Part shown: piece by piece, positions 1 through 64,000 of the stretch
Layout of the letters: each line of letters starts with the position of its first letter
How positions within the stretch are numbered: position 1 is the first letter of the stretch
NCBI GenBank assembly: GCA_003278345.1
Contig: QCFH01000006.1
Coordinates: forward strand, 1-64,000
Length of the DNA: 64,000 bases
DNA from: Prochlorococcus sp. AG-363-C02
GTDB taxonomy: Bacteria; Cyanobacteriota; Cyanobacteriia; PCC-6307; Cyanobiaceae
Reading direction: 5' to 3'
Position numbers and translations under genes: made by a program
The notes under the pieces: model-generated
The model's input: the letters and a program-made list of their open reading frames with translations, nothing else
What the model was told of the DNA's origin: nothing
The model's database searches: none

Positions 1-1
1 G

Positions 2-1234
2 GTTTGCCGCCTAAGAAATATTCCCATTTTCACCTTTATAAACAAGATGGATAGGCCTGGACAAGAACCCCTCTCTCTCTTAGATGAAATAGAATCTGAG
101 TTGAAACTCTTAACCTATGCTGTAAATTGGCCAATTGGAAGTGGTGATTTATTTAGAGGGGTTATAGATCGAAAAAGCAAAGAAGTTGTTTTGTTTTCTA
201 GAGCTGAAAGAGGTAAGCAATCTCATGAACAACGATTAAAGATTGATGATTCTAAGCTCACAAAATTAGTAGAAAAAGATCTTTTAGAGAAAGCTTTAGA
301 AGAAATTGAATTGTTAGATGAGGCTGGTTCTGAGTTGGACTTAGAGCTTATTAGAGCAGGTGAGCTTACACCGGTGTTTTTTGGGTCAGCCATGACTAAT
401 TTTGGTGTGAAACCTTTTTTAGATAGTTTCTTAGATATGGCTCAAGGACCAGTTGCAAGAAATGCTTCAGATGGTCCAGTAGACCCTCTGACGAAATCTT
501 TTAGTGGGTTTGTTTTTAAGCTACAAGCAAATATGGATCCTCGTCATAGGGATAGGGTTGCTTTTGTACGTGTATGCAGTGGTCGCTTTGAAAAAGATAT
601 GATTGTTAGTCATGCTCGTACAGGAAAGAATATAAGGCTCTCTCGACCACAAAAAATCTTTGCTCAAGATAGAGCTGTTTTAGAAGATGCATATCCTGGA
701 GATGTAATTGGTCTAAATAATCCAGGAATGTTCGCTATTGGAGATACTTTGTATACAGGTAAACGCATTGAGTATGAAGGCATACCTTGCTTTAGCCCCG
801 AAATATTTTGCTGGTTAAGGAATCCAAATCCATCTGCGTTTAAAAATTTTAGAAAAGGAGTTAATGAGTTGAGAGAAGAAGGAGCTGTTCAAATTCTCTA
901 TGATATAGATCAGAGTAAAAGGGATCCTATTTTGGCTGCTGTTGGACAATTGCAACTTGAAGTAGTTCAACATCGATTAGAGAATGAATACTCTGTACAA
1001 ACAATTCTTGAGCCTATGGGCTTTCAAGTTGCAAGATGGGTTTCAGATGGTTGGTCTAGCCTAGAAGCTATTGGTCGAATATTTAATTGCAAAACTGTTC
1101 AGGATTCATGGCAGCGTCCAGTTTTATTGTTTAAAAATAAATGGAATCTTAGTCAACTTGAACAAGATCATTCTTCTCTGCAGTTAAGTTCAGTAGCACC
1201 AGTCGTAAGCGGAGTAAATCCTATAACTCTTTAA
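2..1234 (+). CDS. prfC: Peptide chain release factor 3 (partial, 5' end outside window)
   Basis: RF3 is the translational GTPase that recycles RF1/RF2 from the ribosome after peptide release. The frame is open from base 2 to the stop at 1232-1234, so the gene enters from the left; the ATG at 47 is internal. The first visible residues contain the G4 GTPase motif NKMD within [10 protein letters not shown], followed by the RF3-type insert and domains II and III (for example [16 protein letters not shown] near the C-terminus). About 410 residues are visible. The missing part would hold the P-loop and switch regions. Identity is clear from the G4 context and the RF3-like C-terminal half, which lacks the EF-G domain IV. 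Confidence 0.93.
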
Positions 1235-1298
1235 TTTCAAACTCTTTACCAACCATAGGTCTTGCAATTACTCTCGATCATATAGGTAAATTATTATT

Positions 1299-1988
1299 GT
1301 GTCTGAAAAAAATCCACGTAAAGAAGAAGAGTCTAGAGATGCTTATTCAGAGCTGGGACTTTCTTCTCAGGCATCATTTGAAGAAATTCAGGAGGCTAGA
1401 GATCAAAAACTTTCAGAGGCTGGTGATGATGTTATACAAAAGGCCAAGATAGAATCTTCTTACGATTCTTTGCTAATGGAAAGTCTAAAGGCTAGGCAAT
1501 TAGGCAAGGTTAGTAATGAAGCCTTAAATGCTTCTAAGAATGAAAAAAATGGCCTTGAGAAAAATATATCTAGTATAGGTAGCTCTCTTATTACAAAACT
1601 TAAGAATAATAATTCATCGGGTTCCCTAAAAAATAATGTTACCAATAGCTCATTTCTTTCAATCCCTCAAGGAGAAGGTCTTTTTATAAGAATTTCATTA
1701 GGTATTTTAATAATTGTTTTGTTTTTAATATCTCCAGATAGCAGCATTCAGTTGATACTTTCTTTGGCTACTATTGCCCTATTCGTAAGCCAAGTAAAAA
1801 GTGGAAGAAGGATATTTCAATCTCTGGGCTGGAGTGTAGTTTTCCTTTCCTGTGGTTATATTATTGGAGGAATTATAGTTAATGGAATAGTAGATGCTGA
1901 TAGTCAAGCCTTGATTCTATCTTTAGCTAAATTAGAAGCATTACCCGCTTTACTTTTATTATGGATAGGGGGATTATTTCTAACATAA
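1299..1988 (+). CDS. CPP1-like J-domain-like membrane protein (DUF3353)
   Basis: The 229-residue protein starts at a GTG. Residues 15-70 resemble a degenerate J-domain (DAYSELGLSSQASFEEIQEARD) without the HPD signature of true DnaJ proteins. The C-terminal half (about 130-229) is hydrophobic with three or four membrane segments. This is the architecture of the cyanobacterial and plastid CPP1 family. In plants CPP1 acts as a holdase chaperone for protochlorophyllide oxidoreductase and in protein import, so a thylakoid-membrane chaperone role is plausible but inferred. It follows prfC by 64 bp on the same strand. Confidence 0.75.
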   Translation: MSEKNPRKEEESRDAYSELGLSSQASFEEIQEARDQKLSEAGDDVIQKAKIESSYDSLLMESLKARQLGKVSNEALNASKNEKNGLEKNISSIGSSLITKLKNNNSSGSLKNNVTNSSFLSIPQGEGLFIRISLGILIIVLFLISPDSSIQLILSLATIALFVSQVKSGRRIFQSLGWSVVFLSCGYIIGGIIVNGIVDADSQALILSLAKLEALPALLLLWIGGLFLT

Positions 1989-2002
1989 TAATTATATCAA
2001 AC

Positions 2003-2908
2003 TTATAATTTCTCAATTATTGACTTTAACATTGTATCATTAATAACATATTTACAATTGCAAAATTTACAAGTTAATTCTGACTTTTTGTCTTCTTCTA
2101 ATATCTCGATAAGTTCATCTCGACCCAATAGCTTTAAAGCCGTAATACTTCTTTCCATTGAACATCTACAATTGAAATATATTTCTTTATTAGTTTCTAA
2201 TATCTTTATACCATTACTGCATAATGATGGAAATAAACTTGAAATTAAGTTAGGAAGGCTATCTTTTGACTCTGCTAATTGTTCACTAAAGGTTGATATA
2301 TTTTTGCATTCTTCACTTAATAAATTTATAAGCAAATTATTATCTTGCGCTTTAGGAAGGACTTGAGCCATTACTGCTCCAGAGCAAATCATTTCACTAT
2401 GCTCTATTTTTTCTCCCACTAATACAGCAGATTTGATTTGCTCTGAATGTAGAAGATACGATGCAATATCTTCCCCAATGCCCCCTCCAATAATCTCAAC
2501 GGTACTTGTAAATGGCTCTCCTTTTCCGTTGTCCCTTGTTACGTGTAAATATCCTTTGCCGATTGCTTTAGAAAAATCGAAGTACTTTTGGTTATTGGAA
2601 GAAGTTGTTAAATCTAGTTCAAGTTGCGGGTTGCCTACATAACCTCGAACAGTCCCATCATTTCCAGCGTCAACAAAAACCCCATTAATAGGTCCATCTG
2701 ATTGAATTCTTATTGTTACCCTCCCCTGAGGAACTTTCATTGAACTTGCTAATAGGAGACCTGCACTCATGGTTCTGCTTAAAAGCGCTGTTGCAAGAAA
2801 TGAAAGGGAATGCCTGTTTTTTGCTTCATTTGCAGCTTGAGTTGTAACTACTGCTACAAGTCTTATTGCACCATCTGCTGCAGTTGCTTTTAAAAGAGTA
2901 TTTCTCAT
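2003..2908 (-). CDS. hslO: Hsp33 redox-regulated molecular chaperone
   Basis: This 301-residue protein is a cytosolic holdase activated by oxidative unfolding. The N-terminal substrate-binding domain is recognisable (IRLVAVVTTQAANEAKNRH, and GRVTIRIQSDGPINGVFVDA). The C-terminal redox switch has a CxC (CRC, about residue 248) and a CxxC (CKFC, about residue 281), the four zinc-binding cysteines of Hsp33. It lies 4 bp downstream of the ABC ATPase on the same strand, so the two are probably co-transcribed. Confidence 0.93.
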   Translation of the reverse strand: MRNTLLKATAADGAIRLVAVVTTQAANEAKNRHSLSFLATALLSRTMSAGLLLASSMKVPQGRVTIRIQSDGPINGVFVDAGNDGTVRGYVGNPQLELDLTTSSNNQKYFDFSKAIGKGYLHVTRDNGKGEPFTSTVEIIGGGIGEDIASYLLHSEQIKSAVLVGEKIEHSEMICSGAVMAQVLPKAQDNNLLINLLSEECKNISTFSEQLAESKDSLPNLISSLFPSLCSNGIKILETNKEIYFNCRCSMERSITALKLLGRDELIEILEEDKKSELTCKFCNCKYVINDTMLKSIIEKL

Positions 2909-2912
2909 TGAT

Positions 2913-3545
2913 TTAATATATAGACTTACTTAATACACCATTTAATAATTTATAATTGCTAACTTTCCAGCTATCAAATAATTCTGGTTCATGAGTGATA
3001 ATAATAATTTGCTGCTCTTTTGAAAGAATTTTAATTAGTTGAAGTATTTCATCTCTAACTGACCAATCTAGGCCTGCGGTTGGCTCATCTAATAAAAGTA
3101 TTTCAGGGTTCCTTATTAATTGGACAGCTATAGCCAATCTACGTTGTTGGCCTCCACTTAGCTTCTCTGGCTGGCTTGTTAATGGGACGTTCCCAAGGCC
3201 AACTTTTTTTAGAATTTCTGTTTGTAATTCTCCAGATATTCGTCGATGCCCAATTTTCAGTTCTTGAGAAATAGTTAGGCCTATGAAATGTCGTTCGGGA
3301 AACTGAAAGACAACACCACACATTGATATTCTTTTGCTTTGTTTAATCAATTGATTTTGCCAATAAATTCTTCCTTTATTGGGAGTTGCTAAGCCACTTA
3401 TGATCTCTATTAAGCTTGTCTTTCCACTTCCACTTGGGCCTGAAATTATAATTGGGTGTTCATTAGCGCTCTTTAAGGATATGTTTTTTAGTATAGGTTT
3501 CTCAGAAGTTGCAGGTTGATAATAAATTTCTTTTAACTGAAGCAT
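2913..3545 (-). CDS. ABC transporter ATP-binding protein (CbiO/ABCI11-like)
   Basis: A stand-alone 210-residue ATPase. The Walker A motif is GPSGSGKTS (about 36-44), the signature is LSGGQQRR (about 129-136), Walker B is EILLLDEPTAGLD (about 148-160), and the H-loop histidine is in IIIITHEPE. It resembles the CbiO-like ATPases of cyanobacteria and plastids (ABCI11/NAP14 type), which have been linked to transition-metal handling, but no permease or substrate protein is beside it. The substrate is therefore unknown. It sits directly upstream of hslO in the same orientation. Confidence 0.8.
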   Translation of the reverse strand: MLQLKEIYYQPATSEKPILKNISLKSANEHPIIISGPSGSGKTSLIEIISGLATPNKGRIYWQNQLIKQSKRISMCGVVFQFPERHFIGLTISQELKIGHRRISGELQTEILKKVGLGNVPLTSQPEKLSGGQQRRLAIAVQLIRNPEILLLDEPTAGLDWSVRDEILQLIKILSKEQQIIIITHEPELFDSWKVSNYKLLNGVLSKSIY

Positions 3546-3655
3546 ATTTTTTTTATATTGAAGTCTTGATTCTTATAGAAATAATTAATATCCTAACATT
3601 TGTAAGTTATAATTTTAAAATTAAATTATAAGGCTACAAATATCTTTAGATTGCT

Positions 3656-4102
3656 ATGGAAGTTCGTTTTAGAGAAGTAGACCCTTTTAATTGTTGGATA
3701 TGGATACGCTTTGAGCGGATTCCTACCGAAGGAGAAAAGAATTATATAGATGGACTTTTCGATAGTTGGTATGTTATTGGAAGGCTAGGTGGTTTTAATG
3801 CAGGTAACATGCAAGCCCATCATGCTGGTAGTGATTTAAGTTGGCTTAGTTATAGTAGTGAAGAAGAATCCTCTAATTTACCTGCTTTAATGCATAACCT
3901 TGGGCAATTAGAATATCAAAATGAATGGGCAAGATGCTGGGTGGATATGGGTACTTCTGATGCAATAGCGCTTGATATTTTAATTAATACTCTTAATCAA
4001 GTTGATGGTGATTTGGTCAGTCTTCAGGAATTAGTAATTGGAGGTGTTAACGAGGATTGGCCTGTTGAAGACCATCCTGATGCTATCTTCCCATCAAATT
4101 AA
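3656..4102 (+). CDS. DUF3531 family protein
   Basis: A 148-residue soluble acidic protein conserved in cyanobacteria and plastids. Recognisable parts are the N-terminal VRFREVDPFNCWIWIRF, rich in aromatic residues, and the central block WYVIGRLGGFNAGNMQ. There is no signal peptide and no membrane segment. The function is unknown. It is 11 bp upstream of rsmE, which suggests one transcript. Confidence 0.72.
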   Translation: MEVRFREVDPFNCWIWIRFERIPTEGEKNYIDGLFDSWYVIGRLGGFNAGNMQAHHAGSDLSWLSYSSEEESSNLPALMHNLGQLEYQNEWARCWVDMGTSDAIALDILINTLNQVDGDLVSLQELVIGGVNEDWPVEDHPDAIFPSN

Positions 4103-4113
4103 TTGATTAATTA

Positions 4114-4869
4114 ATGGCAGAGTTACGAAGGATAGTGATTTCAGACCTTCGTATCAAGAAGGCTGTTTATGAAGAAAACCATATTTCTTTAAATCCACAA
4201 GAGATACATTATACATCTAGAGTAATGAGGTATAGATCAGGAGATTACCTACACATTGTTGATGGTAAGGGTAGTATTTGGCTTTCCCAACTGATTACTA
4301 AAGATACAATTAAATTATTAAGTGATTTTGATAAACCTATCTTATATGAACAAAAGCCTTCTATTTTGCTAGGACTTGCTGTTGTTGTTCCAAGGCAAGG
4401 CTTTGACAATCTTATAAGAATGTCATGTGAACTTGGTATAGATTACTTGCAACCCCTTTTTTCTGAACATTCTATTTTAACTGACATTAATGAAGATCGT
4501 TATCGGAGATGGAACACAATTATTAATGAGTCACTTGAGCAATCAGAGAGATTATGGAAACCAGATCTTAGAAAAATTGCCACTCTTAAGGATTGGTTAG
4601 ATCGACATCATTCAGAAAACATTTCTATTGCCACTACAAGACTTGATGATTCCATTACTATTGAGTCTTTCTTAAACAATCTTTCTGGTGATATAGATCG
4701 GGTGTGGTCACTAATTGGTCCTGAGGGTGGTTGGTCTAATTCTGAAATAAAACTTGCAAAGAAACAAGGTTGCACAAATGTTAAATTGGGGAACTTTATT
4801 CTTAGAACATCTACAGCATCTGTAGCTGCTACACATGCAATGAATTCTTGGCGTAGTGATTTCATTTGA
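4114..4869 (+). CDS. rsmE: 16S rRNA (uracil1498-N3)-methyltransferase RsmE
   Basis: A SPOUT-class methyltransferase of 251 residues that modifies U1498 in the decoding region of 16S rRNA. The N-terminal PUA-like part has HYTSRVMRYRSGDYLHIVDG (about 31-50). The SAM-binding trefoil knot is seen in LIGPEGGWSNSEI (about 200-212) and LGNFILRTSTASVAATH, the family's knot signature. The length is normal for the family. The start codon lies 11 bp after DUF3531. Confidence 0.93.
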   Translation: MAELRRIVISDLRIKKAVYEENHISLNPQEIHYTSRVMRYRSGDYLHIVDGKGSIWLSQLITKDTIKLLSDFDKPILYEQKPSILLGLAVVVPRQGFDNLIRMSCELGIDYLQPLFSEHSILTDINEDRYRRWNTIINESLEQSERLWKPDLRKIATLKDWLDRHHSENISIATTRLDDSITIESFLNNLSGDIDRVWSLIGPEGGWSNSEIKLAKKQGCTNVKLGNFILRTSTASVAATHAMNSWRSDFI

Positions 4870-4918
4870 ACATTTCATGCTAATTTTTATCTTGTAGGGG
4901 TATAAACACAGATTTAAT

Positions 4919-5662
4919 ATGAATTTATTTGCTATTGATGATCAGTGGATTTATGGATTTTTCCTAAACTTTATCCTTATAGGATTTTCTTATCGTTTCC
5001 CCTTACTTACAACTAGCGGTTGGATTAACGCGGGTGTTTTAGGGACAATACTTTTTGGATGTTTGGGATGGAGAGGTTGGCTTTCTGTAGTGATTTATCT
5101 CTCTCTTGGCTCTTTAGTTACAAAGCTTGGATTTTCATATAAGAAATCAAAGGGTATAGCTGAAGCAAGGGATGGAAGACGTGGACCAGAGAATGTATGG
5201 GGCTCAGCTGCTACAGGTGCAATAATGGCAATTATTTTTAAGTTATCTAATGGACTTAATCAATCTCTAATTTTGATAGGCTTTGCTGCTAGTTTCGCTG
5301 CAAAATTAGCGGATACTTTTGGTAGTGAAATAGGAAAGAGATGGGGTAAAAATACATTTTTAATTACAAATTTTAAACCGATGCCTCCAGGAACTGATGG
5401 AGCTATAAGTTTCGAAGGCACGCTTGCCAGTGTCCTTGGAAGTCTGTTGATGTCAACAGTAATGTCCTCTCTTGGGTTCTTAACAAGCTATAGAGCATTT
5501 TTAATAGTATTCATATGTGGTTTTATAGCTACTCTGCTTGAGAGTGTTCTTGGGGCTTTGGTTCAAGAAAAGATATCATGGCTTACCAATGAGCTTATAA
5601 ATTTTTTTCAAACAACTATATCTTGTTTATTAGCAATATTAACGGCTTATATATTTTTATAA
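4919..5662 (+). CDS. DUF92/TIGR00297 membrane protein (VTE6-like phytyl-phosphate kinase candidate)
   Basis: This polytopic membrane protein of 247 residues has about six hydrophobic segments. Family hallmarks are RRGPENVWGSAATGAIMA (about 88-105), AAKLADTFGSEIGKRWG (about 127-143) and MPPGTDGAISFEGTLAS (about 154-170). The plant member VTE6 phosphorylates phytyl phosphate to phytyl diphosphate, recycling chlorophyll-derived phytol into tocopherol and phylloquinone. That would fit a chlorophyll-rich cyanobacterium, but the substrate is inferred from the family only. It follows rsmE by 49 bp. Confidence 0.78.
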   Translation: MNLFAIDDQWIYGFFLNFILIGFSYRFPLLTTSGWINAGVLGTILFGCLGWRGWLSVVIYLSLGSLVTKLGFSYKKSKGIAEARDGRRGPENVWGSAATGAIMAIIFKLSNGLNQSLILIGFAASFAAKLADTFGSEIGKRWGKNTFLITNFKPMPPGTDGAISFEGTLASVLGSLLMSTVMSSLGFLTSYRAFLIVFICGFIATLLESVLGALVQEKISWLTNELINFFQTTISCLLAILTAYIFL

Positions 5663-5690
5663 GAGCTAATATTTTTATATAGAATCTTGT

Positions 5691-6338
5691 TTAGTTATCA
5701 ATCCAGGAATTCAAGGATTGCCAATTAAGTATTTGGTTATATAGCCAATTGTGACCAAATGAATTCAAATGAATACCATCTTCCATTATCCAATCATTGC
5801 ATGATGGATTTTTTCGCATTTCTTGGTATGTGGGCAGAAAAGGTACATCATATTCTAAACAACATTCTTCAATTATACGCTCGTATGTAGAGCATGATTT
5901 ATTTGAATACCATAGACACCCAGCAAAGGGCATGCTTTGTTCGTTAACTGGAGTAAGGCCAAGGACCATAACAAATGTTTCTTTTTTTATTTTTTTTAAA
6001 AGCCCTTCCATTCCATATTTGAAAGCATCAGTAGATAATTGAGGCCTTCCATCTACCCTTCCTATTCTTGCAGTATCGTTTATGCCTACAGCCAGTAGAA
6101 TTCCACCAGGTAAATTCCTTCTTAATTCTCCTCGACATTCCCACTCTCTACGCCATCTTCTTGCAACTTTTTCAAGACCATCTCCTCTTATACCTAATTG
6201 ATAAAGAACAGGTTTGTTTTCGGAATTCATCCAGTGACGGTTTAATCTCCCACACCATCCTCCACCTTCAGTATCACCCCAACCATAAACAGAGCTATCA
6301 CCTATAACTATTAACTGCTTAGGACTTTTAGTGCTCAT
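5691..6338 (-). CDS. SGNH/GDSL hydrolase
   Basis: The 215-residue protein has the block I nucleophile in VIGDSSVYGWGD (Ser15), block III in AVGINDTARIG (about 82-92), and the catalytic Asp/His pair in DGIHLNSFGHNW near residue 190. It has no signal peptide, so a cytosolic esterase or lipase-like role is likely; the substrate is unknown. Its ATG overlaps the phnE stop by 4 bp (6335-6338), so translation is probably coupled to the phosphonate/phosphite transporter genes. That is unusual context for this family. Confidence 0.85.
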   Translation of the reverse strand: MSTKSPKQLIVIGDSSVYGWGDTEGGGWCGRLNRHWMNSENKPVLYQLGIRGDGLEKVARRWRREWECRGELRRNLPGGILLAVGINDTARIGRVDGRPQLSTDAFKYGMEGLLKKIKKETFVMVLGLTPVNEQSMPFAGCLWYSNKSCSTYERIIEECCLEYDVPFLPTYQEMRKNPSCNDWIMEDGIHLNSFGHNWLYNQILNWQSLNSWIDN

Positions 6339-7870
6339 TGAGTTGAATTATGCAGTTTATTTTGCAATATTTCAGTTAAACTTTCACCGATTAAGGTGAT
6401 TGATATGAAGATAACTGTAATGAGTATAACTTCTTCCCATGCAAATGAACTTAGCGATTCTTGTAATTGCCATCCTAATCCGACACCGCCAACTACACCT
6501 ACTACAACTGTTTCTCTTAGAATGATATCTGCCCTGTAGATAGAATATGTTATATATCTATTTGATTGAGGTGTGAATTTGCCATAAAACCATGATAGTT
6601 GCTTCTTACTACCTGTTTTACTAATAGCGTTGGATATAAGGCTGGACTGTTTATTGATATTTTCTTTTAAAATTCTTCCTAAAACACCCATATTTTGAAT
6701 TCCTAATGCTAGTGCTGCTACAGATACACTTGGCTTAGTACAAAGAATCAATAGCAATGAAGTTAGTGGTGGGGGAAATAATCTACAAAAGACCCAAAAT
6801 ATAGATATAATTTTTTCAAAAATTTTAGATGGATATAACATTAATAAAATAGGAGGTAGTGCTGTTGCTATACATGATGCAAAAATGGTTATTGTTAATG
6901 TCTCTAGGATTAATTTTATCCATGGCAAATCATTAATAGATCTCATTATATTTTCTGGGCTTATTATGCTAGGAAAATAAATACTTGATGCGCTTAATAG
7001 ATCAAAACCTAGATAAAGTAGAGATATAAATGATAATAAGAATACTATTAGGAGTATTAATAAACTTATTATTGTATAAATTCCTACTCTGTTAATATAT
7101 AGATAAGGATTTTGTGCACATTCAAGACTTTTTTCAAGGCCATATATAGCAATGAATAATATCCACAAGCTTGTCCACATCTCTGAGAAATTTAGAGATA
7201 AAGTACTTAAATATAATTGGGTACCTATCCCACCAAGTCCAAATACACCAAGAAGTGTAGCTCCTCTTACGGCACATTCAAGTCTATAAAATCCATAAGT
7301 ACCTATTAATGGAATAATTTTAGGTAACATTGCAGTAATTATTACCTGAATTTTTGTAGCACCAGTTTGTTGAATGGATATAATCTTATCAAAATCTATT
7401 GCATCTATTTGCTCAGCAAATATTCTGGCCATTAGTGATGAATACGGTATAACCATGGCAATTATTGCGATCCAAGGATCTAGACCAAATATTTGAAGAA
7501 GAAGCAAACCCCATATAAGTTCATGTGTTGCTCGGGTTAGCATTAATAAACGTCTGATAATTGTTGCTATTAAGCTTGGAAAGCCTAGAATTTTAAAAAT
7601 AGAATATGAACTAAAAAGGGCTAAAATTATTCCCATTGCAATACTTATAGTCCAAGCGAATACTGCTATTGAAAAAGTAATCGCCAACCCATGGAGACTT
7701 TTTGCAATGATAAATTTGTCAAAAGAAGGATTGAAAGCTGATATCAAAAACTTAGTTAGTGTGTTAATTCCGCCAACATGAAATCCATTGAGAAACTCAA
7801 AAGATATTGGAATAATTACCAGTATGGGAATTAATGCAATAAAGGGAGCTGAAAAATATAGTTTTTTCAA
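6335..7870 (-). CDS. phnE: Phosphonate/phosphite ABC transporter permease (two PhnE domains fused)
   Basis: At 511 residues this is about twice a usual PhnE. It contains two copies of the permease domain: the first EAA-type loop is near residues 150-215 (AEQIDAIDFDKI to LLGVFGLGGIGTQL), and the second is near 400-480 (LGRILKENI to VVGVVGGVGLGWQL). Around a dozen membrane helices are visible. A single fused chain would replace the usual homodimer. It lies 4 bp after phnC and overlaps the SGNH gene. The inner-membrane channel role follows from the phnD-phnC-phnE order. Confidence 0.9.
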   Translation of the reverse strand: MKKLYFSAPFIALIPILVIIPISFEFLNGFHVGGINTLTKFLISAFNPSFDKFIIAKSLHGLAITFSIAVFAWTISIAMGIILALFSSYSIFKILGFPSLIATIIRRLLMLTRATHELIWGLLLLQIFGLDPWIAIIAMVIPYSSLMARIFAEQIDAIDFDKIISIQQTGATKIQVIITAMLPKIIPLIGTYGFYRLECAVRGATLLGVFGLGGIGTQLYLSTLSLNFSEMWTSLWILFIAIYGLEKSLECAQNPYLYINRVGIYTIISLLILLIVFLLSFISLLYLGFDLLSASSIYFPSIISPENIMRSINDLPWIKLILETLTITIFASCIATALPPILLMLYPSKIFEKIISIFWVFCRLFPPPLTSLLLILCTKPSVSVAALALGIQNMGVLGRILKENINKQSSLISNAISKTGSKKQLSWFYGKFTPQSNRYITYSIYRADIILRETVVVGVVGGVGLGWQLQESLSSFAWEEVILITVIFISITLIGESLTEILQNKLHNSTQ

Positions 7871-7874
7871 TGTA

Positions 7875-8612
7875 CTATTTATATAGAGCCTTGATGACTT
7901 GATTACTTATTTCATGAGACTCTAGGTCAAAGAAAATCTTGCCTTCTTTTATTCCTATAATTCTTGAAAAATATTTTATAAATTGAGGCTGATGAAGAGT
8001 CATGACACATGTTGATGGAATAATAAAAGAATTACATTCAACTTCATTTAGCAATATTTTTAGAATATTTAGTGATTGATGTGGATCTAATGCAGTAAAA
8101 GGTTCATCGGCAAGGAATATTTTTGATTTCTGTCGTAGAAGTCTTGCTATAGCAACTCTGGTTCTTTGGCCCGAAGACAATTCCTTTACATTTTTATGAA
8201 TAACGTTTTTATTTAGTTGTGCAGCATGCAAACAATCAATGCATGCATTTTCTTCAATAGCAGCTATTAAATTTGCTAGAGACCAAAAAAAATTTTTTTG
8301 ACCCAATATACCGATGTTGATATTTTGATTAACGGAGAGTTCCTCTACTAATCTTAAATCCTGCCATAGAGTTGCAATGTGTGATTTTTGCTTACGACTT
8401 ATTTGATTTATATCAGTACCATTATATTTCACAAGACCTTTCGTTGGTTTTAATGTCCCATTAGCAACTTTCAAGAGACTTGTTTTACCAGAACCACTTT
8501 TACCAAGAATAGCTATCTTTTCACCACTTTTAATAGACAGATTTATTCCCTTTAACCTGTGATTATCTTTATTTTGAAGACTGATATCAAATAATTCTAG
8601 ATGAACGTTCAT
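7875..8612 (-). CDS. phnC: Phosphonate/phosphite ABC transporter ATPase
   Basis: A 245-residue ABC ATPase with Walker A GKSGSGKTS (about 37-45), signature LSSGQRTR (about 145-152), Walker B KIFLADEPFTALD (about 164-176) and switch histidine in VMTLHQPQ. It powers import through PhnE. Its ATG overlaps the phnD stop (8609-8612), and phnE follows 4 bp later, so the three genes form one operon. No C-P lyase or phosphonatase gene lies in this window. Confidence 0.9.
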   Translation of the reverse strand: MNVHLELFDISLQNKDNHRLKGINLSIKSGEKIAILGKSGSGKTSLLKVANGTLKPTKGLVKYNGTDINQISRKQKSHIATLWQDLRLVEELSVNQNINIGILGQKNFFWSLANLIAAIEENACIDCLHAAQLNKNVIHKNVKELSSGQRTRVAIARLLRQKSKIFLADEPFTALDPHQSLNILKILLNEVECNSFIIPSTCVMTLHQPQFIKYFSRIIGIKEGKIFFDLESHEISNQVIKALYK

Positions 8613-9502
8613 CTTATTTTCCCAAGCTTTCTTCCTATCGTTTCAATATCTTTATATTGGTAGTCATAGGCTTTAACAAACTTGTCTGCACCGAACAACT
8701 CCAATATCTCTTTTTGTTTTGGCTTGTTTTTATTTAGGCTTAAAATTGTTTTTTGTAGTTTGGATGTGAAGTTTTTACCAAATCTTTCATCTAAATTTGG
8801 TTGTGCAAGCCAATGATAGTTAGCATAAGCGGGTGTTCTCCAGATTACGTAAACGTTACTTGTATCAATATTTCCTGATTTTAAATTATCTTTCCAGACT
8901 TCTTCATTTAAAACCCCTGCTTCATATGAACCACTTGCAACTAGGGCAATAGTTGTGTCATGACTTCCGCTGAATCCAGCTCTAGCTCCTTTAAAGTCAC
9001 TTATTAGAACATTGGCTTGTTCTAAAAAATATTGAGGCATTAGCCTGCCTGAGGTTGAGCTTTCAGATCCGAATGTGAACCTTTTTCCTTTCAATCTATT
9101 AAGTTCATTAATATTATCTATAGGTTCAATTTCACTTGATTTATTAGCTATAAAAACACTATGAAATTCAGCATCTATATCTCTTTGAGCTATAACTATA
9201 GAGCCTGGTCTTTGGAGTCTTGCTTGTACACCAGTTAGGCCTCCAAACCAAACCATATCCAAGTCACCTGTTCTAAAGGCACTAACAGAAGCTTGATAAT
9301 TTATAACTGGTTTGTAAACAACATCAATCTCTAGCCTATTACTTAATTCATCTGCTAATTTTATATATAGTCTATTTAACTTTTCTGGGAATTGGTCTGG
9401 GATTGCACTTATTCTTAACTTTTCTTGAGCGAAAGAAGATTGGTTAATTATGCTTAAAAATATTATTAATAATGATAAGATGCGATCTTTAAATATTTTC
9501 AA
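8609..9502 (-). CDS. phnD: Phosphonate/phosphite-binding periplasmic protein
   Basis: The 297-residue protein has an N-terminal signal peptide (about 1-25, cleaved after SSFA) and a type II periplasmic binding fold. Typical PhnD features are LRISAIPDQFPEKLN at the mature N-terminus, AFRTGDLDMVWFGGLTG (about 75-91) and the GSESSTSGRLMPQYFL block (about 145-160), which forms part of the oxyanion pocket. Whether it prefers phosphite, methylphosphonate or phosphate cannot be told from sequence alone. Prochlorococcus commonly carries this phnDCE set in its core genome. Confidence 0.9.
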   Translation of the reverse strand: MKIFKDRILSLLIIFLSIINQSSFAQEKLRISAIPDQFPEKLNRLYIKLADELSNRLEIDVVYKPVINYQASVSAFRTGDLDMVWFGGLTGVQARLQRPGSIVIAQRDIDAEFHSVFIANKSSEIEPIDNINELNRLKGKRFTFGSESSTSGRLMPQYFLEQANVLISDFKGARAGFSGSHDTTIALVASGSYEAGVLNEEVWKDNLKSGNIDTSNVYVIWRTPAYANYHWLAQPNLDERFGKNFTSKLQKTILSLNKNKPKQKEILELFGADKFVKAYDYQYKDIETIGRKLGKIR

Positions 9503-9536
9503 GTTAATTTAGTAACTAATATTTATATTAACAACT

Positions 9537-10715
9537 TTACATCCTCATAACAAGTCTTTCTAATCGATTAAGACCTTCTGATATTGTTTCTTCAGAAGTA
9601 GAACAGGATATTCGAACACATCTATCATTTCCAAAAGCTATTCCAGGTATAATAGCCAATCCTTCTTTTTCTAAAGCCTCTTTACAGAATTCTAAAGAGC
9701 TGGGCATGCCTTTGTGCAAACATGGAAATGCATAGAAAGCCCCTTCTTGAGAAATAACATTTAGACCTTTTATTCTTTTAATTCCATCGGTTAAAAGTTT
9801 TCTTCTATAGTTATAACTTGTTATCATATTCTTTATTCCTCTTGGTGCTTTATTTATTGCTTCAAGTGCACCTTTTTGGGCAAAACTACAGACATTACTG
9901 GTACTTTGACTTTGTAAAGCAATTGCTTTCTTTATAATATTACTATTACCCTGCAAATAACCTATTCGCCAACCAGTCATCGCCCATGCCTTGGCAAAAC
10001 CGTTTACGATAAAAATTCGTTCTTTTAAGTCTGGTGCTATAGCGGAAAGACTATAATGTGTTTCATCGTTAGAGATTAGGAATTCATAGATTTCATCACT
10101 CATTACTAATAGTCTCTTGTGTTTTCTCATTATTTCAGCTATTGATTCCAGTTCGTTACGGCTCATCAACCTTCCAGTTGGATTGCAGGGTGAGTTCAAT
10201 ATTAATAATTTAGTTTTTTCAGTAATATTTTCTTCTATCTTTGAAATTTGAATCTTAAATCCTTCCTCCGGATTGGTTTCTATGCATATAGGTAAGGCCT
10301 TCGCGAATTTTGTCATTTCGGGATAACTTAACCAATATGGTGAAAGAATTATTACTTCATCTCCAGGATCAAGAACTACTTGAAATAGGTTGAAAATTGC
10401 TTGTTTCCCTCCATTTGTTATTAAAATATTTTCTGCTTTAGAGGCAATATTATTAACTTCTTTGAGTTTAATTGCTATGGCTTCTCTTAATTCAGGATCA
10501 CCTCCAGCTGGACCATATTTTGTTATTCCTTGCCTGAGAGCTTTTATTGCTGCTTCGGTTATAAATTTAGGCGTTTCGAAATCAGGTTCTCCAGCGCTAA
10601 GACTGCAAATATCTCTACCCTGAGTTTTTAATGATTGAGCTAATGCACTGATCTCTAGAGTCAATGATGGTTTCAAACCAAGAGCTCTATTGGAAATAAT
10701 TTCGTATTTGTTCAT
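9537..10715 (-). CDS. aspC: Class I/II pyridoxal-phosphate aminotransferase (aspartate aminotransferase type)
   Basis: A 392-residue cytosolic aminotransferase of the AspC-I gamma type. Evidence: SAGEPDFETP near residue 40, ITKYGPAGGDPELREAIA, the substrate/PLP block LILNSPCNPTGRLMS, DEIYEFL, and the PLP lysine in NGFAKAWAMTGWRIGYL. It would interconvert aspartate and oxaloacetate with glutamate/2-oxoglutarate. The PLP fold is certain; aspartate specificity is assigned by similarity. It lies 34 bp upstream of phnD on the same strand and may share its transcript. Confidence 0.88.
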   Translation of the reverse strand: MNKYEIISNRALGLKPSLTLEISALAQSLKTQGRDICSLSAGEPDFETPKFITEAAIKALRQGITKYGPAGGDPELREAIAIKLKEVNNIASKAENILITNGGKQAIFNLFQVVLDPGDEVIILSPYWLSYPEMTKFAKALPICIETNPEEGFKIQISKIEENITEKTKLLILNSPCNPTGRLMSRNELESIAEIMRKHKRLLVMSDEIYEFLISNDETHYSLSAIAPDLKERIFIVNGFAKAWAMTGWRIGYLQGNSNIIKKAIALQSQSTSNVCSFAQKGALEAINKAPRGIKNMITSYNYRRKLLTDGIKRIKGLNVISQEGAFYAFPCLHKGMPSSLEFCKEALEKEGLAIIPGIAFGNDRCVRISCSTSEETISEGLNRLERLVMRM

Positions 10716-10796
10716 TCTTTAGTGTTTTTCTTTTTTGATTCTTTCTTTGACATACATCATCCCTTGGTGAGTTTTTTCTTACCCTATACAAATTAT

Positions 10797-11201
10797 ATGA
10801 AATGTCTTATGAATTTGACTAAGACGAGCCTTTTAATAGCTTGTTCAAATCCAATGCAACTGTCTAAATTCTATTCATTAGTATCTGATACTTGTATTTT
10901 AGAAGGAATTAATGAAAATCATTATGAGTTAAGAAATGATTCTAGATGCAGGATATCTTTTTATAAGCCTTGTTCAAATAGGGATTCAAATAGGTTAATT
11001 CCACCTTCAGTAGCAATATGCTTTCAGAGGGAGGCCTCAAGTGATCCTCAATTAGTTATTAATAATTGGGTTAAAGAAGTGGTTTCACGGGGAGGCAAAT
11101 TAATTGAAGGACCTGTTTTGGAAACATTTGGAGCGGAGGCATGGATGTCGGATCAAGAAGATAATAAGTTTTTAATTTTTGTTCCCTTTATGTCTTCTTA
11201 A
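10797..11201 (+). CDS. VOC/glyoxalase-like protein
   Basis: A protein of about 135 residues with the glyoxalase/bleomycin-resistance fold pattern: a SLLIACSNPMQLSKFYSLVS opening, a central RNDSRCRISFY strand, and a second half ending VVSRGGKLIEGPVLETFGAEAWMSDQEDNKFLIF. The frame is open from 10722, but the upstream stretch is Phe-rich and overlaps the aspC promoter side. I therefore prefer the ATG at 10797, with 10809 also possible. The metal ligands are not obvious, so enzymatic activity is uncertain. Confidence 0.65.
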   Translation: MKCLMNLTKTSLLIACSNPMQLSKFYSLVSDTCILEGINENHYELRNDSRCRISFYKPCSNRDSNRLIPPSVAICFQREASSDPQLVINNWVKEVVSRGGKLIEGPVLETFGAEAWMSDQEDNKFLIFVPFMSS

Positions 11202-11232
11202 TTCATAAAATTGGAGTAAAGAATTTATTTAT

Positions 11233-11847
11233 ATGTTTTTTAGTGACTCATCAGCCAAATTTAATTGCAAATGCAAGGGATTAAAAGAAATTAATAGTCC
11301 TGTAGTTGTTAGCAGGGGAAATCCCTCTTCAGATTTAATGCTTATTGGTGAAGCGCCTGGTGCCATGGAGGAAAAATTATCACTACCATTTGTAGGTCGC
11401 TCAGGAGAAGTTTTAAATCGCCTTCTCAATATGGCTGGTTTTGATGATGAAAAGGATGTTTACATTTGTAATTTGGTCAAGACAAGGCCTCCTAATAACA
11501 GGGTCCCTACAATGAAGGAGATTTCTTTACATCTCCCTTGGCTTTACCAACAAATCAAACTCGTCAACCCATTGATAATAATTTTGATAGGTTCAACCGC
11601 AATGCGTGTAATACTTAATTTAAAATCTAAAATCAGCCTTGCAAGAGGCACTTGGCACAATTGGTATGGGATTAATGTAATGCCTATTTTTCATCCAGCG
11701 TATCTTTTAAGGAATCCTTCAAAAGATTCTGGAAAGCCATATGATTTGACCTGCTCTGATTTTTATGAGATAAGCAGAAAGCTCAATGAGCTTAGGTCAT
11801 TTCGCAAACGACCCTCTATATTTATTCCGATGGTTACGTCTTTATGA
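11233..11847 (+). CDS. Family 4-type uracil-DNA glycosylase, with iron-sulfur ligands reduced
   Basis: The 204-residue protein carries the family 4/5 active-site motifs GEAPGAMEE (39-47) and HPAYLLRNP near residue 156, plus the [14 protein letters not shown] block. It should remove uracil from DNA. Canonical family 4 enzymes bind a 4Fe-4S cluster with four cysteines. Here only Cys12 and Cys14 occur near the first pair. The usual third and fourth cysteines are replaced, by Thr84 in LVKTRPP and by His100 in SLHLPWL. Its stop overlaps the ispG start by 4 bp. Confidence 0.85.
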
Positions 11848-13070
11848 ACGAAGATATCAAAAATGAACATGCTAATGATGAGTTTTTAGCTCGTCGCTAT
11901 AGCACCAAAATTCATCGTAGGAAAACTGTTTCTGTAATGGTCGGTGATGTTCCTATTGGAAGTGAACATCCAGTAACTGTTCAATCAATGATCAATGAGG
12001 ATACATTAGATATTAATGGTTCCGTAGAAGCTATAAGGAGATTACATGAAGTTGGATGTGAAATAGTTAGGCTAACAGTGCCTTCAATTGCTCATGCAAA
12101 AGCTGTTGGGGAAATCAAGAGCTTGTTAAAAAAGAATGCCATATCTGTGCCATTAGTTGCAGATGTTCATCACAATGGCATGAAAATCGCATTAGAGGTT
12201 TCGAAACATGTAGATAAGGTAAGAATAAACCCTGGTTTATTTGTATTTTCTAACCCTGATCCTGATAGAACAGAATTTTCTGCTTCAGAAATAGATTCTA
12301 TAAAAGATAAAATAATTCAAAATTTTGAACCTATTGTTAATTCATTAAAAGAACAGAATAAAGCATTGCGAATTGGAGTTAATCATGGCTCTTTAGCAGA
12401 AAGAATGCTTTTTCAATATGGAGATACTCCTCTTGGTATGGTGGAATCAGCAATGGAATTTATACGTATTTGTGATTCATTAGATTTTCATAATATAGTC
12501 ATATCAATGAAAGCATCAAGACCTCCAGTAATGCTTGCTGCATATAGAATGATGGCAGATACTATGGATAAAGAAGGTTATAATTATCCTCTTCATCTAG
12601 GAGTTACTGAAGCAGGTGATGGAGACTATGGGCGGATTAAAAGTACAGTAGGAATAGGGACTCTATTGTCAGAAGGAATTGGAGATACAATAAGAGTTTC
12701 TCTAACAGAAGCTCCTGAAAAAGAAATTCCTGTTGCTTATTCAATATTGCAAACTGTTGGATTAAGAAAAACAATGGTTGAGTATATTAGTTGCCCAAGT
12801 TGTGGAAGAACTTTATTCAACTTAGAAGAAGTTGTAGCAAAAGTAAGAGAAGCTACTAACCATTTAACAGGATTAGATATAGCCGTAATGGGATGCATTG
12901 TTAATGGTCCAGGAGAAATGGCTGATGCTGATTACGGTTATGTTGGTAAAGGTAAGGGAACTATTGCCCTTTATCGTGGAAGAGATGAAATTAGAAAAGT
13001 ACCTGAGGATGAAGGGGTAACTGCCTTAGTTGATTTAATTAAGCAAGATGGAAAATGGATAGATCCATAG
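11844..13070 (+). CDS. ispG: 4-hydroxy-3-methylbut-2-enyl diphosphate synthase IspG (GcpE)
   Basis: This 408-residue enzyme catalyses the penultimate step of the MEP isoprenoid pathway, converting MEcPP to HMBPP with a 4Fe-4S cluster. The N-terminal TIM barrel starts at [20 protein letters not shown], and the C-terminal cluster domain has [13 protein letters not shown] and [17 protein letters not shown], which supply the cysteine ligands and the conserved glutamate. The short overlap with the upstream glycosylase gene suggests translational coupling. It supplies precursors for chlorophyll phytyl tails and carotenoids. Confidence 0.96.
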
Positions 13071-13115
13071 AATATTATTTTTAGAGAATTAACTTTATAT
13101 GAGATATATTCTAAA

Positions 13116-14435
13116 ATGATAAACTTTAGATTTAAAATATATAATCTACGCTCTTTATTTTTAGCTAGTTTAATAGTTCCCATTGGGTTTGGTTTGCCTG
13201 CACATAATTCAACTATAATTCAAGATAGTCCTAAGGAAATTATAGACCAAGTTTGGCAAATAATTTATAGAGATTATATGGATTCTTCTGGTAAATATAA
13301 TTCAAATAAATGGATTGATCTTCGTCAAAAGCTACTTTCGAAATCTTATGATAATAAACAAAGTGCATATGAAGCGATTAGAGGAATGCTTGCTTCTTTA
13401 GATGATCCTTATACAAGATTTTTAGATAAGAAAGAATTTAGTCAAATGAAAATTGATACTTCTGGAGAATTAACAGGTATTGGTATTCAAATATCTATAG
13501 ATGAAACATCAAAAAATATTGTTGTTATTGCAACAATTGAAGGGTCCCCAGCCTATAACGTAGGAGTATTAGCTAATGATTTAATAATTTCAATAGATGG
13601 ATATGAAACAAAAGGAATGAGTATAGAAAATGTAGTAAATTTAATCAGAGGAAAACAAGGAACAGAGGTATCTATAGGTATACTAAGGGCGAATAAAATT
13701 ATTAATTTATCTATTATTCGAGAAAGAATTGATATAAAAACCGTTACAAGCAAAATCAATAGTTTAGAATCAGGACAAAAGATTGGATATATAAGGATAA
13801 AGCAATTTACAGCTAAAGCTTCAAAAGAGATGAGGAAAACTATAAAGTCACTTGAAAGTAAAGGCTCAGATGCCTATGTAATTGATTTGAGAAATAATCC
13901 TGGAGGGTTATTAGAGGCAAGTATAGATATATCAAGACAACTTTTAGACAAAGGCATAATTGTTAGTACAAAGACGAAAAATTCTATTACAGATGTTAGA
14001 AGAGCCAGGGGTAATTCTTTAACGAGTAAGCCATTAGCAGTCTTAGTAAATGAGGCTTCTGCAAGCGCAAGTGAAATTTTGTCTGGAGCAATAAAAGATA
14101 ATAATCGAGGCTTTTTGGTAGGTAAAAAAACATATGGTAAAGGTTTAGTTCAGTCTGTAAGGCCACTAATGGATGGAACAGGTTTAACAGTTACTGTTGC
14201 CAAATATTTAACACCAAAAGGTATAGATATTCATCTAAATGGTATAAAACCAAATATAAAAGCAAATTTAACCAAGAATAAAAATCAAATAATAACTAAT
14301 AATGATTTAGGAACTAAATATGATTATCAATATTTAGTAGCAGAGAAATTACTTCTTAAGATTTTAGATAGAAAATCTAAGGCTCAATCTTATCTACCTT
14401 CTAAGAGTAATTTTGAAAAAGCTTTAGCTAATTAG
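13116..14435 (+). CDS. C-terminal processing protease (S41 family, CtpA-like)
   Basis: A 439-residue periplasmic or lumenal serine protease with an N-terminal hydrophobic signal (about 12-30). A PDZ domain follows near 110-190 (SGELTGIGIQISID, GSPAYNVGVLANDLIISIDG). The catalytic Ser/Lys dyad lies in NEASASASEILSGAI (about residues 311-325) and GKKTYGKGLVQ (about 335-345). One cyanobacterial Ctp protease matures the D1 C-terminus; several paralogues exist, so I do not assign a letter. It is 45 bp after ispG and converges on DUF1543 with an 8 bp overlap. Confidence 0.9.
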   Translation: MINFRFKIYNLRSLFLASLIVPIGFGLPAHNSTIIQDSPKEIIDQVWQIIYRDYMDSSGKYNSNKWIDLRQKLLSKSYDNKQSAYEAIRGMLASLDDPYTRFLDKKEFSQMKIDTSGELTGIGIQISIDETSKNIVVIATIEGSPAYNVGVLANDLIISIDGYETKGMSIENVVNLIRGKQGTEVSIGILRANKIINLSIIRERIDIKTVTSKINSLESGQKIGYIRIKQFTAKASKEMRKTIKSLESKGSDAYVIDLRNNPGGLLEASIDISRQLLDKGIIVSTKTKNSITDVRRARGNSLTSKPLAVLVNEASASASEILSGAIKDNNRGFLVGKKTYGKGLVQSVRPLMDGTGLTVTVAKYLTPKGIDIHLNGIKPNIKANLTKNKNQIITNNDLGTKYDYQYLVAEKLLLKILDRKSKAQSYLPSKSNFEKALAN

Positions 14436-14976
14436 ATAATTTTTTATAACCTTGCCAGTCAGCCACAATATCTTGACTTCGTATTAAATCATCTTCTTCT
14501 AGATCTATGTACCATTTGGTTGATTTTAATTCCAAAGATTCATCTTTTACTTCAATAACAGATAACTTTTTTATATTGTCAATATGAATCATTTTGATCT
14601 CCTTTCTAATTTTTTGCTTGGCCTTTTTCATTGCTCTCATTTTAGAGCCTGATACTACAAATGATATTTGATGTGATTCTTCAATATTATTATGCTCATA
14701 ACCACCTAAATATGCAAACCATAAATAGGGTTTATTTTTCTTATTATGTAGACTTATATTATGCTCATTATTTATAATTATTAATTTATATCCATCAACA
14801 TATTGTAGTTTCATATAACTATCTATATGTAAACTATTTTTATCACCATACCATTTTGATATGATTTGATTGTAAGTATCTTCAAATTTCTCACCAACAG
14901 TAAATATAATATCATGTGCTTCTATATTAGAGCCTTTAAATTTACCCCCAACATAAACAAGAAATAAGTTATGCAT
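14428..14976 (-). CDS. DUF1543 protein (duplicated domain)
   Basis: A 182-residue protein of two related halves. The first begins LFLVYVGGKFKGSNIEAHDI and the second PYLWFAYLGGYEHNNIEESH; both have the pattern Y(V/L)GG, N-I-E, H. This matches DUF1543, a family of unknown function. No signal peptide or membrane segment is seen. It is convergent with the Ctp protease, sharing 8 bp at the 3' ends. Confidence 0.75.
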   Translation of the reverse strand: MHNLFLVYVGGKFKGSNIEAHDIIFTVGEKFEDTYNQIISKWYGDKNSLHIDSYMKLQYVDGYKLIIINNEHNISLHNKKNKPYLWFAYLGGYEHNNIEESHQISFVVSGSKMRAMKKAKQKIRKEIKMIHIDNIKKLSVIEVKDESLELKSTKWYIDLEEDDLIRSQDIVADWQGYKKLSN

Positions 14977-15011
14977 ATATAATATATTTATAAATATTTT
15001 AATTAAATAAT

Positions 15012-15953
15012 CTAATTAGAAAGTTCCAGCATTTTCTTTATTGGTTTTAATGCCTTTTTACTTGTTTCTTCATCAATCTCCAGCCTAGGTTGTAGAGACT
15101 CTAGACATTTAATAATTTTTTCAATAGTATTTAATCTCATATGTGGACACGAATTACAACTACAACCATCTATACCTGGGACATCATAAAAATATTTAGA
15201 TGGTTCTTTTATTCTCATCTGATGTATTATTCCAGGTTCCGTTAATACAATGAATTTCTTTAAAGATGATTCTTGTATATGTTTTAGAAGTTTGCTTGTT
15301 GAACCTATAAAATCAGAATAACTTAATAGTAATTCTGTACATTCTGGATGCGCAATTATTTCTGAATCTTGATGCTCTAATTTTAACTTTAGTAAAGCTT
15401 CCTCACTAAAGGTTTCATGAACGATGCATGAACCTTGCCAAAGATTTAATTTTCTGCCAGTTTGATTCTCTACCCATCTACCTAGATTCTTATCTGGAGC
15501 AAATATAATAGGCACATCTATGGGTATTTTTTTTATAAGATCTACAGCATTACTGCTTGTACAAATTAAGTCACTTAGAGCTTTAATTTCTGCTGAACAA
15601 TTTATATAACTTACGACGTAATGATCAGGATAACTCTCTTTGAATTTCTTAAATTCTTCCTCAGGGCAGTCATCTGCTAAAGAACAACCAGCATCAAGAT
15701 CAGGAATAAGTACTATTTTGTTTGGATTTATAATTTTAGCTGTCTCAGCCATAAAATGTACACCACAAAAAACTATAACCTCAGCTTTAGTTTCGGCTGC
15801 TTTTCTTGATAATTCAAGGGAATCTCCAATAAAATCAGCTATATCTTGGATTTCTTCGTCTTGATAATAATGAGCAAGAATTACAGCATTTTTTTCTTTG
15901 CGCAAAGCATTGATCTTTCTTTTACTTTCTTCCCTAGAGGTGGAAGGCGGCAT
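15012..15953 (-). CDS. nadA: Quinolinate synthase NadA
   Basis: The 313-residue enzyme condenses iminoaspartate and dihydroxyacetone phosphate to quinolinate for NAD synthesis, using an oxygen-sensitive 4Fe-4S cluster. Evidence: [20 protein letters not shown] near the N-terminus, the first cysteine region [12 protein letters not shown], the second in [13 protein letters not shown], and the third in [14 protein letters not shown]. The spacing fits the NadA family. It is a single gene here, divergent from the phosphoesterase. Confidence 0.95.
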
Positions 15954-16035
15954 AACCGTCTGATGGCAAGAATCAACTAAATCCAGTTTCTTTGATGCAA
16001 TTTGAGGCAGTATAGAGCTTGCTATCTTATTTATC

Positions 16036-16884
16036 CTGTCAATTACTCGTATCGCGATAGCAGGAGATATTCATGGCTCTTGGTTTCAAGAGGATAATGA
16101 TTTATTGCATTCGTTAAATCCAGACCTAGTTCTGTTTGTTGGAGATTTGGGCATTGGTGATCTTCGAATTGTTAAAGCAATCAATAACATCTCTATCCCT
16201 TCTGCTGTGGTACTTGGCAATCATGACAGAGGGGCAGATCTTTCAGGTCATCAAATAAAAAAACAGCTTTCTGTTCTAGGAGACCGAAATTGTTCTTGGC
16301 GACTTAGAGAATGGGAAAATCTATTGGTATCTGTTGTAGGTGCTAGACCCTGTAGTGCTGGAGGCGGATATTACCTTTCTCCTCAGATGAAGGCTGCTTT
16401 TGGTCACGTGACTCTTGAGGAATCCGTTAAGCGAATAGTTAATGCAGCAAGTGTTGCTTCATCAGACCTTCCTCTTATTATCTTGGCTCATTCAGGGCCA
16501 ACAGGCTTAGGCTCTGAAGCCTCAAGTATTTGCGGAAGAGATTGGAAGTCTCCTTCTATTGATTGGGGTGATAAAGATCTTGAAATTTCAATTACTGAAA
16601 TACAAAAACTTAGAAAAATAGATTTAGTAGTATTTGGTCATATGCATCATGCTCTTAAAAGAGGAAAAGGTATAAGGCAAACTTTTTATATTGATAAAAA
16701 AAAAGGTACAGCATATATAAATGCTGCTTGTGTACCTAGGAGGGGTGTTGATGAATCAGGAAATGAGTTATGTCATTTTTCGTGGGTTGAGTTTTCGAAT
16801 CTAAAACTTATTCATGCTTCGCATCGATGGTATAAAAAAGATGCTTCTATTGCTTTTAAAGAAATTTTATATGATGAGAGTTAA
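16036..16884 (+). CDS. TIGR04168-type metallophosphoesterase with non-canonical start
   Basis: The frame is open from 16006 (after a TGA at 16003) and encodes [18 protein letters not shown], which contains the first metal-binding motif GDxH of calcineurin-like phosphoesterases. Further motifs are [22 protein letters not shown] and VFGHMHH. No ATG, GTG or TTG occurs before the GDIHG motif. Candidate starts are CTG at 16036 or ATT at 16042; the first ordinary start, TTG at 16105, would remove the first metal ligands. I place the start at CTG provisionally. It is probably a soluble phosphoesterase; the substrate is unknown. Confidence 0.75.
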
Positions 16885-16900
16885 ATTTGCTGTTTGAAAT

Positions 16901-17707
16901 TCATTTTTCTGAATCTACTTTGCCATGTTTTAGTGAAAATTGCTTAGCAAAAACATTAGATGCCATTGCTGCCGTTAAAAATGCCACAATATTTCTTATT
17001 AAAGGAATAATCTCGCTGGTTCTTGTAATAACCTGAGCTATACCAATTACACCAAATGGTATTACCCATATTGGTGAAACTAGTAATAACCATTTCCAGG
17101 CTATAATTTGTTTTTCTTCTCTGGGAGATGAAGCAATTCCAGCTATAACTCCTCCCAACATTGAAGCGATAAGAGTCCATAATAATTGTTCCTTTGTGAT
17201 GCCTGGAACTTTTTGACAGCCTCCTTTGTCTAAACATTTTTCAACAGATTGAATAGCATCAAGGATTGCTTTGTCCTCCCCGTAGTCTTTTACAAAAAAT
17301 TGATTTCCAAATCGAGTTTGTAATTCCACCCAGAATAGTCTTGGCATCAATGCAAAATAGGCATCTCCAACATTGAAATTAAGTAGATTGCCTCCTCTTG
17401 GATCGGCAACTATTAATAGAGTCCTTTCATCAATATCCCAAAAATCCTTAATTGCCAGTCCTGGAGTGCTTTCGAATTGTGTAAGAACTTTAATTTTCCA
17501 ACCCGTTTTATTTTGATATTCATTGAGTGATTTTTCTAAGTCTGATTTTTGGATATCACTAAAGGATTTAGCAAGATCTATAATTGGAGTTTGATGATCT
17601 GGTAATAAATCAATTTTGGTTAAAGCTAATGTAGGAATAGATAATGTAAAGCTAATGAAAAGCAATAAAAAAATGCTTTTTAAATAGATTATTAGTCTTT
17701 TCAGCAT
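16901..17707 (-). CDS. TPM-domain membrane protein
   Basis: The protein of 268 residues starts at ATG 17707; a longer open frame to 17905 overlaps the divergent methyltransferase gene and lacks plausible sequence. It has a signal peptide (about 1-27), a TPM domain (LLPDHQTPIIDLAKSFSD to about residue 155, with LLIVADPRGGNLLNFNVGDA), and two C-terminal membrane helices (about 170-190 and 200-220). TPM proteins in plants and cyanobacteria (TLP18.3, Psb32) help photosystem II repair, but this branch is different, so that role is not proven. Confidence 0.72.
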   Translation of the reverse strand: MLKRLIIYLKSIFLLLFISFTLSIPTLALTKIDLLPDHQTPIIDLAKSFSDIQKSDLEKSLNEYQNKTGWKIKVLTQFESTPGLAIKDFWDIDERTLLIVADPRGGNLLNFNVGDAYFALMPRLFWVELQTRFGNQFFVKDYGEDKAILDAIQSVEKCLDKGGCQKVPGITKEQLLWTLIASMLGGVIAGIASSPREEKQIIAWKWLLLVSPIWVIPFGVIGIAQVITRTSEIIPLIRNIVAFLTAAMASNVFAKQFSLKHGKVDSEK

Positions 17708-17738
17708 TTTATTTTTTAATTTAATTCCATTATCTCTG

Positions 17739-18932
17739 ATGACCCCCATATCTGTGAAATGTCCTGATTGGATGGCTGCACAACTAGAAGAAGCCGGAGG
17801 GATCATTAAATTTTCTGAATTTATGAATTTAGCACTTAATGACCCGATTAATGGTTCATATGCTTCCGGCAAGCTTAAGATCGGGGTAAAAGGTGATTTT
17901 GTCACTTCACCTTCATTAGGTAAAGAATTTTCGGAATTGTTAGGTGTTCAAATAGTTCAATGGATACTTGATTTAGAAAAACAATTACCTTCTCAAAATA
18001 TTATTTCTTTAGTAGAGATAGGACCTGGTGAAGGAGATCTAGCATTTAATCTAATTAAATTTATACAAGAAAATCATCCTAGATTTATTAAAAAGATTGA
18101 GTTGATTCTTGTAGAGATAAATGAAAGTATGAAGGAAAAACAAAAAATAAAGTTAGCTTCAATTACAGATTTAACTATAAAATGGGATAGCTTAGAGAAT
18201 TTAGCTATAAATCCTCTAACAGGTATATTTTTAGCCCATGAGGTTTTAGATACACTTCCAGTTGATGTATTGATATGCGATAAAAAGAATATTTTTTTAC
18301 AGGGAGTTGAGTTAATTAAACACAATAATCATAATTTTATTCGTTATACAAAGCTCCCACTTCCTCAAAATATTAAGGACAAATTATCATATTTATATAA
18401 TAGTTTGAACATATCTATTCCTCCAAATAATATTCCTGATTTATGGAAAACAGAATTACATACTAGTATAAATCCATGGTTTAAAAAGTTATCATCATGT
18501 ATCAAAGTAGGAAGTTTATTAGTTATTGATTATGCACTTGAGGCTTCTCAATACTACAAAACCACAAGGTCTGAAGGGACATTATTATCATATAAGAATC
18601 AAACGGCATTTACAAATATTTTAGAAGATGTGGGTTATAGAGATATTACAGCTCACTTATGTTTAGAAACACTTATTAGTGAAGCAATTTCTAATAAATT
18701 TGTTTTTGTTGGAGAGACAAAACAAGGTTTATCTTTATTATCATTAGGTCTTTCTAGCAAAATTGATTTGCTAAAAACTAATAAATCATGTGATTTAGCT
18801 AAGACATTAAGATCTCGAGAAAATTTGTTAAGACTTGTTGACCCGATTGCTTTAGGAGATTTTAGATGGATTCTGTTTAAGAAAAATATTGATTTCTTAA
18901 GTACCAAATTTTTAGAAGAGCCTAAACAGTAG
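17739..18932 (+). CDS. MidA/NDUFAF7-type SAM-dependent methyltransferase
   Basis: A 397-residue methyltransferase of the DUF185 family. The N-terminus has GGIIKFSEFMNLALNDPINGSYASG (long motif, about 20-44), then GDFVTSPSLGKEFSELLGV, the SAM-binding loop LVEIGPGEGDLAFN (about 87-100) and FLAHEVLDTLPVDV. The mitochondrial relative symmetrically dimethylates an arginine of complex I subunit NDUFS2. A cyanobacterial NDH-1 target is possible but inferred. Its 3' end overlaps that of aroB by 11 bp, tail to tail. Confidence 0.85.
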   Translation: MTPISVKCPDWMAAQLEEAGGIIKFSEFMNLALNDPINGSYASGKLKIGVKGDFVTSPSLGKEFSELLGVQIVQWILDLEKQLPSQNIISLVEIGPGEGDLAFNLIKFIQENHPRFIKKIELILVEINESMKEKQKIKLASITDLTIKWDSLENLAINPLTGIFLAHEVLDTLPVDVLICDKKNIFLQGVELIKHNNHNFIRYTKLPLPQNIKDKLSYLYNSLNISIPPNNIPDLWKTELHTSINPWFKKLSSCIKVGSLLVIDYALEASQYYKTTRSEGTLLSYKNQTAFTNILEDVGYRDITAHLCLETLISEAISNKFVFVGETKQGLSLLSLGLSSKIDLLKTNKSCDLAKTLRSRENLLRLVDPIALGDFRWILFKKNIDFLSTKFLEEPKQ

Positions 18933-20037
18933 CTTTTTTATGATTTAGGAATGAAATTATCGAGTCTTCCTCTATATCACTACTTATTACTACTTTCCCT
19001 ATTTCATTAGGAATAACAAATCTAATGTTCCCATCTTTTACCTTCTTGTCTCCTTTGAGTGATCTCATTACTTGATTTTTTTGAAAATCAGGCCATTCGA
19101 TTGGCAGGCCAGCCTTTTTTAGAAGGTTGTTTTGTCTTTTTAAGTCTTCTAAGCTCCAGAAATTTAAATTAAAAGCTATTTCACCTATTGCAGCCATACC
19201 AATGGAAACTGCTTCCCCATGAAGCCATTTTTTATATCCAGTAAGAGTTTCTACAACGTGACCAAATGTGTGTCCATAATTTAGTATTGCCCTTATCCCG
19301 TTCTCTTTTTCATCTTCCTCAACAATCTTTGCCTTGGTTGTAATAGATTTAATTACAATTTCTTTTATTAATTTTTTATCTATTGTTTTTAGGCTTGTAA
19401 GATCTGACGCTTTTTCTAGTTTGGTAAACAAATCACTGTCACTTATAACCCCATATTTGATAACCTCTGCCATTCCCGAACGAAATTCTCTATCTGGTAA
19501 CGTTTTTAATGTATCTAAATCTATAAGAACTAATTTTGGTTGATGAAATGCTCCAATAAGATTTTTACCTCTTGAATGATTTACACCTGTTTTGCCTCCT
19601 ACAGAAGCGTCTACCATTGATAGAAGTGTTGTAGGAACTTGAATGAATCCAATACCTCTTAACCACGTTGCTGCTGCAAAGCCTGCCATATCTCCTATAA
19701 CACCACCGCCTAAAGCAATGATTAATGAACTTCTTTCAAGTTGATGTTCATAGGCTGCATTATGTATTAATGCAATACTCTTTTGTGTTTTTTGATCTTC
19801 GCCAGCTTCAAGAATTAAAAGTTTTGGATCATATCCAGAACCTTTAATACTCTCTATAAACGATTTGCTGTATGGTTCTGCTACATCAGGATTGCTTATT
19901 ACAAGGACCTTCCCTCCTTTTGGGATTTTTAACTTCTCTATTTTTTTTCCAATAGAATTTATAACTTTAGATCCTACTAACACCTCATATGAGTTGTTTA
20001 CTAAATTTACTTTGATGCTGGAGGTTTCTTGGTACAC
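18922..20037 (-). CDS. aroB: 3-dehydroquinate synthase
   Basis: The 371-residue shikimate-pathway enzyme turns DAHP into 3-dehydroquinate. It has the NAD-binding glycine block IALGGGVIGDMAGFAAATW (about 104-122), the substrate and zinc region DASVGGKTGVNHSRGKNLIG, the zinc histidines in LNYGHTFGHVVE and HGEAVSIGM, and normal length. Divergent from purK with an 81 bp gap that must contain both promoters. Confidence 0.95.
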   Translation of the reverse strand: MYQETSSIKVNLVNNSYEVLVGSKVINSIGKKIEKLKIPKGGKVLVISNPDVAEPYSKSFIESIKGSGYDPKLLILEAGEDQKTQKSIALIHNAAYEHQLERSSLIIALGGGVIGDMAGFAAATWLRGIGFIQVPTTLLSMVDASVGGKTGVNHSRGKNLIGAFHQPKLVLIDLDTLKTLPDREFRSGMAEVIKYGVISDSDLFTKLEKASDLTSLKTIDKKLIKEIVIKSITTKAKIVEEDEKENGIRAILNYGHTFGHVVETLTGYKKWLHGEAVSIGMAAIGEIAFNLNFWSLEDLKRQNNLLKKAGLPIEWPDFQKNQVMRSLKGDKKVKDGNIRFVIPNEIGKVVISSDIEEDSIISFLNHKKATV

Positions 20038-20118
20038 AATATAAGTAGGTAATTAAGAATTATTCCCAATTTTTTCTTGGGATGGTTTGACTAAGTTCAA
20101 TTTATTGGAGAATCTTAA

Positions 20119-21291
20119 TTGGAACATAAAGATCATGACAATTGCACTATAGGGATTGTAGGGGGTGGGCAGCTTGCCCAAATGTTGGCTATAGAAGGCA
20201 AAAAGCTCGGTATAGATGTAATTGTTCAGACTGGTAAGGAAACTGATCCAGCAGTAATGAATGCTGGAAATGTTGTTCTCTCTGACATTAAAGATATAAG
20301 TGGAACAAAGCAATTGGCTAGTCTTTCTAATTGCGTAACATTTGAAAATGAGTGGATAGATATAGAGGGCTTGTCTCTTTTAGAGGATTCTGGAGTTTCT
20401 TTTATTCCCTATTTGTCATCGATGGTTCCTTTAGTTAACAAACTTTCTCAGCGTAAACTTCTTCAAAAATTAAATGTTCCTGGTCCAGAATGGCTGTCTT
20501 TATCTACATTGAAATCTAGCAATCTAGCTCTTCCTTCCGGATGGAAATTTCCGCTAATGGCTAAGTCATCAATAGGAGGTTATGACGGAAAAGGAACAAA
20601 CAAAATCAATGACTATAGAGATTTATCTAACCTTCTTAGATCAGTAGATACAAAATTATGGTTCTTGGAGAAATGGGTTGATTATGAGCAGGAGTTTTCT
20701 GTTGTAATATCTAGAGACAAATTTGGAAAGGTAAATATATTCCCCTTAATTGAAACTTTCCAAGTTAACCAAATTTGTGATTGGGCTCTTGCTCCAGCAG
20801 ATGTAAGTTATCAAGTTACAGCAATGGCAAATAACATTGCTATATCAATAGTAAGAGAACTTGATTTTGTTGGTGTACTAGCAATAGAATTCTTTTATGG
20901 AGTTAATGGTTTACTAGTAAATGAGATAGCACCTAGGACACATAATTCAGCCCATTTGACCATAGAAGCATGTAAAACAAACCAATTTCAACATCAGGTA
21001 GCTATAGCATCTGGGCTTCCAATTGAATCACCTGAACTTGTTTCAGAAGGTGCTCTTATGGTTAATTTATTAGGATTTAATGGGGGAGATGAAATACTTC
21101 AGAGAAGACTAAAGCTATTAGATGCAATTCCAGGTTTATATTTACATTGGTATAAGAAAGATAATAATATTCCAGGAAGAAAATTAGGTCATGTTACTAA
21201 GTTATTGGATTCGAAAAATGTATCGGAGAGAAGAAACAATGCTATAAGCATACATAAGCATATTCGATCAATTTGGCCAATTGAGGAGTGA
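20119..21291 (+). CDS. purK: 5-(carboxyamino)imidazole ribonucleotide synthase PurK
   Basis: A 390-residue ATP-grasp enzyme that makes N5-CAIR from AIR, ATP and bicarbonate in purine synthesis. It shows GIVGGGQLAQMLAIEGKKLG at the N-terminus, FPLMAKSSIGGYDGKGT, the catalytic FLEKWVDYEQEFSVV and VNEIAPRTHNSAHLTIEAC. The start is a TTG at 20119; the next in-frame methionine would cut the Rossmann-like motif, so TTG is favoured. The 6S RNA gene lies directly downstream, a well-known cyanobacterial arrangement. Confidence 0.94.
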   Translation: MEHKDHDNCTIGIVGGGQLAQMLAIEGKKLGIDVIVQTGKETDPAVMNAGNVVLSDIKDISGTKQLASLSNCVTFENEWIDIEGLSLLEDSGVSFIPYLSSMVPLVNKLSQRKLLQKLNVPGPEWLSLSTLKSSNLALPSGWKFPLMAKSSIGGYDGKGTNKINDYRDLSNLLRSVDTKLWFLEKWVDYEQEFSVVISRDKFGKVNIFPLIETFQVNQICDWALAPADVSYQVTAMANNIAISIVRELDFVGVLAIEFFYGVNGLLVNEIAPRTHNSAHLTIEACKTNQFQHQVAIASGLPIESPELVSEGALMVNLLGFNGGDEILQRRLKLLDAIPGLYLHWYKKDNNIPGRKLGHVTKLLDSKNVSERRNNAISIHKHIRSIWPIEE

Positions 21292-21307
21292 TTTAAGATA
21301 TCTTTAA

Positions 21308-21490
21308 TTTGAACTACTTTGTTGGTGATGATCCTTTAAGTGCTCTGATCTGACTCTATTTCGACTTGAGGAGACTGTTGTGAAGGTGAAGTAAACCAGT
21401 CTTGTAACTGGAAATGGAACATCACTTTGACTCCTCTTCTGGCTTTTCCAGGTCGAATGCTTAGGTCACACGGCAAAGTGGTTCAACACA
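21308..21490 (+). ncRNA. ssaA: 6S RNA (ssaA / Yfr7)
   Basis: The 249 bp between purK and dld can fold as one long 6S-like rod. The closing stem pairs AACTACTTTG (21312-21321) with CAAAGTGGTT (21474-21483), with nine Watson-Crick pairs and one G-U. Inside it, GTGA pairs with TCAC and CCTTTAAG roughly with CTTAGG. A central bubble is followed by an arm with GAGGAG/CTCCTC and a small CCAGT/ACTGG hairpin. Cyanobacterial ssaA lies next to purK, so position and fold agree. 6S RNA binds RNA polymerase and mimics an open promoter. The ends are approximate. Confidence 0.82.
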
Positions 21491-21540
21491 TAAATTTAAC
21501 TAAATATGTATATAAGCAATTTCTAGTATCTAGTTTGAAT

Positions 21541-23241
21541 TTATTTATAATATTTATTTTTACTTAATTTACCTATACCGGCATTAAAACAATTATTTGG
21601 ATCCAGTTCTTTATAGAAAGCAGTTAAATTCTGATCCGCTTTATAAAAATGTCCAACATTATGTTCTGCAGGGTATTTTGCTCCAATAGAATCTAGTTTT
21701 GTTAGTATCTTATTTTTTAAAAATTCAAGATCGGAGTCTTTTTTTAAAAGAAAATCCCAATGAAATACCATGCACATAAAATGCGCCATTTGAAATGTCT
21801 CGTATGAGTTAAGGAATAACTCTTCTGGTATAATTTCATACCAATTATCACAATTACGAGGTAGTGCTATATCTAGTGGAAGTAAATCAGCTGTTATATG
21901 AGAATTCATTATTTTGGAACGTTTAGGAGCAATTCCTGAAACATATCTATGGAGAAGAAGGTCTTCTCCTTCCTTATCATTACATTCAAAATATGCTATT
22001 TCATAATTATTATTTACGAGCTTTTTTAAATATGATTTTGTTTCTATAATAGAGGAATCAGAACATACAGCTATTAAGTAGTGGTTATATTTATTTCTAT
22101 ATTCTCTTATTTTTCTTGGCAAGTGGTTTGGTAATAGATTACTTAAATTCTGAAGACTTTTATCAAAAATATCATTATCTAGAAATGGAATGAATGAAAT
22201 ATATAAATCTATTAATCTTTTTATTCTAAAAAAAAGTGGCATAACTTGTTTGCCTAGATATTTAATAATTAAAAATATATCTTTTCCATATTTACTTGCA
22301 CCATCAAATGACGAATAATGCATATATTCAAGCATATCGGGTAAGGAATTAAAACCTGTAAGCATATCTTTTCTGATTTTAGAGAATGCAGATGGTTGAT
22401 TAGTTCCAATAAAAAATACTTTCTTTTTATTAGTCTTTGGAAAAGTATCTATACGTACTGCAAAAACAACAATTTTTCCAGCACATCCACTTGCCTCATA
22501 AAGACGATCTTTGTCTGCATTATATCTTGCAGGTGTTTTACAATTTAAATCTTTAATAGTTTCTATATAACTGTTATCTGATCCTTTCCTCTCAGATTTA
22601 GGTACATTTAAATTATTAAAGTTTGACTTTTCTAGATTATCTAATATTTCTTCCGGTGTATTTCCTAAATCAATTCCCAAATGATTGATAAGTTCGAATT
22701 TTCCATGTTCATTTAACTTACCAAATAAAGAAAGCTCTGTATAAGCAGGGCCTCTTTTTAATAAATTTCCACCTGAATTATTACATATACCACCAACTAT
22801 AGATGCTCCTATGCATGAAGAACCTATAATTGAATGAGGTTCTCTATTCAATGGCTTAAGTTCTTCTTCTAATTTATAAAGAGTGGCTCCAGGTAAAGCT
22901 ATAACTTGATCTCCTTTATTAATTAAAATCAGTTTGTCTAATTTAAGTGTATTAATAATAATGATATCTCTATCATATTCATCTCCATCTGGTGTTGACC
23001 CTCCTGTAAGACCTGTATTGGCTGCTTGAATAATTAATATTGAATCTGACTCTAAACATAATTTTACTGATTTCCATAATTGGATTAAGTTTCTTGGAAT
23101 AACTACAGCTTTTGCGGCTCCATAACCAACTCTTATTCCTGTTCTATAGCTTTTAGTCTCTTTGTCACCAGTAAGAACATTATTTTTTCCTACTATAGAA
23201 ATTAATTCCTTTTCTAAGTTAGGTGCTTGCATTTTTTTCAT
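21541..23241 (-). CDS. dld: Quinone-dependent D-lactate dehydrogenase (Dld type, FAD)
   Basis: The 566-residue protein reads as a full-length relative of E. coli Dld. It has the FAD-binding PCMH domain (IQAANTGLTGGSTPDGDEYD, about 75-94; SIIGSSCIGASIVGGICNNS, about 137-156), then RGPAYTELSLFGKLNE, TPARYNADKDRLYEASGCAG and a C-terminal membrane-binding domain ending in AEHNVGHFYKA. It would oxidise D-lactate and pass electrons to the quinone pool. It is the last gene of a four-gene minus-strand operon, 32 bp after the small membrane peptide. This enzyme is more typical of proteobacteria, so gene transfer is likely. Confidence 0.92.
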   Translation of the reverse strand: MKKMQAPNLEKELISIVGKNNVLTGDKETKSYRTGIRVGYGAAKAVVIPRNLIQLWKSVKLCLESDSILIIQAANTGLTGGSTPDGDEYDRDIIIINTLKLDKLILINKGDQVIALPGATLYKLEEELKPLNREPHSIIGSSCIGASIVGGICNNSGGNLLKRGPAYTELSLFGKLNEHGKFELINHLGIDLGNTPEEILDNLEKSNFNNLNVPKSERKGSDNSYIETIKDLNCKTPARYNADKDRLYEASGCAGKIVVFAVRIDTFPKTNKKKVFFIGTNQPSAFSKIRKDMLTGFNSLPDMLEYMHYSSFDGASKYGKDIFLIIKYLGKQVMPLFFRIKRLIDLYISFIPFLDNDIFDKSLQNLSNLLPNHLPRKIREYRNKYNHYLIAVCSDSSIIETKSYLKKLVNNNYEIAYFECNDKEGEDLLLHRYVSGIAPKRSKIMNSHITADLLPLDIALPRNCDNWYEIIPEELFLNSYETFQMAHFMCMVFHWDFLLKKDSDLEFLKNKILTKLDSIGAKYPAEHNVGHFYKADQNLTAFYKELDPNNCFNAGIGKLSKNKYYK

Positions 23242-23273
23242 TGTTATTTGGCAGATAATATAAATCTTTAATT

Positions 23274-23435
23274 TTAGATAGCAATATAGGTAAAGGGTAC
23301 TATCACCTGAACTAAACTAAATATTAGTACTATTAACACTACTAATATAATAGATGTTATTATTGCTGCTTGAATTGGAGTAGCATCCCTCCATATGGAA
23401 CTGAATATTGATTTTAAGAATTTAAGAAATACCAT
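23274..23435 (-). CDS. DUF5989-like small membrane protein (53 residues)
   Basis: A 53-residue open frame fills the gap between the carbamoyltransferase and dld, 9 bp after the first and 32 bp before the second. It has a polar N-terminus (MVFLKFLKSIFSSIWRDATP), one membrane helix rich in Ile/Val/Leu (about 24-44) and an ending VIVPFTYIAI. Size, topology and the (A/V)PF-x-Y tail resemble DUF5989, a peptide family that accompanies NodU-type carbamoyltransferases and SGNH hydrolases in other bacteria. The match is from memory of the pattern. Function unknown. Confidence 0.65.
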   Translation of the reverse strand: MVFLKFLKSIFSSIWRDATPIQAAIITSIILVVLIVLIFSLVQVIVPFTYIAI

Positions 23436-23444
23436 CTAATTAAT

Positions 23445-25172
23445 TTATCGTTTTTTTATCATACCAATATCGGTAAGTAAATATTTTAATGGTGTTATCG
23501 AGCAGACCATTAGGCCATCAATAAGGTCAAAGCAAGTAGGATCTCCACTAATATTTAATGATGAGTTTGCAATAATATCTATACCCTCAATAATTAATTT
23601 ATCTAAAAGTTCCCAAAGAATTGTTTCTTCTTCTACAATTTGGATCCTTGCAGTTCCATCAACATGTGTTGTAGGAAAAGATAAAGATATAGAATCTTTT
23701 TTACACTTACATGTTGCAGTCATTGTCTTATATGAAGACATAACAGCCGGATTTAACTCAAAGTACTTATAAGCGGTTTCTTTCTTCATAGCTGGAGCAG
23801 TAGGCCTAAATGGACTTCTATCTTTTATTAAGTTATTTAGTTTTTTAACTGATTTACTATTTGCTCCGTTGCATATAAGTGATCTATTGCCTAGTGCTCT
23901 TGGACCTGTTTCACTATTAGAAATAATTGTTCCTATTACTTCTCCTTCTTTTATAAGCCTGCATGCTAATTCTATAGAATCTATATGATTATCTGTGACA
24001 AGAATATAATTCTTATCTAATAGCTTACTAATCGCTTCATATTGGTCATAACAGCTATAATTTGAGGGATAAAGTGATGGCTTCTCTATACATTTAACAT
24101 TTTTAGATTTAAGATACCCATATAAAGAAGCACCAATAGCTGCACCAGAGTCACCAGGACTTGGTGGTACGATAAGCTTATTTACAAAGTCAAGTTCAGA
24201 TATGTAATTTACTGATGCTGAATTCAGTGCTACACCTCCCGAAAAAAGAAAATTCTCTGATCTTGTTATTGAATGAGCATAATTAAATATTTTAGATAAT
24301 ACATTGTTAGTTGAATCTTGAGCTCCTCTTGCAATATTGGCATATTTTTGAAAAGTTAGATCTCCTGGTAGTAATTTTGCAAATGGATTTCTAGGTTCGC
24401 CAAGCATTGAAATTAATTTACTTCCATATGAATCTGTGATGCTTTTATAAAAACTAAAGAACTCTAGGTCTAGAATAATCTTATTATTAAAAGAATCCCA
24501 TTTCATAAGTTTATTAACTAGTTTTGCTTCTTTACTATTTGAATCTCCATAGGCAGATAAACCCATTACTTTATATTCACCTTCATTAATAGTAAACCCT
24601 AGAAAATCGGTAATACTTGAATAATATAAACCTATTGAGTTTGGATAACTAGATGACCATAACTCTTTAATATTATATTTATCTCTAACATAACTAATGG
24701 AAGTAGTACTTCTATCTCCAAAACCATCTACAACAATAGAACATACATCATTTTGATAATCCGAATAAAAAAGTGTTGTGAGGGTATGAGATAAATGGTG
24801 ATCAATATAAATTAGCTTTTTTTCAAGACCAGGCTTCTCCTTTGCTATATCCAAATAACAAGATAAAGAAGACTTCTTGAAATTCCTAATTTGGTTTACT
24901 ATCAATTGCATGCTTTCTGGAATAAATTTAGATGCTTCTTTTAAAGGAAAAAGAAAAGCACTTAAAGGTTTCTCATAAAATATTACTTTTTCAATAGCAT
25001 CAGTATTTAAATTATGGATGTTGAAAATTCTTTTTAAAGCTCTTTTTGGAAAAGATTTATCTCCTTTGATTCTACTTAATGACTCCTCTCTATAGTAATC
25101 AATTAAATTACCATTATTGTCTACTAAAGCAATAGCTGATTCATGATTGTACGCAGAAATGCCAATAAACAT
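23445..25172 (-). CDS. NodU/CmcH-family carbamoyltransferase
   Basis: The 575-residue protein has the family's two domains. The N-terminal Kae1-like domain has FIGISAYNHESAIALVD, the metal-binding DHHLSHT (His125, His126, His129) and VVDGFGDRSTTSI. The C-terminal YrdC-like domain has NSETGPRALGNRSLICNG and FRPTAPAMKKE. Such enzymes transfer carbamoyl phosphate to a hydroxyl of a sugar or natural product. The acceptor is unknown. It is 3 bp after the diiron gene and 9 bp before the 53-residue peptide, so the genes are co-translated. Confidence 0.92.
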   Translation of the reverse strand: MFIGISAYNHESAIALVDNNGNLIDYYREESLSRIKGDKSFPKRALKRIFNIHNLNTDAIEKVIFYEKPLSAFLFPLKEASKFIPESMQLIVNQIRNFKKSSLSCYLDIAKEKPGLEKKLIYIDHHLSHTLTTLFYSDYQNDVCSIVVDGFGDRSTTSISYVRDKYNIKELWSSSYPNSIGLYYSSITDFLGFTINEGEYKVMGLSAYGDSNSKEAKLVNKLMKWDSFNNKIILDLEFFSFYKSITDSYGSKLISMLGEPRNPFAKLLPGDLTFQKYANIARGAQDSTNNVLSKIFNYAHSITRSENFLFSGGVALNSASVNYISELDFVNKLIVPPSPGDSGAAIGASLYGYLKSKNVKCIEKPSLYPSNYSCYDQYEAISKLLDKNYILVTDNHIDSIELACRLIKEGEVIGTIISNSETGPRALGNRSLICNGANSKSVKKLNNLIKDRSPFRPTAPAMKKETAYKYFELNPAVMSSYKTMTATCKCKKDSISLSFPTTHVDGTARIQIVEEETILWELLDKLIIEGIDIIANSSLNISGDPTCFDLIDGLMVCSITPLKYLLTDIGMIKKR

Positions 25173-25175
25173 TTT

Positions 25176-25883
25176 TTATAGAATTGATTTATAATTTATA
25201 TCCATTAAGTTCTTATTGCTCCGTTTAAATTCCTTTAAATTTAAACTTTTTAGCAACCTTGAGATGATTAACGCAAATAATGAATAGAGAGGATAAAATA
25301 TGTGCTCTAGTAGAGCAATGTTACTATGATAAAATTTCCTACCTTTGTTCTTTATGCTTTCTCTTAATTTGTAAAGTGAAAGTTGCCATGGTTGTAAAAA
25401 TGGAAAATACCTTAGAAAATATTCTTTAGCTTTTCCATGATGTCTCAATTCATCTTCCATTATTTTCATCACACTTCTACCTTCTTCTGTGTTAGCCCCT
25501 AATAGCTTTACAATTTTTGAAAAAGATGATTCAGCTAATAATTCGTTTGTATAAACATACGCAATAAAATTCTTTAAACTCATATTTTCGACTAGATAAC
25601 CATTCTGTGATACATATCCCTTCCTTATGAGCCCTTGTGGTGTAATCCTAAACCTTCTTAGTTCAGAAGTATTTATACCAGATGTTTTATTTGATAAGAT
25701 CTTACGAAATGTTTTAGTATGATTATATTCATCCTTAGAATGTTCAAAGTAACCAAATGCGAGGGAACTGCTTTTAGCTTGCTTACAAGCAGCTAGCATC
25801 TCAAGAGCAGAGCCATGTTCAGCATATATAGTTTCATATAGGATTCCAAGTATTTTTGTATTATCCATTTTACTTATACTCAA
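25176..25883 (-). CDS. Ferritin-like diiron protein
   Basis: The 235-residue protein has the four-helix diiron pattern: Glu22 (YAEHG), an ExxH at Glu52-His55 (DEYNH), Glu114 or Glu118 (NELLAES), and a second ExxH at Glu145-His148 (DELRH). The C-terminal third (about 185-215) is hydrophobic and may attach to a membrane. This could be an oxygenase, hydroxylase or iron-storage-like protein; no subfamily is clear. It is the first gene of the islet operon. A second start, six codons in (MDNTK), is possible. Confidence 0.75.
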   Translation of the reverse strand: MSISKMDNTKILGILYETIYAEHGSALEMLAACKQAKSSSLAFGYFEHSKDEYNHTKTFRKILSNKTSGINTSELRRFRITPQGLIRKGYVSQNGYLVENMSLKNFIAYVYTNELLAESSFSKIVKLLGANTEEGRSVMKIMEDELRHHGKAKEYFLRYFPFLQPWQLSLYKLRESIKNKGRKFYHSNIALLEHIFYPLYSLFALIISRLLKSLNLKEFKRSNKNLMDINYKSIL

Positions 25884-25963
25884 AAAAATTTTAGCATAGA
25901 ATTATTATAAGTAGATATCCTTGCTTATTTGCTAAATAATTCTTGTTATAATTAGTTTGTTAT

Positions 25964-27310
25964 ATGTTATATAAATACGAGATGGCAAACAAACTAGATA
26001 TTAAGAAAACATTGCTCTATACAATATTTATTACTCCTTTGATTATTCTTCTACTCGAATTGTCGCTACAAATATTATATAGATACCGTTTTGATAATAA
26101 TGAATATTCATTTTTGATAGATAGTGATAATCGCATTTCAAAAACTAAATTTGATCCAATTACAGGATGGAGTCATAATTGTGACTTTTCCATGAATCAA
26201 CAAAATTTTCCAAATCAGGTTATTTGTAACAGGCATGGATTAGTTAAAACACCATTTTCTGTGAAGGATTCAAATGAAGATGTGAAGGGAGTTTTGCTTT
26301 TAGGTAATAGTGTTGCAATGGGAGAGGGACTTTATAGCCGAGGAAATCGAAATTCATTTGCTAGCCAAGTTGAATTACACCTTAGAGAATTAAATTCTAA
26401 TATTGACTTAGTAAACGGAGCATATTCTGGTTTTAATACTTGGCAGGAGCATTTAGAAGCTGTTAGATACTTTAATTCAGAGCCTCTGTTTGATGATCTT
26501 CCTAGACTAGAAATGATAGTAAGTTTTGGAGGGATACAGGACTTTTGGAACTTTTTAAGATTACTAGTAAATAATGAGCTAAATACTGTCAATGATTATA
26601 AAATTGCAAATGGTTTGATGATCAATATAAATACTATAGATTATATAAATACAGTAACAAGTAGTTATAGTGGTAATATATATAATGGCTTTAAAGCGCT
26701 TTTAGCTTCTATAAGTTTAAATAGTAGGTTATATGCGTTAACTACAAATCTGTTAAATAATTTTTTTACTCAACAGTTGTCTAGCATAGATAAAAATCAA
26801 GCTATAATAGGTATTACACCTAGGATTTCCTATCAGAATTTGGACGCTATAATAATAAATAGATTTGGATTAACTAAAAAGGAATATCTATTTATTAGAG
26901 ATTATTTCATTTCATCTGTTACAAGGAATATTAAAGCTAATAGTGTTTTACTTGAAAAAGGAAATTATGTTTATACCTATGCGCCAACTTACTTTAGTAC
27001 ACTAGATAATAATTCTTCATTAAGCAAGGAATCTAACTTAGTTAAAGGAATAGGTCATTTAATAGGGAATAAAGAATACCAATTTGATATTTATGAAAAT
27101 GAGTTAAATATTATAGAGAAGGACTATAGAACAGCTTTGATAGAAAAGCTTAAATCATCTAAAGAAATTCAGGTTCTAGATTATTCGCAATTGGCAAGAG
27201 ATGTAGATTGGTTCATAGATTATAGTCATTTAAATGAATATGCTGCTTCAAGTTTAGGAAAGCGCCTTGCTAATGATTTAATTATTCTTCTAGATAGAAA
27301 AAGTAACTAG
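25964..27310 (+). CDS. Membrane-anchored SGNH-hydrolase-like protein
   Basis: A 448-residue protein with an N-terminal membrane anchor (about 16-38). An extracytoplasmic SGNH domain follows, with block I LLLGNSVAMGEG (Gly114-Asn115-Ser116, so GNS in place of GDS), a FGG block near residue 189 and the C-terminal Asp/His in DYSHLNEYA. ATG 25982 (MANKL) is an alternative start. It is divergent from the carbamoyltransferase operon with an 80 bp shared promoter gap. SGNH proteins beside carbamoyltransferases may load or remove acyl or carbamoyl groups on glycans, which is inference. Confidence 0.75.
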   Translation: MLYKYEMANKLDIKKTLLYTIFITPLIILLLELSLQILYRYRFDNNEYSFLIDSDNRISKTKFDPITGWSHNCDFSMNQQNFPNQVICNRHGLVKTPFSVKDSNEDVKGVLLLGNSVAMGEGLYSRGNRNSFASQVELHLRELNSNIDLVNGAYSGFNTWQEHLEAVRYFNSEPLFDDLPRLEMIVSFGGIQDFWNFLRLLVNNELNTVNDYKIANGLMININTIDYINTVTSSYSGNIYNGFKALLASISLNSRLYALTTNLLNNFFTQQLSSIDKNQAIIGITPRISYQNLDAIIINRFGLTKKEYLFIRDYFISSVTRNIKANSVLLEKGNYVYTYAPTYFSTLDNNSSLSKESNLVKGIGHLIGNKEYQFDIYENELNIIEKDYRTALIEKLKSSKEIQVLDYSQLARDVDWFIDYSHLNEYAASSLGKRLANDLIILLDRKSN

Positions 27311-27393
27311 TTTCTACTATTGTAATAATTGATACTTAACCACCTAGATTGACTAGCTGCAAGATATAATTCATAAGAATTTAATTTTTTCAC

Positions 27394-27648
<255 letters not shown>

Positions 27649-27668
27649 ATATTAAGCTGTTAAACAAT

Positions 27669-27703
27669 AAAAAACCATTGCTCAATCTGAGCAATGGTTT
27701 TTT
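27669..27703. terminator. Bidirectional intrinsic terminator
   Basis: An 11 bp perfect stem, ACCATTGCTCA (27674-27684) with TGAGCAATGGT (27688-27698), closes a three-base loop and is flanked by A and T runs. It can end the poly-glycine peptide transcript on the plus strand and the TPR gene on the minus strand. Confidence 0.92.
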
Positions 27704-28532
27704 ATTTGCAGACTAAGTCCTTTTCTTTTTTAAGAAATCTATAGCCCATTCTTTTAGAACTTTTTAGGTCTTTACAGGCTTTTTTAAAATCCCCCAATTT
27801 ATAATATATAGCCGCACGGTTGTAGTAACTTACTGGGTTGTCTTTTTCTAATGATATAGATTTATTGATGTCTATTAATGCTGCCTTTGTATTTCCTTTT
27901 GTATAATATGCTAGTGATCTAAAGCTAAAAGATTGAGCATGTTTAGCATTTATTGCAATCGAACTATTTAAATCATTTAAGGCACCTTTAAAATCCTTAA
28001 GTTTTAATTTTATTTTAGCTCTATCAAAATATAATAAGTAGTCCGATGGATTAATAGATATAGATTTATCATAGTTATATTTAGCTTTATTATATTCTCC
28101 TATTTTTAAATATGATTCTGATTGAATAAAATATACTAATTCGTTCCCACCTTCTTTTTCTATAAAATAGTTGAAGTCTTTTATAGCTCCTCTATAATCT
28201 CCTAATTCATCTTTAACTATACCTCTATAAAAATAATAATCAGGATTAGAATTGTTTAAGTTTATAGCTTCATCTAAATCAATTAAGGCTTTCTTTCTTT
28301 CTCCAATATAAGACTTCAACTTCCCTCTTTTATAATAAAGAGTATCCGCTTGATTACTTATAGCTATTTGATCATCTAACTCTGATATTAAGGAACTTGC
28401 ATTAGTTATAGAACTTATTTTATTTGTATTATTTTTACTGAAATTGCTACAGGATGATGTTGAAATTAATATTATAATTCCTATTATATTTTGAAAGGCT
28501 AACTTTATTTTAGAGCTAATTTTATTACTCAT
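27702..28532 (-). CDS. TPR-repeat lipoprotein
   Basis: The 276-residue protein has a lipoprotein signal with lipobox-like LISTSSC (Cys28) and about six tetratricopeptide repeats from residue 55 to the end, for example ALIDLDEAINLNNSNPDYYF and AIKDFNYFIEKEGG. It is probably anchored in a membrane facing the periplasm and acts as a protein-interaction scaffold. Its start overlaps the stop of the upstream DoxX gene by 4 bp (28529-28532), so the two are translated together. Confidence 0.85.
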   Translation of the reverse strand: MSNKISSKIKLAFQNIIGIIILISTSSCSNFSKNNTNKISSITNASSLISELDDQIAISNQADTLYYKRGKLKSYIGERKKALIDLDEAINLNNSNPDYYFYRGIVKDELGDYRGAIKDFNYFIEKEGGNELVYFIQSESYLKIGEYNKAKYNYDKSISINPSDYLLYFDRAKIKLKLKDFKGALNDLNSSIAINAKHAQSFSFRSLAYYTKGNTKAALIDINKSISLEKDNPVSYYNRAAIYYKLGDFKKACKDLKSSKRMGYRFLKKEKDLVCK

Positions 28533-28888
28533 TTTCTATTAAGAATCAATAAAAGTCCACCACATAAACCTAAATTTAATAGTAAGGCTCTACTTTGAAA
28601 AGGATATAAATGAAATATAATTGTTGTAGGAATTATAAATAATAGCAATAATATTGCACCGACTTTCTGTTGTTTGCCTACAATAATAAGAAAGGATCCT
28701 GCTATAAGGATAATTATAGCTAACACTAATAAGATCATTGAGAATTGTTCTGGAATACCTCTGTTAGATATAAACTGAACTACATTAGAGAAATTTGTAA
28801 TTTTATTAGGTATAGCATTTATAAAAACTGCGGAGAGGCATATTCGTGCAATAAAGTCTATTATTTGTGGGTGTTTTAATGTTTTCAT
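28529..28888 (-). CDS. DoxX-family membrane protein (copy 1)
   Basis: A 119-residue protein with four membrane helices and the DoxX pattern: RICLSAVFINAIPNKITNF, then a RGIPEQFSMIL segment and LFIIPTTIIFHLYPF. DoxX proteins are small quinone- or redox-linked membrane proteins of varied role. It is paralogous to the DoxX gene at 29786, sharing the IPTT-IFH block and the order of helices. It is coupled to the TPR lipoprotein gene. Confidence 0.82.
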   Translation of the reverse strand: MKTLKHPQIIDFIARICLSAVFINAIPNKITNFSNVVQFISNRGIPEQFSMILLVLAIIILIAGSFLIIVGKQQKVGAILLLLFIIPTTIIFHLYPFQSRALLLNLGLCGGLLLILNRK

Positions 28889-29115
28889 CTTCTCATTGTT
28901 ATACTTATAAAATTATAGTACTATTTGATTAGCTATAATGATTAAATTGAAAATTTCTTCTTATATATGTACTAAACTTAAAATTATATCTTTTATTTCT
29001 AAATACCTTTATAAATAATACGCAAATTGCATTTTTAATTCATTTGAATAGACACTAGGAAACTTATCTAATGAAAATAATTATCTTTTATCATAATTTC
29101 ATTCCAGCAGGGCAA
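28889..29115. other. AT-rich intergenic stretch, no gene seen
   Basis: The left part of the 449 bp gap between the DoxX and Trp-rich genes. The only open frame (a 26-codon ATG frame at 28938 on the plus strand) has no supporting signal. The right part of the gap contains the candidate small RNA described separately. Confidence 0.5.
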
Positions 29116-29116
29116 G

Positions 29117-29299
29117 TTGACAGCCTTACTGGACCAGAATTGTACTTATGTACCATCCTGTATTAAGTGACGCTACATATGGTGCTAATCTTTAGATTGA
29201 AATCGCTACTGGTGGGACTTGATTTATTGAATTATTTGACCTAGAAAGAAGATTCCCCATCACCCAGGCTCCGCGTTTTAGCAGAGTCTTTTTTTTTGA
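29117..29299 (+). ncRNA. Candidate small RNA with own terminator
   Basis: A plus-strand intrinsic terminator at 29266-29297 has no plus-strand gene to serve: the nearest one upstream ends at 27648 and has its own terminator. Just before it lies another possible stem, CTGGTGGGA (29209-29217) against TCCCC and CACCCAG (29254-29267). A consensus -35 box TTGACA sits at 29117-29122, although the -10 region after it is weak. No convincing open frame occurs. The 5' end is uncertain, and it resembles no small RNA I can name. Confidence 0.5.
29266..29297 (+). terminator. Intrinsic terminator of the candidate small RNA
   Basis: The stem AGGCTCCGC (29266-29274) pairs with GCAGAGTCT (29281-29289) with one mismatch and one G-U pair, a six-base loop and a run of nine T (29289-29297). 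The T run is on the plus strand only, so it is directional. Confidence 0.85.
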
Positions 29300-29337
29300 A
29301 CAGATACGTTCATATTTTTTGCATTTGCTAACTAAAC

Positions 29338-29547
29338 CTATTCTGTTAGCTGAACCCATCCGATAGTCCACTTCGCATAGGTTTTTAATTCACTCCAATT
29401 AAGCTTGAATTGGATATTGTCGTCTAGCACTGCTTTTAGAACTACCCAGCGATCCTCTCCTTTTCCGCCATACTCTATAACCTCAAAATGTCGATGTCCT
29501 TCTCTAGGAGCACTTGATGTCCAGGCTTTGTTAGGGGGCCATCTCAT
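29338..29547 (-). CDS. TIGR02450-type small Trp-rich protein
   Basis: A 69-residue basic protein with six tryptophans (KAWTSSAP, RWVVLKAVLD, LNWSELKTYAKWTIGWVQL). The opening WPPNKAWTS and the spacing of tryptophans match the small conserved TIGR02450 family of cyanobacteria and some proteobacteria. The function is unknown. It stands alone, with 238 bp of plain AT-rich sequence before the next gene. Confidence 0.78.
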   Translation of the reverse strand: MRWPPNKAWTSSAPREGHRHFEVIEYGGKGEDRWVVLKAVLDDNIQFKLNWSELKTYAKWTIGWVQLTE

Positions 29548-29767
29548 TTATTCTTTCCTATTGAGAAAATTATAGTGAGTTGAGTTCATTTTAGTTTTCC
29601 TTATAACTGATTTTATACGATTAACTTCGAATATCATATCTTTTATACTAAATACGATCATAGTTTGAAACCTGCTTACGCTTATTATGTCTATTCCTTG
29701 GCATAAATACTTAATTGGTTTAGTAATTATGGACCTTAAAATTTAGTAAAGTAATATTTTATCTATT

Positions 29768-29780
29768 TCCGGAGTCCGGA
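29768..29780 (+). promoter_or_regulatory. Double TCCGGA palindrome before a DoxX gene
   Basis: Two copies of the self-complementary hexamer TCCGGA are separated by one base and end 5 bp before the ATG at 29786. The block includes GGAG, which may serve as ribosome binding site. In this AT-rich spacer it could be an operator or a small 5'-leader hairpin; no regulator is known. Confidence 0.4.
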
Positions 29781-29785
29781 TTATT

Positions 29786-30235
29786 ATGAGTAAGAATTTA
29801 GCGTCATTTGAATTTATAGGAAGAATTCTTTTTACAACAACATTTTTAGTAGCAATACCACCTAAGATATTTAAGTTCGAGAAAGTAGTAGATGCAATTG
29901 TTTATCAAGGTGTACCTCAATCTATAGCTCCATTTCTTTTAGTGTCTGCAATCATATGCATTTTAATAGGCAGTTTATTTTTTTTAATCGGTAAAGCTCG
30001 TTATGGCAGCCTTTTACTTTTATTATTTTTAATTCCAACAACCCTTATTTTTCATATCTTTCCTTTAGATTCACAAGCATTTTTTATGAATTTAGGTTTA
30101 ATCGGAGCGCTGATTATTTTCTTTAATAACTTAGATAACAATAAAAGTATTTATAATAATAATATTCTTTATAAATTAATAAGCCAAGCTATAAAATTCA
30201 TAAGCTTAGAGGTTTCCAAATTAATTAAAAAATAA
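29786..30235 (+). CDS. DoxX-family membrane protein (copy 2)
   Basis: The 149-residue protein has four membrane helices, with FIGRILFTTTFLVAIPPKIF, an FLLVSAIICILIGSLFFLIG helix and LFLIPTTLIFHIFPLDSQAF. It is clearly related to the DoxX gene at 28529, which has the same IPTT-IFH and LNLGL blocks, and carries an extra amphipathic tail (about 118-149). The two copies lie 0.9 kb apart in opposite orientation, so they arose by duplication or independent gain. Confidence 0.82.
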   Translation: MSKNLASFEFIGRILFTTTFLVAIPPKIFKFEKVVDAIVYQGVPQSIAPFLLVSAIICILIGSLFFLIGKARYGSLLLLLFLIPTTLIFHIFPLDSQAFFMNLGLIGALIIFFNNLDNNKSIYNNNILYKLISQAIKFISLEVSKLIKK

Positions 30236-30319
30236 ATCTGAAATCAAGTTTGGATTTCAATATAAATAAATACCAAAACCATTTATTAAGACTATTTTAT
30301 ATTTGTGCGATTAAAAACC

Positions 30320-30460
30320 ATGGATGATGTTAAACAAGATCTTTGTTCTTTAGGGCTTGAACCATTGGATGTACTTGGCTTTAGCTCAGAGGAAGAGTTA
30401 CTTGATGCCTTAGTCCCTTTAATGGATGAGATAGAGATAGATCATGTATTGATCGCTTAA
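30320..30460 (+). CDS. Small acidic protein (46 residues)
   Basis: An ATG frame encodes a strongly acidic peptide beginning MDDVKQDLCSLGLEPLDVLG, with repeated Glu/Asp-Leu helices and ending DHVLIA. An in-frame GTG at 30305 is an alternative start. Codon use and the regular amphipathic pattern suggest a real gene rather than chance. It matches no family I can name with certainty. Confidence 0.55.
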   Translation: MDDVKQDLCSLGLEPLDVLGFSSEEELLDALVPLMDEIEIDHVLIA

Positions 30461-30469
30461 AGTTAATAT

Positions 30470-30577
30470 CTAATCTGGCTTTTCATTCTTATTTACATTT
30501 ATACCAAAATATATAGCCATAATTAGAAAAATAACTATCAGTAATGAATTGCTATGAGTAAAGATTTCTATGAGCAT
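30470..30577 (-). CDS. 35-residue single-helix membrane peptide
   Basis: The ATG lies one base after the stop of the 97-residue membrane gene, so translation is probably coupled. The peptide has one hydrophobic helix (LLIVIFLIMAIYFGI) with a short polar N-terminus and a Lys/Asn-rich tail. It is too short for a family assignment. The tight joint is the main evidence. Confidence 0.45.
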   Translation of the reverse strand: MLIEIFTHSNSLLIVIFLIMAIYFGINVNKNEKPD

Positions 30578-30578
30578 T

Positions 30579-30872
30579 TTATTTTTCCTTGTTCTTAAAC
30601 CGTGATATAAGCGCTTGAATTAAAACAGCTGTAAAAAATAGACTGATCGATGGAATGAATAAGGGGGTCCATAGAACCTGGAAGAGTTTTAAGGGACTAA
30701 TTATATTATACATTCCCAATATTATAGATACTAGAAAAAATAATGCTCCAAAAATAATGATAAATACATTATATACTAATAATTTCTCAATTATTTGGAT
30801 ATATTTATTAGATTCCTTCACATGAAAACTGAATTTGTATATATTATTCTGTGTTCTAGTATTTATTGCCAT
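30579..30872 (-). CDS. 97-residue protein with two membrane helices
   Basis: A soluble N-terminus of about 30 residues is followed by two hydrophobic helices (about 33-55 and 68-88) separated by a short polar linker, and a basic Lys/Arg-rich end. It is not a family I recognise. It is the first gene of a two-gene unit with the 35-residue peptide. Confidence 0.55.
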   Translation of the reverse strand: MAINTRTQNNIYKFSFHVKESNKYIQIIEKLLVYNVFIIIFGALFFLVSIILGMYNIISPLKLFQVLWTPLFIPSISLFFTAVLIQALISRFKNKEK

Positions 30873-30998
30873 ACTTATAAATTATTTGTAATTAATGCGT
30901 AATATAATTTAAGCTAAGATCTTTAGAGTTTAATTTAAGTTAATTGCAAATTTATTACTATTAGCAATCTTCCTTATAAGGTATTACTTGCCATAAGC

Positions 30999-31157
30999 TT
31001 AGGCTGCCATTTTATTCTCTGAACTTGTATAAGGATTGCCAACTAAATTCAGCTTGACTTCACATTGAGTATTGATAGTAATTTTCCAATGATTTATTAA
31101 AAGTTCTAATTCTTTTATGCGCTCTTCTGCATACTTTATCTTTTCGGCTGTGTTCAT
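30999..31157 (-). CDS. 52-residue predicted coiled-coil peptide
   Basis: An ATG frame encodes a charged helix at the N-terminus (EKIKYAEERIKELELLINHW), with heptad-like leucine and isoleucine spacing, followed by a beta-like tail with NLVGNPYTSS. The codon pattern looks coding. No family is recognised and no neighbour gene is coupled. Confidence 0.5.
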   Translation of the reverse strand: MNTAEKIKYAEERIKELELLINHWKITINTQCEVKLNLVGNPYTSSENKMAA

Positions 31158-31409
31158 GAGATTAATCTACTTATACTTTTAATATGCGCTTTTTTCTTGA
31201 TTTTGCAAGTCTATATCTTTAAAAACGTTTACCATCCCTACGCTTAGGCATTAATACTTAGGTTGAGATGATTGTCTCTAGATTAGTGAGATAATTAAAT
31301 TCTTTGCCTAGTTTTAAGACTTTATCCTTTTAATACAGCTAAATTGAGAATAATATTTGCATCTATGCCTCTTTTTGAGATATATTGAGATTTAAATGAC
31401 AAAATAATT
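31158..31409. other. Spacer without a gene
   Basis: This stretch between the 52-residue peptide and the next gene is AT-rich. I see no open frame, tRNA or clear hairpin in it. It must contain the promoters for the two divergent flanking genes. Confidence 0.4.
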
Positions 31410-31652
31410 ATGAAAAAAGTTAAATATGCAGAGGTTGCGCCTTGGGACGGCGGGCCTAATCAAACTCATACAAATGATCCTGAATGGATTATGCAAAAGG
31501 GAATAATAGAAGTATCTTTCAGTAGAAACCAATTGGATCATAATTATTTTCATATTAGAAGAGGTGAAAAAGAGGAGCAGGTATTTACTTTTCAGGCAAG
31601 ATATTTATACCAAGAACTCTTGGACAAAGGATTCCGTTTAAAGGAGTATTGA
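31410..31652 (+). CDS. Hypothetical 80-residue protein
   Basis: The protein begins MKKVKYAEVAPWDGGPNQTH and contains a beta-rich core (IIEVSFSRNQLDHNYFHIRRG) with a final helix (ARYLYQELLDKGFRLKEY). It has no signal peptide or membrane helix, and a balanced, rather basic charge. It looks like a small conserved picocyanobacterial protein, but I cannot name a family. Confidence 0.6.
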   Translation: MKKVKYAEVAPWDGGPNQTHTNDPEWIMQKGIIEVSFSRNQLDHNYFHIRRGEKEEQVFTFQARYLYQELLDKGFRLKEY

Positions 31653-32278
31653 AAAAGCCAATACATTTGAAATTATTGTGAATAAATATTCAAATTGTAT
31701 TTAAACTAATAGATAAATAATCGACTATGAATTTCATAAGGAGATATCAGTAGTTAATACAGAACCATACTTACGTTAGTAAATGAATATTTTCTCAATA
31801 GAGCAAACTTCTTCTATTAAAACTAGGCAATATAGATAATTTGAAAAAAATTGTAATTTTTCCACAATTTCTATTTGCTAACAAAACCTCAACTAATTAG
31901 CAAATAAATAAATTTAAAATCCTTCATTAGAAAATTTGATACAAAGCATCGTTACCTATTGCTATAACAGGTTTTATTTCTATGACAGAGCCACCTGTAA
32001 TTAAACCACTTATCTCATTGGTCTAACCAAAAAGGAGCATGAGTTAAAATATGCAAATTGTGGAAAAGTGGAAAAACTCATAATCTTTCTCTATTTTGAA
32101 GGTAGATCCGAGTACTAGCATTTGACTCATTACATTATTCTGAAATTTATATAAGTGTTTTTAAGCAAAAACTTTTTTCTAATAAGTACTTTTAATAGAG
32201 CCTTTTAATGGATATACCTGTAGACAGGGAATCATAGAAATTTGGATCAGTTTATTTGAAGTTATAAATTTTTTATGA
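31653..32278. other. Long gene-free stretch
   Basis: In this 626 bp stretch the only ATG frames are under 20 codons (for example at 31980 and 31786). There is no tRNA, no clear terminator and no repeat that I can support. It could be a decayed gene or the site of insertion of accessory DNA; mfd begins its 3' end immediately to the right. Confidence 0.5.
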
Positions 32279-35200
32279 CTAGGATAGTTTCTCCATAAGC
32301 CTTTCATTCATTTGATTATTCATAGACGGAATCTTAGATGCCATTTTTTCTAACCATTCCATTATTAATTCAATTTGTCTTTCAATAGGAAACATTCCAA
32401 CTCCTCTTAATGTGATCTCTGAATTAGGGGTTCCTTTTTTATAAACTACTCTTCCATGCAAATGACTATCTAAAGCAGTTAGTAGTGTTTTGAATGCTGA
32501 ATTGTTCATTTGTGTTTCTAAAACAATATTAGGCTTTACCTGCTTTACTCTTGAAATTCCCAATTTTTTAGTAAGTATTTTTAATTTCATAATTAATATT
32601 AAGGATTCAACTGGATTAGGTAAGTTTCCAAATCTATCTATCCAAGTAGTTGTTAACTCCAATAGTTCTTCATTGTTTTTGCAAAGAGATGCCTCTTTAT
32701 AGGCAGTTATTTTTTCTTCATTACCTTTAATCCATGTTCCAGGAATAAAAGCCGTTATTGGAAGATCAACTTTTGTCTCTTCAACATTAGGAATGTTTTG
32801 ACCTTGTATTTCTGCGATAGATTCGTGAAGTATTTCCATGTATAGATCAAAACCTATTGCTTCCATTTGACCACTTTGTTCTATACCTATTAAATTTCCA
32901 ACTCCCCTTATTTCCATATCGCGCATTGCTAATTGATATCCACTACCTAGTTCACTAAACTGTTGTATTGCTCTTAGTCTTTCAGTTGCATTTTTATTTA
33001 GGTTAAAATGTTTTGGATAGAAAAGCCATGCATGAGCTTGAATTCCGCTTCTTCCTACACGGCCTCTTAACTGATATAGCTGAGATAATCCGAATTTATG
33101 TGCGTCTTCTACAAGAATTGTATTAACCCTAGGAATATCTAATCCACTTTCAATAATTGTTGTACAAAGCATCAAGTCCGCTTCTCCAGCATTGAAGGCT
33201 ATCATTGCATTTTCTAGATCTCCTTCTTCCATTTGTCCATGAGCTATTAGTAATTTTATGTTTGGAATCATCTGTTTTATTTTATTTGCTACTTCACTAA
33301 TTCCATTTACTCTTGGAACTACATAAAACACTTGACCACCTCTACCTATTTCCTGACATATAGCACTTCTAATTAACTCATCCTCCATAGCTGTTAGATG
33401 AGTCTTAATAGATCTTCTTAGTGGAGGTGGAGTTGTTATTAGGCTCATCTTTCTAACACCAGATAAACTCATGTACAGTGTTCTGGGAATAGGAGTTGCA
33501 GAAAGTGTAAGTACATCAATATTTTTCCTAATAGATTTTATCTTCTCTTTTTGTGCAACCCCAAAGCGTTGTTCTTCATCTACAACAAGTAAGCCAAGAT
33601 TCTTGAAACTTAGTTTCTTTGATAATAGTAAATGAGTTCCTACAATTACATCTATTTTCCCTTCTTTTAATTGAACTGAGATGGATTTTCTTTCATTAGA
33701 AGTTTTAAATCTATTTAGTAATGAGACTTTTATGGGATAGGGAGCAAATCTGTCAGAGAGTGTTCTCCAATGTTGTTGGGCTAAAACTGTCGTTGGTGCT
33801 AATAAGGCAACTTGTTTTCCTGCTGTAATAGCTTTAAATAACGCTCTTATGGCTACTTCTGTTTTGCCAAATCCAACATCTCCACATACAAGCCTATCCA
33901 TAGGAATATCTTTCTCCATATCTGCTTTTATTTCTTTGACAGCTTTGATCTGGTCTGGAGTTGGAACATAAGGAAAAGCATCTTCTAATTCAGACTGCCA
34001 AGGACCGTCTTTCGGAAATGCGAAACCTTTTGTCTTCGATCTTTCTGCATAAAGGTTAATAAGATCTATAGCCACTTTGCTTATAGCTTTTCTTGCTTTG
34101 GCTTTAGCTTTCATCCATGTAGAACCACCTAATTTATTGACTTTTGGGTTCTTGCTAGATGAATTTCTATATCTACCAAGAGAACCAAGTTGGTCTGCTG
34201 CTACTCTCAATGTGCCATCTAAATATTGAACTAGTAGATAATCTCTTGCCTCATTATTAATAACAAACTTTTCTATTTTAAGAAATCTGCCCACCCCATG
34301 ATTTCTATGAACAATAAAATCTCCAGATTTAAGCTTATTTGGAATTATTGTTTTACTTACAGCTGCTCTTCTTCTTCTTGTATATCCAGCAGAACTTATA
34401 AATTGTTGTCCATAAAACTCTTTATCAGTTATCAATAGTATCTTCCAGGGAGCTAGATTGAAGCCTTCTATTTCAGGATTACCATCTAATTTAAGAACTA
34501 CTGGGTTATAAGAGGATATAAGATTTTTAATGGTTATTATATCCTTATTATTTTGTATAAAGTTAATTAAACATTCATGTTCCTCTAATAATGCTTTTGT
34601 TCTACTAGGTTGTGATGAAAGAATCCATATATAATACTTCTTCTTTATAAATTCCTTGACAAGATTACTTAAATGACCAAATTGATTAGGATATGTAGTA
34701 ATTGATTTCGAATTTAAATTAAAAGATTTTAGACTTCTTTTACCATTTGTTGAAAGATATGATTCAACGAGATTGAAAGACTTTAATTTACTATATAAAG
34801 TGTTTGAATCACTTATTGGTTTAGGTAAAATATTTTCAATATTGTTTTTCTTAAGATAATTATTCATTTCTACATAAGTTAACTCTAGATACTTCAACCA
34901 ATCTTTGGTATGGGCAATACATTGATCTTTTTCATCCAGGACTATTAGTGTTGAAATATTTATATAATCAAGAATGCTTGAATTATATCCATTTATAGAA
35001 TATAACTTTTGTATTGACTTTTCTAGGTTTTCTTCTCTTTCTCTTTCATCTTCTACTTTGTTAATATTTAAAGAATCTAATTCACTATAAATGTTAAACC
35101 CTATTGGTGTTATAGCTATATGTTCTATTTCATCTAAGGATCGCTGTGTAGTTGGATCAAATTCTTTTATTTTATCAACTTTATCTCCATATAATTCTAT

Positions 35201-35791
35201 ACGTATTGGTAATTCATTATTTACTGCATAAATGTCTAGGATATCTCCCCTTCTGCTCCAGCATCCCTCCTGATCTGTATTATTAGTTCTTTTATATCCA
35301 ATTTTTATTAACTTTTTGCAAGTATCTTCTAAATCTAAATTAATTCCTTTATTTATATATAAACTATTTTCTATAAAAAAATCTGGATCTGGCAGATGAT
35401 TATGAAGTGCTCTTTCTGTACAAATAATAGCTATATTATTTTGTGATTTATTAGTTTGAATTAATTCTGAAATTACTGCAAGTTGTCCCCAACTTATTTC
35501 CGTGGATACATTAATATTTTCATAAGGTGAAACTTCACTACTTGGATATAATAATGACTTGCCCCACCCCATAAGTGATAAGGTTGATTGCCATCGACCA
35601 GCCTCCTCAAGTGTAGGTACTATTACGAGGAGAGATTTACTTGATATTTGGGCTAATGAAGATGCAATAAGTGTTCTAGTGATTCTTGAACCTCCTTCAA
35701 TAGAAAGTTCTTTTTGAACTTCAAGTCTTTGAGCTATCTCTAAGGATAAAGAAGATGTATTTATGGTTTCTATAAGTGATTCTAAAGACAT
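32279..35791 (-). CDS. mfd: Transcription-repair coupling factor Mfd
   Basis: The 1170-residue motor displaces stalled RNA polymerase and recruits UvrA. The order of domains is normal: a UvrB-like region (about 1-230), the RNAP-interacting CarD-like domain at about 485-580 (KLKSGDFIVHRNHGVGRF), then the RecG-like helicase with Walker A GDVGFGKTE (637-645), DEEQ (738-741) and LSATPIPRTLYMSL, and the C-terminal TRCF domain. It is 3 bp downstream of a small conserved gene on the same strand. Confidence 0.97.
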   Translation of the reverse strand: MSLESLIETINTSSLSLEIAQRLEVQKELSIEGGSRITRTLIASSLAQISSKSLLVIVPTLEEAGRWQSTLSLMGWGKSLLYPSSEVSPYENINVSTEISWGQLAVISELIQTNKSQNNIAIICTERALHNHLPDPDFFIENSLYINKGINLDLEDTCKKLIKIGYKRTNNTDQEGCWSRRGDILDIYAVNNELPIRIELYGDKVDKIKEFDPTTQRSLDEIEHIAITPIGFNIYSELDSLNINKVEDEREREENLEKSIQKLYSINGYNSSILDYINISTLIVLDEKDQCIAHTKDWLKYLELTYVEMNNYLKKNNIENILPKPISDSNTLYSKLKSFNLVESYLSTNGKRSLKSFNLNSKSITTYPNQFGHLSNLVKEFIKKKYYIWILSSQPSRTKALLEEHECLINFIQNNKDIITIKNLISSYNPVVLKLDGNPEIEGFNLAPWKILLITDKEFYGQQFISSAGYTRRRRAAVSKTIIPNKLKSGDFIVHRNHGVGRFLKIEKFVINNEARDYLLVQYLDGTLRVAADQLGSLGRYRNSSSKNPKVNKLGGSTWMKAKAKARKAISKVAIDLINLYAERSKTKGFAFPKDGPWQSELEDAFPYVPTPDQIKAVKEIKADMEKDIPMDRLVCGDVGFGKTEVAIRALFKAITAGKQVALLAPTTVLAQQHWRTLSDRFAPYPIKVSLLNRFKTSNERKSISVQLKEGKIDVIVGTHLLLSKKLSFKNLGLLVVDEEQRFGVAQKEKIKSIRKNIDVLTLSATPIPRTLYMSLSGVRKMSLITTPPPLRRSIKTHLTAMEDELIRSAICQEIGRGGQVFYVVPRVNGISEVANKIKQMIPNIKLLIAHGQMEEGDLENAMIAFNAGEADLMLCTTIIESGLDIPRVNTILVEDAHKFGLSQLYQLRGRVGRSGIQAHAWLFYPKHFNLNKNATERLRAIQQFSELGSGYQLAMRDMEIRGVGNLIGIEQSGQMEAIGFDLYMEILHESIAEIQGQNIPNVEETKVDLPITAFIPGTWIKGNEEKITAYKEASLCKNNEELLELTTTWIDRFGNLPNPVESLILIMKLKILTKKLGISRVKQVKPNIVLETQMNNSAFKTLLTALDSHLHGRVVYKKGTPNSEITLRGVGMFPIERQIELIMEWLEKMASKIPSMNNQMNERLMEKLS

Positions 35792-35794
35792 AAT

Positions 35795-36532
35795 TTAACC
35801 TTTAGTTTTAATACCTTCTCTTGCAATCTCTTTATCTAATAAAAGATTAAAGCTAATTAATTGTTTTAGGGATAATTTATTTCTACTGACTTCGTTGAAA
35901 TTACTTTTAAGAAAATTAATAGATTGCTGTTTATCCCAATTTAGTAACTTAATCTTATAAGAAGAATCATTTATAAGTTTGTTGGTATTGAAGATATTAT
36001 CTATTGAATTAATATCTTCATTTTTATTAATCATCTTTAAAATATCTCTAAACATAATTAATTCATTTATTTCAGTTATTCTACTTCTGTTAAGATAACC
36101 TATTGTTTTTTGCATTATAATCTGTTCTTCATTTCTTGACCATCCAATTCTCTCTAATTCATTGTCTACATCTGATATTTCATCACTCCAATCTAACTTT
36201 TCTTCAATACTTTGTTCTAATGTATATTGTTTAGAGTCTGTTTCATTCTTTTTCTCTGAATTATTGATTTTATCACTTCTGACTTTCTTTATTGAAGTGT
36301 ATTGATTGTCAATGTTTCCTTCAGGATGGATTTTGTTTAGATTTATTGTAGTTTCATCAGATTCTATTTTCTTTATTCTTTTAAGAATTTCCTTAATAGC
36401 AGAATCCTCGGCTTCTCTCACACTGGAGCCTTCTCCCAACGCGCTCCCAAGAGATACATTGTTAATTGAGGCTGATATCCTAACGATTATTTTATTAGAA
36501 TCAACATGACAGAGCTCAGAATCTAGCTTCAT
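35795..36532 (-). CDS. Hypothetical protein upstream of mfd
   Basis: The 245-residue protein has an N-terminal beta-strand region with LGSALGEGSSVREAEDSAIK (about 28-47), which resembles a small RNA-binding-like domain. A polar, charged linker (about 65-110) and a helical C-terminal half with LDWSDEISDVDNELERIGWS follow. No catalytic motif is seen. It is joined to mfd by only 3 bp, so it is probably co-expressed and possibly linked to transcription or repair, which is inference. Confidence 0.65.
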   Translation of the reverse strand: MKLDSELCHVDSNKIIVRISASINNVSLGSALGEGSSVREAEDSAIKEILKRIKKIESDETTINLNKIHPEGNIDNQYTSIKKVRSDKINNSEKKNETDSKQYTLEQSIEEKLDWSDEISDVDNELERIGWSRNEEQIIMQKTIGYLNRSRITEINELIMFRDILKMINKNEDINSIDNIFNTNKLINDSSYKIKLLNWDKQQSINFLKSNFNEVSRNKLSLKQLISFNLLLDKEIAREGIKTKG

Positions 36533-36611
36533 TTCTATAATTTATGTATAGACATAATCCACTTAAGAGTATAAATCCTACTCCATACAAGACTATTTTG
36601 CATTAATCTCT

Positions 36612-37322
36612 ATGGATACGGCATCATTAGAATTCTTATCTCCTTTTCTTGATGGTATAGACAAGTGGACCGAAATAGCTACTATTTTACCTATATTAGT
36701 TATTTTAGAACTTATACTTTCAGCTGATAATGCAGTAGCGCTGGCATCAATAACTAAGAATTTAACTAATACTCAGGATCAAAAACAAGCTCTTAATATA
36801 GGAATAGCTATTTCTCTAATTCTTAGAATAGTATTAATTTTAGGAGCGAATATAATTATAAAATATTTATTTGTTCAAGTATTAGCAGCTCTATACTTAC
36901 TTTATATCGTAGTAAATAAGTTTATTATAGAAGAAATATTAAAACAAAATGATAATGAATCGCCTTTAGCAAATAATTCAATTTCATTTATAAGAGTTGT
37001 AGCATTAATCTGCATTACAGATTTAGCTTTTTCCTTAGACAGTGTAACAGCAGCTGTTGCTATTAGCGATCAAATCTTATTAGTTATATTGGGAGCTTTT
37101 ATTGGTGTAATAGCATTAAGGTTTACAGCTAATCTTTTCATAAAGTGGCTGGATATCTATACATATTTAGAATCTGCTGGATATATTGCTATAGCTCTTG
37201 TTGCTGTAAAGCTTTTGCTTGAAGTTTTTCTATTAACCGTAATAATTCCTGAATATGTTTTTTTTATATTATTAGTCTTTGTTTTCATCTGGGGTTTCTC
37301 AGTCAAGAAAGTTATAAAATAA
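36612..37322 (+). CDS. TerC-family membrane protein
   Basis: A 236-residue protein with seven membrane helices. The two TerC acidic motifs are ELILSADNAVALASI (about 36-50) and CITDLAFSLDSVTAAVAIS (about 136-154), with conserved aspartates and asparagine in the membrane. Family members export manganese or other metals, or help thylakoid membrane assembly (plant TerC), so a metal or thylakoid role is likely. Its 3' end overlaps that of fmt by 11 bp. Confidence 0.87.
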   Translation: MDTASLEFLSPFLDGIDKWTEIATILPILVILELILSADNAVALASITKNLTNTQDQKQALNIGIAISLILRIVLILGANIIIKYLFVQVLAALYLLYIVVNKFIIEEILKQNDNESPLANNSISFIRVVALICITDLAFSLDSVTAAVAISDQILLVILGAFIGVIALRFTANLFIKWLDIYTYLESAGYIAIALVAVKLLLEVFLLTVIIPEYVFFILLVFVFIWGFSVKKVIK

Positions 37323-38343
37323 ATTTACTATCACCTAGCTTTATTACTTCGTCTTCTTTATATAATTGTTGAATTAATGAGTTACCATAAACATAACTCT
37401 TACCTTCTAATTTTCCTCCTAAAATTAATATGGGGCAATACTTTGTTGCTACGACAATCCCAATATTTTTTAATGCGCAAATAATCTGACCAGAACTTTC
37501 AGCTTTTAGATCTTCGTAATTTTTATAGTCTAATGAATAGGCGCTAAGTATTTTATCAAAGGATATATTAATAGGTATAGCCTCTAGTACTTTTAATCTC
37601 TTTCCTTTATAATAAGTGTAGGCATTAGGATATAGACCCAATATATTATTACATATAATATTTTCTTTTAAATCCCAGTTAATCAAGTATTCCTCTCTGC
37701 TTATCATTTTTGCATAACTTATTGCTCTCCCTTTTAGTTTATTTTGAGCTATCAATAGTTCATTTTCTCTTTTAGAGAATTCTTTGCCTTCAATTATGGA
37801 TAAAGCTTCAAGTATTTTTTCTGAGGATATAATATTTAATTTATTACTTAGAGTATGAGCATTATCAAGTTGTTCGATCTTAACCTGTTGCTCTAATAAA
37901 ACTGCTCCTGTATCTAGTCCTTGTTCCATTTTCATAATGCATATTCCGGTAATATCATCTCCATTCATTATGCTTCTATTGATAGGAGCAGCTCCTCTCC
38001 ATTTTGGTAATAGCGAGGCATGTATATTCCAGCATCCCTTATTTGGACTCTTGAGCAATAACTTTGGCAGTATTTGCCCGTAGGCAACAACAACATAAGC
38101 ATCCGCATTTAAATCTGCTATTTCTCTTTGACAACTTGTATCTTCTTTAAGATTATGCGGGGAAAAACAACGTATATTTAATTCCAATGCTTTCTTTTTT
38201 ATTGGTGATCCGCTTTTACTTTTACCTCGATTTCTTCTTTTATCAGGTTGTGTGACTACAGCAATAATTTCATGATCACTGTTATAAATTGACTCAAATA
38301 TAGGCACACTAAATTTTGGAGTTCCCCAAAAGACAATCTTCAT
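37312..38343 (-). CDS. fmt: Methionyl-tRNA formyltransferase
   Basis: This 343-residue enzyme formylates initiator Met-tRNA with 10-formyl-THF. The N-terminal domain has VFWGTPKFSVPIFESI, VTQPDKRRNRGKS, and the folate signature NIHASLLPKWRGAAPI with the catalytic Asn/His; the C-terminal OB-like domain is present (GQIICALKNIGIVVAT). Its ATG overlaps the stop of the tldE gene by 4 bp, so it is the last gene of the tldD-tldE-fmt unit. Confidence 0.95.
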   Translation of the reverse strand: MKIVFWGTPKFSVPIFESIYNSDHEIIAVVTQPDKRRNRGKSKSGSPIKKKALELNIRCFSPHNLKEDTSCQREIADLNADAYVVVAYGQILPKLLLKSPNKGCWNIHASLLPKWRGAAPINRSIMNGDDITGICIMKMEQGLDTGAVLLEQQVKIEQLDNAHTLSNKLNIISSEKILEALSIIEGKEFSKRENELLIAQNKLKGRAISYAKMISREEYLINWDLKENIICNNILGLYPNAYTYYKGKRLKVLEAIPINISFDKILSAYSLDYKNYEDLKAESSGQIICALKNIGIVVATKYCPILILGGKLEGKSYVYGNSLIQQLYKEDEVIKLGDSKFIL

Positions 38344-39713
38344 TTATCTCCTGTAACAGTTAATTCCTTTATCCAAATGTGGGGAGAAACTCCTTGATGA
38401 GTATCATGAAGTTTGTCTTCTATTTGTATTATATTCTTGAGCACTTGTATAAAATCTCCAGCTATAGTTGCAGATTCTATTGAAGTCTTTATGCCATTAT
38501 CTACTATCCATCCATCAAATGGTAGGGAAAATGAGCCTTGGCTTGCTTTAACACCGGCATGTAGCGCATTTAGGCTTTCTACTAAAATAAATGTTTCTTT
38601 ACTATTTATATAATTTAAATTTGGAAATTGTGATTTCTTATCTTTAGACTTATAAATTACAGGCCAATCAGGTGAAACTGATACTTTTGCTCCTATTCCT
38701 GCATGTCCTGTGGGATTAGCTCCAAATTTTCTTGCTGTAGCTTCAGAGTGTATAAAATTAACTAAAACTCCATCTTTAATTATCTCTATTTTTTGTGTAG
38801 GAGTACCTTCACCATCAAAAGTACTTGCTCCATAATTGGATTTATGTAAGCCATCATCATCAACACATAATATATCGGTAGCCAGATACTTTCCTAACGA
38901 CTCTTTTGTAGACAAACTAATGCCATCAATTATAGATCTTGCATTATAAATGTTGCTAAAGGATGTTATTAAGTCTAAAAAAGCTTCTGGTTTGAAACAG
39001 ATAAGGTATCTGCCTGTTTTTATAGGCTTGTAGTTTAAGTGGTCTAATGTTTTTGATGAAGCTTCTTTAATACACGACTCAATGTCTATTTCATCAGCAC
39101 CATATCCTATCTTTATTGAACCGGAGCTTCTTGCTTTTCTTCCGTCTTCTACTGCTCTAGCAAACAGATATAAGCTTGCCTGAGTACCTTTCATATATCT
39201 TGATGCTCCCTCACTATTAATATATAATCTTTCAAATTTAGATTCAGCAAATCCATTATAAGGAACACTTTTTATTGACTTATGTGAATTTATTAGACTC
39301 TTTTCTGCCTCAATTAGTTTGCTAACTAGTTTATTTATTCCTATAGAGTCTTTTATAGGCCTAATATTATCTGGAAGAGTTGATTGTGAAGCAGGTGAAA
39401 ATTCTGGTGATTCACTGATATTGCCATAATCACTGGCTATTAATGCACTATCTAATGCTTTTTTTAATCCTGGGTCTGACAGGTCTGAGGTACTAGTTAT
39501 TCCAACAGAATTATTTTTATTCCATACTCGCAAAGTAATCGAACTCTTTTGTGAAGCTTTTAATTGCTTAGGCTCTCCTTTGTCTATTTGTACAGATGTA
39601 TCCTCACCTAGTGTTGCTCCTAGATCCCATTTATTGATATTTATATTTTTTGATAAAAACGTCAATTTATCTTTTAGTTTGAATTCATTTATCAGATTGT
39701 TCTTATTTTCCAT
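38340..39713 (-). CDS. pmbA: TldE/PmbA metalloprotease subunit
   Basis: A 457-residue subunit of the TldD/TldE heterodimeric peptidase, without an HExxxH zinc motif of its own, as usual for TldE. It shows ITLRVWNKNNSVGITSTSDL, FDGEGTPTQKIEIIKDGVL and ATARKFGANPTGHAG, typical for this family. In other bacteria TldD/E trims leader or unfolded peptides. It follows tldD after 1 bp. Confidence 0.93.
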   Translation of the reverse strand: MENKNNLINEFKLKDKLTFLSKNININKWDLGATLGEDTSVQIDKGEPKQLKASQKSSITLRVWNKNNSVGITSTSDLSDPGLKKALDSALIASDYGNISESPEFSPASQSTLPDNIRPIKDSIGINKLVSKLIEAEKSLINSHKSIKSVPYNGFAESKFERLYINSEGASRYMKGTQASLYLFARAVEDGRKARSSGSIKIGYGADEIDIESCIKEASSKTLDHLNYKPIKTGRYLICFKPEAFLDLITSFSNIYNARSIIDGISLSTKESLGKYLATDILCVDDDGLHKSNYGASTFDGEGTPTQKIEIIKDGVLVNFIHSEATARKFGANPTGHAGIGAKVSVSPDWPVIYKSKDKKSQFPNLNYINSKETFILVESLNALHAGVKASQGSFSLPFDGWIVDNGIKTSIESATIAGDFIQVLKNIIQIEDKLHDTHQGVSPHIWIKELTVTGDK

Positions 39714-39714
39714 A

Positions 39715-41169
39715 TCAACGTCCTCCTACAGTTATTGAGTCTACTTTTATATGTGGCTGTCCAACTGTTACATTGATATTCCCGCTTACAGAACCACAGA
39801 AGCCTGCTGCTAAATCCAAATCGTTAGCGCACATTGATATACGAGGCATTATGTCAACAGCTTCTCCAATTAAAGTTGCTCCTTTTACTGGATCTGTTAG
39901 CTTCCCATTTCTTATTAAATATCCTTCTTCTACAGAAAAATTGAATTGGCCTGTTGCACCTACACTTCCGCCACCCATTGATTTGCAATAAATACCTCTA
40001 TCTATACTCTCAATTAGATTGTTTGGTGAATATGGGCCTTTTTCAATGTAAGTATTTCTCATTCTGCTAGCTGCCGCAAAAGCGTAGCTTTGTCTTCTTC
40101 CACTCCCGGTTCGCTTGTGGCCAGTTCTTAGTTCACCTGCCCTGTCACTTAGAAATCTTTTTAGTATCCCCTTTTCTATAAGAACGGTTCTTTGCGTTTC
40201 CATTCCTTCATCGTCAATGTTTATCGAACCAAACGCTCCTTCTGTATGTCCTTCATCGACAGCAGTAACTGCTTCATTTGCAATCTGTTTTCCTAACTCA
40301 TGATTAAAAGGAGTTGTGCCTCGTTCTATTTGAGTCGTTTCTAATAGATGTCCGCATGCCTCATGAAATATTACTCCACCAAACTTATTTGCAAGAACAG
40401 CTGGCATTTGCCCTGCATTTACATATTTTGCATAAAGCATTTTTTTCGCACTTTCAGTGATTTCAATAGCAGTATCTTCTGGATTCCAGTCAATTAAAGT
40501 ACTTGGTTTACCTGCTGAGCCAATCCTTCTTCCTATACTGGATCTATATTCTCTATCTAGTGCTAGAACATTTAATCCAATAGATTGATAAAGTCTTAGA
40601 TCTTTTGCATAAGTACCATCGCTTGAAGCCACTATTACTTCTTGTAAGGTTTTAGAGTAACTTCCTCTTCTTACACTTATATGTGAACCATGCTTATGTA
40701 GCAAATTAGTAGCTTTAAGGACCTTATTTGTACTTTCTTGAATAGATGGACACTTAGTCATATAGCTGTTCTTTTCTGAAGAATAGTCTTTCAGTTTTTT
40801 TAATCCATCAAAGGAATTAGTTGAATTTGAAAAGTTTTGCAAACCAAGCATACCCAATGCCTGATCTAGAGCAAATATTAGACCTGACTTTGATAAATCA
40901 TTAGTTGATACAAAACCATCCCTGCTTCCTAAAAAAACTCTTATACCTATTCCTTTCCCTAGAGAGGGAGTAACACTTGTTACTGTATCTTGTTCGACAA
41001 GGAAGCCCATATTATCAATGTTTTCAATGAATATCTCAACTAAATCAGCGCCAGCAGAAACTCCGTAGGAAAGTAAATATTCAAGATTCTTTTTAAAATT
41101 ATCATCTATAGAATGAGTTCTAAGAAACTCTTGTTTAATTGAGGTTTTAGACAATGCACAGACCCGCAT
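39715..41169 (-). CDS. tldD: TldD metalloprotease subunit
   Basis: This 484-residue catalytic subunit has the zinc motif in VIFHEACGHLLET (HExxxH, about residue 265-270) and the family block EGAFGSINIDDEGMETQRT. The C-terminus has MPRISMCANDLDLAAGFCGS and GGR at the very end. It works with TldE as a peptidase on small or unfolded peptides. It is the first gene of the tldD-tldE-fmt unit. Confidence 0.95.
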   Translation of the reverse strand: MRVCALSKTSIKQEFLRTHSIDDNFKKNLEYLLSYGVSAGADLVEIFIENIDNMGFLVEQDTVTSVTPSLGKGIGIRVFLGSRDGFVSTNDLSKSGLIFALDQALGMLGLQNFSNSTNSFDGLKKLKDYSSEKNSYMTKCPSIQESTNKVLKATNLLHKHGSHISVRRGSYSKTLQEVIVASSDGTYAKDLRLYQSIGLNVLALDREYRSSIGRRIGSAGKPSTLIDWNPEDTAIEITESAKKMLYAKYVNAGQMPAVLANKFGGVIFHEACGHLLETTQIERGTTPFNHELGKQIANEAVTAVDEGHTEGAFGSINIDDEGMETQRTVLIEKGILKRFLSDRAGELRTGHKRTGSGRRQSYAFAAASRMRNTYIEKGPYSPNNLIESIDRGIYCKSMGGGSVGATGQFNFSVEEGYLIRNGKLTDPVKGATLIGEAVDIMPRISMCANDLDLAAGFCGSVSGNINVTVGQPHIKVDSITVGGR

Positions 41170-41291
41170 TTAACACATATATATTACGCTTTAAGAATCC
41201 AATCTAAAGCTTAAGTCGAGATACCCTTTCATTTACTTTATTCTTCTAAGAGACTTAGATCTATTTAGTTTACTAGCTGTGTTTTTCTGAA

Positions 41292-41621
41292 ATGAAAGAG
41301 AAAACTACTTTTTACGTATTGACGGCTCCTGTCGGCCAACTGTGTGGAAATGGTCAACTACGTGAGACTATTAGGGAGCGAAGAAACAGAAAAGGAGAGG
41401 ATGTACCTTTTTGGTACCTATCTGAAGAATTATTATCTAAATTTGAAATTCCAGGAAATAAGCTTGAAGCAGTTGTTGCAGAAGAAAAGACAGCGATAAA
41501 TTGGCTTCAACTAAGATTTGGAGGAGAAATTTTAACCCATAATTTCGATAGAGAAAGGCTTAAAAATGAGGCTTATGATCTTCCACCTGCTGCCAATACA
41601 AAAGATATAAGCACTTCATAA
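41292..41621 (+). CDS. ycf54: Ycf54-family protein of the Mg-protoporphyrin IX monomethyl ester cyclase
   Basis: The 109-residue protein has the Ycf54 pattern: TTFYVLTAP at the start, a central RETIRERR, PFWYLSEELLSKFEIPG, and AVVAEEKTAINWLQLRFGGE. Ycf54 is the accessory subunit needed for the aerobic cyclase that makes the fifth ring of chlorophyll. Gene context supports this strongly: a C2-type ferredoxin follows 14 bp later, and the AcsF gene is opposite. Divergence from classic Ycf54 leaves some doubt. Confidence 0.75.
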   Translation: MKEKTTFYVLTAPVGQLCGNGQLRETIRERRNRKGEDVPFWYLSEELLSKFEIPGNKLEAVVAEEKTAINWLQLRFGGEILTHNFDRERLKNEAYDLPPAANTKDISTS

Positions 41622-41635
41622 TAACTATTTAAAAC

Positions 41636-42007
41636 ATGTCATCAATGACCACTCATAAAATAACTATTCGTTTTATTCAGGAAAATCGAATTATTTGTAT
41701 GGATATTCCTGAAGGTGAAAATATTCTTCATTACTTTGAAGAGCAAGGAGAAAAACTTCCATTTTCATGCAGAAATGGATGCTGTACTACCTGTGCTGTA
41801 AAGATAATTTCTGGTTCATTTAATCAGTCAAATGGTATTGGCCTATCAAAACAACTACAGGAAAAAGGGTATGGATTGCTTTGCATCGCTACTGTAACTG
41901 GACCAGTTGTGATGGAAACACAAGAAGAAGACGAGGTTTATGAATTACAGTTTGGAAAATACCTATCTGGACTAAAGAATAAAGCTGGAAACCCTTTCGA
42001 TATTTAG
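41636..42007 (+). CDS. C2-type [2Fe-2S] ferredoxin (FdC2-like)
   Basis: The 123-residue ferredoxin has cysteines at 45, 50, 53 and 83 for the 2Fe-2S cluster, in FSCRNGCCTTCAVK and GLLCIA. An extra Cys49 makes the GCC pattern known from FdC2. The C-terminal extension (ETQEEDEVYELQFGKYLSG) is also typical of FdC2. In plants FdC2 is needed for cyclase activity in chlorophyll synthesis. Here it is directly downstream of ycf54 and converges on acsF, so a role as electron donor to AcsF is likely but inferred. Confidence 0.82.
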   Translation: MSSMTTHKITIRFIQENRIICMDIPEGENILHYFEEQGEKLPFSCRNGCCTTCAVKIISGSFNQSNGIGLSKQLQEKGYGLLCIATVTGPVVMETQEEDEVYELQFGKYLSGLKNKAGNPFDI

Positions 42008-42027
42008 CGTTTTACTTTAATTAGCAT

Positions 42028-43095
42028 TTATCCATATCTAACTGCATTCGTTTTTTCCATAGGAAGCAAGAATTGCTTGAAGATTAACATTACAAATTTT
42101 GCTAAACTTAAGGGTTTCTTTATTCCTGATTGTGACCTCCAAGTTTTAAATGCCTCTAAAATTTGTAGTCTCATTTCTAGAAACTTTCCATCATCAAATT
42201 TATATACCCAGGGAAAAGCATTTTTAGAAGTATTGTTAGTTTCTATAATCACCTGCTCATCAAATAAAATAGGATCAATTCCTAGTAATTGATAGAATTC
42301 GCCTCTTTCACAAACAGTAAGAGTATGTGTTAGAAATACTGTCCAAAGGAAAAACCTACTTAATATTTTTCCTCTGAAACCTTTTGTCATTCCTGGCCAG
42401 CAACGCATCATCATATTTATACAATCACCATGCCTATTTTCATCTTGACACCATGGTTCAAAGAAGTCGAATAAAGGTGCACATACTTTGTCAGGATTTG
42501 CATTAAGGTGCCTATTAATTAATATATAACGCCAATAGCCTATCTTTTCTGAAAGGTATAATGAATAAAGAACCCAACTTAAAGGGAAAAATGTAGCAGC
42601 TCGTTTTTTAGGAAGATTTGGAAGATCAACATTGATACCCTCGGCTTTTAATGCCCTACCTAGAAATCCAGCATGTCTAGCTTCATCTCTCGATAAGAAT
42701 TGAAAGAACTGTCCTAATTCTGGGCGACCTGCTTTTTTGAACCTATTTGAAATCTCCTTGAAAAGTAAAAATCCAGAAAACTCTGATACCACTGATCTAA
42801 CTAAATAACTTTCATAAACAGCTTTATCTTCTGGTGAAAGTTCTTGAAGTCTTTCTAGTGAAGCTTTTCTATCAAAATGCTTTAAATTATAGTCAGCTTC
42901 CATTTCCTTGAACATTGCTTCAAAATCCTTGCGAGCAATTTCTAGGTCTGTTTTGGCAGCCTTATCGAATTCAGTTGTATAAAACCTTGGAGTAAGAAGG
43001 TTTTCGTCTAGATGAGGAGGAAGTTCATTCCTACCCATTTTTCCTATAGAAGTTGGATTAGCAGTGGTCATTCCCTTCTTCAGATCAGACAGCAA
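42028..43095 (-). CDS. acsF: Mg-protoporphyrin IX monomethyl ester oxidative cyclase AcsF (ChlE)
   Basis: A 355-residue diiron oxygenase that forms the isocyclic ring of chlorophyll. It has the two ExxH diiron motifs, SRDEARHAGFL (Glu138-His141) and QDENRHGDCINMM (about 228-236), and family blocks such as PRFYTTEFDKA and FPLSWVLYSLYLSEKIGYW. The N-terminal length is normal. It converges with ycf54-ferredoxin, 20 bp away, giving a compact cyclase locus. Confidence 0.97.
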   Translation of the reverse strand: MLSDLKKGMTTANPTSIGKMGRNELPPHLDENLLTPRFYTTEFDKAAKTDLEIARKDFEAMFKEMEADYNLKHFDRKASLERLQELSPEDKAVYESYLVRSVVSEFSGFLLFKEISNRFKKAGRPELGQFFQFLSRDEARHAGFLGRALKAEGINVDLPNLPKKRAATFFPLSWVLYSLYLSEKIGYWRYILINRHLNANPDKVCAPLFDFFEPWCQDENRHGDCINMMMRCWPGMTKGFRGKILSRFFLWTVFLTHTLTVCERGEFYQLLGIDPILFDEQVIIETNNTSKNAFPWVYKFDDGKFLEMRLQILEAFKTWRSQSGIKKPLSLAKFVMLIFKQFLLPMEKTNAVRYG

Positions 43096-43184
43096 TACTA
43101 ATACTTAAAGTGCTTTTTATAGCGAAAGCTTCATGTAGCGAATAAAACACTTAATTTTTGGTCAACATAATTTCTAAAAACCTT

Positions 43185-43646
43185 TTAATTTGGGTCTAAC
43201 CATTTTTGACCATTGAGTCTTTGTAGAAGTCTAGAAATAATTAATTGCAAGGTAATTTTCCTTTCATCTATTAGAAATGACTCAAGAAGGCTTGGTTCAG
43301 AATCAGATTCAGCTAAAGAAATATTTTTTGATGATTTTATATTGTCCGTATCAAAGGTCAACCAAAATTTTCGCCCAATAGATAATTCTCCGTAGACAAC
43401 CCAACAATCTCCTCCTACAACAGGACGTTGGCTTCTAGTTAGATTTAGCTTTGCGATATTTATTCCTTTTCTACTAAGAGCTTCTTTAATACCAGGAATA
43501 AGATGTTCACTAACAAATTCATTAAATGGTTTGTCTTCTAATTTTGGAGGCTTTGGTGTTGGCTTAATTTCTTTATTTCCTTCAATTGAATTCGTATCTA
43601 TAGAAACCTTTTGCTTATTCTGAATCTGATTGTTGTTATTTTCCAA
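43185..43646 (-). CDS. DUF2996 protein
   Basis: The 153-residue protein has a polar, Lys/Pro-rich N-terminus (about 1-35, probably disordered). A conserved domain follows with FVSEHLIPGIKEALSRKG, VVGGDCWVVYGEL, GRKFWLTFD and a final LLQRLNGQKWLDPN. This matches the cyanobacterial DUF2996 family of unknown function. It stands alone between acsF and the membrane protein gene. Confidence 0.75.
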   Translation of the reverse strand: MENNNNQIQNKQKVSIDTNSIEGNKEIKPTPKPPKLEDKPFNEFVSEHLIPGIKEALSRKGINIAKLNLTRSQRPVVGGDCWVVYGELSIGRKFWLTFDTDNIKSSKNISLAESDSEPSLLESFLIDERKITLQLIISRLLQRLNGQKWLDPN

Positions 43647-43716
43647 AACGTTTTATTTAGATTTTAATAAATTATAATAGGAAGATGCCAATTTTAGATG
43701 CAATATAGGAATATTC

Positions 43717-44265
43717 TTACCATTGTTCAAAATCTATGTTTCCCCAACCTTCATTTATAATTTGATCGTCTTGTGTTTTATCATTTTTATCATATGCTTG
43801 TTTCTCTAAATTAATATAATCTTTATTTCTAGAACTATATAAATTGGCTTCTCCCTTTCTACTAATTATTCTATATGGTACAGAAACTGTGGGTGAAGGT
43901 TCTCTAATATCTCTTTCAATATAGTCTAAACTTTTATCTTGAAAGGAATTATCATTATCCTCCATATAATTATTTTCAAATGATGAATCATTAGCTGACT
44001 GAACTGTCTTTGTTACTCGGGTTTTGATTATTCTAGGCTTTATTGAAAGTAAATAAACATTTAATGAAGAGATTGAAAAACCTACTATAGATCCTAATAG
44101 TATTAAACTTGAAATACTTTGCTGATTAGATTCCCATATTAATACTTTTAACCTAATATTCTTATTAATATTTAAAGTACTTACATATACCACAAATAGG
44201 AAAGGTAATAATGATGCAACTAACAGAAGATTTTTTATGCTCTTCATTATTTTTGGCCTGTCCAT
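43717..44265 (-). CDS. Hypothetical protein with two membrane helices and acidic tail
   Basis: The 182-residue protein has two helices (about 11-29 and 47-70) in an arrangement like LapA/DUF1049, followed by a long acidic, Ser/Asn-rich cytoplasmic tail with GWGNIDFEQW at the end. The LapA similarity is weak. It overlaps ubiX by 19 bp (44247-44265), so its translation is probably coupled to ubiX. Confidence 0.6.
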   Translation of the reverse strand: MDRPKIMKSIKNLLLVASLLPFLFVVYVSTLNINKNIRLKVLIWESNQQSISSLILLGSIVGFSISSLNVYLLSIKPRIIKTRVTKTVQSANDSSFENNYMEDNDNSFQDKSLDYIERDIREPSPTVSVPYRIISRKGEANLYSSRNKDYINLEKQAYDKNDKTQDDQIINEGWGNIDFEQW

Positions 44266-44852
44266 CTATTAATTTCTTTGAGATTAAGATCGAATGTATC
44301 AAATAGTCTTACAACCATGAAATCTATCATTTCATCTAGAGTTTGAGGTTTTGCATACCAAGAAGGGATACATGGAATTATTTTTGCTCCTGCTTTGCAA
44401 AGGGTTGTCATGTTATTTAGGTGTATAAGATTAAATGGACTTTCCCTTGGGGAAATAATTAGAGGTCTTCCTTCTTTTAAATGAACGTCTGCTGAACGTT
44501 CAATTAAGTCAATTGAACAACCAGAGGCTATTTTGCCAATAGTACCCATTGAACATGGGACGATTACCATGCCTAATGTGTCATAACTTCCACTAGCAAT
44601 TGAAGCAGCATTGTTATTCCATTTGTGACATCTTATTTCTCCATTATTATTATTAAGCCTCTCTCTCCAAAATATTTCTTGCTTTTTCTCATCAACAGGA
44701 ACTGTCACTCCATTTTCACTTTGCCAAACTTGATATGAACCTTTGCTTAATATCACATCAATTTTCTGATTCGCCTGTAAAAGTAAATCGATAGATCTTT
44801 CTGCAAGTATTTGAGCAGATGCACCTGTAATAGCAATTACTAATCTAGACAT
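44247..44852 (-). CDS. ubiX: Flavin prenyltransferase UbiX family
   Basis: A 201-residue flavoprotein with VIAITGASAQILAERSIDL (phosphate/FMN loop) at the N-terminus, VIVPCSMGTIGKIASGCSIDL (about 97-117), and SPRESPFNLIHLNNM. It prenylates FMN to make the cofactor of UbiD decarboxylases; no ubiD lies in this window. It is 11 bp downstream of the RNase R-like gene. Confidence 0.9.
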   Translation of the reverse strand: MSRLVIAITGASAQILAERSIDLLLQANQKIDVILSKGSYQVWQSENGVTVPVDEKKQEIFWRERLNNNNGEIRCHKWNNNAASIASGSYDTLGMVIVPCSMGTIGKIASGCSIDLIERSADVHLKEGRPLIISPRESPFNLIHLNNMTTLCKAGAKIIPCIPSWYAKPQTLDEMIDFMVVRLFDTFDLNLKEINRWTGQK

Positions 44853-44863
44853 TTAAATTAGAT

Positions 44864-47155
44864 TTATGTGCTCTGCTTCGCAGTAGCTTTTTGAGTTAAT
44901 ACTTGCATAGCTTCATCGCTGTTTTGTTCTTCTTGTGAAACTATATTTAAGTCTATTTGGTTACGTAACAAATCTATTTTTTCGATTACAACATTAACCT
45001 TGTCTCCTATTTGATATGTCTTCTTATTTTTTCTACCTATAAGTAAGTTTTGCCTTGATCTATACTCATACCAATCATCATCTAAAGAACTAACATGTAC
45101 TAAGCCCTCTGCTAGAGAGTGCTCTAGTTCTACAAAAAATCCATAGCTTTGTACACCAGTTATAGTTCCAATAGTCCGTTGCTTTAGATTTTGTTGCACA
45201 CATCTCAATTGAATCATTGCAATTAGACTTTCTCTAAAGGCTTTTGCTCTTTCTCTATTATTATTTAACTCTCTAATCTGTGAGTCATTACAATGCTTGT
45301 CAATCATTGATAATTGAGTCTTTGTAAAAATATTTAAAATATTTGCTTCTGAATCAATGCTTGCTAAATTTTTTACATAGGTTAATTTATGTTCTTCAAT
45401 TTTTGCTTCAGATAAAACCTTAAAAAGTATTAATTGATTAACAATATCAGCGTAATTAAAAGCAGGAGAAGTCCAAGGGGCTTCTTTTATTTCTGTTAGA
45501 TTTGAGTTTATATCATTAATTGTATTAAATCCTAGTTTATACCGAAAATCTATTATTGAATTCTTTATAAGCTTGTCTATAATTCTTTTATTAGTATTAT
45601 TGCTAGCCGCTGTCATTAAATCATTAAAACTAATTAAACCTTCTTCATCAAGAGTTATTTCCCCATCAAGTACAAGCACTGATTTAATAATATCATTAAG
45701 AGATATTGCTTCTTGAAGACTTTTGCTTAGAGCTATATAATTAATATTTATTGAATCTAGATAAGAGGCTAAAATCTTATTTGAGAATATACAAAGTATA
45801 TTAAGAATAGATTGAGGGTCAGTTAAATCTAAAGTCGAATTCCATCCTTCATAATTAGATCCTGGTCCCTCAAAAGAAAGATCACCATATATTTCATCAA
45901 CAGGAATAGATATATCTAATTGTATATATCCTTTACTAATTAATTGTGTATTTATCAATTTACTTATAAAAACTATCTCTTCAATGGTACTAATATATTC
46001 TTTAATTGGCTTAAGTTTAGAAGGAACTAATCTTGCTTTTGGTTTCCTATTATGCAAAACTTCTAAATGAATTGGACTGATTTCTGCAGCTGGCTTTATA
46101 GAACTTAAATAAAATTCTGTACTCTTGCAGTTTCCACTTTTGTCCAATACTATTTCTAGTGTAATTGCTAAGCTTTTTTCTCCAACTTTTAATTTAGCAT
46201 CATTTAATAGATTTTCCGAAAGAATAGATTCCCATGATGATCCTAGGCAAATAGATTTAGATTTTATTTTTATCCACTCATCTAACTTACTACCAAAGTT
46301 AATTCTTTCACCTACGGTGGGAACATGAATCCATAATTTGAATCCACCTTGATAAGGCTCAGAGTATAAAGCTGGTAAAATTGGAGACTTCTTTCCAGTC
46401 CAACTTTTCATTAGTATACATTTTTGATTTTGTAAATCACGTCTCTTTGTATCTGATGGTTTTTTTAATGCAACTTTTGGGGGTTTACTTAATTGTGGAA
46501 TATTATGCTTAGTTTTTAATATTTCTAAGTCCCCTTGTATTCCTGCACTAAGACTTAAACTCCTGGATATTTTTCCTTGGGCTAAAATTTGAGCAATAGG
46601 AAATTTTTTTATCTCTATATCTACAATATTATCGTTATCGTTATGAACAATATATTTTGAATCGTCTTGAGGAAGTTCTATAGTCGAAAGAATCCTTTCG
46701 TCAAGTGGTTGAGCAATAATTTTACCTTCATTTTCCTTTACAGTTGCTAGTATGTTTGTTTTAGACCTTTCCAGTACGCATAAAACAATGCCTTCTGGAG
46801 AACGCCTTTTAAGAGCTTCCTTGTTTATACGAACAAGTACTTTATCTCCATGCCAGGCATTATTAAGAAACTTCTCTCTTATATAAATATCTTCTAGCCC
46901 ATCATCTCTAATTGCAAAGCTATAGCCTTTACTACTACATCTTATTTTTGCAAAAATTGTATTTGATAAATCTCCTTTTTGTATATGATCTTCTGTTTCT
47001 TTCTGAACAATACCAAGCTTATTTAAAGCATCTATAGCAATTTTTAATCTAGTCCTCTCTATCTTTTTAGTTAATTTGAGCATTTTCTCGAGAGTTTTAA
47101 TTTCGAGGCTTCCTTCTTTAGGTAAAAGTTCTAGTATTTTTACTACAGTAAACAT
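44864..47155 (-). CDS. RNase R-like protein with degenerate RNB active site
   Basis: The 763-residue protein has the layout of RNase R/II: N-terminal winged-helix and cold-shock-like parts, an RNB region from about 235, and a C-terminal S1 domain at about 658-740 (RTIGTITGVQSYGFFVELEH). The RNB catalytic aspartate motif that should follow RRD (238-240) is replaced by a segment with no aspartate (SWTGKKSPILPALYS, 251-265). The downstream TSPxRRY motif reads TSPAFNYAD (562-570). The exonuclease site therefore seems lost, leaving a possible RNA-binding role. It starts a tight run with ubiX. Confidence 0.85.
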   Translation of the reverse strand: MFTVVKILELLPKEGSLEIKTLEKMLKLTKKIERTRLKIAIDALNKLGIVQKETEDHIQKGDLSNTIFAKIRCSSKGYSFAIRDDGLEDIYIREKFLNNAWHGDKVLVRINKEALKRRSPEGIVLCVLERSKTNILATVKENEGKIIAQPLDERILSTIELPQDDSKYIVHNDNDNIVDIEIKKFPIAQILAQGKISRSLSLSAGIQGDLEILKTKHNIPQLSKPPKVALKKPSDTKRRDLQNQKCILMKSWTGKKSPILPALYSEPYQGGFKLWIHVPTVGERINFGSKLDEWIKIKSKSICLGSSWESILSENLLNDAKLKVGEKSLAITLEIVLDKSGNCKSTEFYLSSIKPAAEISPIHLEVLHNRKPKARLVPSKLKPIKEYISTIEEIVFISKLINTQLISKGYIQLDISIPVDEIYGDLSFEGPGSNYEGWNSTLDLTDPQSILNILCIFSNKILASYLDSININYIALSKSLQEAISLNDIIKSVLVLDGEITLDEEGLISFNDLMTAASNNTNKRIIDKLIKNSIIDFRYKLGFNTINDINSNLTEIKEAPWTSPAFNYADIVNQLILFKVLSEAKIEEHKLTYVKNLASIDSEANILNIFTKTQLSMIDKHCNDSQIRELNNNRERAKAFRESLIAMIQLRCVQQNLKQRTIGTITGVQSYGFFVELEHSLAEGLVHVSSLDDDWYEYRSRQNLLIGRKNKKTYQIGDKVNVVIEKIDLLRNQIDLNIVSQEEQNSDEAMQVLTQKATAKQST

Positions 47156-47275
47156 AGTTTGTGATCTGTACCTTGAATGAATTTAATTTAAGAGCAGCAG
47201 CCTTTTAATTATATTCTACGACTTTATAGACTTATGATTTCGTCTATCAAATTTTAAAATGAATAATTCAATATA

Positions 47276-47569
47276 TTAAATTTCATTTGTCTCATTGCGA
47301 TCTGAAGAAATCAGAAGATTTATTCCAATAATAAGAAAGCCTATAGCAGCAGATATTTGAAGAAAAGATGTAGGAATGAATTTTGAAAATGAGCCCCCTA
47401 GCAATACTCCAATGAAACTTGCAAATACTAGAGCTAAAGAGGAGCCTATGAAAACTGCTAATGGCTTATTACTGCTACCACTAATAGCTAATGTGGCAAT
47501 TTGGGTTTTATCCCCTAATTCTGCAACTAATATGGTTAAGAAAGTTGATATAAAAATAGCTGAGATCAT
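47276..47569 (-). CDS. GDT1/UPF0016 half-transporter, second gene
   Basis: A 97-residue protein with three membrane helices and one copy of the ion-binding motif ELGDKTQIATL (about 16-26). The GDT1/TMEM165 family exports Mn2+ and related ions; the usual protein has two such halves in one chain. Here the second half-gene starts within the stop of the first (TAATG joint at 47567-47571), so both must be made together and probably form a heterodimer. Confidence 0.88.
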   Translation of the reverse strand: MISAIFISTFLTILVAELGDKTQIATLAISGSSNKPLAVFIGSSLALVFASFIGVLLGGSFSKFIPTSFLQISAAIGFLIIGINLLISSDRNETNEI

Positions 47570-47916
47570 TAAATCAACCCCTGTAAAAACTTAGTTTCAT
47601 TTAAGAATTGTATTATTATAACTAAACTAAGTAAAATCATAATAATCCCTGCAATTTTATTAAATGTTGTTGGATTAATCTTACTTGCCAGAAATTTACC
47701 CATTATTACACCAATAAGACTTGAAATAATAAGTGCTAATGATGCTGCAATAAATACAATAAAAGGCTTCCCTGTATCAGCAGATAAGAGAAGAGTTGCA
47801 ACTTGAGTCTTGTCACCTAATTCGGCTATAAATACAGTAATAAATGTAGTAAGTATTGTTTTATAAAATGTACCAATATTATTTGCTTCCATTAACTTAA
47901 TTCCAGATTTAAACAT
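47569..47916 (-). CDS. GDT1/UPF0016 half-transporter, first gene
   Basis: This 115-residue protein has three membrane helices and the motif ELGDKTQVATLLL (about 34-46), the counterpart of the next gene. It overlaps the upstream cysteine-cluster gene by 8 bp and shares one base with the second half-gene, so the three are translationally coupled. Manganese export is the family role; in cyanobacteria the Mn2+ exporter of this family protects against Mn toxicity and feeds photosystem II assembly. Confidence 0.88.
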   Translation of the reverse strand: MFKSGIKLMEANNIGTFYKTILTTFITVFIAELGDKTQVATLLLSADTGKPFIVFIAASLALIISSLIGVIMGKFLASKINPTTFNKIAGIIMILLSLVIIIQFLNETKFLQGLI

Positions 47917-48289
47917 TATAGCAAGTATTTTGACCTATTCCTCTGATAAATCGTTTCATTTCCATACTTCTTCCACCATAGATATGTTTTATATGCTGTT
48001 TGCAACATTTAATCGCAAATTTATCAAAATCATCTTTAGATATATTAAATAATTTAACTAGATTACGCACATTACAAAAAGAAGGCCTTTCATTATAAAT
48101 ACTACACTTTCTACGGCTTTTATCATAAAATTTACACCATCCGTCATTGGCAACCATAGAAATAAATAAATCTTGGTCCTTATTACTTAATACTGATATG
48201 GCATCTTCTCTTTCTTCAGGAGATAGTTTGCAGCATGCTCCGCAGTTCTCAGTACATTTCCAAGTCAACTTGCCATTCATGTTTACCAT
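47909..48289 (-). CDS. YkgJ-type cysteine-cluster protein (UPF0153)
   Basis: A 126-residue protein with the CxxCGACC-like N-terminus (CTENCGACCKLSPEER), then WCKFYDKSRRKCSIYNERPSFCNVRNL and KCCKQH. The cysteines probably bind Zn or Fe-S; the function is unknown. It is the first gene of the operon with the GDT1 pair, with an 8 bp overlap, so a link to metal handling is likely. Confidence 0.85.
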   Translation of the reverse strand: MVNMNGKLTWKCTENCGACCKLSPEEREDAISVLSNKDQDLFISMVANDGWCKFYDKSRRKCSIYNERPSFCNVRNLVKLFNISKDDFDKFAIKCCKQHIKHIYGGRSMEMKRFIRGIGQNTCYNV

Positions 48290-48355
48290 TTAAGCATTTT
48301 TTGCTTATCCTGATTACAAAAAATAAATAGCACCAATTACAGCTCCCTTTCCATT

Positions 48356-48361
48356 TATAAT
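48356..48361 (+). promoter_or_regulatory. -10 box of psb30
   Basis: A perfect TATAAT lies 23 bp before the psb30 ATG; the -35 region is weak. The spacing gives a short leader. The divergent operon starts at 48289. Confidence 0.5.
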
Positions 48362-48384
48362 AAAAATACTCAATTTTACTAACA

Positions 48385-48468
48385 ATGGGAAATCTACTAC
48401 CTCTAGTAGCAGTTGCTTTGGCGGGGCCGGCTATAATAGCCCTAATCTTCTACCGTAGAGGTGTCTGA
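48385..48468 (+). CDS. psb30: Photosystem II protein Psb30 (Ycf12)
   Basis: A 27-residue peptide with a single membrane helix, containing LAGPAIIALIFYRRG, which fits the Psb30/Ycf12 pattern of AGP followed by a helix and a short basic RRG end. Psb30 is a small subunit at the edge of the photosystem II core that stabilises it under high light. It stands alone between recJ and the GDT1 operon, with its own TATAAT promoter. Confidence 0.88.
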   Translation: MGNLLPLVAVALAGPAIIALIFYRRGV

Positions 48469-48504
48469 TATATATTGAAGCTAGACGTCTGAGAATTTAT
48501 ATAT

Positions 48505-50373
48505 TTACTCTAAGCCAAGCACTGATAAGCTTGTTTTAATGAGGTACTTAATATAAGCATCATTGTAGTTGATAAAATCATCTACTCCTGCATCTTCTAA
48601 TAGATTATATTTAAAACTCTTATTATTTTGATTCTCTATTGTCAATAAATGCTTCTTATCCAAATAACACCTGTATATTCGATTATTAATCTTAAAAGCC
48701 ACTTTTTCCTCAGTGATACGATAATCTATTATATTTAATGAAATAATTGTTCCTTTTTTTGTTGTTTTATAATCAATATTGAAGGCAATATCTATTTTTT
48801 TGTCAAATCTATCACCTGAATATATGTTGTCCCATATTATAGCTTCTAATATATTATCATCTTGTTTTAGTGATAATATTAATTGCCCTAAATAGCCTCG
48901 GTTATATTTAATTACATTTATGCCTCTTGACCAGAATATTGGTTTTTCATTTCCTATACCAAATGGTTCTAATTTAATATATTCTTCTATAAAGAAATCA
49001 TTTATTTCAGAAAAACTTAGATGGCATTCAGGTGATAAATTATTTATATTATTTTTACAATTATACCATTCTTCTGCTATTGATTGTAATTTATTCTCTA
49101 ATTTTACTAAATTTGATGAATTAACAGAGAACCCCGCTGCGGATTTATGACCCCCATATTTTTCTAATAAATCTGAACACTTATTTAGCGCATTTATGAT
49201 ATTAAAACCCTTTGGTGATCTTACTGACCCTCTAAATATCCCACCTCCTTCTGATGAAACTATTGCTGTCGGTTTATTATATATATTTGAAAGCCTAGCA
49301 GCAACTATTCCAATTACTCCATGATGCCAATGACTCTGAGCTAAAAGAATAAATGAACCTATTTTATTATTTTCTTTTCCAAGGATACTCATTGCTTCTT
49401 CCTCTATAGCTTTACTAATCTTCTTTCTTCTTTTATTTATATCCTCACACTCTTTTAACTTATGTTTAATGCTACTTTCATTAGTTTCGAGAAACAAATC
49501 AATAATTAATTTTGGATCATCTATTCTTCCAATAGAATTAATTCTTGGGGCTATTCTATAGCTTATATCTGTTGAGGTGATAGTACTATTAGTTATACGA
49601 GCATTTTTTATTAGTCCTTTAAGACCTAAACATTCTGTTTTACTTAATAAATGGAGCCATTTTTTAAGCCAATATCGATTGGCTCCGTTTAGACTTGCCA
49701 TATCAGCAATTGTTCCTACACATAACAAATCTCTTGAAATATTTAAAACATTTTCCTGATTTAATTGAATAGCTAGTTGTTGAGCTAGAATGTAAGCTAC
49801 TCCTACTCCAGCTAAACTTTTATAAGGAGAATTAATAGGTGTAACTTCCGGATGAACTAGAGCATAAATATCATCTAAAGATTCATTTATTTTATGGTGA
49901 TCTGTAAGGATAATATCTATACCTAAAAGCTTTGCTTCTTTAATAGCTGTTGAGGCAGATACACCATTGTCTACAGTAATGATTAAATTAATGCCTTCAT
50001 TATGAATCTGTTTCACTATTGATTTATTAAGGCCGTAGCCTTCGTCAATGCGAGAGGGAATAAAGGGTATTGGCTGTCCTTTGAGCTTTTTTATAACATC
50101 TACAATTAGTGCTGTGCTTGTCATTCCGTCTGCATCATAATCACCACATATGGCAATTTTATCCTTACTTGTAATAGATTCTATTATTCTGGTAGTTGCT
50201 TTTTGTAAGTCAGGAAAATGAGCTAGTGGATTAGGAAGGGGAGATGGGTTGATATATTCTTCTATATCTTTATGGCTGTTTAAACCTCTGTTGATTAATA
50301 TTTTTTTTATTTTATCAGATTCTAAATGATCTTTTAAATCTATATAATCATTAATAATTGGGCATTTCCACAT
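48505..50373 (-). CDS. recJ: Single-stranded-DNA-specific exonuclease RecJ
   Basis: The 622-residue enzyme is a 5'-3' exonuclease in recombination and mismatch repair. It has the DHH-family motifs ICGDYDADGMTSTAL (about 75-89), TVDNGVSA, LTDHHKIN, RIAPRINSIGR and the DHHA1 motif SAAGFSV, and then an OB-like C-terminal domain. It is convergent on psb30, and divergent from the HAD phosphatase. Confidence 0.95.
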   Translation of the reverse strand: MWKCPIINDYIDLKDHLESDKIKKILINRGLNSHKDIEEYINPSPLPNPLAHFPDLQKATTRIIESITSKDKIAICGDYDADGMTSTALIVDVIKKLKGQPIPFIPSRIDEGYGLNKSIVKQIHNEGINLIITVDNGVSASTAIKEAKLLGIDIILTDHHKINESLDDIYALVHPEVTPINSPYKSLAGVGVAYILAQQLAIQLNQENVLNISRDLLCVGTIADMASLNGANRYWLKKWLHLLSKTECLGLKGLIKNARITNSTITSTDISYRIAPRINSIGRIDDPKLIIDLFLETNESSIKHKLKECEDINKRRKKISKAIEEEAMSILGKENNKIGSFILLAQSHWHHGVIGIVAARLSNIYNKPTAIVSSEGGGIFRGSVRSPKGFNIINALNKCSDLLEKYGGHKSAAGFSVNSSNLVKLENKLQSIAEEWYNCKNNINNLSPECHLSFSEINDFFIEEYIKLEPFGIGNEKPIFWSRGINVIKYNRGYLGQLILSLKQDDNILEAIIWDNIYSGDRFDKKIDIAFNIDYKTTKKGTIISLNIIDYRITEEKVAFKINNRIYRCYLDKKHLLTIENQNNKSFKYNLLEDAGVDDFINYNDAYIKYLIKTSLSVLGLE

Positions 50374-50433
50374 TTTAATTAAGTATATATAAAAGTATTC
50401 ATATTTGACATTCTAACTAGTTAGATTCTGTTT

Positions 50434-51192
50434 ATGAATAATTTAAAAACTGTATTTTGGGATCTTGACGGAACAATAGCTGATACAGAACTAAATGGCC
50501 ACCGAATTGCATATAACGAAGCCTTCAATGAGTATTCATTGAAATGGAATTGGACTAGAGACATTTATTTAGATTTACTTAACATTGGTGGTGGTAAAAA
50601 AAGAATGAAATTCTATTCTATTAAGCAGAGAGATCATTTAACCAATACTGATATAAATCACTTATATAAATTAAAAACCAAATATTATCAACAATTGATA
50701 GAGACGGGGGCTATATTACCAAGAAGAGGTGTTTTGAGGCTAATAAATGAACTTAATTCAAACAATATAAGTCAGTGGGTGGTTACAACCTCTGGAAAGG
50801 ATTCAACTGAGAAACTAATATCTACTTATTTTAAGAAAGCGAGAAATCCTTTTTCAGGCCTTATTTGTGGAGAAGATGTTATTAATCATAAACCTAGCCC
50901 TGAGGCTTACAATTTGGCATTAAGTAAAAGCAATTCTACAAAGGAGAATGCTATTGTAATAGAAGACTCTTTGATTGGCTTATATTCTGCTTGCGCAGCT
51001 AACCTGAAATGTATACTCACTTTATGTCCCTGGAATAAAATGAAAAAGGAATATAAGAAGGCTAATCTAGTATTCGATCATCTTGGGGATGAAAAAATTA
51101 ATGCAAAATGTTTATATGGATACTATAATTATCCAGTCGTTGATTATAAATGTTTAGTAGATACTGCAAATAACAAATATGAAAATTCATAA
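50434..51192 (+). CDS. HAD-superfamily phosphatase (CbbY-like)
   Basis: A 252-residue enzyme with HAD motif I FWDLDGTIADTE (nucleophile Asp in DLDGT), motif II VTTSGKD, motif III with Lys in HKPSPEAYNLAL and motif IV IEDSLIGL. The cap domain is of the beta-phosphoglucomutase/CbbY type. It may dephosphorylate sugar phosphates such as xylulose-1,5-bisphosphate, an inhibitor of Rubisco, but that is an inference from the CbbY family. It overlaps ycf20 by 14 bp. Confidence 0.85.
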   Translation: MNNLKTVFWDLDGTIADTELNGHRIAYNEAFNEYSLKWNWTRDIYLDLLNIGGGKKRMKFYSIKQRDHLTNTDINHLYKLKTKYYQQLIETGAILPRRGVLRLINELNSNNISQWVVTTSGKDSTEKLISTYFKKARNPFSGLICGEDVINHKPSPEAYNLALSKSNSTKENAIVIEDSLIGLYSACAANLKCILTLCPWNKMKKEYKKANLVFDHLGDEKINAKCLYGYYNYPVVDYKCLVDTANNKYENS

Positions 51193-51514
51193 AACTAATT
51201 ATAATTCATTTATAAGAAATATATTTAGTTCATTTTCAAAGACCTTTGTTGGTCCATGGAAATATAGATCTATAGGATTATTATCTATACTTCTTGGGTA
51301 TTACCTTTGCTCTACAATATCTTCTTACTTACTAGTAGAAAATCAGCACAGAGTTACTGTTGTTATATTCCTTTTTATAGTATTGGAGGTTGCGGTAAGA
51401 ATAAGAATACCTTTATATAAAAATAGTAGAGTAAATACTCTTCTTATAATCGATAACCTAAGAATTGGGTCTTTGTATGCAATTGTTCTTGAAGCTTTTA
51501 AGCTGGGCTCCTAG
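51179..51514 (+). CDS. ycf20: Ycf20 family protein (DUF565)
   Basis: The 111-residue protein has two or three membrane helices, SIGLLSILLGYYLCSTISSY being the family's core, and LRIGSLYAIVLEAFKLGS at the end. Ycf20 relatives in algae and plants affect thermal dissipation of light energy; the exact role in cyanobacteria is unknown. It begins inside the end of the phosphatase gene (14 bp overlap). Confidence 0.8.
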   Translation: MKIHKTNYNSFIRNIFSSFSKTFVGPWKYRSIGLLSILLGYYLCSTISSYLLVENQHRVTVVIFLFIVLEVAVRIRIPLYKNSRVNTLLIIDNLRIGSLYAIVLEAFKLGS

Positions 51515-51521
51515 CTTAAAC

Positions 51522-51695
51522 CTAATCCTCTGCTTCATCTTCAGTAACTGGATATACAAAGCCCTGAGCTCTTCCAGTAAGAATTGACTTTCCTAAGGAA
51601 AGAGCCTTGGCTGCTGCTACATTGGCTTTTGCTTTCCAAACGGCATGACGTTGATTTCGTTTGCCTTTAGAGGTTTTCTTCTTTGGTACAGCCAC
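51522..51695 (-). CDS. rpmF: 50S ribosomal protein L32
   Basis: A 57-residue basic protein beginning [19 protein letters not shown], with [19 protein letters not shown] and an acidic tail EDEAED. It starts with GTG. This matches the cyanobacterial L32 pattern, which lacks the zinc-binding cysteines of some other L32 proteins. It is convergent with ycf20, 7 bp apart, and divergent from the FtsH-like gene. Confidence 0.95.
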
Positions 51696-51847
51696 AGACG
51701 CTAATTTTCATTTTCTACATTATGTTGTCTTTTATGCCCAATAGTCAAATAAGATTTATTTTGTAAATCTGTTATATTTGTCTTGTGTACTTATATTGAT
51801 ATTTAATCAAATAGCTTAATACTTTCTCTTTTTTATAATTAAAAACT

Positions 51848-53596
51848 GTGTTTTCACGCTTAAAGTCAGCATATATAAATAATCAAATTAGCTACAGTCA
51901 GCTAATTAATTTTATAAAAGAAGGGAGAGTTGAATCTATTATACTTTCTCCAGAAAATAGAGAAGTATTAGTTAGGTTTAATGATGGAAGTATGTCAAAA
52001 GTTCCAGTATTTTATAATGATCAAACTCTATTAAGTACAATAGAAGATTCGGGGACACCCCTAGAGGTTGTTAATTTATCAAAATACAGAAGCAATCAAA
52101 GTTTGTTAGCCTATTCAACTATAGGAATTATATTCATATTTATATTTATATTTATATTATCTAAATCACTTAAAATTGCTAATAAGAGTCTTTCATTTCT
52201 AACTGGTAAAAATAGTGTTATAGATCCATCAACTCTAAATACAACATTTCAAGATATAGCTGCTATTCCGGAAGCCTTAGATGAAATAAAAGAGATAATA
52301 GACTTTTTAAATGAACCAGATAAATTCATAAAGATTGGTGCCACAATTCCTAAAGGATTTTTATTAGTAGGTCCCCCAGGAACAGGTAAAACACTATTAG
52401 CAAAGGCTATAGCAGGTGAAGCAGATGTTCCATTCTTTTCTGTCTCAGCCTCTGAATTTGTTGAATTATTTGTAGGAATAGGAGCAACTAGAGTTAAAAA
52501 TTTATTCACACAAGCAAGGAATAAAAGTCCATCTATAATTTTTATTGATGAAATTGATTCAATTGGAAGACAAAGAGGCTTTGGCGTTGGAGGAGGTAAT
52601 GATGAGAGAGAACAAACACTAAATCAATTACTTACAGAAATGGATGGTTTCCCTGAAAACTCTGGAGTAATCATAATTGGTGCAACAAATAGACCTGATA
52701 TTCTAGATAAGGCATTAACCAGAGCGGGTAGATTTGATAGAAGAATAGAAATTGACCTTCCTGATAAAAAAGGGAGGCTAGATATATTGTCATTACATGG
52801 ACTTTCTAAACCTTTAGCTAATGAAGTTGATTTAAATATTATTGCTAATAAAACTACAGGTTTTTCCGGAGCAGAATTAGCAAATTTGTTAAATGAAGCA
52901 GCTATCCTTACAGCTAGACAAAAATTAACCAAGGTTGGATTAAATCAGATTGAAGAGGCTCTAGATAGGAAATTAATAGGTATTCAACTAAAAGTTCCAT
53001 CACCTAATAATTCATTGAAAATAATTGCCTATAATGAAATAGGAATAGCGTTATTATCATTACTAATTTCAGATTCTGATAAAATAACTAAAATCTCTAT
53101 CTTTAGAAATACAACTTCTATAACAAATACATCAATTCTGACACCACCAGAGGATTTAATAGACTCGGGGTTTGTTACAAGAAAATATCTTATGTCAAAA
53201 CTTATTTTAACTTTGGGTGGTAGAGCTACTGAAGAACTTGTTTTTGGTAAATCAGAACTTACTCAATTTTCAAGAGATCATATAAAAAGAGCCACTTTAC
53301 TTGCAAGAGAAATGGTTTTGAAGTATGGTTTCTCTAATCTTGGTGTTGTTAATATAGATAGTAATAATAATAAATTGTCGTACTCTAATTTATTTCGTAC
53401 TAAGCCAGTTAATTCAAATGTTTTGTTTAATTCTATCGATAAAGAAGTCTCAATATTAATACATAAATCATTAAGATTAGCTAAATCTAAATTGCAGCCT
53501 CATTTATCTCTAATTGATGTTGCTGTAGAAAAATTAATAGAAGAAGAAATTATATCAATAAACTCCTTTAAGGAATTAATGAAAAGTATAATATAA
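51848..53596 (+). CDS. FtsH-like AAA+ protein without protease zinc site (FtsHi type)
   Basis: The 582-residue protein starts at GTG. A short N-terminal domain and one membrane helix (about 90-106) precede a complete AAA module with Walker A GPPGTGKT (175-182), Walker B IIFIDEID (230-237) and second-region-of-homology arginines in TRAGRFDRRIEIDLP. The peptidase domain is kept, but the HExxH zinc motif is NEIGI (396-400), so both metal histidines are lost. The more distal Asp477 remains. It probably works as an unfoldase or a partner subunit in a hetero-hexamer. Six bases separate it from the next gene. Confidence 0.9.
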   Translation: MFSRLKSAYINNQISYSQLINFIKEGRVESIILSPENREVLVRFNDGSMSKVPVFYNDQTLLSTIEDSGTPLEVVNLSKYRSNQSLLAYSTIGIIFIFIFIFILSKSLKIANKSLSFLTGKNSVIDPSTLNTTFQDIAAIPEALDEIKEIIDFLNEPDKFIKIGATIPKGFLLVGPPGTGKTLLAKAIAGEADVPFFSVSASEFVELFVGIGATRVKNLFTQARNKSPSIIFIDEIDSIGRQRGFGVGGGNDEREQTLNQLLTEMDGFPENSGVIIIGATNRPDILDKALTRAGRFDRRIEIDLPDKKGRLDILSLHGLSKPLANEVDLNIIANKTTGFSGAELANLLNEAAILTARQKLTKVGLNQIEEALDRKLIGIQLKVPSPNNSLKIIAYNEIGIALLSLLISDSDKITKISIFRNTTSITNTSILTPPEDLIDSGFVTRKYLMSKLILTLGGRATEELVFGKSELTQFSRDHIKRATLLAREMVLKYGFSNLGVVNIDSNNNKLSYSNLFRTKPVNSNVLFNSIDKEVSILIHKSLRLAKSKLQPHLSLIDVAVEKLIEEEIISINSFKELMKSII

Positions 53597-53602
53597 GTAT
53601 AA

Positions 53603-54424
53603 ATGATTAATCTAATTAAAGATAATATTTTTTCTAAAAGCGTTTCAGCAAGAAGTATAATATCAAAAATATTATTAGCTACTTTCTCTTCAAAGCTAGG
53701 TAATTCAATTTTCGAATTGTATAAATCGTCAGCTAATGAATCAGATTTTTTCAGGAATTCTGAGGTTTTTTATATTGTTCTTTCCATATTATCTATAATA
53801 CTAGCTCTATTTATTAATAATTCATGGTTGTCAATATGGAAGGCTTTGTTGCATAGTGATGAGAACGTATATTCCATTAAAATATCTAAAATAGGTAATA
53901 GGAAATACACATTAATTTTAATGATTACTATTATATGTTTATACTTATCATTTGTACTTTTTCTGACAGTAGGACACTTAATATACTTTGGCTATGATTC
54001 TCTTAACTATACTTTTAGTTCCTATTTATATTCTACATATACTTCATTTGCATTTAGGCTTATATTACCATTCTTAATTCTTTTAATTTATTCAATCACT
54101 AGAAATTCTATTTCATTATTTATTTATTTAAATAATATTTTATTTTCTATTTTAGGTATTTATTGCCTTCTAAATTTAGATTCGATATTTAATAGATTCG
54201 TTAATTCATTAAATTTATCTATAGTATATATTTTTAATCTTATATTATTAGATTTTACTATAGTTAGTGTTATATCTGCATTATTAGAGTATTTAATACA
54301 TGACAATAATATAAGTGAAGTTAACTGTAATCGTCTTAATTCAAGACAGATGAGTCACATATTATTTATCATTTATATTTATGGAATATATGTTTTGTTT
54401 TTGTTGAACTTTAAAAATAACTAA
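53603..54424 (+). CDS. Polytopic membrane protein paired with the FtsH-like gene
   Basis: The 273-residue protein has about six hydrophobic helices, starting near residue 55 and ending with IYIYGIYVLFLLNF. There is no recognisable family motif. It starts 6 bp after the FtsH-like stop, so both are made from one message. A membrane adaptor or substrate role is possible but inferred. Confidence 0.6.
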   Translation: MINLIKDNIFSKSVSARSIISKILLATFSSKLGNSIFELYKSSANESDFFRNSEVFYIVLSILSIILALFINNSWLSIWKALLHSDENVYSIKISKIGNRKYTLILMITIICLYLSFVLFLTVGHLIYFGYDSLNYTFSSYLYSTYTSFAFRLILPFLILLIYSITRNSISLFIYLNNILFSILGIYCLLNLDSIFNRFVNSLNLSIVYIFNLILLDFTIVSVISALLEYLIHDNNISEVNCNRLNSRQMSHILFIIYIYGIYVLFLLNFKNN

Positions 54425-54447
54425 ATTGATTACATCAAGTTTTATTT

Positions 54448-55041
54448 TTATAGGCTCGCAAAATATTCTTTGCTGCCTTTTGGATCTTCCAACATCGTTT
54501 TATCTCCTGGTGTCCAGTTTGCTGGACAAACTTTGTCAGGATTAGAAGCTACATATTGATATCCCTGTAAGACTCGAAGGACTTCATCAACGTTTCGTCC
54601 AACTGGTGCCTTATTTACAGTGCAATGCATTATTACACCTTCTGGATTTATTAGAAATAGGCCTCTATCTGCTTCTCCGTCATCATTTAGAACGTTATAA
54701 GCAGTTGCTATTTCCCTTTTTAGATCTGATACCAAAGGGTAATTTATATCTCCTATACCCCCTCTATTTCTAGGTGTTTGTATCCATGCTAAATGACAAT
54801 GCTTGCTATCAACAGAAACACCTAAAACTTCGGTATTTTTTGAGGAGAAATCAGAATATCTATCGCTGAATGCTGTGATTTCTGTAGGGCATACGAATGT
54901 GAAATCTAGAGGATAAAAGAATAAGACTACCCATTTTCCTCTATAGTCAGATAATGAGACGTCTTTAAATTCTTGATCTACAACTGCTTCAGCAGTGAAA
55001 TCTGGTGCATTCTGACCAACTCTTAAGCATCCTTCAGTCAT
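54448..55041 (-). CDS. Typical 2-Cys peroxiredoxin
   Basis: The 197-residue enzyme reduces peroxides. The peroxidatic Cys51 is in [15 protein letters not shown], and the resolving Cys172 is in [30 protein letters not shown] is the typical middle block. In phototrophs this class defends photosystems from peroxide. It stands alone, with a 360 bp gap upstream. Confidence 0.94.
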
Positions 55042-55080
55042 AATTTAATTAATAGTGCTTTGATTTTCAATTTATGTGGC

Positions 55081-55108
55081 TTGCTTGTACTTACAAACCT
55101 TTTATAAT
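55081..55108 (+). promoter_or_regulatory. Candidate promoter upstream of the 45-residue frame
   Basis: TTGCTT (55081-55086) and a perfect TATAAT (55103-55108) are separated by 16 bp. The predicted start of transcription is about 60 bp before the small frame at 55175. Confidence 0.5.
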
Positions 55109-55174
55109 GTAACATGATATTGGAATTATTGATGTTCAACTCCTCATATTAAAAATCAATTACACTTGATCTTC

Positions 55175-55312
55175 ATGAACAATTCAAAGTGGGATATGAC
55201 AATTCTTAGGAAATTTAATTCTACATCCCATACTAAAATACTTTCCTTTCTAAAAAATGAACTAATTAGACATCCAATGATTAGGAATGACAATAAGATA
55301 TCAAAAAAATAG
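55175..55312 (+). CDS. Small basic protein (45 residues)
   Basis: An ATG frame in the spacer between the peroxiredoxin and the tRNA encodes a basic peptide, with TSHTKILSFLKNELIRHP as its most regular part, looking like an amphipathic helix. A strong promoter-like sequence lies upstream. No family is recognised. The short length leaves room for chance. Confidence 0.42.
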   Translation: MNNSKWDMTILRKFNSTSHTKILSFLKNELIRHPMIRNDNKISKK

Positions 55313-55401
55313 CTTAATTTTTATGTTTTGAAAAGTATAAATATATCATTATTATAATTGAAGTTATTTTTTGAATAATACAATTCCAAGATAATTATAA
55401 A

Positions 55402-55475
55402 TGTCAGTGGAGAGACTTGAACTCTCGACCTCAGCGTTATGAATGCTGTGCTCTAACCAGCTGAGCTACACTGAC
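55402..55475 (-). tRNA. tRNA-Met (CAU)
   Basis: A 74-nt cloverleaf read on the minus strand. The acceptor stem is GTCAGTG/CACTGAC, the D arm GCTC-AGCTGGTTA-GAGC, the anticodon loop TTCATAA with anticodon CAU (55439-55441), the T arm GAGAG-TTCAAGT-CTCTC, and the discriminator is A; CCA is not encoded. The anticodon stem has an A-C mismatch next to the loop. The first pair, G-C, rules out an initiator tRNA. A tRNA-Ile2 (CAU modified to lysidine) cannot be excluded. Confidence 0.93.
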
Positions 55476-55484
55476 AATACTTGT

Positions 55485-55513
55485 ATTATAAACTAGATAT
55501 GGAATAAACACAA
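55485..55513 (-). promoter_or_regulatory. Promoter of tRNA-Met
   Basis: On the minus strand a TTGTGT -35 (55508-55513) and a perfect TATAAT -10 (55485-55490) have 17 bp spacing. The -10 is 10 bp before the tRNA 5' end, so the transcript starts close to the mature end. Confidence 0.65.
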
Positions 55514-55658
55514 AACTACCTCGTGTTAAAACTCTAAGCCTAGTAAAAAAGAAATAATGCTCTTTTATATAATTAATATTTAAATAAAATATATAAATGC
55601 GAAATTTTATTAATCTAAAAGAACTATAATAAATCTATCCTTTTCTATTAATTCTAAT

Positions 55659-56204
55659 ATGCGTTTATTACTAAAAAGATTTACTGTCATTTCATTAATC
55701 TTTTCAGGATTTTTCTATATTATATCCCCTATTGTAAATATAGCCTTACTTTTTAAAGCACTAAATGAAAATGATTCTGAAAAATATATAAAATATATTG
55801 ATTTTCCTTTATTAAGATCTGATTTGAAAAATCAATTTTACTATTATTTTAATAAAAAAGCTTCAAATAATATTAAAGAAGATCAATTTTCTGATCTTAA
55901 AATGTTACTAATATCTCCAATTATAAAAAATATCGTAAGCTCATCAGTCGAAACGGTAATTACACCTAAAGGCTTATACCGTCTCCTTAATACTGGTTAT
56001 ATATCTAAAAACATTAATAATAATACTCAAGAGGATATAAATGATATCAAAGGGAAATTTGAGTATTCTTTTTATTACAAAAATATCAACACATTTATAT
56101 TAACTACTAAACCAGCCAACAACGAAAAGCAAATTATTTCAAGGTGGAAGAGAAAATATTTATTTAATTGGAAATTATATTCTATTAAGGTTCCCTTAAT
56201 GTAA
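55659..56204 (+). CDS. DUF2939 family protein
   Basis: The 181-residue protein has an N-terminal membrane helix (about 10-32) and the DUF2939 pattern: YIISPIVNIALLFKALNENDSEKYIKYIDFPLLRSDL (long motif, residues 21-57), i.e. helix, A-L, then D, then (I/V)DFP-LR. The rest is probably extracytoplasmic. The function is unknown. It converges on trmL with 2 bp between them. Confidence 0.7.
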   Translation: MRLLLKRFTVISLIFSGFFYIISPIVNIALLFKALNENDSEKYIKYIDFPLLRSDLKNQFYYYFNKKASNNIKEDQFSDLKMLLISPIIKNIVSSSVETVITPKGLYRLLNTGYISKNINNNTQEDINDIKGKFEYSFYYKNINTFILTTKPANNEKQIISRWKRKYLFNWKLYSIKVPLM

Positions 56205-56206
56205 TT

Positions 56207-56683
56207 CTATTGATTAAATCTCAATTTTTTATAAGCTGTATAAACTGCTATTCCACATGCAACTGATAGGTTTAGACTCCTTACACCATAAGGATTTTGA
56301 CTTGAAGTTATACCAGGCATTTGTATTGTAGCCATAAGTGTACATTGACTTCTAATTCTTTCAGGAAGGCCATTATCTTCTCTTCCAAATATAAGAGTGT
56401 CATTTAGATTGAAATCTATATCTTCCATGTTATCTCCTCCCTGTTTACTAAAACCTATTATCCTTGAGTTTTTAATAGTTTGTTTATAACTATCAAAATT
56501 ATCGTGTATTGATAAATCTAAATGTTTCCAATAATCTAAACCTGCTCTTTTTAAATATTTATCTTCAAGACTAAATCCAAGAGGACAAATTAAATCTAAG
56601 GGCAAATTAAATGCCAAACAGGTTCGTCCAATGTTGCCTGTATTTTGAGGTATCCTGGGTTCAAATAAAGCTACTCTCAACAT
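56207..56683 (-). CDS. trmL: tRNA (cytidine/uridine-34 2'-O)-methyltransferase TrmL
   Basis: A 158-residue SPOUT methyltransferase that modifies the wobble base of leucine tRNAs. It shows VALFEPRIPQNTGNIGRTC, FGREDNGLP and the knot signature NPYGVRSLNLSVACGIAVY, with normal length. It follows cobU with no gap. Confidence 0.93.
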   Translation of the reverse strand: MLRVALFEPRIPQNTGNIGRTCLAFNLPLDLICPLGFSLEDKYLKRAGLDYWKHLDLSIHDNFDSYKQTIKNSRIIGFSKQGGDNMEDIDFNLNDTLIFGREDNGLPERIRSQCTLMATIQMPGITSSQNPYGVRSLNLSVACGIAVYTAYKKLRFNQ

Positions 56684-57226
56684 TTAAATTCTTAACCCTA
56701 TACTAGTAATATTAATAGCTCTACCATGTATAACTAACCAACTATCTGAACTTATTTTATCTACATTATCTACTAATTCACCTAATCTATCTCTAAATAA
56801 GTTACCTATAGCTGTAGGTGGGGAAACACTCCAACCTACCTCTTCACTTACAATAACAATCCTACCTTTATAGTTTATTATGCTATCTAAAATTGAATAA
56901 CTTATTTTGTTCCATTGAGAATTATTTAATTTCAAATAATGTGATACAAGTCCTCCCAAAGAATCTATTAATATTGTAGTCGAATTATCGTGATTGTTTA
57001 AAATACTAACTATATCTGGACTTTCAAATAGATTCCAGGATTTGGGCCTCCTATTTTTATGCTTTTTAATTCTTTCTGCCCATTGTGGCGAATTCGTAAA
57101 TAGATTATTTGTTGCTATATAACTTACTTTTTCTGATTTTGATGAAATTTGCTCAGCCCAAAGGCTTTTACCGCTTTTTACTGGTCCTGTTACAAGAATT
57201 ACTTCTTCTATAATTTTACTCTTCAC
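56684..57226 (-). CDS. cobU: Adenosylcobinamide kinase/guanylyltransferase CobU
   Basis: The 180-residue bifunctional enzyme of (pseudo)cobalamin nucleotide-loop assembly has a P-loop in VTGPVKSGKSLWAEQI, the CobU block ERIKKHKNRRPKSWNLFE with the histidine that accepts GMP, TTILIDSLGGLVSHYL and IVSEEVGWSVSPP. No other cobalamin gene lies in the window. It is joined to trmL without gap and follows the next small membrane gene by 15 bp. Confidence 0.93.
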   Translation of the reverse strand: MKSKIIEEVILVTGPVKSGKSLWAEQISSKSEKVSYIATNNLFTNSPQWAERIKKHKNRRPKSWNLFESPDIVSILNNHDNSTTILIDSLGGLVSHYLKLNNSQWNKISYSILDSIINYKGRIVIVSEEVGWSVSPPTAIGNLFRDRLGELVDNVDKISSDSWLVIHGRAINITSIGLRI

Positions 57227-57241
57227 TTGATTTAACGCTTA

Positions 57242-57553
57242 CTAATTTGAAAAATAAATCCAAGTTGCTATTGGAGCGGCTATAGCTATTACAAGAATTC
57301 CAACAACTAAAGGAATGGCTGTTGCCTTTCCTAATTCTTTATTTCTCATAACATTAAAATTTGGATCTGTTACGGGATTCTCTAGACTTGTAGGTTCCTT
57401 AGCCTCATACTTTAACGCTGCAAAAAGGCTATTATTTGGTGATATTATTTTATATTGACTTGTTTTATCAAGAGCAAAAGTAGGCTCTTGAAAAAATAGT
57501 ACTATTATAAATGCAAAGGCTGTAATGAATTTAATCAAATTGTTGATTATCAC
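57242..57553 (-). CDS. Small secreted/membrane protein (103 residues)
   Basis: A protein with a signal peptide (about 1-28, cleaved after TFA), a polar middle region (about 29-75) and a C-terminal membrane helix (IPLVVGILVIAIAAPIATWI, about 80-99). This looks like a small thylakoid or cytoplasmic-membrane protein with a lumenal or periplasmic domain. I do not recognise the family. Confidence 0.6.
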   Translation of the reverse strand: MIINNLIKFITAFAFIIVLFFQEPTFALDKTSQYKIISPNNSLFAALKYEAKEPTSLENPVTDPNFNVMRNKELGKATAIPLVVGILVIAIAAPIATWIYFSN

Positions 57554-57687
57554 AGGAATTAAATAAGCTTTTATTATTTTGGCATTTTTTAGTTTATTTG
57601 TCTATATTCATTAAGGAATTAAACTCAGGGTTTAAACCCCTAAGATTATATTATTTATTTTCAATTAATCCTAAATAACGACCTTAA

Positions 57688-58299
57688 ATGATTAATACAT
57701 CTTATTTAGCTATTTCTATTGGAAGTTTAATGCTATTGCTTACAGTAATTAATAGTATGTCTATAACTGAAATAACCCCAAGTATTGAAAGAGCAGAAAT
57801 ATTATCAGCACTAACATCAGTAAGCATACTATTAATTGGTTTTTTAGTTAAAAAACAAAATGCAATATCAATTAAGAAGGAAGCTTTAATAGGTAAGCAA
57901 GGCTTCTATCTTTCTAGCGATATAGATTCTGCAATAAAAACTGAATTAGCTTGGGGAACACAGATGATACTTTCAAATACAGCAACATCTTCTCTTCTTA
58001 TATATCTTAATAATAAGGTTATTATAAGGAGGGGATTAATAAATGATACTGAATTTAAGCCTGGCAATATATGCAATATCTCAAAAATCAAAAATAATTA
58101 TATTTCACTTGTGAGTACTAAGTTTTATCCAGGAAAAGAGGAATTTGATTCTATAGTTAAAAATCTTCCTTCAATTATAGTTTTTCCAATAGGAGAAAAG
58201 GGTTGGATAATAATAGGTGGTTGGTCCGAAAGATGTTTTACTAAGACTGATGAATTATGGATAAATGGTTGGGCAAAGAAATTGGTTGAATTAGTATAA
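57688..58299 (+). CDS. Cofactor assembly of complex C subunit B (CCB2/CCB4-like)
   Basis: The 203-residue protein has two N-terminal membrane helices (about 5-22 and 38-55) and a soluble domain with ELAWGTQMILSNTATSSLLIY, PSIIVFPIGEKGWIIIGGWS and WINGWAKKL. This is the pattern of CCB2/CCB4 (DUF2930), which help attach heme c(n) to cytochrome b6. Its 3' end abuts lptC, convergent. Confidence 0.82.
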   Translation: MINTSYLAISIGSLMLLLTVINSMSITEITPSIERAEILSALTSVSILLIGFLVKKQNAISIKKEALIGKQGFYLSSDIDSAIKTELAWGTQMILSNTATSSLLIYLNNKVIIRRGLINDTEFKPGNICNISKIKNNYISLVSTKFYPGKEEFDSIVKNLPSIIVFPIGEKGWIIIGGWSERCFTKTDELWINGWAKKLVELV

Positions 58300-58962
58300 T
58301 TAATTTTTTTTATAAACTTTTAGATTTGTGATTACCTTCCCATTCGGGGTAAAGAATAATAATCTTTTTTTATCACCATTCCAGATTGCCCTCCTTGCAT
58401 TGACACTTACAAATTGCTTTAGAGACTTATCTTTGAATTTATAATTATTAATTCCAAAGAATTTAATAGTGTTTTCCTTATAATCATATGTTGCTGAATT
58501 AGATTTAAATGATGATCCATTTATTACTGAGTTTATCCCACCACTCATTATTATAATTGATCCATTTTTATTCCACTCAACCTTTTTAGTCTCTAAAATA
58601 AAATTATTATCTCTAATTGACTGCATATAAACTTTTTTGTCAAGTATAATTTTATTACCATTATCAACTATGGAAGCTGATTTTGAATTTAGATTATAAT
58701 AAGGCTCATTTTTATAATAAAATATGACTAAAGGATCTATAGCCTTCATTTGCTTAGAGCTTTCTATTATGTACGCCCTGTCTGTGACTAGCTTAAATTG
58801 CTTATTGCCTTCTGTATCTACTTGATCAAGATTTATATTTGTAAATTTAAATGATGGTTTATCTTCTATAGTATCCTTATTATTACATCCACTAATTATA
58901 ATTAGTGTTAATATGATAAATAATTTATCTAACAACTTATTTTTATAATGAAATATTATCAT
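58300..58962 (-). CDS. lptC: LPS export protein LptC (lipoprotein-like)
   Basis: A 220-residue protein with an N-terminal anchor of lipoprotein type (LIIISGCNNKD) and an LptC-type jellyroll: FKLVTDRAYIIESSKQMKAI, then repeated beta strands with YYNLNSKSASIVDNGNKII and GGINSVINGSSFKSNSATYD. It would link the inner-membrane LptBFG with the LPS transport bridge. Its ATG overlaps the metG stop by 4 bp. Confidence 0.82.
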   Translation of the reverse strand: MIIFHYKNKLLDKLFIILTLIIISGCNNKDTIEDKPSFKFTNINLDQVDTEGNKQFKLVTDRAYIIESSKQMKAIDPLVIFYYKNEPYYNLNSKSASIVDNGNKIILDKKVYMQSIRDNNFILETKKVEWNKNGSIIIMSGGINSVINGSSFKSNSATYDYKENTIKFFGINNYKFKDKSLKQFVSVNARRAIWNGDKKRLLFFTPNGKVITNLKVYKKN

Positions 58963-60485
58963 TCTATCTTACTAATTACTGGTTTTGGTTCTGTCAACTC
59001 TGCGCCCTGATTTAAGTGGCCCCAATTTAGATATTTATTCCAGTCGTTAATTTGACTTTCTAGGTTTAATTGTTTTAGCATATTTAAACTTAAATTAGGA
59101 ACTACTGGGTTAATTAACAACGAAACAATTCTACAACTTTCTAAAACATTATAAATATAATAAGCTACTTTTTCCTTATTAGAATCCTCTTTGATCAATT
59201 TCCATGGTTCTTTATCATTTAAATATAAATTGGCTGATGAAGCTAAATTCAAAATAGATTGGCATGCTTCTTTAAATGAAAGCTGATCATAATAATTAAT
59301 TACTTCTTCTATAGATACATTAGCTTTTGACATTAATGAATTACTTTCTTCTTTGTAAGTAAATATTGGCACACAACAATTAAACCATTTTCTTGACATT
59401 GCTATAGTTCTATTTAAAAGATTACCTATAGTATTAGCTAAGTTACTATTTACTAAATCACAAAATCTTTGATTCTGAAAGTCTCCATCTTGACCAAACT
59501 TTATATCACTCAATAAATACCATCTAATTGCATCTTCACCATATATTTCCAATAGTTTCTCAGGATCAATAATATTACCAAGGCTCTTTCCCATTTTTTG
59601 ACCTTCACTAGTAAGAAATCCGTGACCAAAAACTTTATTAGGTAACTCAAGGTTTGCAGACATTAACATTGCTGGCCAGTATATAGCATGAAACCTGAGA
59701 ATATCCTTACCTATTATGTGAACATTAGCTGGCCATCCATATTTAGACAAATTATCAAGTTTTACTTCTTCTTCTTTTGGCAATAATGAAGATAGATAAC
59801 CTAATAAGGCATCAAACCATACATAAAAAGTATGTCCTTGATAACCAGGAACTGAAATCCCCCAAGTTACATCAACTCTAGATATAGAAAAATCTTTTAA
59901 TCCTTTAGAAACGAAATTTACTATTTCATTTTTTCTGGATTCAGGCTGTATAAAATATTTACTTCTTACAAGTGTTTCTATTTCTTTTTGATAATTTGAG
60001 AGGCAGAAGAATAAGTTCTCTTCATCACGCCATTCCAATTTATTTAAATGAATTGGACAATTTGGCTCTTCATCAGTATCATCCACATCCTTATATTCTT
60101 CGCATCCTACGCAATACCATCCTTGCTGGTTGCCTAATTTAATGTCACCCTTAGCTTTAACCCTTAAGAAAAATTCTTCTACTAACTTCTTATGACTTTC
60201 AGATGTAGTTCTGATAAACCTATCATTTGTAATTTTCCATTTATCCCATAACTCAAGGTATTTTTTGGATACATCATTACAATGTTCAGATGGTGAAATA
60301 CCTTTTAATGCAGCTGTCCTTTGGATTTTCTGCCCATGCTCATCTACTCCTGTTACAAATATAATGTCTTTACCTTTAAGCCTTAGATATCTTGCGTAAG
60401 CATCGGTCGCTATCGTAGAATATGTACTTCCTAGATGCGGCTTGTCGTTGACATAATATAAGGGTGTAGTAATAGATATACTCAA
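58959..60485 (-). CDS. metG: Methionyl-tRNA synthetase
   Basis: The 508-residue enzyme has the class I signatures YYVNDKPHLGSTYS (HIGH-like) and KMGKSLGN (KMSKS-like), and zinc cysteines in WYCVGCEEYK and EPNCPIH. It lacks the C-terminal tRNA-binding extension found in some bacteria. Its start overlaps nothing upstream, and lptC follows with a 4 bp overlap. Confidence 0.96.
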   Translation of the reverse strand: MSISITTPLYYVNDKPHLGSTYSTIATDAYARYLRLKGKDIIFVTGVDEHGQKIQRTAALKGISPSEHCNDVSKKYLELWDKWKITNDRFIRTTSESHKKLVEEFFLRVKAKGDIKLGNQQGWYCVGCEEYKDVDDTDEEPNCPIHLNKLEWRDEENLFFCLSNYQKEIETLVRSKYFIQPESRKNEIVNFVSKGLKDFSISRVDVTWGISVPGYQGHTFYVWFDALLGYLSSLLPKEEEVKLDNLSKYGWPANVHIIGKDILRFHAIYWPAMLMSANLELPNKVFGHGFLTSEGQKMGKSLGNIIDPEKLLEIYGEDAIRWYLLSDIKFGQDGDFQNQRFCDLVNSNLANTIGNLLNRTIAMSRKWFNCCVPIFTYKEESNSLMSKANVSIEEVINYYDQLSFKEACQSILNLASSANLYLNDKEPWKLIKEDSNKEKVAYYIYNVLESCRIVSLLINPVVPNLSLNMLKQLNLESQINDWNKYLNWGHLNQGAELTEPKPVISKIE

Positions 60486-60557
60486 GAAAAATAAGCAACA
60501 ATAATATTATTCTACCTATAAATGCTCTCAATATCAATTTCCTCTACTATTATCCAA

Positions 60558-61793
60558 TTAATTTTCTATGCTTATTAATATTTTATCGTTAGTTATATCT
60601 ACATCTAGGATGTTAATTAATAATTGATCTCCTAATAAGAAATTATTTGGAGATCGTAAAGTACAAACAATATCTATATACAAATCTTCAAAATATAGCA
60701 ATAAAACTCTTTCCGCTTTATTTAACCATCTTATAAATAATACACTATAGGTATTATCTATTTCATTGGAAAACCATTTAAGGTAATTACCACGCTTAAT
60801 TGATCTAGATATATTTAGATGCCTTTTGAAATTATTATTGTATGAATTAACTATTTTTGCAACAGCCTCTTTAGTTAGAGTCTTATTTCCTTTTAAAAAT
60901 AGCAAGATTTGATGATGTATTAAGAAATCAATATACCTTCTTAAGGGAGACGTAGCAAATGTATAACTATCTAGGCCAAGACTATAATGAGGTTTAGAAT
61001 CTAATTCAAGATTTGATTTACTTAAAGAGTTTTTTAAGAGATAGTTATATATATGAATATGTAAATTCTTTTCTATTTTATATTTGAACCTAGGTTTTTC
61101 TTGTGTTCTGTAAGGGATAATAATATTATTAGTTGTACAAAATTTTGAAATTAGATGGTTATAAATTATCATTGCTTCACTTACTAGTTTTCTTGATTCT
61201 GTTTGTAGTCTTATCTGTTTTAATATTTTATTTTTCTCCTTAATTAAATATCCAATTGGTTCATCTATATTTATGGCACCTTTTTTAATTCTTGATTCAA
61301 AGTGTTCTTTTAGTAAGAATTTAAGTCTAACAAGTTCATATTCTTCTTTTGGCTGATAATCAAGAATCTCATCTGCTTCTTCATAATTTAGCTTATAGTT
61401 AGGTTTAATTATCGTTCTATATAATTCAAATTCATCCACTTCTCCATTACTTCTAAAACTCACTTTAATACTTAAAGCTAATGATTCTCTGCCCTTCAAC
61501 AAACTAATATTATTAGTTATTAAATCCTTTGGTAGCATATATACTGACTCTTCTGAATTATAAAGAGTACAAGCCCTACTAAGAGCATTAATTGATATTT
61601 CACTTTTTAGCTCTATAAAATATGATGGAAGAGAGATATGTATCCATATAGTCTTTTCTCCTTCTAGTGATATTGCATCATCAATTTCAACAGTATTTTT
61701 GTCATCAATTGTATATGTTTTAAGCTCTCTAAGATCTAGAAAGCCTTCTTTTTCAGTTAAATTATTAATATTAAATTCATGTTTTATATTCAT
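60558..61793 (-). CDS. RNB-domain ribonuclease (Zam/RNase II-like)
   Basis: A 411-residue protein made up mainly of an RNB domain, without an S1 or cold-shock domain that I can see. The active-site aspartate cluster is present as TIDDKNTVEIDDAIS (Asp30, Glu36, Asp38, Asp39; one aspartate is conservatively replaced by Glu). The second site ATSPLRRYIDFLIHHQ is intact. It should be a 3'-5' exoribonuclease. In cyanobacteria the related zam gene was named for acetazolamide resistance. It lies between rpsR and metG. Confidence 0.85.
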   Translation of the reverse strand: MNIKHEFNINNLTEKEGFLDLRELKTYTIDDKNTVEIDDAISLEGEKTIWIHISLPSYFIELKSEISINALSRACTLYNSEESVYMLPKDLITNNISLLKGRESLALSIKVSFRSNGEVDEFELYRTIIKPNYKLNYEEADEILDYQPKEEYELVRLKFLLKEHFESRIKKGAINIDEPIGYLIKEKNKILKQIRLQTESRKLVSEAMIIYNHLISKFCTTNNIIIPYRTQEKPRFKYKIEKNLHIHIYNYLLKNSLSKSNLELDSKPHYSLGLDSYTFATSPLRRYIDFLIHHQILLFLKGNKTLTKEAVAKIVNSYNNNFKRHLNISRSIKRGNYLKWFSNEIDNTYSVLFIRWLNKAERVLLLYFEDLYIDIVCTLRSPNNFLLGDQLLINILDVDITNDKILISIEN

Positions 61794-61877
61794 TATAATG
61801 TTTTATGTTTGATGACATCCTTTAATATTTATTGTATTTATACAACTCTCATCTTATCAATAAGAACAGACCTATAT

Positions 61878-62099
61878 TTAGCCTTCAGGATTAACAAAGG
61901 GTAAAAGTGCAATGATTCTGGCTCTTTTTACAGCAGTTGTTAAATCTCTTTGTTGTTGTGCTGTAAGGCCTGTAAGTCTTCGAGGAAGGATCTTTCCTCT
62001 TTCAGTTATAAACTTTTTTAATGTTTCCACATCTTTGTAATCAATAGGATCTCCTGGTTTTATTGGGGATAGCTTTTTTTTAAAAAATGAATTTGGCAT
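61878..62099 (-). CDS. rpsR: 30S ribosomal protein S18
   Basis: The 73-residue protein has [20 protein letters not shown] and [20 protein letters not shown], the S18 signature, and normal length. It follows rpmG on the same strand, with 31 bp between, and precedes the RNB gene. Confidence 0.97.
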
Positions 62100-62130
62100 T
62101 TGATGATTTAGTGGAAGTTTAAGTGGTTAA

Positions 62131-62328
62131 TTACTTAATTTCTTTGTGGATAGTCATTTTATTAAGTTGAGGACAGAACTTTTTCAGTTCTAGCCTTTCA
62201 GTGGTATTTCTTCGATTCTTTTCTGTCGTGTATCTTGACACACCTGGAGATCGCTTCTCAGAAGAGGGAGCAGTTCGACATTCAGTGCACTCAAGGGTGA
62301 CAATTATCCTAGTACCTTTTTTTGCCAT
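62131..62328 (-). CDS. rpmG: 50S ribosomal protein L33
   Basis: A 65-residue basic protein with [15 protein letters not shown] and [20 protein letters not shown]. The first CxxC is present (CTEC), but the second reads FCPQLNK, so only one cysteine remains of the usual pair. Zinc binding is therefore probably weakened or lost, as seen in some L33 forms. It is divergent from pheT. Confidence 0.97.
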
Positions 62329-62444
62329 AAGGACTTACAGTCGCTTAGCGAAACTTAGTAACAAAGATAAATTCTACAAGCTAAAGTGAACCTTTTAATA
62401 AATTACTTTGAAACCGTAGGATGAATGTATAACAAAAAATAAAA

Positions 62445-64000
62445 ATGAAGGTATCTCTTTCCTGGCTTAAAGAACTTGTCTCGATCACCTGCGATGTAGA
62501 TGATATAGCAGAATCCCTTTCTATGTCTGGATTCGAGGTTGAGGAAGTAGTGGATTTGTCTTCATCAATTAAAGGTCTAGTAATTGGTTATATCCAAAAA
62601 ATCGAAGATCATCCAAATGCGAATAAACTAAAAATATGCACAGTAGACGTTGGAAAAGCTGAATCTCTTCAGATAGTTTGTGGTGCTTCTAATGTGAGAG
62701 AAGGCATCAATGTATTAGTAGCTACAGAGGGAGCTTATTTAAAGGCTATAGAACTGAAAATAAAATCAAATAAAATTAGAGGTATAAATAGCCAGGGAAT
62801 GATTTGTTCCTTGAGTGAAATCGGTATGGAGTCTACTAGTAATGGAATAGCAGTTTTAGATGATATTTACAATGAAATACCTGCCGTGGGCAAAAATCCA
62901 GCTGATTTACTGGGACTAAATGATGTCATTTTAGATTTGGCAATTACAGCTAACAGGCCAGATGGAATGTCGATGGTTGGTATTGCTAGAGAAGTTTCAG
63001 CTATTAAAAAAGCAAATTTAACATTACCAAAATTAGAAACTAATAATGATGAATATATTTTATTTGCATCAAATCTTTTTGCAAAGAAAGCTATTAATAA
63101 AGAAGGCATTTACTCAATCCACTATATTGAAAATATTGATGGATCTCTAGAGGCTCCTAATTTTATTAGAAATAGACTAAAAAATAGTGGTATAAATTCT
63201 ATAAATCTAATTGTTGATGTCATTAATTATGTAATGCTTGAGCAAGGACAACCAATGCATGCATTTGATGCAGATTTATTGGACAAAATAACTAACAAGA
63301 AAGTAAGTGAAAAAGATTTTGGGATACGTCTGGCTCATGAAGGAGAAACATTTCTAGGTGTAGATGCTAAGAAGTATGTTCTGACTTCTAAAACACACTT
63401 AGTAACTTGTTCTGATATTCCTATTGCTATAGCAGGCGTATTAGGATCTAGCAATTCATCAGTAAATAACAAGACAAAAAGAATCTGGCTAGAATCTGCA
63501 TTATTTGCTCCTGGTGCTGTTAGAAATTCTGTAAGGGATATTGGCAAGAGGACAGATGCTAGCAGTAGATATGAAAAAGGAATTTCATCAAATATGACTA
63601 TATTATCAGCCAATAGAGTAATTTCTCTTTTAATAGAATATTGCAATTGTTATGTTAAATATAGATTTATTGATAAAAAGAATATTGCTATAGAAAATGA
63701 GATAATTCTTAGAAGAAGTAAGATTAATTCACTATTAGGTAAAATAAACGTAAAAGGAAATAAAAATAATTTAAGATATTTAACAGAAGATGAGATAAAA
63801 GAACCTTTGCTTCTACTAGGTTGTAATGTGAAAGAATATACAGATGGTTGGCTTGTTAAACCTCCATTAAATAGAACTAATGATTTATATAGAGAAATAG
63901 ATTTTATAGAAGAAATTGCTCGACTAGTTGGTTACGATAAATTTGATTCTAATTTACCTCAACCTATTAGTCCAGGTATATTAAATCCAATACAAAAGAC
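62445..64000 (+). CDS. pheT: Phenylalanyl-tRNA synthetase beta subunit (partial, 3' end outside window)
   Basis: The frame runs from ATG 62445 to the window edge, giving 518 residues of about 800. It begins VSLSWLKELVSITCDVDDIA, followed by a tRNA-binding EMAP-like domain (VIGYIQKIEDHPNANKLKIC, about 46-65), B3 domain features (NLIVDVINYVMLEQGQPMHAFD) and SRYEKGISSN. The last visible part, YREIDFIEEIARLVGYDK, begins the B5/core region. It charges tRNA-Phe with the alpha subunit. Confidence 0.96.
   Translation, partial: MKVSLSWLKELVSITCDVDDIAESLSMSGFEVEEVVDLSSSIKGLVIGYIQKIEDHPNANKLKICTVDVGKAESLQIVCGASNVREGINVLVATEGAYLKAIELKIKSNKIRGINSQGMICSLSEIGMESTSNGIAVLDDIYNEIPAVGKNPADLLGLNDVILDLAITANRPDGMSMVGIAREVSAIKKANLTLPKLETNNDEYILFASNLFAKKAINKEGIYSIHYIENIDGSLEAPNFIRNRLKNSGINSINLIVDVINYVMLEQGQPMHAFDADLLDKITNKKVSEKDFGIRLAHEGETFLGVDAKKYVLTSKTHLVTCSDIPIAIAGVLGSSNSSVNNKTKRIWLESALFAPGAVRNSVRDIGKRTDASSRYEKGISSNMTILSANRVISLLIEYCNCYVKYRFIDKKNIAIENEIILRRSKINSLLGKINVKGNKNNLRYLTEDEIKEPLLLLGCNVKEYTDGWLVKPPLNRTNDLYREIDFIEEIARLVGYDKFDSNLPQPISPGILNPIQK

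What the first reader, a model, noticed from the sequence alone, without database searches (positions are those of the whole stretch)
21541..27310. Carbamoyltransferase-DUF5989-SGNH cassette with a diiron protein and D-lactate dehydrogenase
Sequence shows a tight minus-strand operon: ferritin-like diiron gene, 3 bp, NodU-type carbamoyltransferase, 9 bp, 53-residue DUF5989-like peptide, 32 bp, dld; and a divergent membrane-anchored SGNH protein. Known elsewhere: carbamoyltransferase, DUF5989 and SGNH hydrolase genes often travel together near sugar or natural-product genes. The addition of a diiron protein and a lactate oxidase is not something I know. Inference: a surface-glycan or small-molecule modification system (hydroxylation, then carbamoylation, with an extracytoplasmic SGNH enzyme), possibly gained by transfer.
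Basis: partly seen in the sequence, partly recalled or inferred. Interest (0 to 1): 0.75.

Follow-up and report, generated by a model that had tools for sequence, protein, structure and literature searches.

The report
Prochlorococcus diiron–carbamoyltransferase envelope module
A small block of genes that some strains of the ocean cyanobacterium Prochlorococcus carry at many different chromosomal places always joins a carbamoyl-group-adding enzyme to an iron-dependent, oxygenase-like protein and a tiny membrane peptide; it looks like an undescribed way to decorate a cell-surface or secreted molecule, but what it decorates is unknown.

Summary
Ferritin-like diiron protein, NodU/TobZ-type carbamoyltransferase (CTase) and a 53-aa membrane peptide are consecutive in 28 of 28 named Prochlorococcus loci and in 15 of 15 genome-search loci. 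A membrane-anchored SGNH-like protein is beside them in nearly all, in three arrangements. Comparison with empty sites shows an inserted islet at two unrelated chromosomal sites (purK side in the window's genus, ychF in a high-light-type genus). The peptide is not a PF19451 (DUF5989) member but looks like a distant counterpart; the genome's true DUF5989 lies elsewhere, in a CTase–SxtJ–DUF5989 cassette. The nearest described block is sxtI–sxtJ–sxtK–sxtL of saxitoxin clusters; here SxtJ is absent and a diiron protein leads the operon. Best mechanism, inferred: diiron oxidation and O-carbamoylation at the inner membrane of an envelope or secreted molecule, with periplasmic SGNH processing. Substrate unknown. 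No diiron relative in phages, viral contigs or other cyanobacteria tested; no paper found.

The parts
25176..25868 (-). ferritin-like diiron protein, 230 aa (upstream TTG at 25883 also possible)
   Evidence: Orthologs in 15/400 Cyanobiaceae genomes and 28 named Prochlorococcus loci. E17, E47xxH50, E109, E140xxH143 invariant in 27 sequences. AF2 model pLDDT 82, four-helix core plus C-terminal helices; ferritin-superfamily fold.
23445..25172 (-). NodU/TobZ-type carbamoyltransferase, 575 aa
   Evidence: PF02543 5e-33 and PF16861 8e-33; PDB profile match NovN 5e-57, GdmN 1e-50, TobZ 2e-29; D124HHxxH129, D149, D341 invariant in 15.
23274..23435 (-). 53-aa single-helix membrane peptide, DUF5989/SxtK-like in size, position and C-terminal PFxY motif; not a PF19451 member
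25982..27310 (+). membrane-anchored SGNH-like hydrolase/acyltransferase, 442 aa (upstream ATG at 25964 also possible)
   Evidence: GNS (S110) and DxxH (D413, H416) conserved; AF2 + Foldseek: CgnD 1.1e-4, EstL5 1.3e-4; homologs in 13/400 genomes, all of which carry the diiron gene.
27394..27648 (+). small secreted Cys-polyGly peptide, 84 aa (TTG start)
   Evidence: Beside the module in 18 of 28 loci; hydrophobic N terminus, L[IL][AS]CGGGG core; unlinked copies in two genomes.
27702..28532 (-). TPR protein with hydrophobic N terminus
   Evidence: Beside the module in 19 of 28 loci and absent from empty sites; Pfam TPR. TPR proteins of this kind are common elsewhere in the family.
21300..29190 (.). 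approximate extent of the inserted islet between purK and the conserved 29192-30235 genes
   Evidence: Genomes of the same genus without the module run from purK directly to homologs of genes at window 29192-30235 (L158-L161).
21541..23241 (-). dld, D-lactate dehydrogenase; neighbour inside the islet, not a module component
   Evidence: Adjacent only in the window and AG-436-C13; elsewhere in 2 and undetected in 11 of 15 module-bearing genomes.
28529..28888 (-). DoxX-family gene inside the islet, similar to the one at 29786-30235; probably a passenger
27672..27700 (-). strong hairpin between the converging peptide and TPR genes, terminator-like
   Evidence: 13-pair stem, reported on the - strand; consensus match only.

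Best explanation
A self-contained accessory islet of Prochlorococcus for tailoring an envelope-bound or secreted molecule. Shown by comparison: diiron–CTase–53-aa peptide is an invariant gene trio, travels with an SGNH-like protein and often with a secreted Cys-polyGly peptide and a TPR protein, and was inserted as a block at different chromosomal sites. Inferred: the diiron protein is an oxygenase/oxidase that creates or exposes the acceptor group (most simply C-H to C-OH); the CTase transfers carbamoyl from carbamoyl phosphate via carbamoyl-AMP to that hydroxyl; the 53-aa peptide docks the CTase at the inner membrane, taking the place of the SxtJ/SxtK pair of standard cassettes; the membrane-anchored SGNH protein acts on the periplasmic side, moving, trimming or removing the substituent. 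The substrate is most likely a glycan or glycolipid.
For: Trio consecutive in 28/28 and 15/15 loci; 53-aa peptide and SGNH profiles hit 17 and 13 of 400 genomes, 15 and 13 of them diiron carriers. SGNH gene in three arrangements around the trio. Diiron and CTase distances correlate, r = 0.95, permutation p 0.0005 (partly shared ancestry). Empty sites at two unrelated loci. Diiron ligand set invariant, ferritin-like fold, weak Rubrerythrin/COQ7/AurF matches. CTase family and active-site motifs. Some copies lie among glycan genes: GDP-mannose/fucose-type enzymes in L039, polysaccharide exporter and sulfotransferase in L057, glycosyltransferases in L037. In the published saxitoxin model, hydroxylation is followed by carbamoylation by SxtI with SxtJ and SxtK (PMC2679770).
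Against: No biochemical data. The window copy and the ychF copies are not beside glycan genes. The ferritin-like fold also fits storage or peroxidase proteins. The SGNH proteins have GGIQD where block III normally has Asn, and two loci lack a close SGNH homolog. The secreted peptide and TPR gene are missing beside about a third of copies. The link of the 53-aa peptide to DUF5989 is weak (hhalign probability 42%).
Confidence: 0.45

Rival explanations
1. The module modifies the secreted Cys-polyGly peptide (RiPP-like or protein modification): the diiron protein oxidises and the CTase carbamoylates residues of the 84-aa peptide, the SGNH protein cleaves it and the TPR protein handles it.
For: The peptide gene is beside the SGNH gene in 18 of 28 loci and comes with the islet. 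The top fold match of the SGNH model is CgnD, the hydrolase that releases the core of crocagin, a RiPP whose cluster also has a carbamoyltransferase, CgnI. A NodU-like CTase modifies lysine in another RiPP (preprint PMC13174530).
Against: 10 of 28 loci have no such gene beside the module; related peptides occur unlinked in G178 and G229, the latter without the module. The peptide has a signal-like N terminus, whereas diiron protein and CTase have no obvious export signal. The CgnD match is a general SGNH fold match at 12% identity from a pLDDT-70 model.
Confidence: 0.12
2. The ferritin-like protein is not an oxygenase but a rubrerythrin/Dps-like iron or peroxide handler that metallates or protects the iron-dependent CTase; the rest is an ordinary O-carbamoylation cassette.
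For: Best structural neighbours are bacterioferritins and Dps; the weak Pfam signal most members share is Rubrerythrin; NodU/TobZ-type CTases bind a metal (established for TobZ, recalled).
Against: Standard CTase cassettes in the same genomes have no such protein. The protein has about 70 extra conserved C-terminal residues beyond the ferritin core.
Confidence: 0.2
3. The islet alters the cell surface chiefly as a phage- or grazer-escape trait; the chemistry is as in the main explanation but selection comes from predators.
For: Patchy distribution, several insertion sites, some copies in glycan islands.
Against: No match in PADLOC; no phage challenge data; patchiness fits many accessory traits.
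Confidence: 0.15
4. All five of the reader's genes, with D-lactate dehydrogenase, form one pathway.
For: 32 bp gap and same strand in the window; same order in AG-436-C13.
Against: dld is elsewhere in two carriers and undetected in 11 of 15, several of which are at least 99% complete.
Confidence: 0.03

Closest known systems
sxtI-sxtJ-sxtK-sxtL block of saxitoxin clusters (PMC2679770) and the CTase-SxtJ-DUF5989 cassettes of marine picocyanobacteria (e.g. G000 C2, L110)
   Same: NodU-family CTase followed by a ~53-54 aa small protein, with an SGNH/GDSL-type gene nearby; in the published model an oxygenase acts before the CTase.
   Different: No SxtJ; diiron protein in front of the CTase; CTase only 28-30% identical to the standard cassette enzymes but 56-71% within the family; 53-aa peptide outside PF19451; SGNH proteins not alignable over their length with the putative ones of standard cassettes. 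SxtK and SxtL themselves were not compared.
Crocagin cluster (CgnC oxygenase, CgnD hydrolase, CgnI carbamoyltransferase)
   Same: Combines oxidation, a serine hydrolase of similar fold and a carbamoyltransferase.
   Different: CgnC was predicted a dioxygenase and assayed with 2-oxoglutarate, not a diiron protein; soluble RiPP pathway; no 53-aa membrane peptide.
PNP-1 cluster of Pantoea (pnp1B SGNH, pnp1D NodU/CmcH CTase)
   Same: SGNH hydrolase and NodU-family CTase genes close together in a natural-product cluster.
   Different: No ferritin-like gene mentioned; antimicrobial product; other enzymes.
Diiron enzymes AurF, COQ7, ADO, rubrerythrin
   Same: E / ExxH / E / ExxH ligand pattern in a four-helix bundle; ADO aligns over 163 residues, Z 13.2.
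   Different: No significant sequence membership; conserved C-terminal helices of its own.

Membership tests
NodU/TobZ O-carbamoyltransferase | Kae1-like N domain plus YrdC-like C domain (PF02543 + PF16861) | tested here: met
   115.3 and 113.9 bits, cut-offs 24 and 27
NodU/TobZ O-carbamoyltransferase | HxxxH and Asp metal/nucleotide site residues | tested here: met
   D124HHxxH129, D149, D341 invariant in 15 sequences; aligned with NovN
NodU/TobZ O-carbamoyltransferase | carbamoyl transfer to a hydroxyl | not testable with these tools
   needs assay
DUF5989 (PF19451) | score over Pfam cut-off | tested here: not met
   no hit for any of 14 members at E 1; the own-genome PF19451 hit is on another contig
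DUF5989 (PF19451) | ~53 aa, one membrane helix, C-terminal (A/V)PFxY motif, gene just after the CTase | tested here: met
   hhalign p 2.7e-4 but probability only 42%
sxtI-J-K carbamoylation cassette | SxtJ (PF19588) gene between CTase and the small peptide | tested here: not met
   CTase and peptide abut or nearly so in all 28 loci, no room for SxtJ; present in the standard cassette L110
SGNH/GDSL hydrolase | block I Ser and block V DxxH | tested here: met
   S110, D413, H416 invariant in 16 sequences
SGNH/GDSL hydrolase | block III Asn and Pfam cut-off | tested here: inconclusive
   GGIQD in place of GxND; PF13472 only weak in 7 of 16; fold match E 1e-4
ferritin-like diiron proteins | four-helix bundle with E / ExxH / E / ExxH | tested here: met
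ferritin-like diiron proteins | member of a named subfamily (rubrerythrin, COQ7, AurF, ferritin) | tested here: inconclusive
   window protein has no hit; some relatives match Rubrerythrin, COQ7 or AurF at 0.002-0.009
ferritin-like diiron proteins | iron bound; oxygenase activity | not testable with these tools
   needs assay
RiPP gene cluster | precursor peptide strictly linked to modifying enzymes | tested here: inconclusive
   peptide gene linked in 18 of 28 loci, unlinked copies elsewhere
D-lactate dehydrogenase (PRK11183) | NCBIfam equivalog cut-off | tested here: met
   798 bits against 391
known anti-phage defence system | PADLOC model match | tested here: not met
   no hit for six proteins

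The most novel reading that the evidence does not exclude
A new class of diiron enzyme that works only with a dedicated carbamoyltransferase on a membrane-held substrate, giving an oxidised and carbamoylated envelope or secreted molecule not yet described in Prochlorococcus, carried by a mobile islet that sets closely related strains apart at the surface.
Probability: 0.3. Interest if true: 0.75.

Novelty: new variant of a known kind. Interest (0 to 1): 0.55.

Why it matters
Prochlorococcus is among the most abundant photosynthetic organisms, and much of the difference between its strains lies in accessory islets of unknown function. This one has a sharp border, an invariant core, clean empty-site controls and a carrier with a strain name (MIT 9302), so its chemistry can be sought by comparing strains. 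It also suggests that the carbamoylation block known from a toxin pathway is one version of a wider membrane-linked tailoring machine whose small subunits have never been explained, and it adds a conserved family to the ferritin-like superfamily that reaches no curated family cut-off.

Tried and rejected
dld as a component: rejected. DUF5989 membership: not met. Phage origin: phages carry NodU-like CTases but only at about 24-29% identity among the hits listed, and no diiron relative was found in phage records or viral contigs. Defence system: no PADLOC hit. Wider spread: an HMM of the diiron protein over 194 genomes of the phylum hit only two family members plus one weak partial hit, G460, E 0.005; the genome-contig scan returned Prochlorococcus only, but it starts from short peptide patterns. 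TPR as a specific partner: such proteins are common, 51 of 141 genomes, so only its linkage counts. VIA-align Z about 14 supports the ferritin superfamily but cannot choose an activity. The SGNH profile had no match in PDB sequences and did not align over its length with two putative SGNH proteins beside standard cassettes. Literature: no paper holds the term DUF5989; none combines diiron, carbamoyltransferase and ferritin-like.
Full report
OBSERVATION. The minus-strand order is ferritin-like protein, 3 bp, CTase, 9 bp, 53-aa frame, 32 bp, dld; the SGNH-like gene is divergent. The dld product is a clear D-lactate dehydrogenase (PRK11183, 798 bits against 391) and the CTase has both NodU-family domains. 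The window's diiron and SGNH proteins have no curated family hit, and the 53-aa peptide is not a PF19451 member, nor is any of 14 relatives. The only PF19451 hit in the genome is on another contig (C2), right after a CTase and an SxtJ protein.

WHAT IS CONSERVED. The diiron protein occurs in 15 of 400 Cyanobiaceae genomes. A scan of the 84,980-species collection returned 28 loci, all titled Prochlorococcus, among them strain MIT 9302. Diiron, CTase and 53-aa peptide are consecutive in all 28 and in all 15 genome-search loci. Searched on its own, the peptide hits 17 of 400 genomes: the 15, plus G014, where it follows a CTase cut by the contig start, and G017, where an orphan copy lies near a standard cassette. 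The SGNH-like protein hits 13 of 400, all diiron carriers. Its gene is divergent upstream, co-directional upstream, or co-directional downstream of the trio in different strains, so the association is kept through rearrangement. L039 and L046 lack a close homolog; L027, the genome search counterpart of L046, has another, weakly GDSL-like gene there. Eighteen of 28 loci add the Cys-polyGly peptide and 19 the TPR protein.

EMPTY SITES. In four genomes of the window's genus without the module, purK is followed within a few hundred bases to about 1.5 kb by homologs of genes that lie at window 29192-30235, so roughly 7.5 kb is inserted here (L158-L161). In a high-light-type genus the module sits between a short conserved gene and ychF; four genomes without it (L163-L166) keep the neighbours, and three of them have a 52-aa frame there that the carriers checked lack. 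Among the 15 genome-search loci, two neighbourhoods are shared by several genomes and five genomes share neither. dld is in the islet only in the window and AG-436-C13, elsewhere in G039 and G190, and undetected in the other 11.

THE PROTEINS. Diiron: E17, E47xxH50, E109 and E140xxH143 are invariant in 27 sequences. The AlphaFold2 model (pLDDT 82) has a four-helix core plus C-terminal helices. Foldseek gives ferritin-superfamily chains at E 5e-3 and above, VIA-align Z about 14 for bacterioferritin and Dps and 13.2 for ADO. Some relatives match Rubrerythrin, COQ7 or AurF weakly. CTase: closest solved relatives NovN, GdmN, TobZ; 30% identical to the standard CTase of the same genome against 56-71% within the family. 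53-aa peptide: one strongly hydrophobic helix, near-invariant C-terminal VPFTYIAI, purifying selection; it aligns nearly end to end with true DUF5989 at 24% identity, p 2.7e-4, probability 42%. SGNH: N-terminal membrane helix, S110 and D413xxH416, pLDDT 70, best fold matches CgnD and EstL5.

MECHANISM. In the saxitoxin cluster the genes sxtI (CTase), sxtJ, sxtK (165 bp) and sxtL (assigned to decarbamoylation) are listed together, and SxtI with SxtJ and SxtK is proposed to carbamoylate a hydroxyl after oxygenase steps (PMC2679770). By position and length, DUF5989 is probably the SxtK family; I infer this and did not compare sequences. The module keeps CTase, small peptide and SGNH-like protein, lacks SxtJ, and puts a diiron protein first. 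The simplest reading is oxidation plus carbamoylation at the membrane, with SGNH processing outside. Some copies lie among sugar-nucleotide, glycosyltransferase, sulfotransferase and polysaccharide-export genes, which favours a glycan or glycolipid; the window and ychF copies give no such hint. The oxygenase role, the docking role and the substrate are inferences.

LIMITS. Many genomes are single-cell assemblies, so absences next to contig ends are weak. The genome-contig search starts from short peptide patterns and reaches close relatives. The 28 and 15 loci overlap in part, being drawn from overlapping genome collections, so they are not independent counts. The correlation of diiron and CTase distances (r 0.95) partly reflects common descent. 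Papers under subscription were not searchable.

Noticed in passing
window 27524-27558, inside the peptide gene 27394-27648: A perfect GCG triplet run (11.7 copies) encodes 11 glycines in a 31% G+C region; glycine run length varies among relatives, so the tract may change length rapidly.
   Followed up: partly
G000 contig C2, L110:7575-10013: The same genome carries a second, standard carbamoyltransferase-SxtJ-DUF5989 cassette amid what look like sugar and polysaccharide genes.
   Followed up: partly
L108 about 10025-10180 (G017 C5:140024-140179): Orphan copy of the 53-aa peptide without its own CTase, between a gene weakly like the metallo-beta-lactamase fold and a standard CTase cassette.
   Followed up: partly
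L037:6507-7634: Next to the diiron gene and divergent from it lies a fatty-acid-hydroxylase family gene (PF04116), another diiron-type enzyme, near glycosyltransferases.
   Followed up: no
window 28529-28888 and 29786-30235: Two DoxX-family genes about 0.9 kb apart; only the second has a counterpart in genomes without the islet.
   Followed up: partly
L139:5591-6586 and 7034-7954 (G263): Two tandem 306-331 aa proteins with a signal-like start and a Cys-Gly-Gly segment resemble the small secreted peptide family.
   Followed up: no
phage records, e.g. KU686205.1, GU071098.1: 141 phage records, mostly cyanophages, encode NodU-like carbamoyltransferases, all under 60% identical to the window protein.
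   Followed up: no
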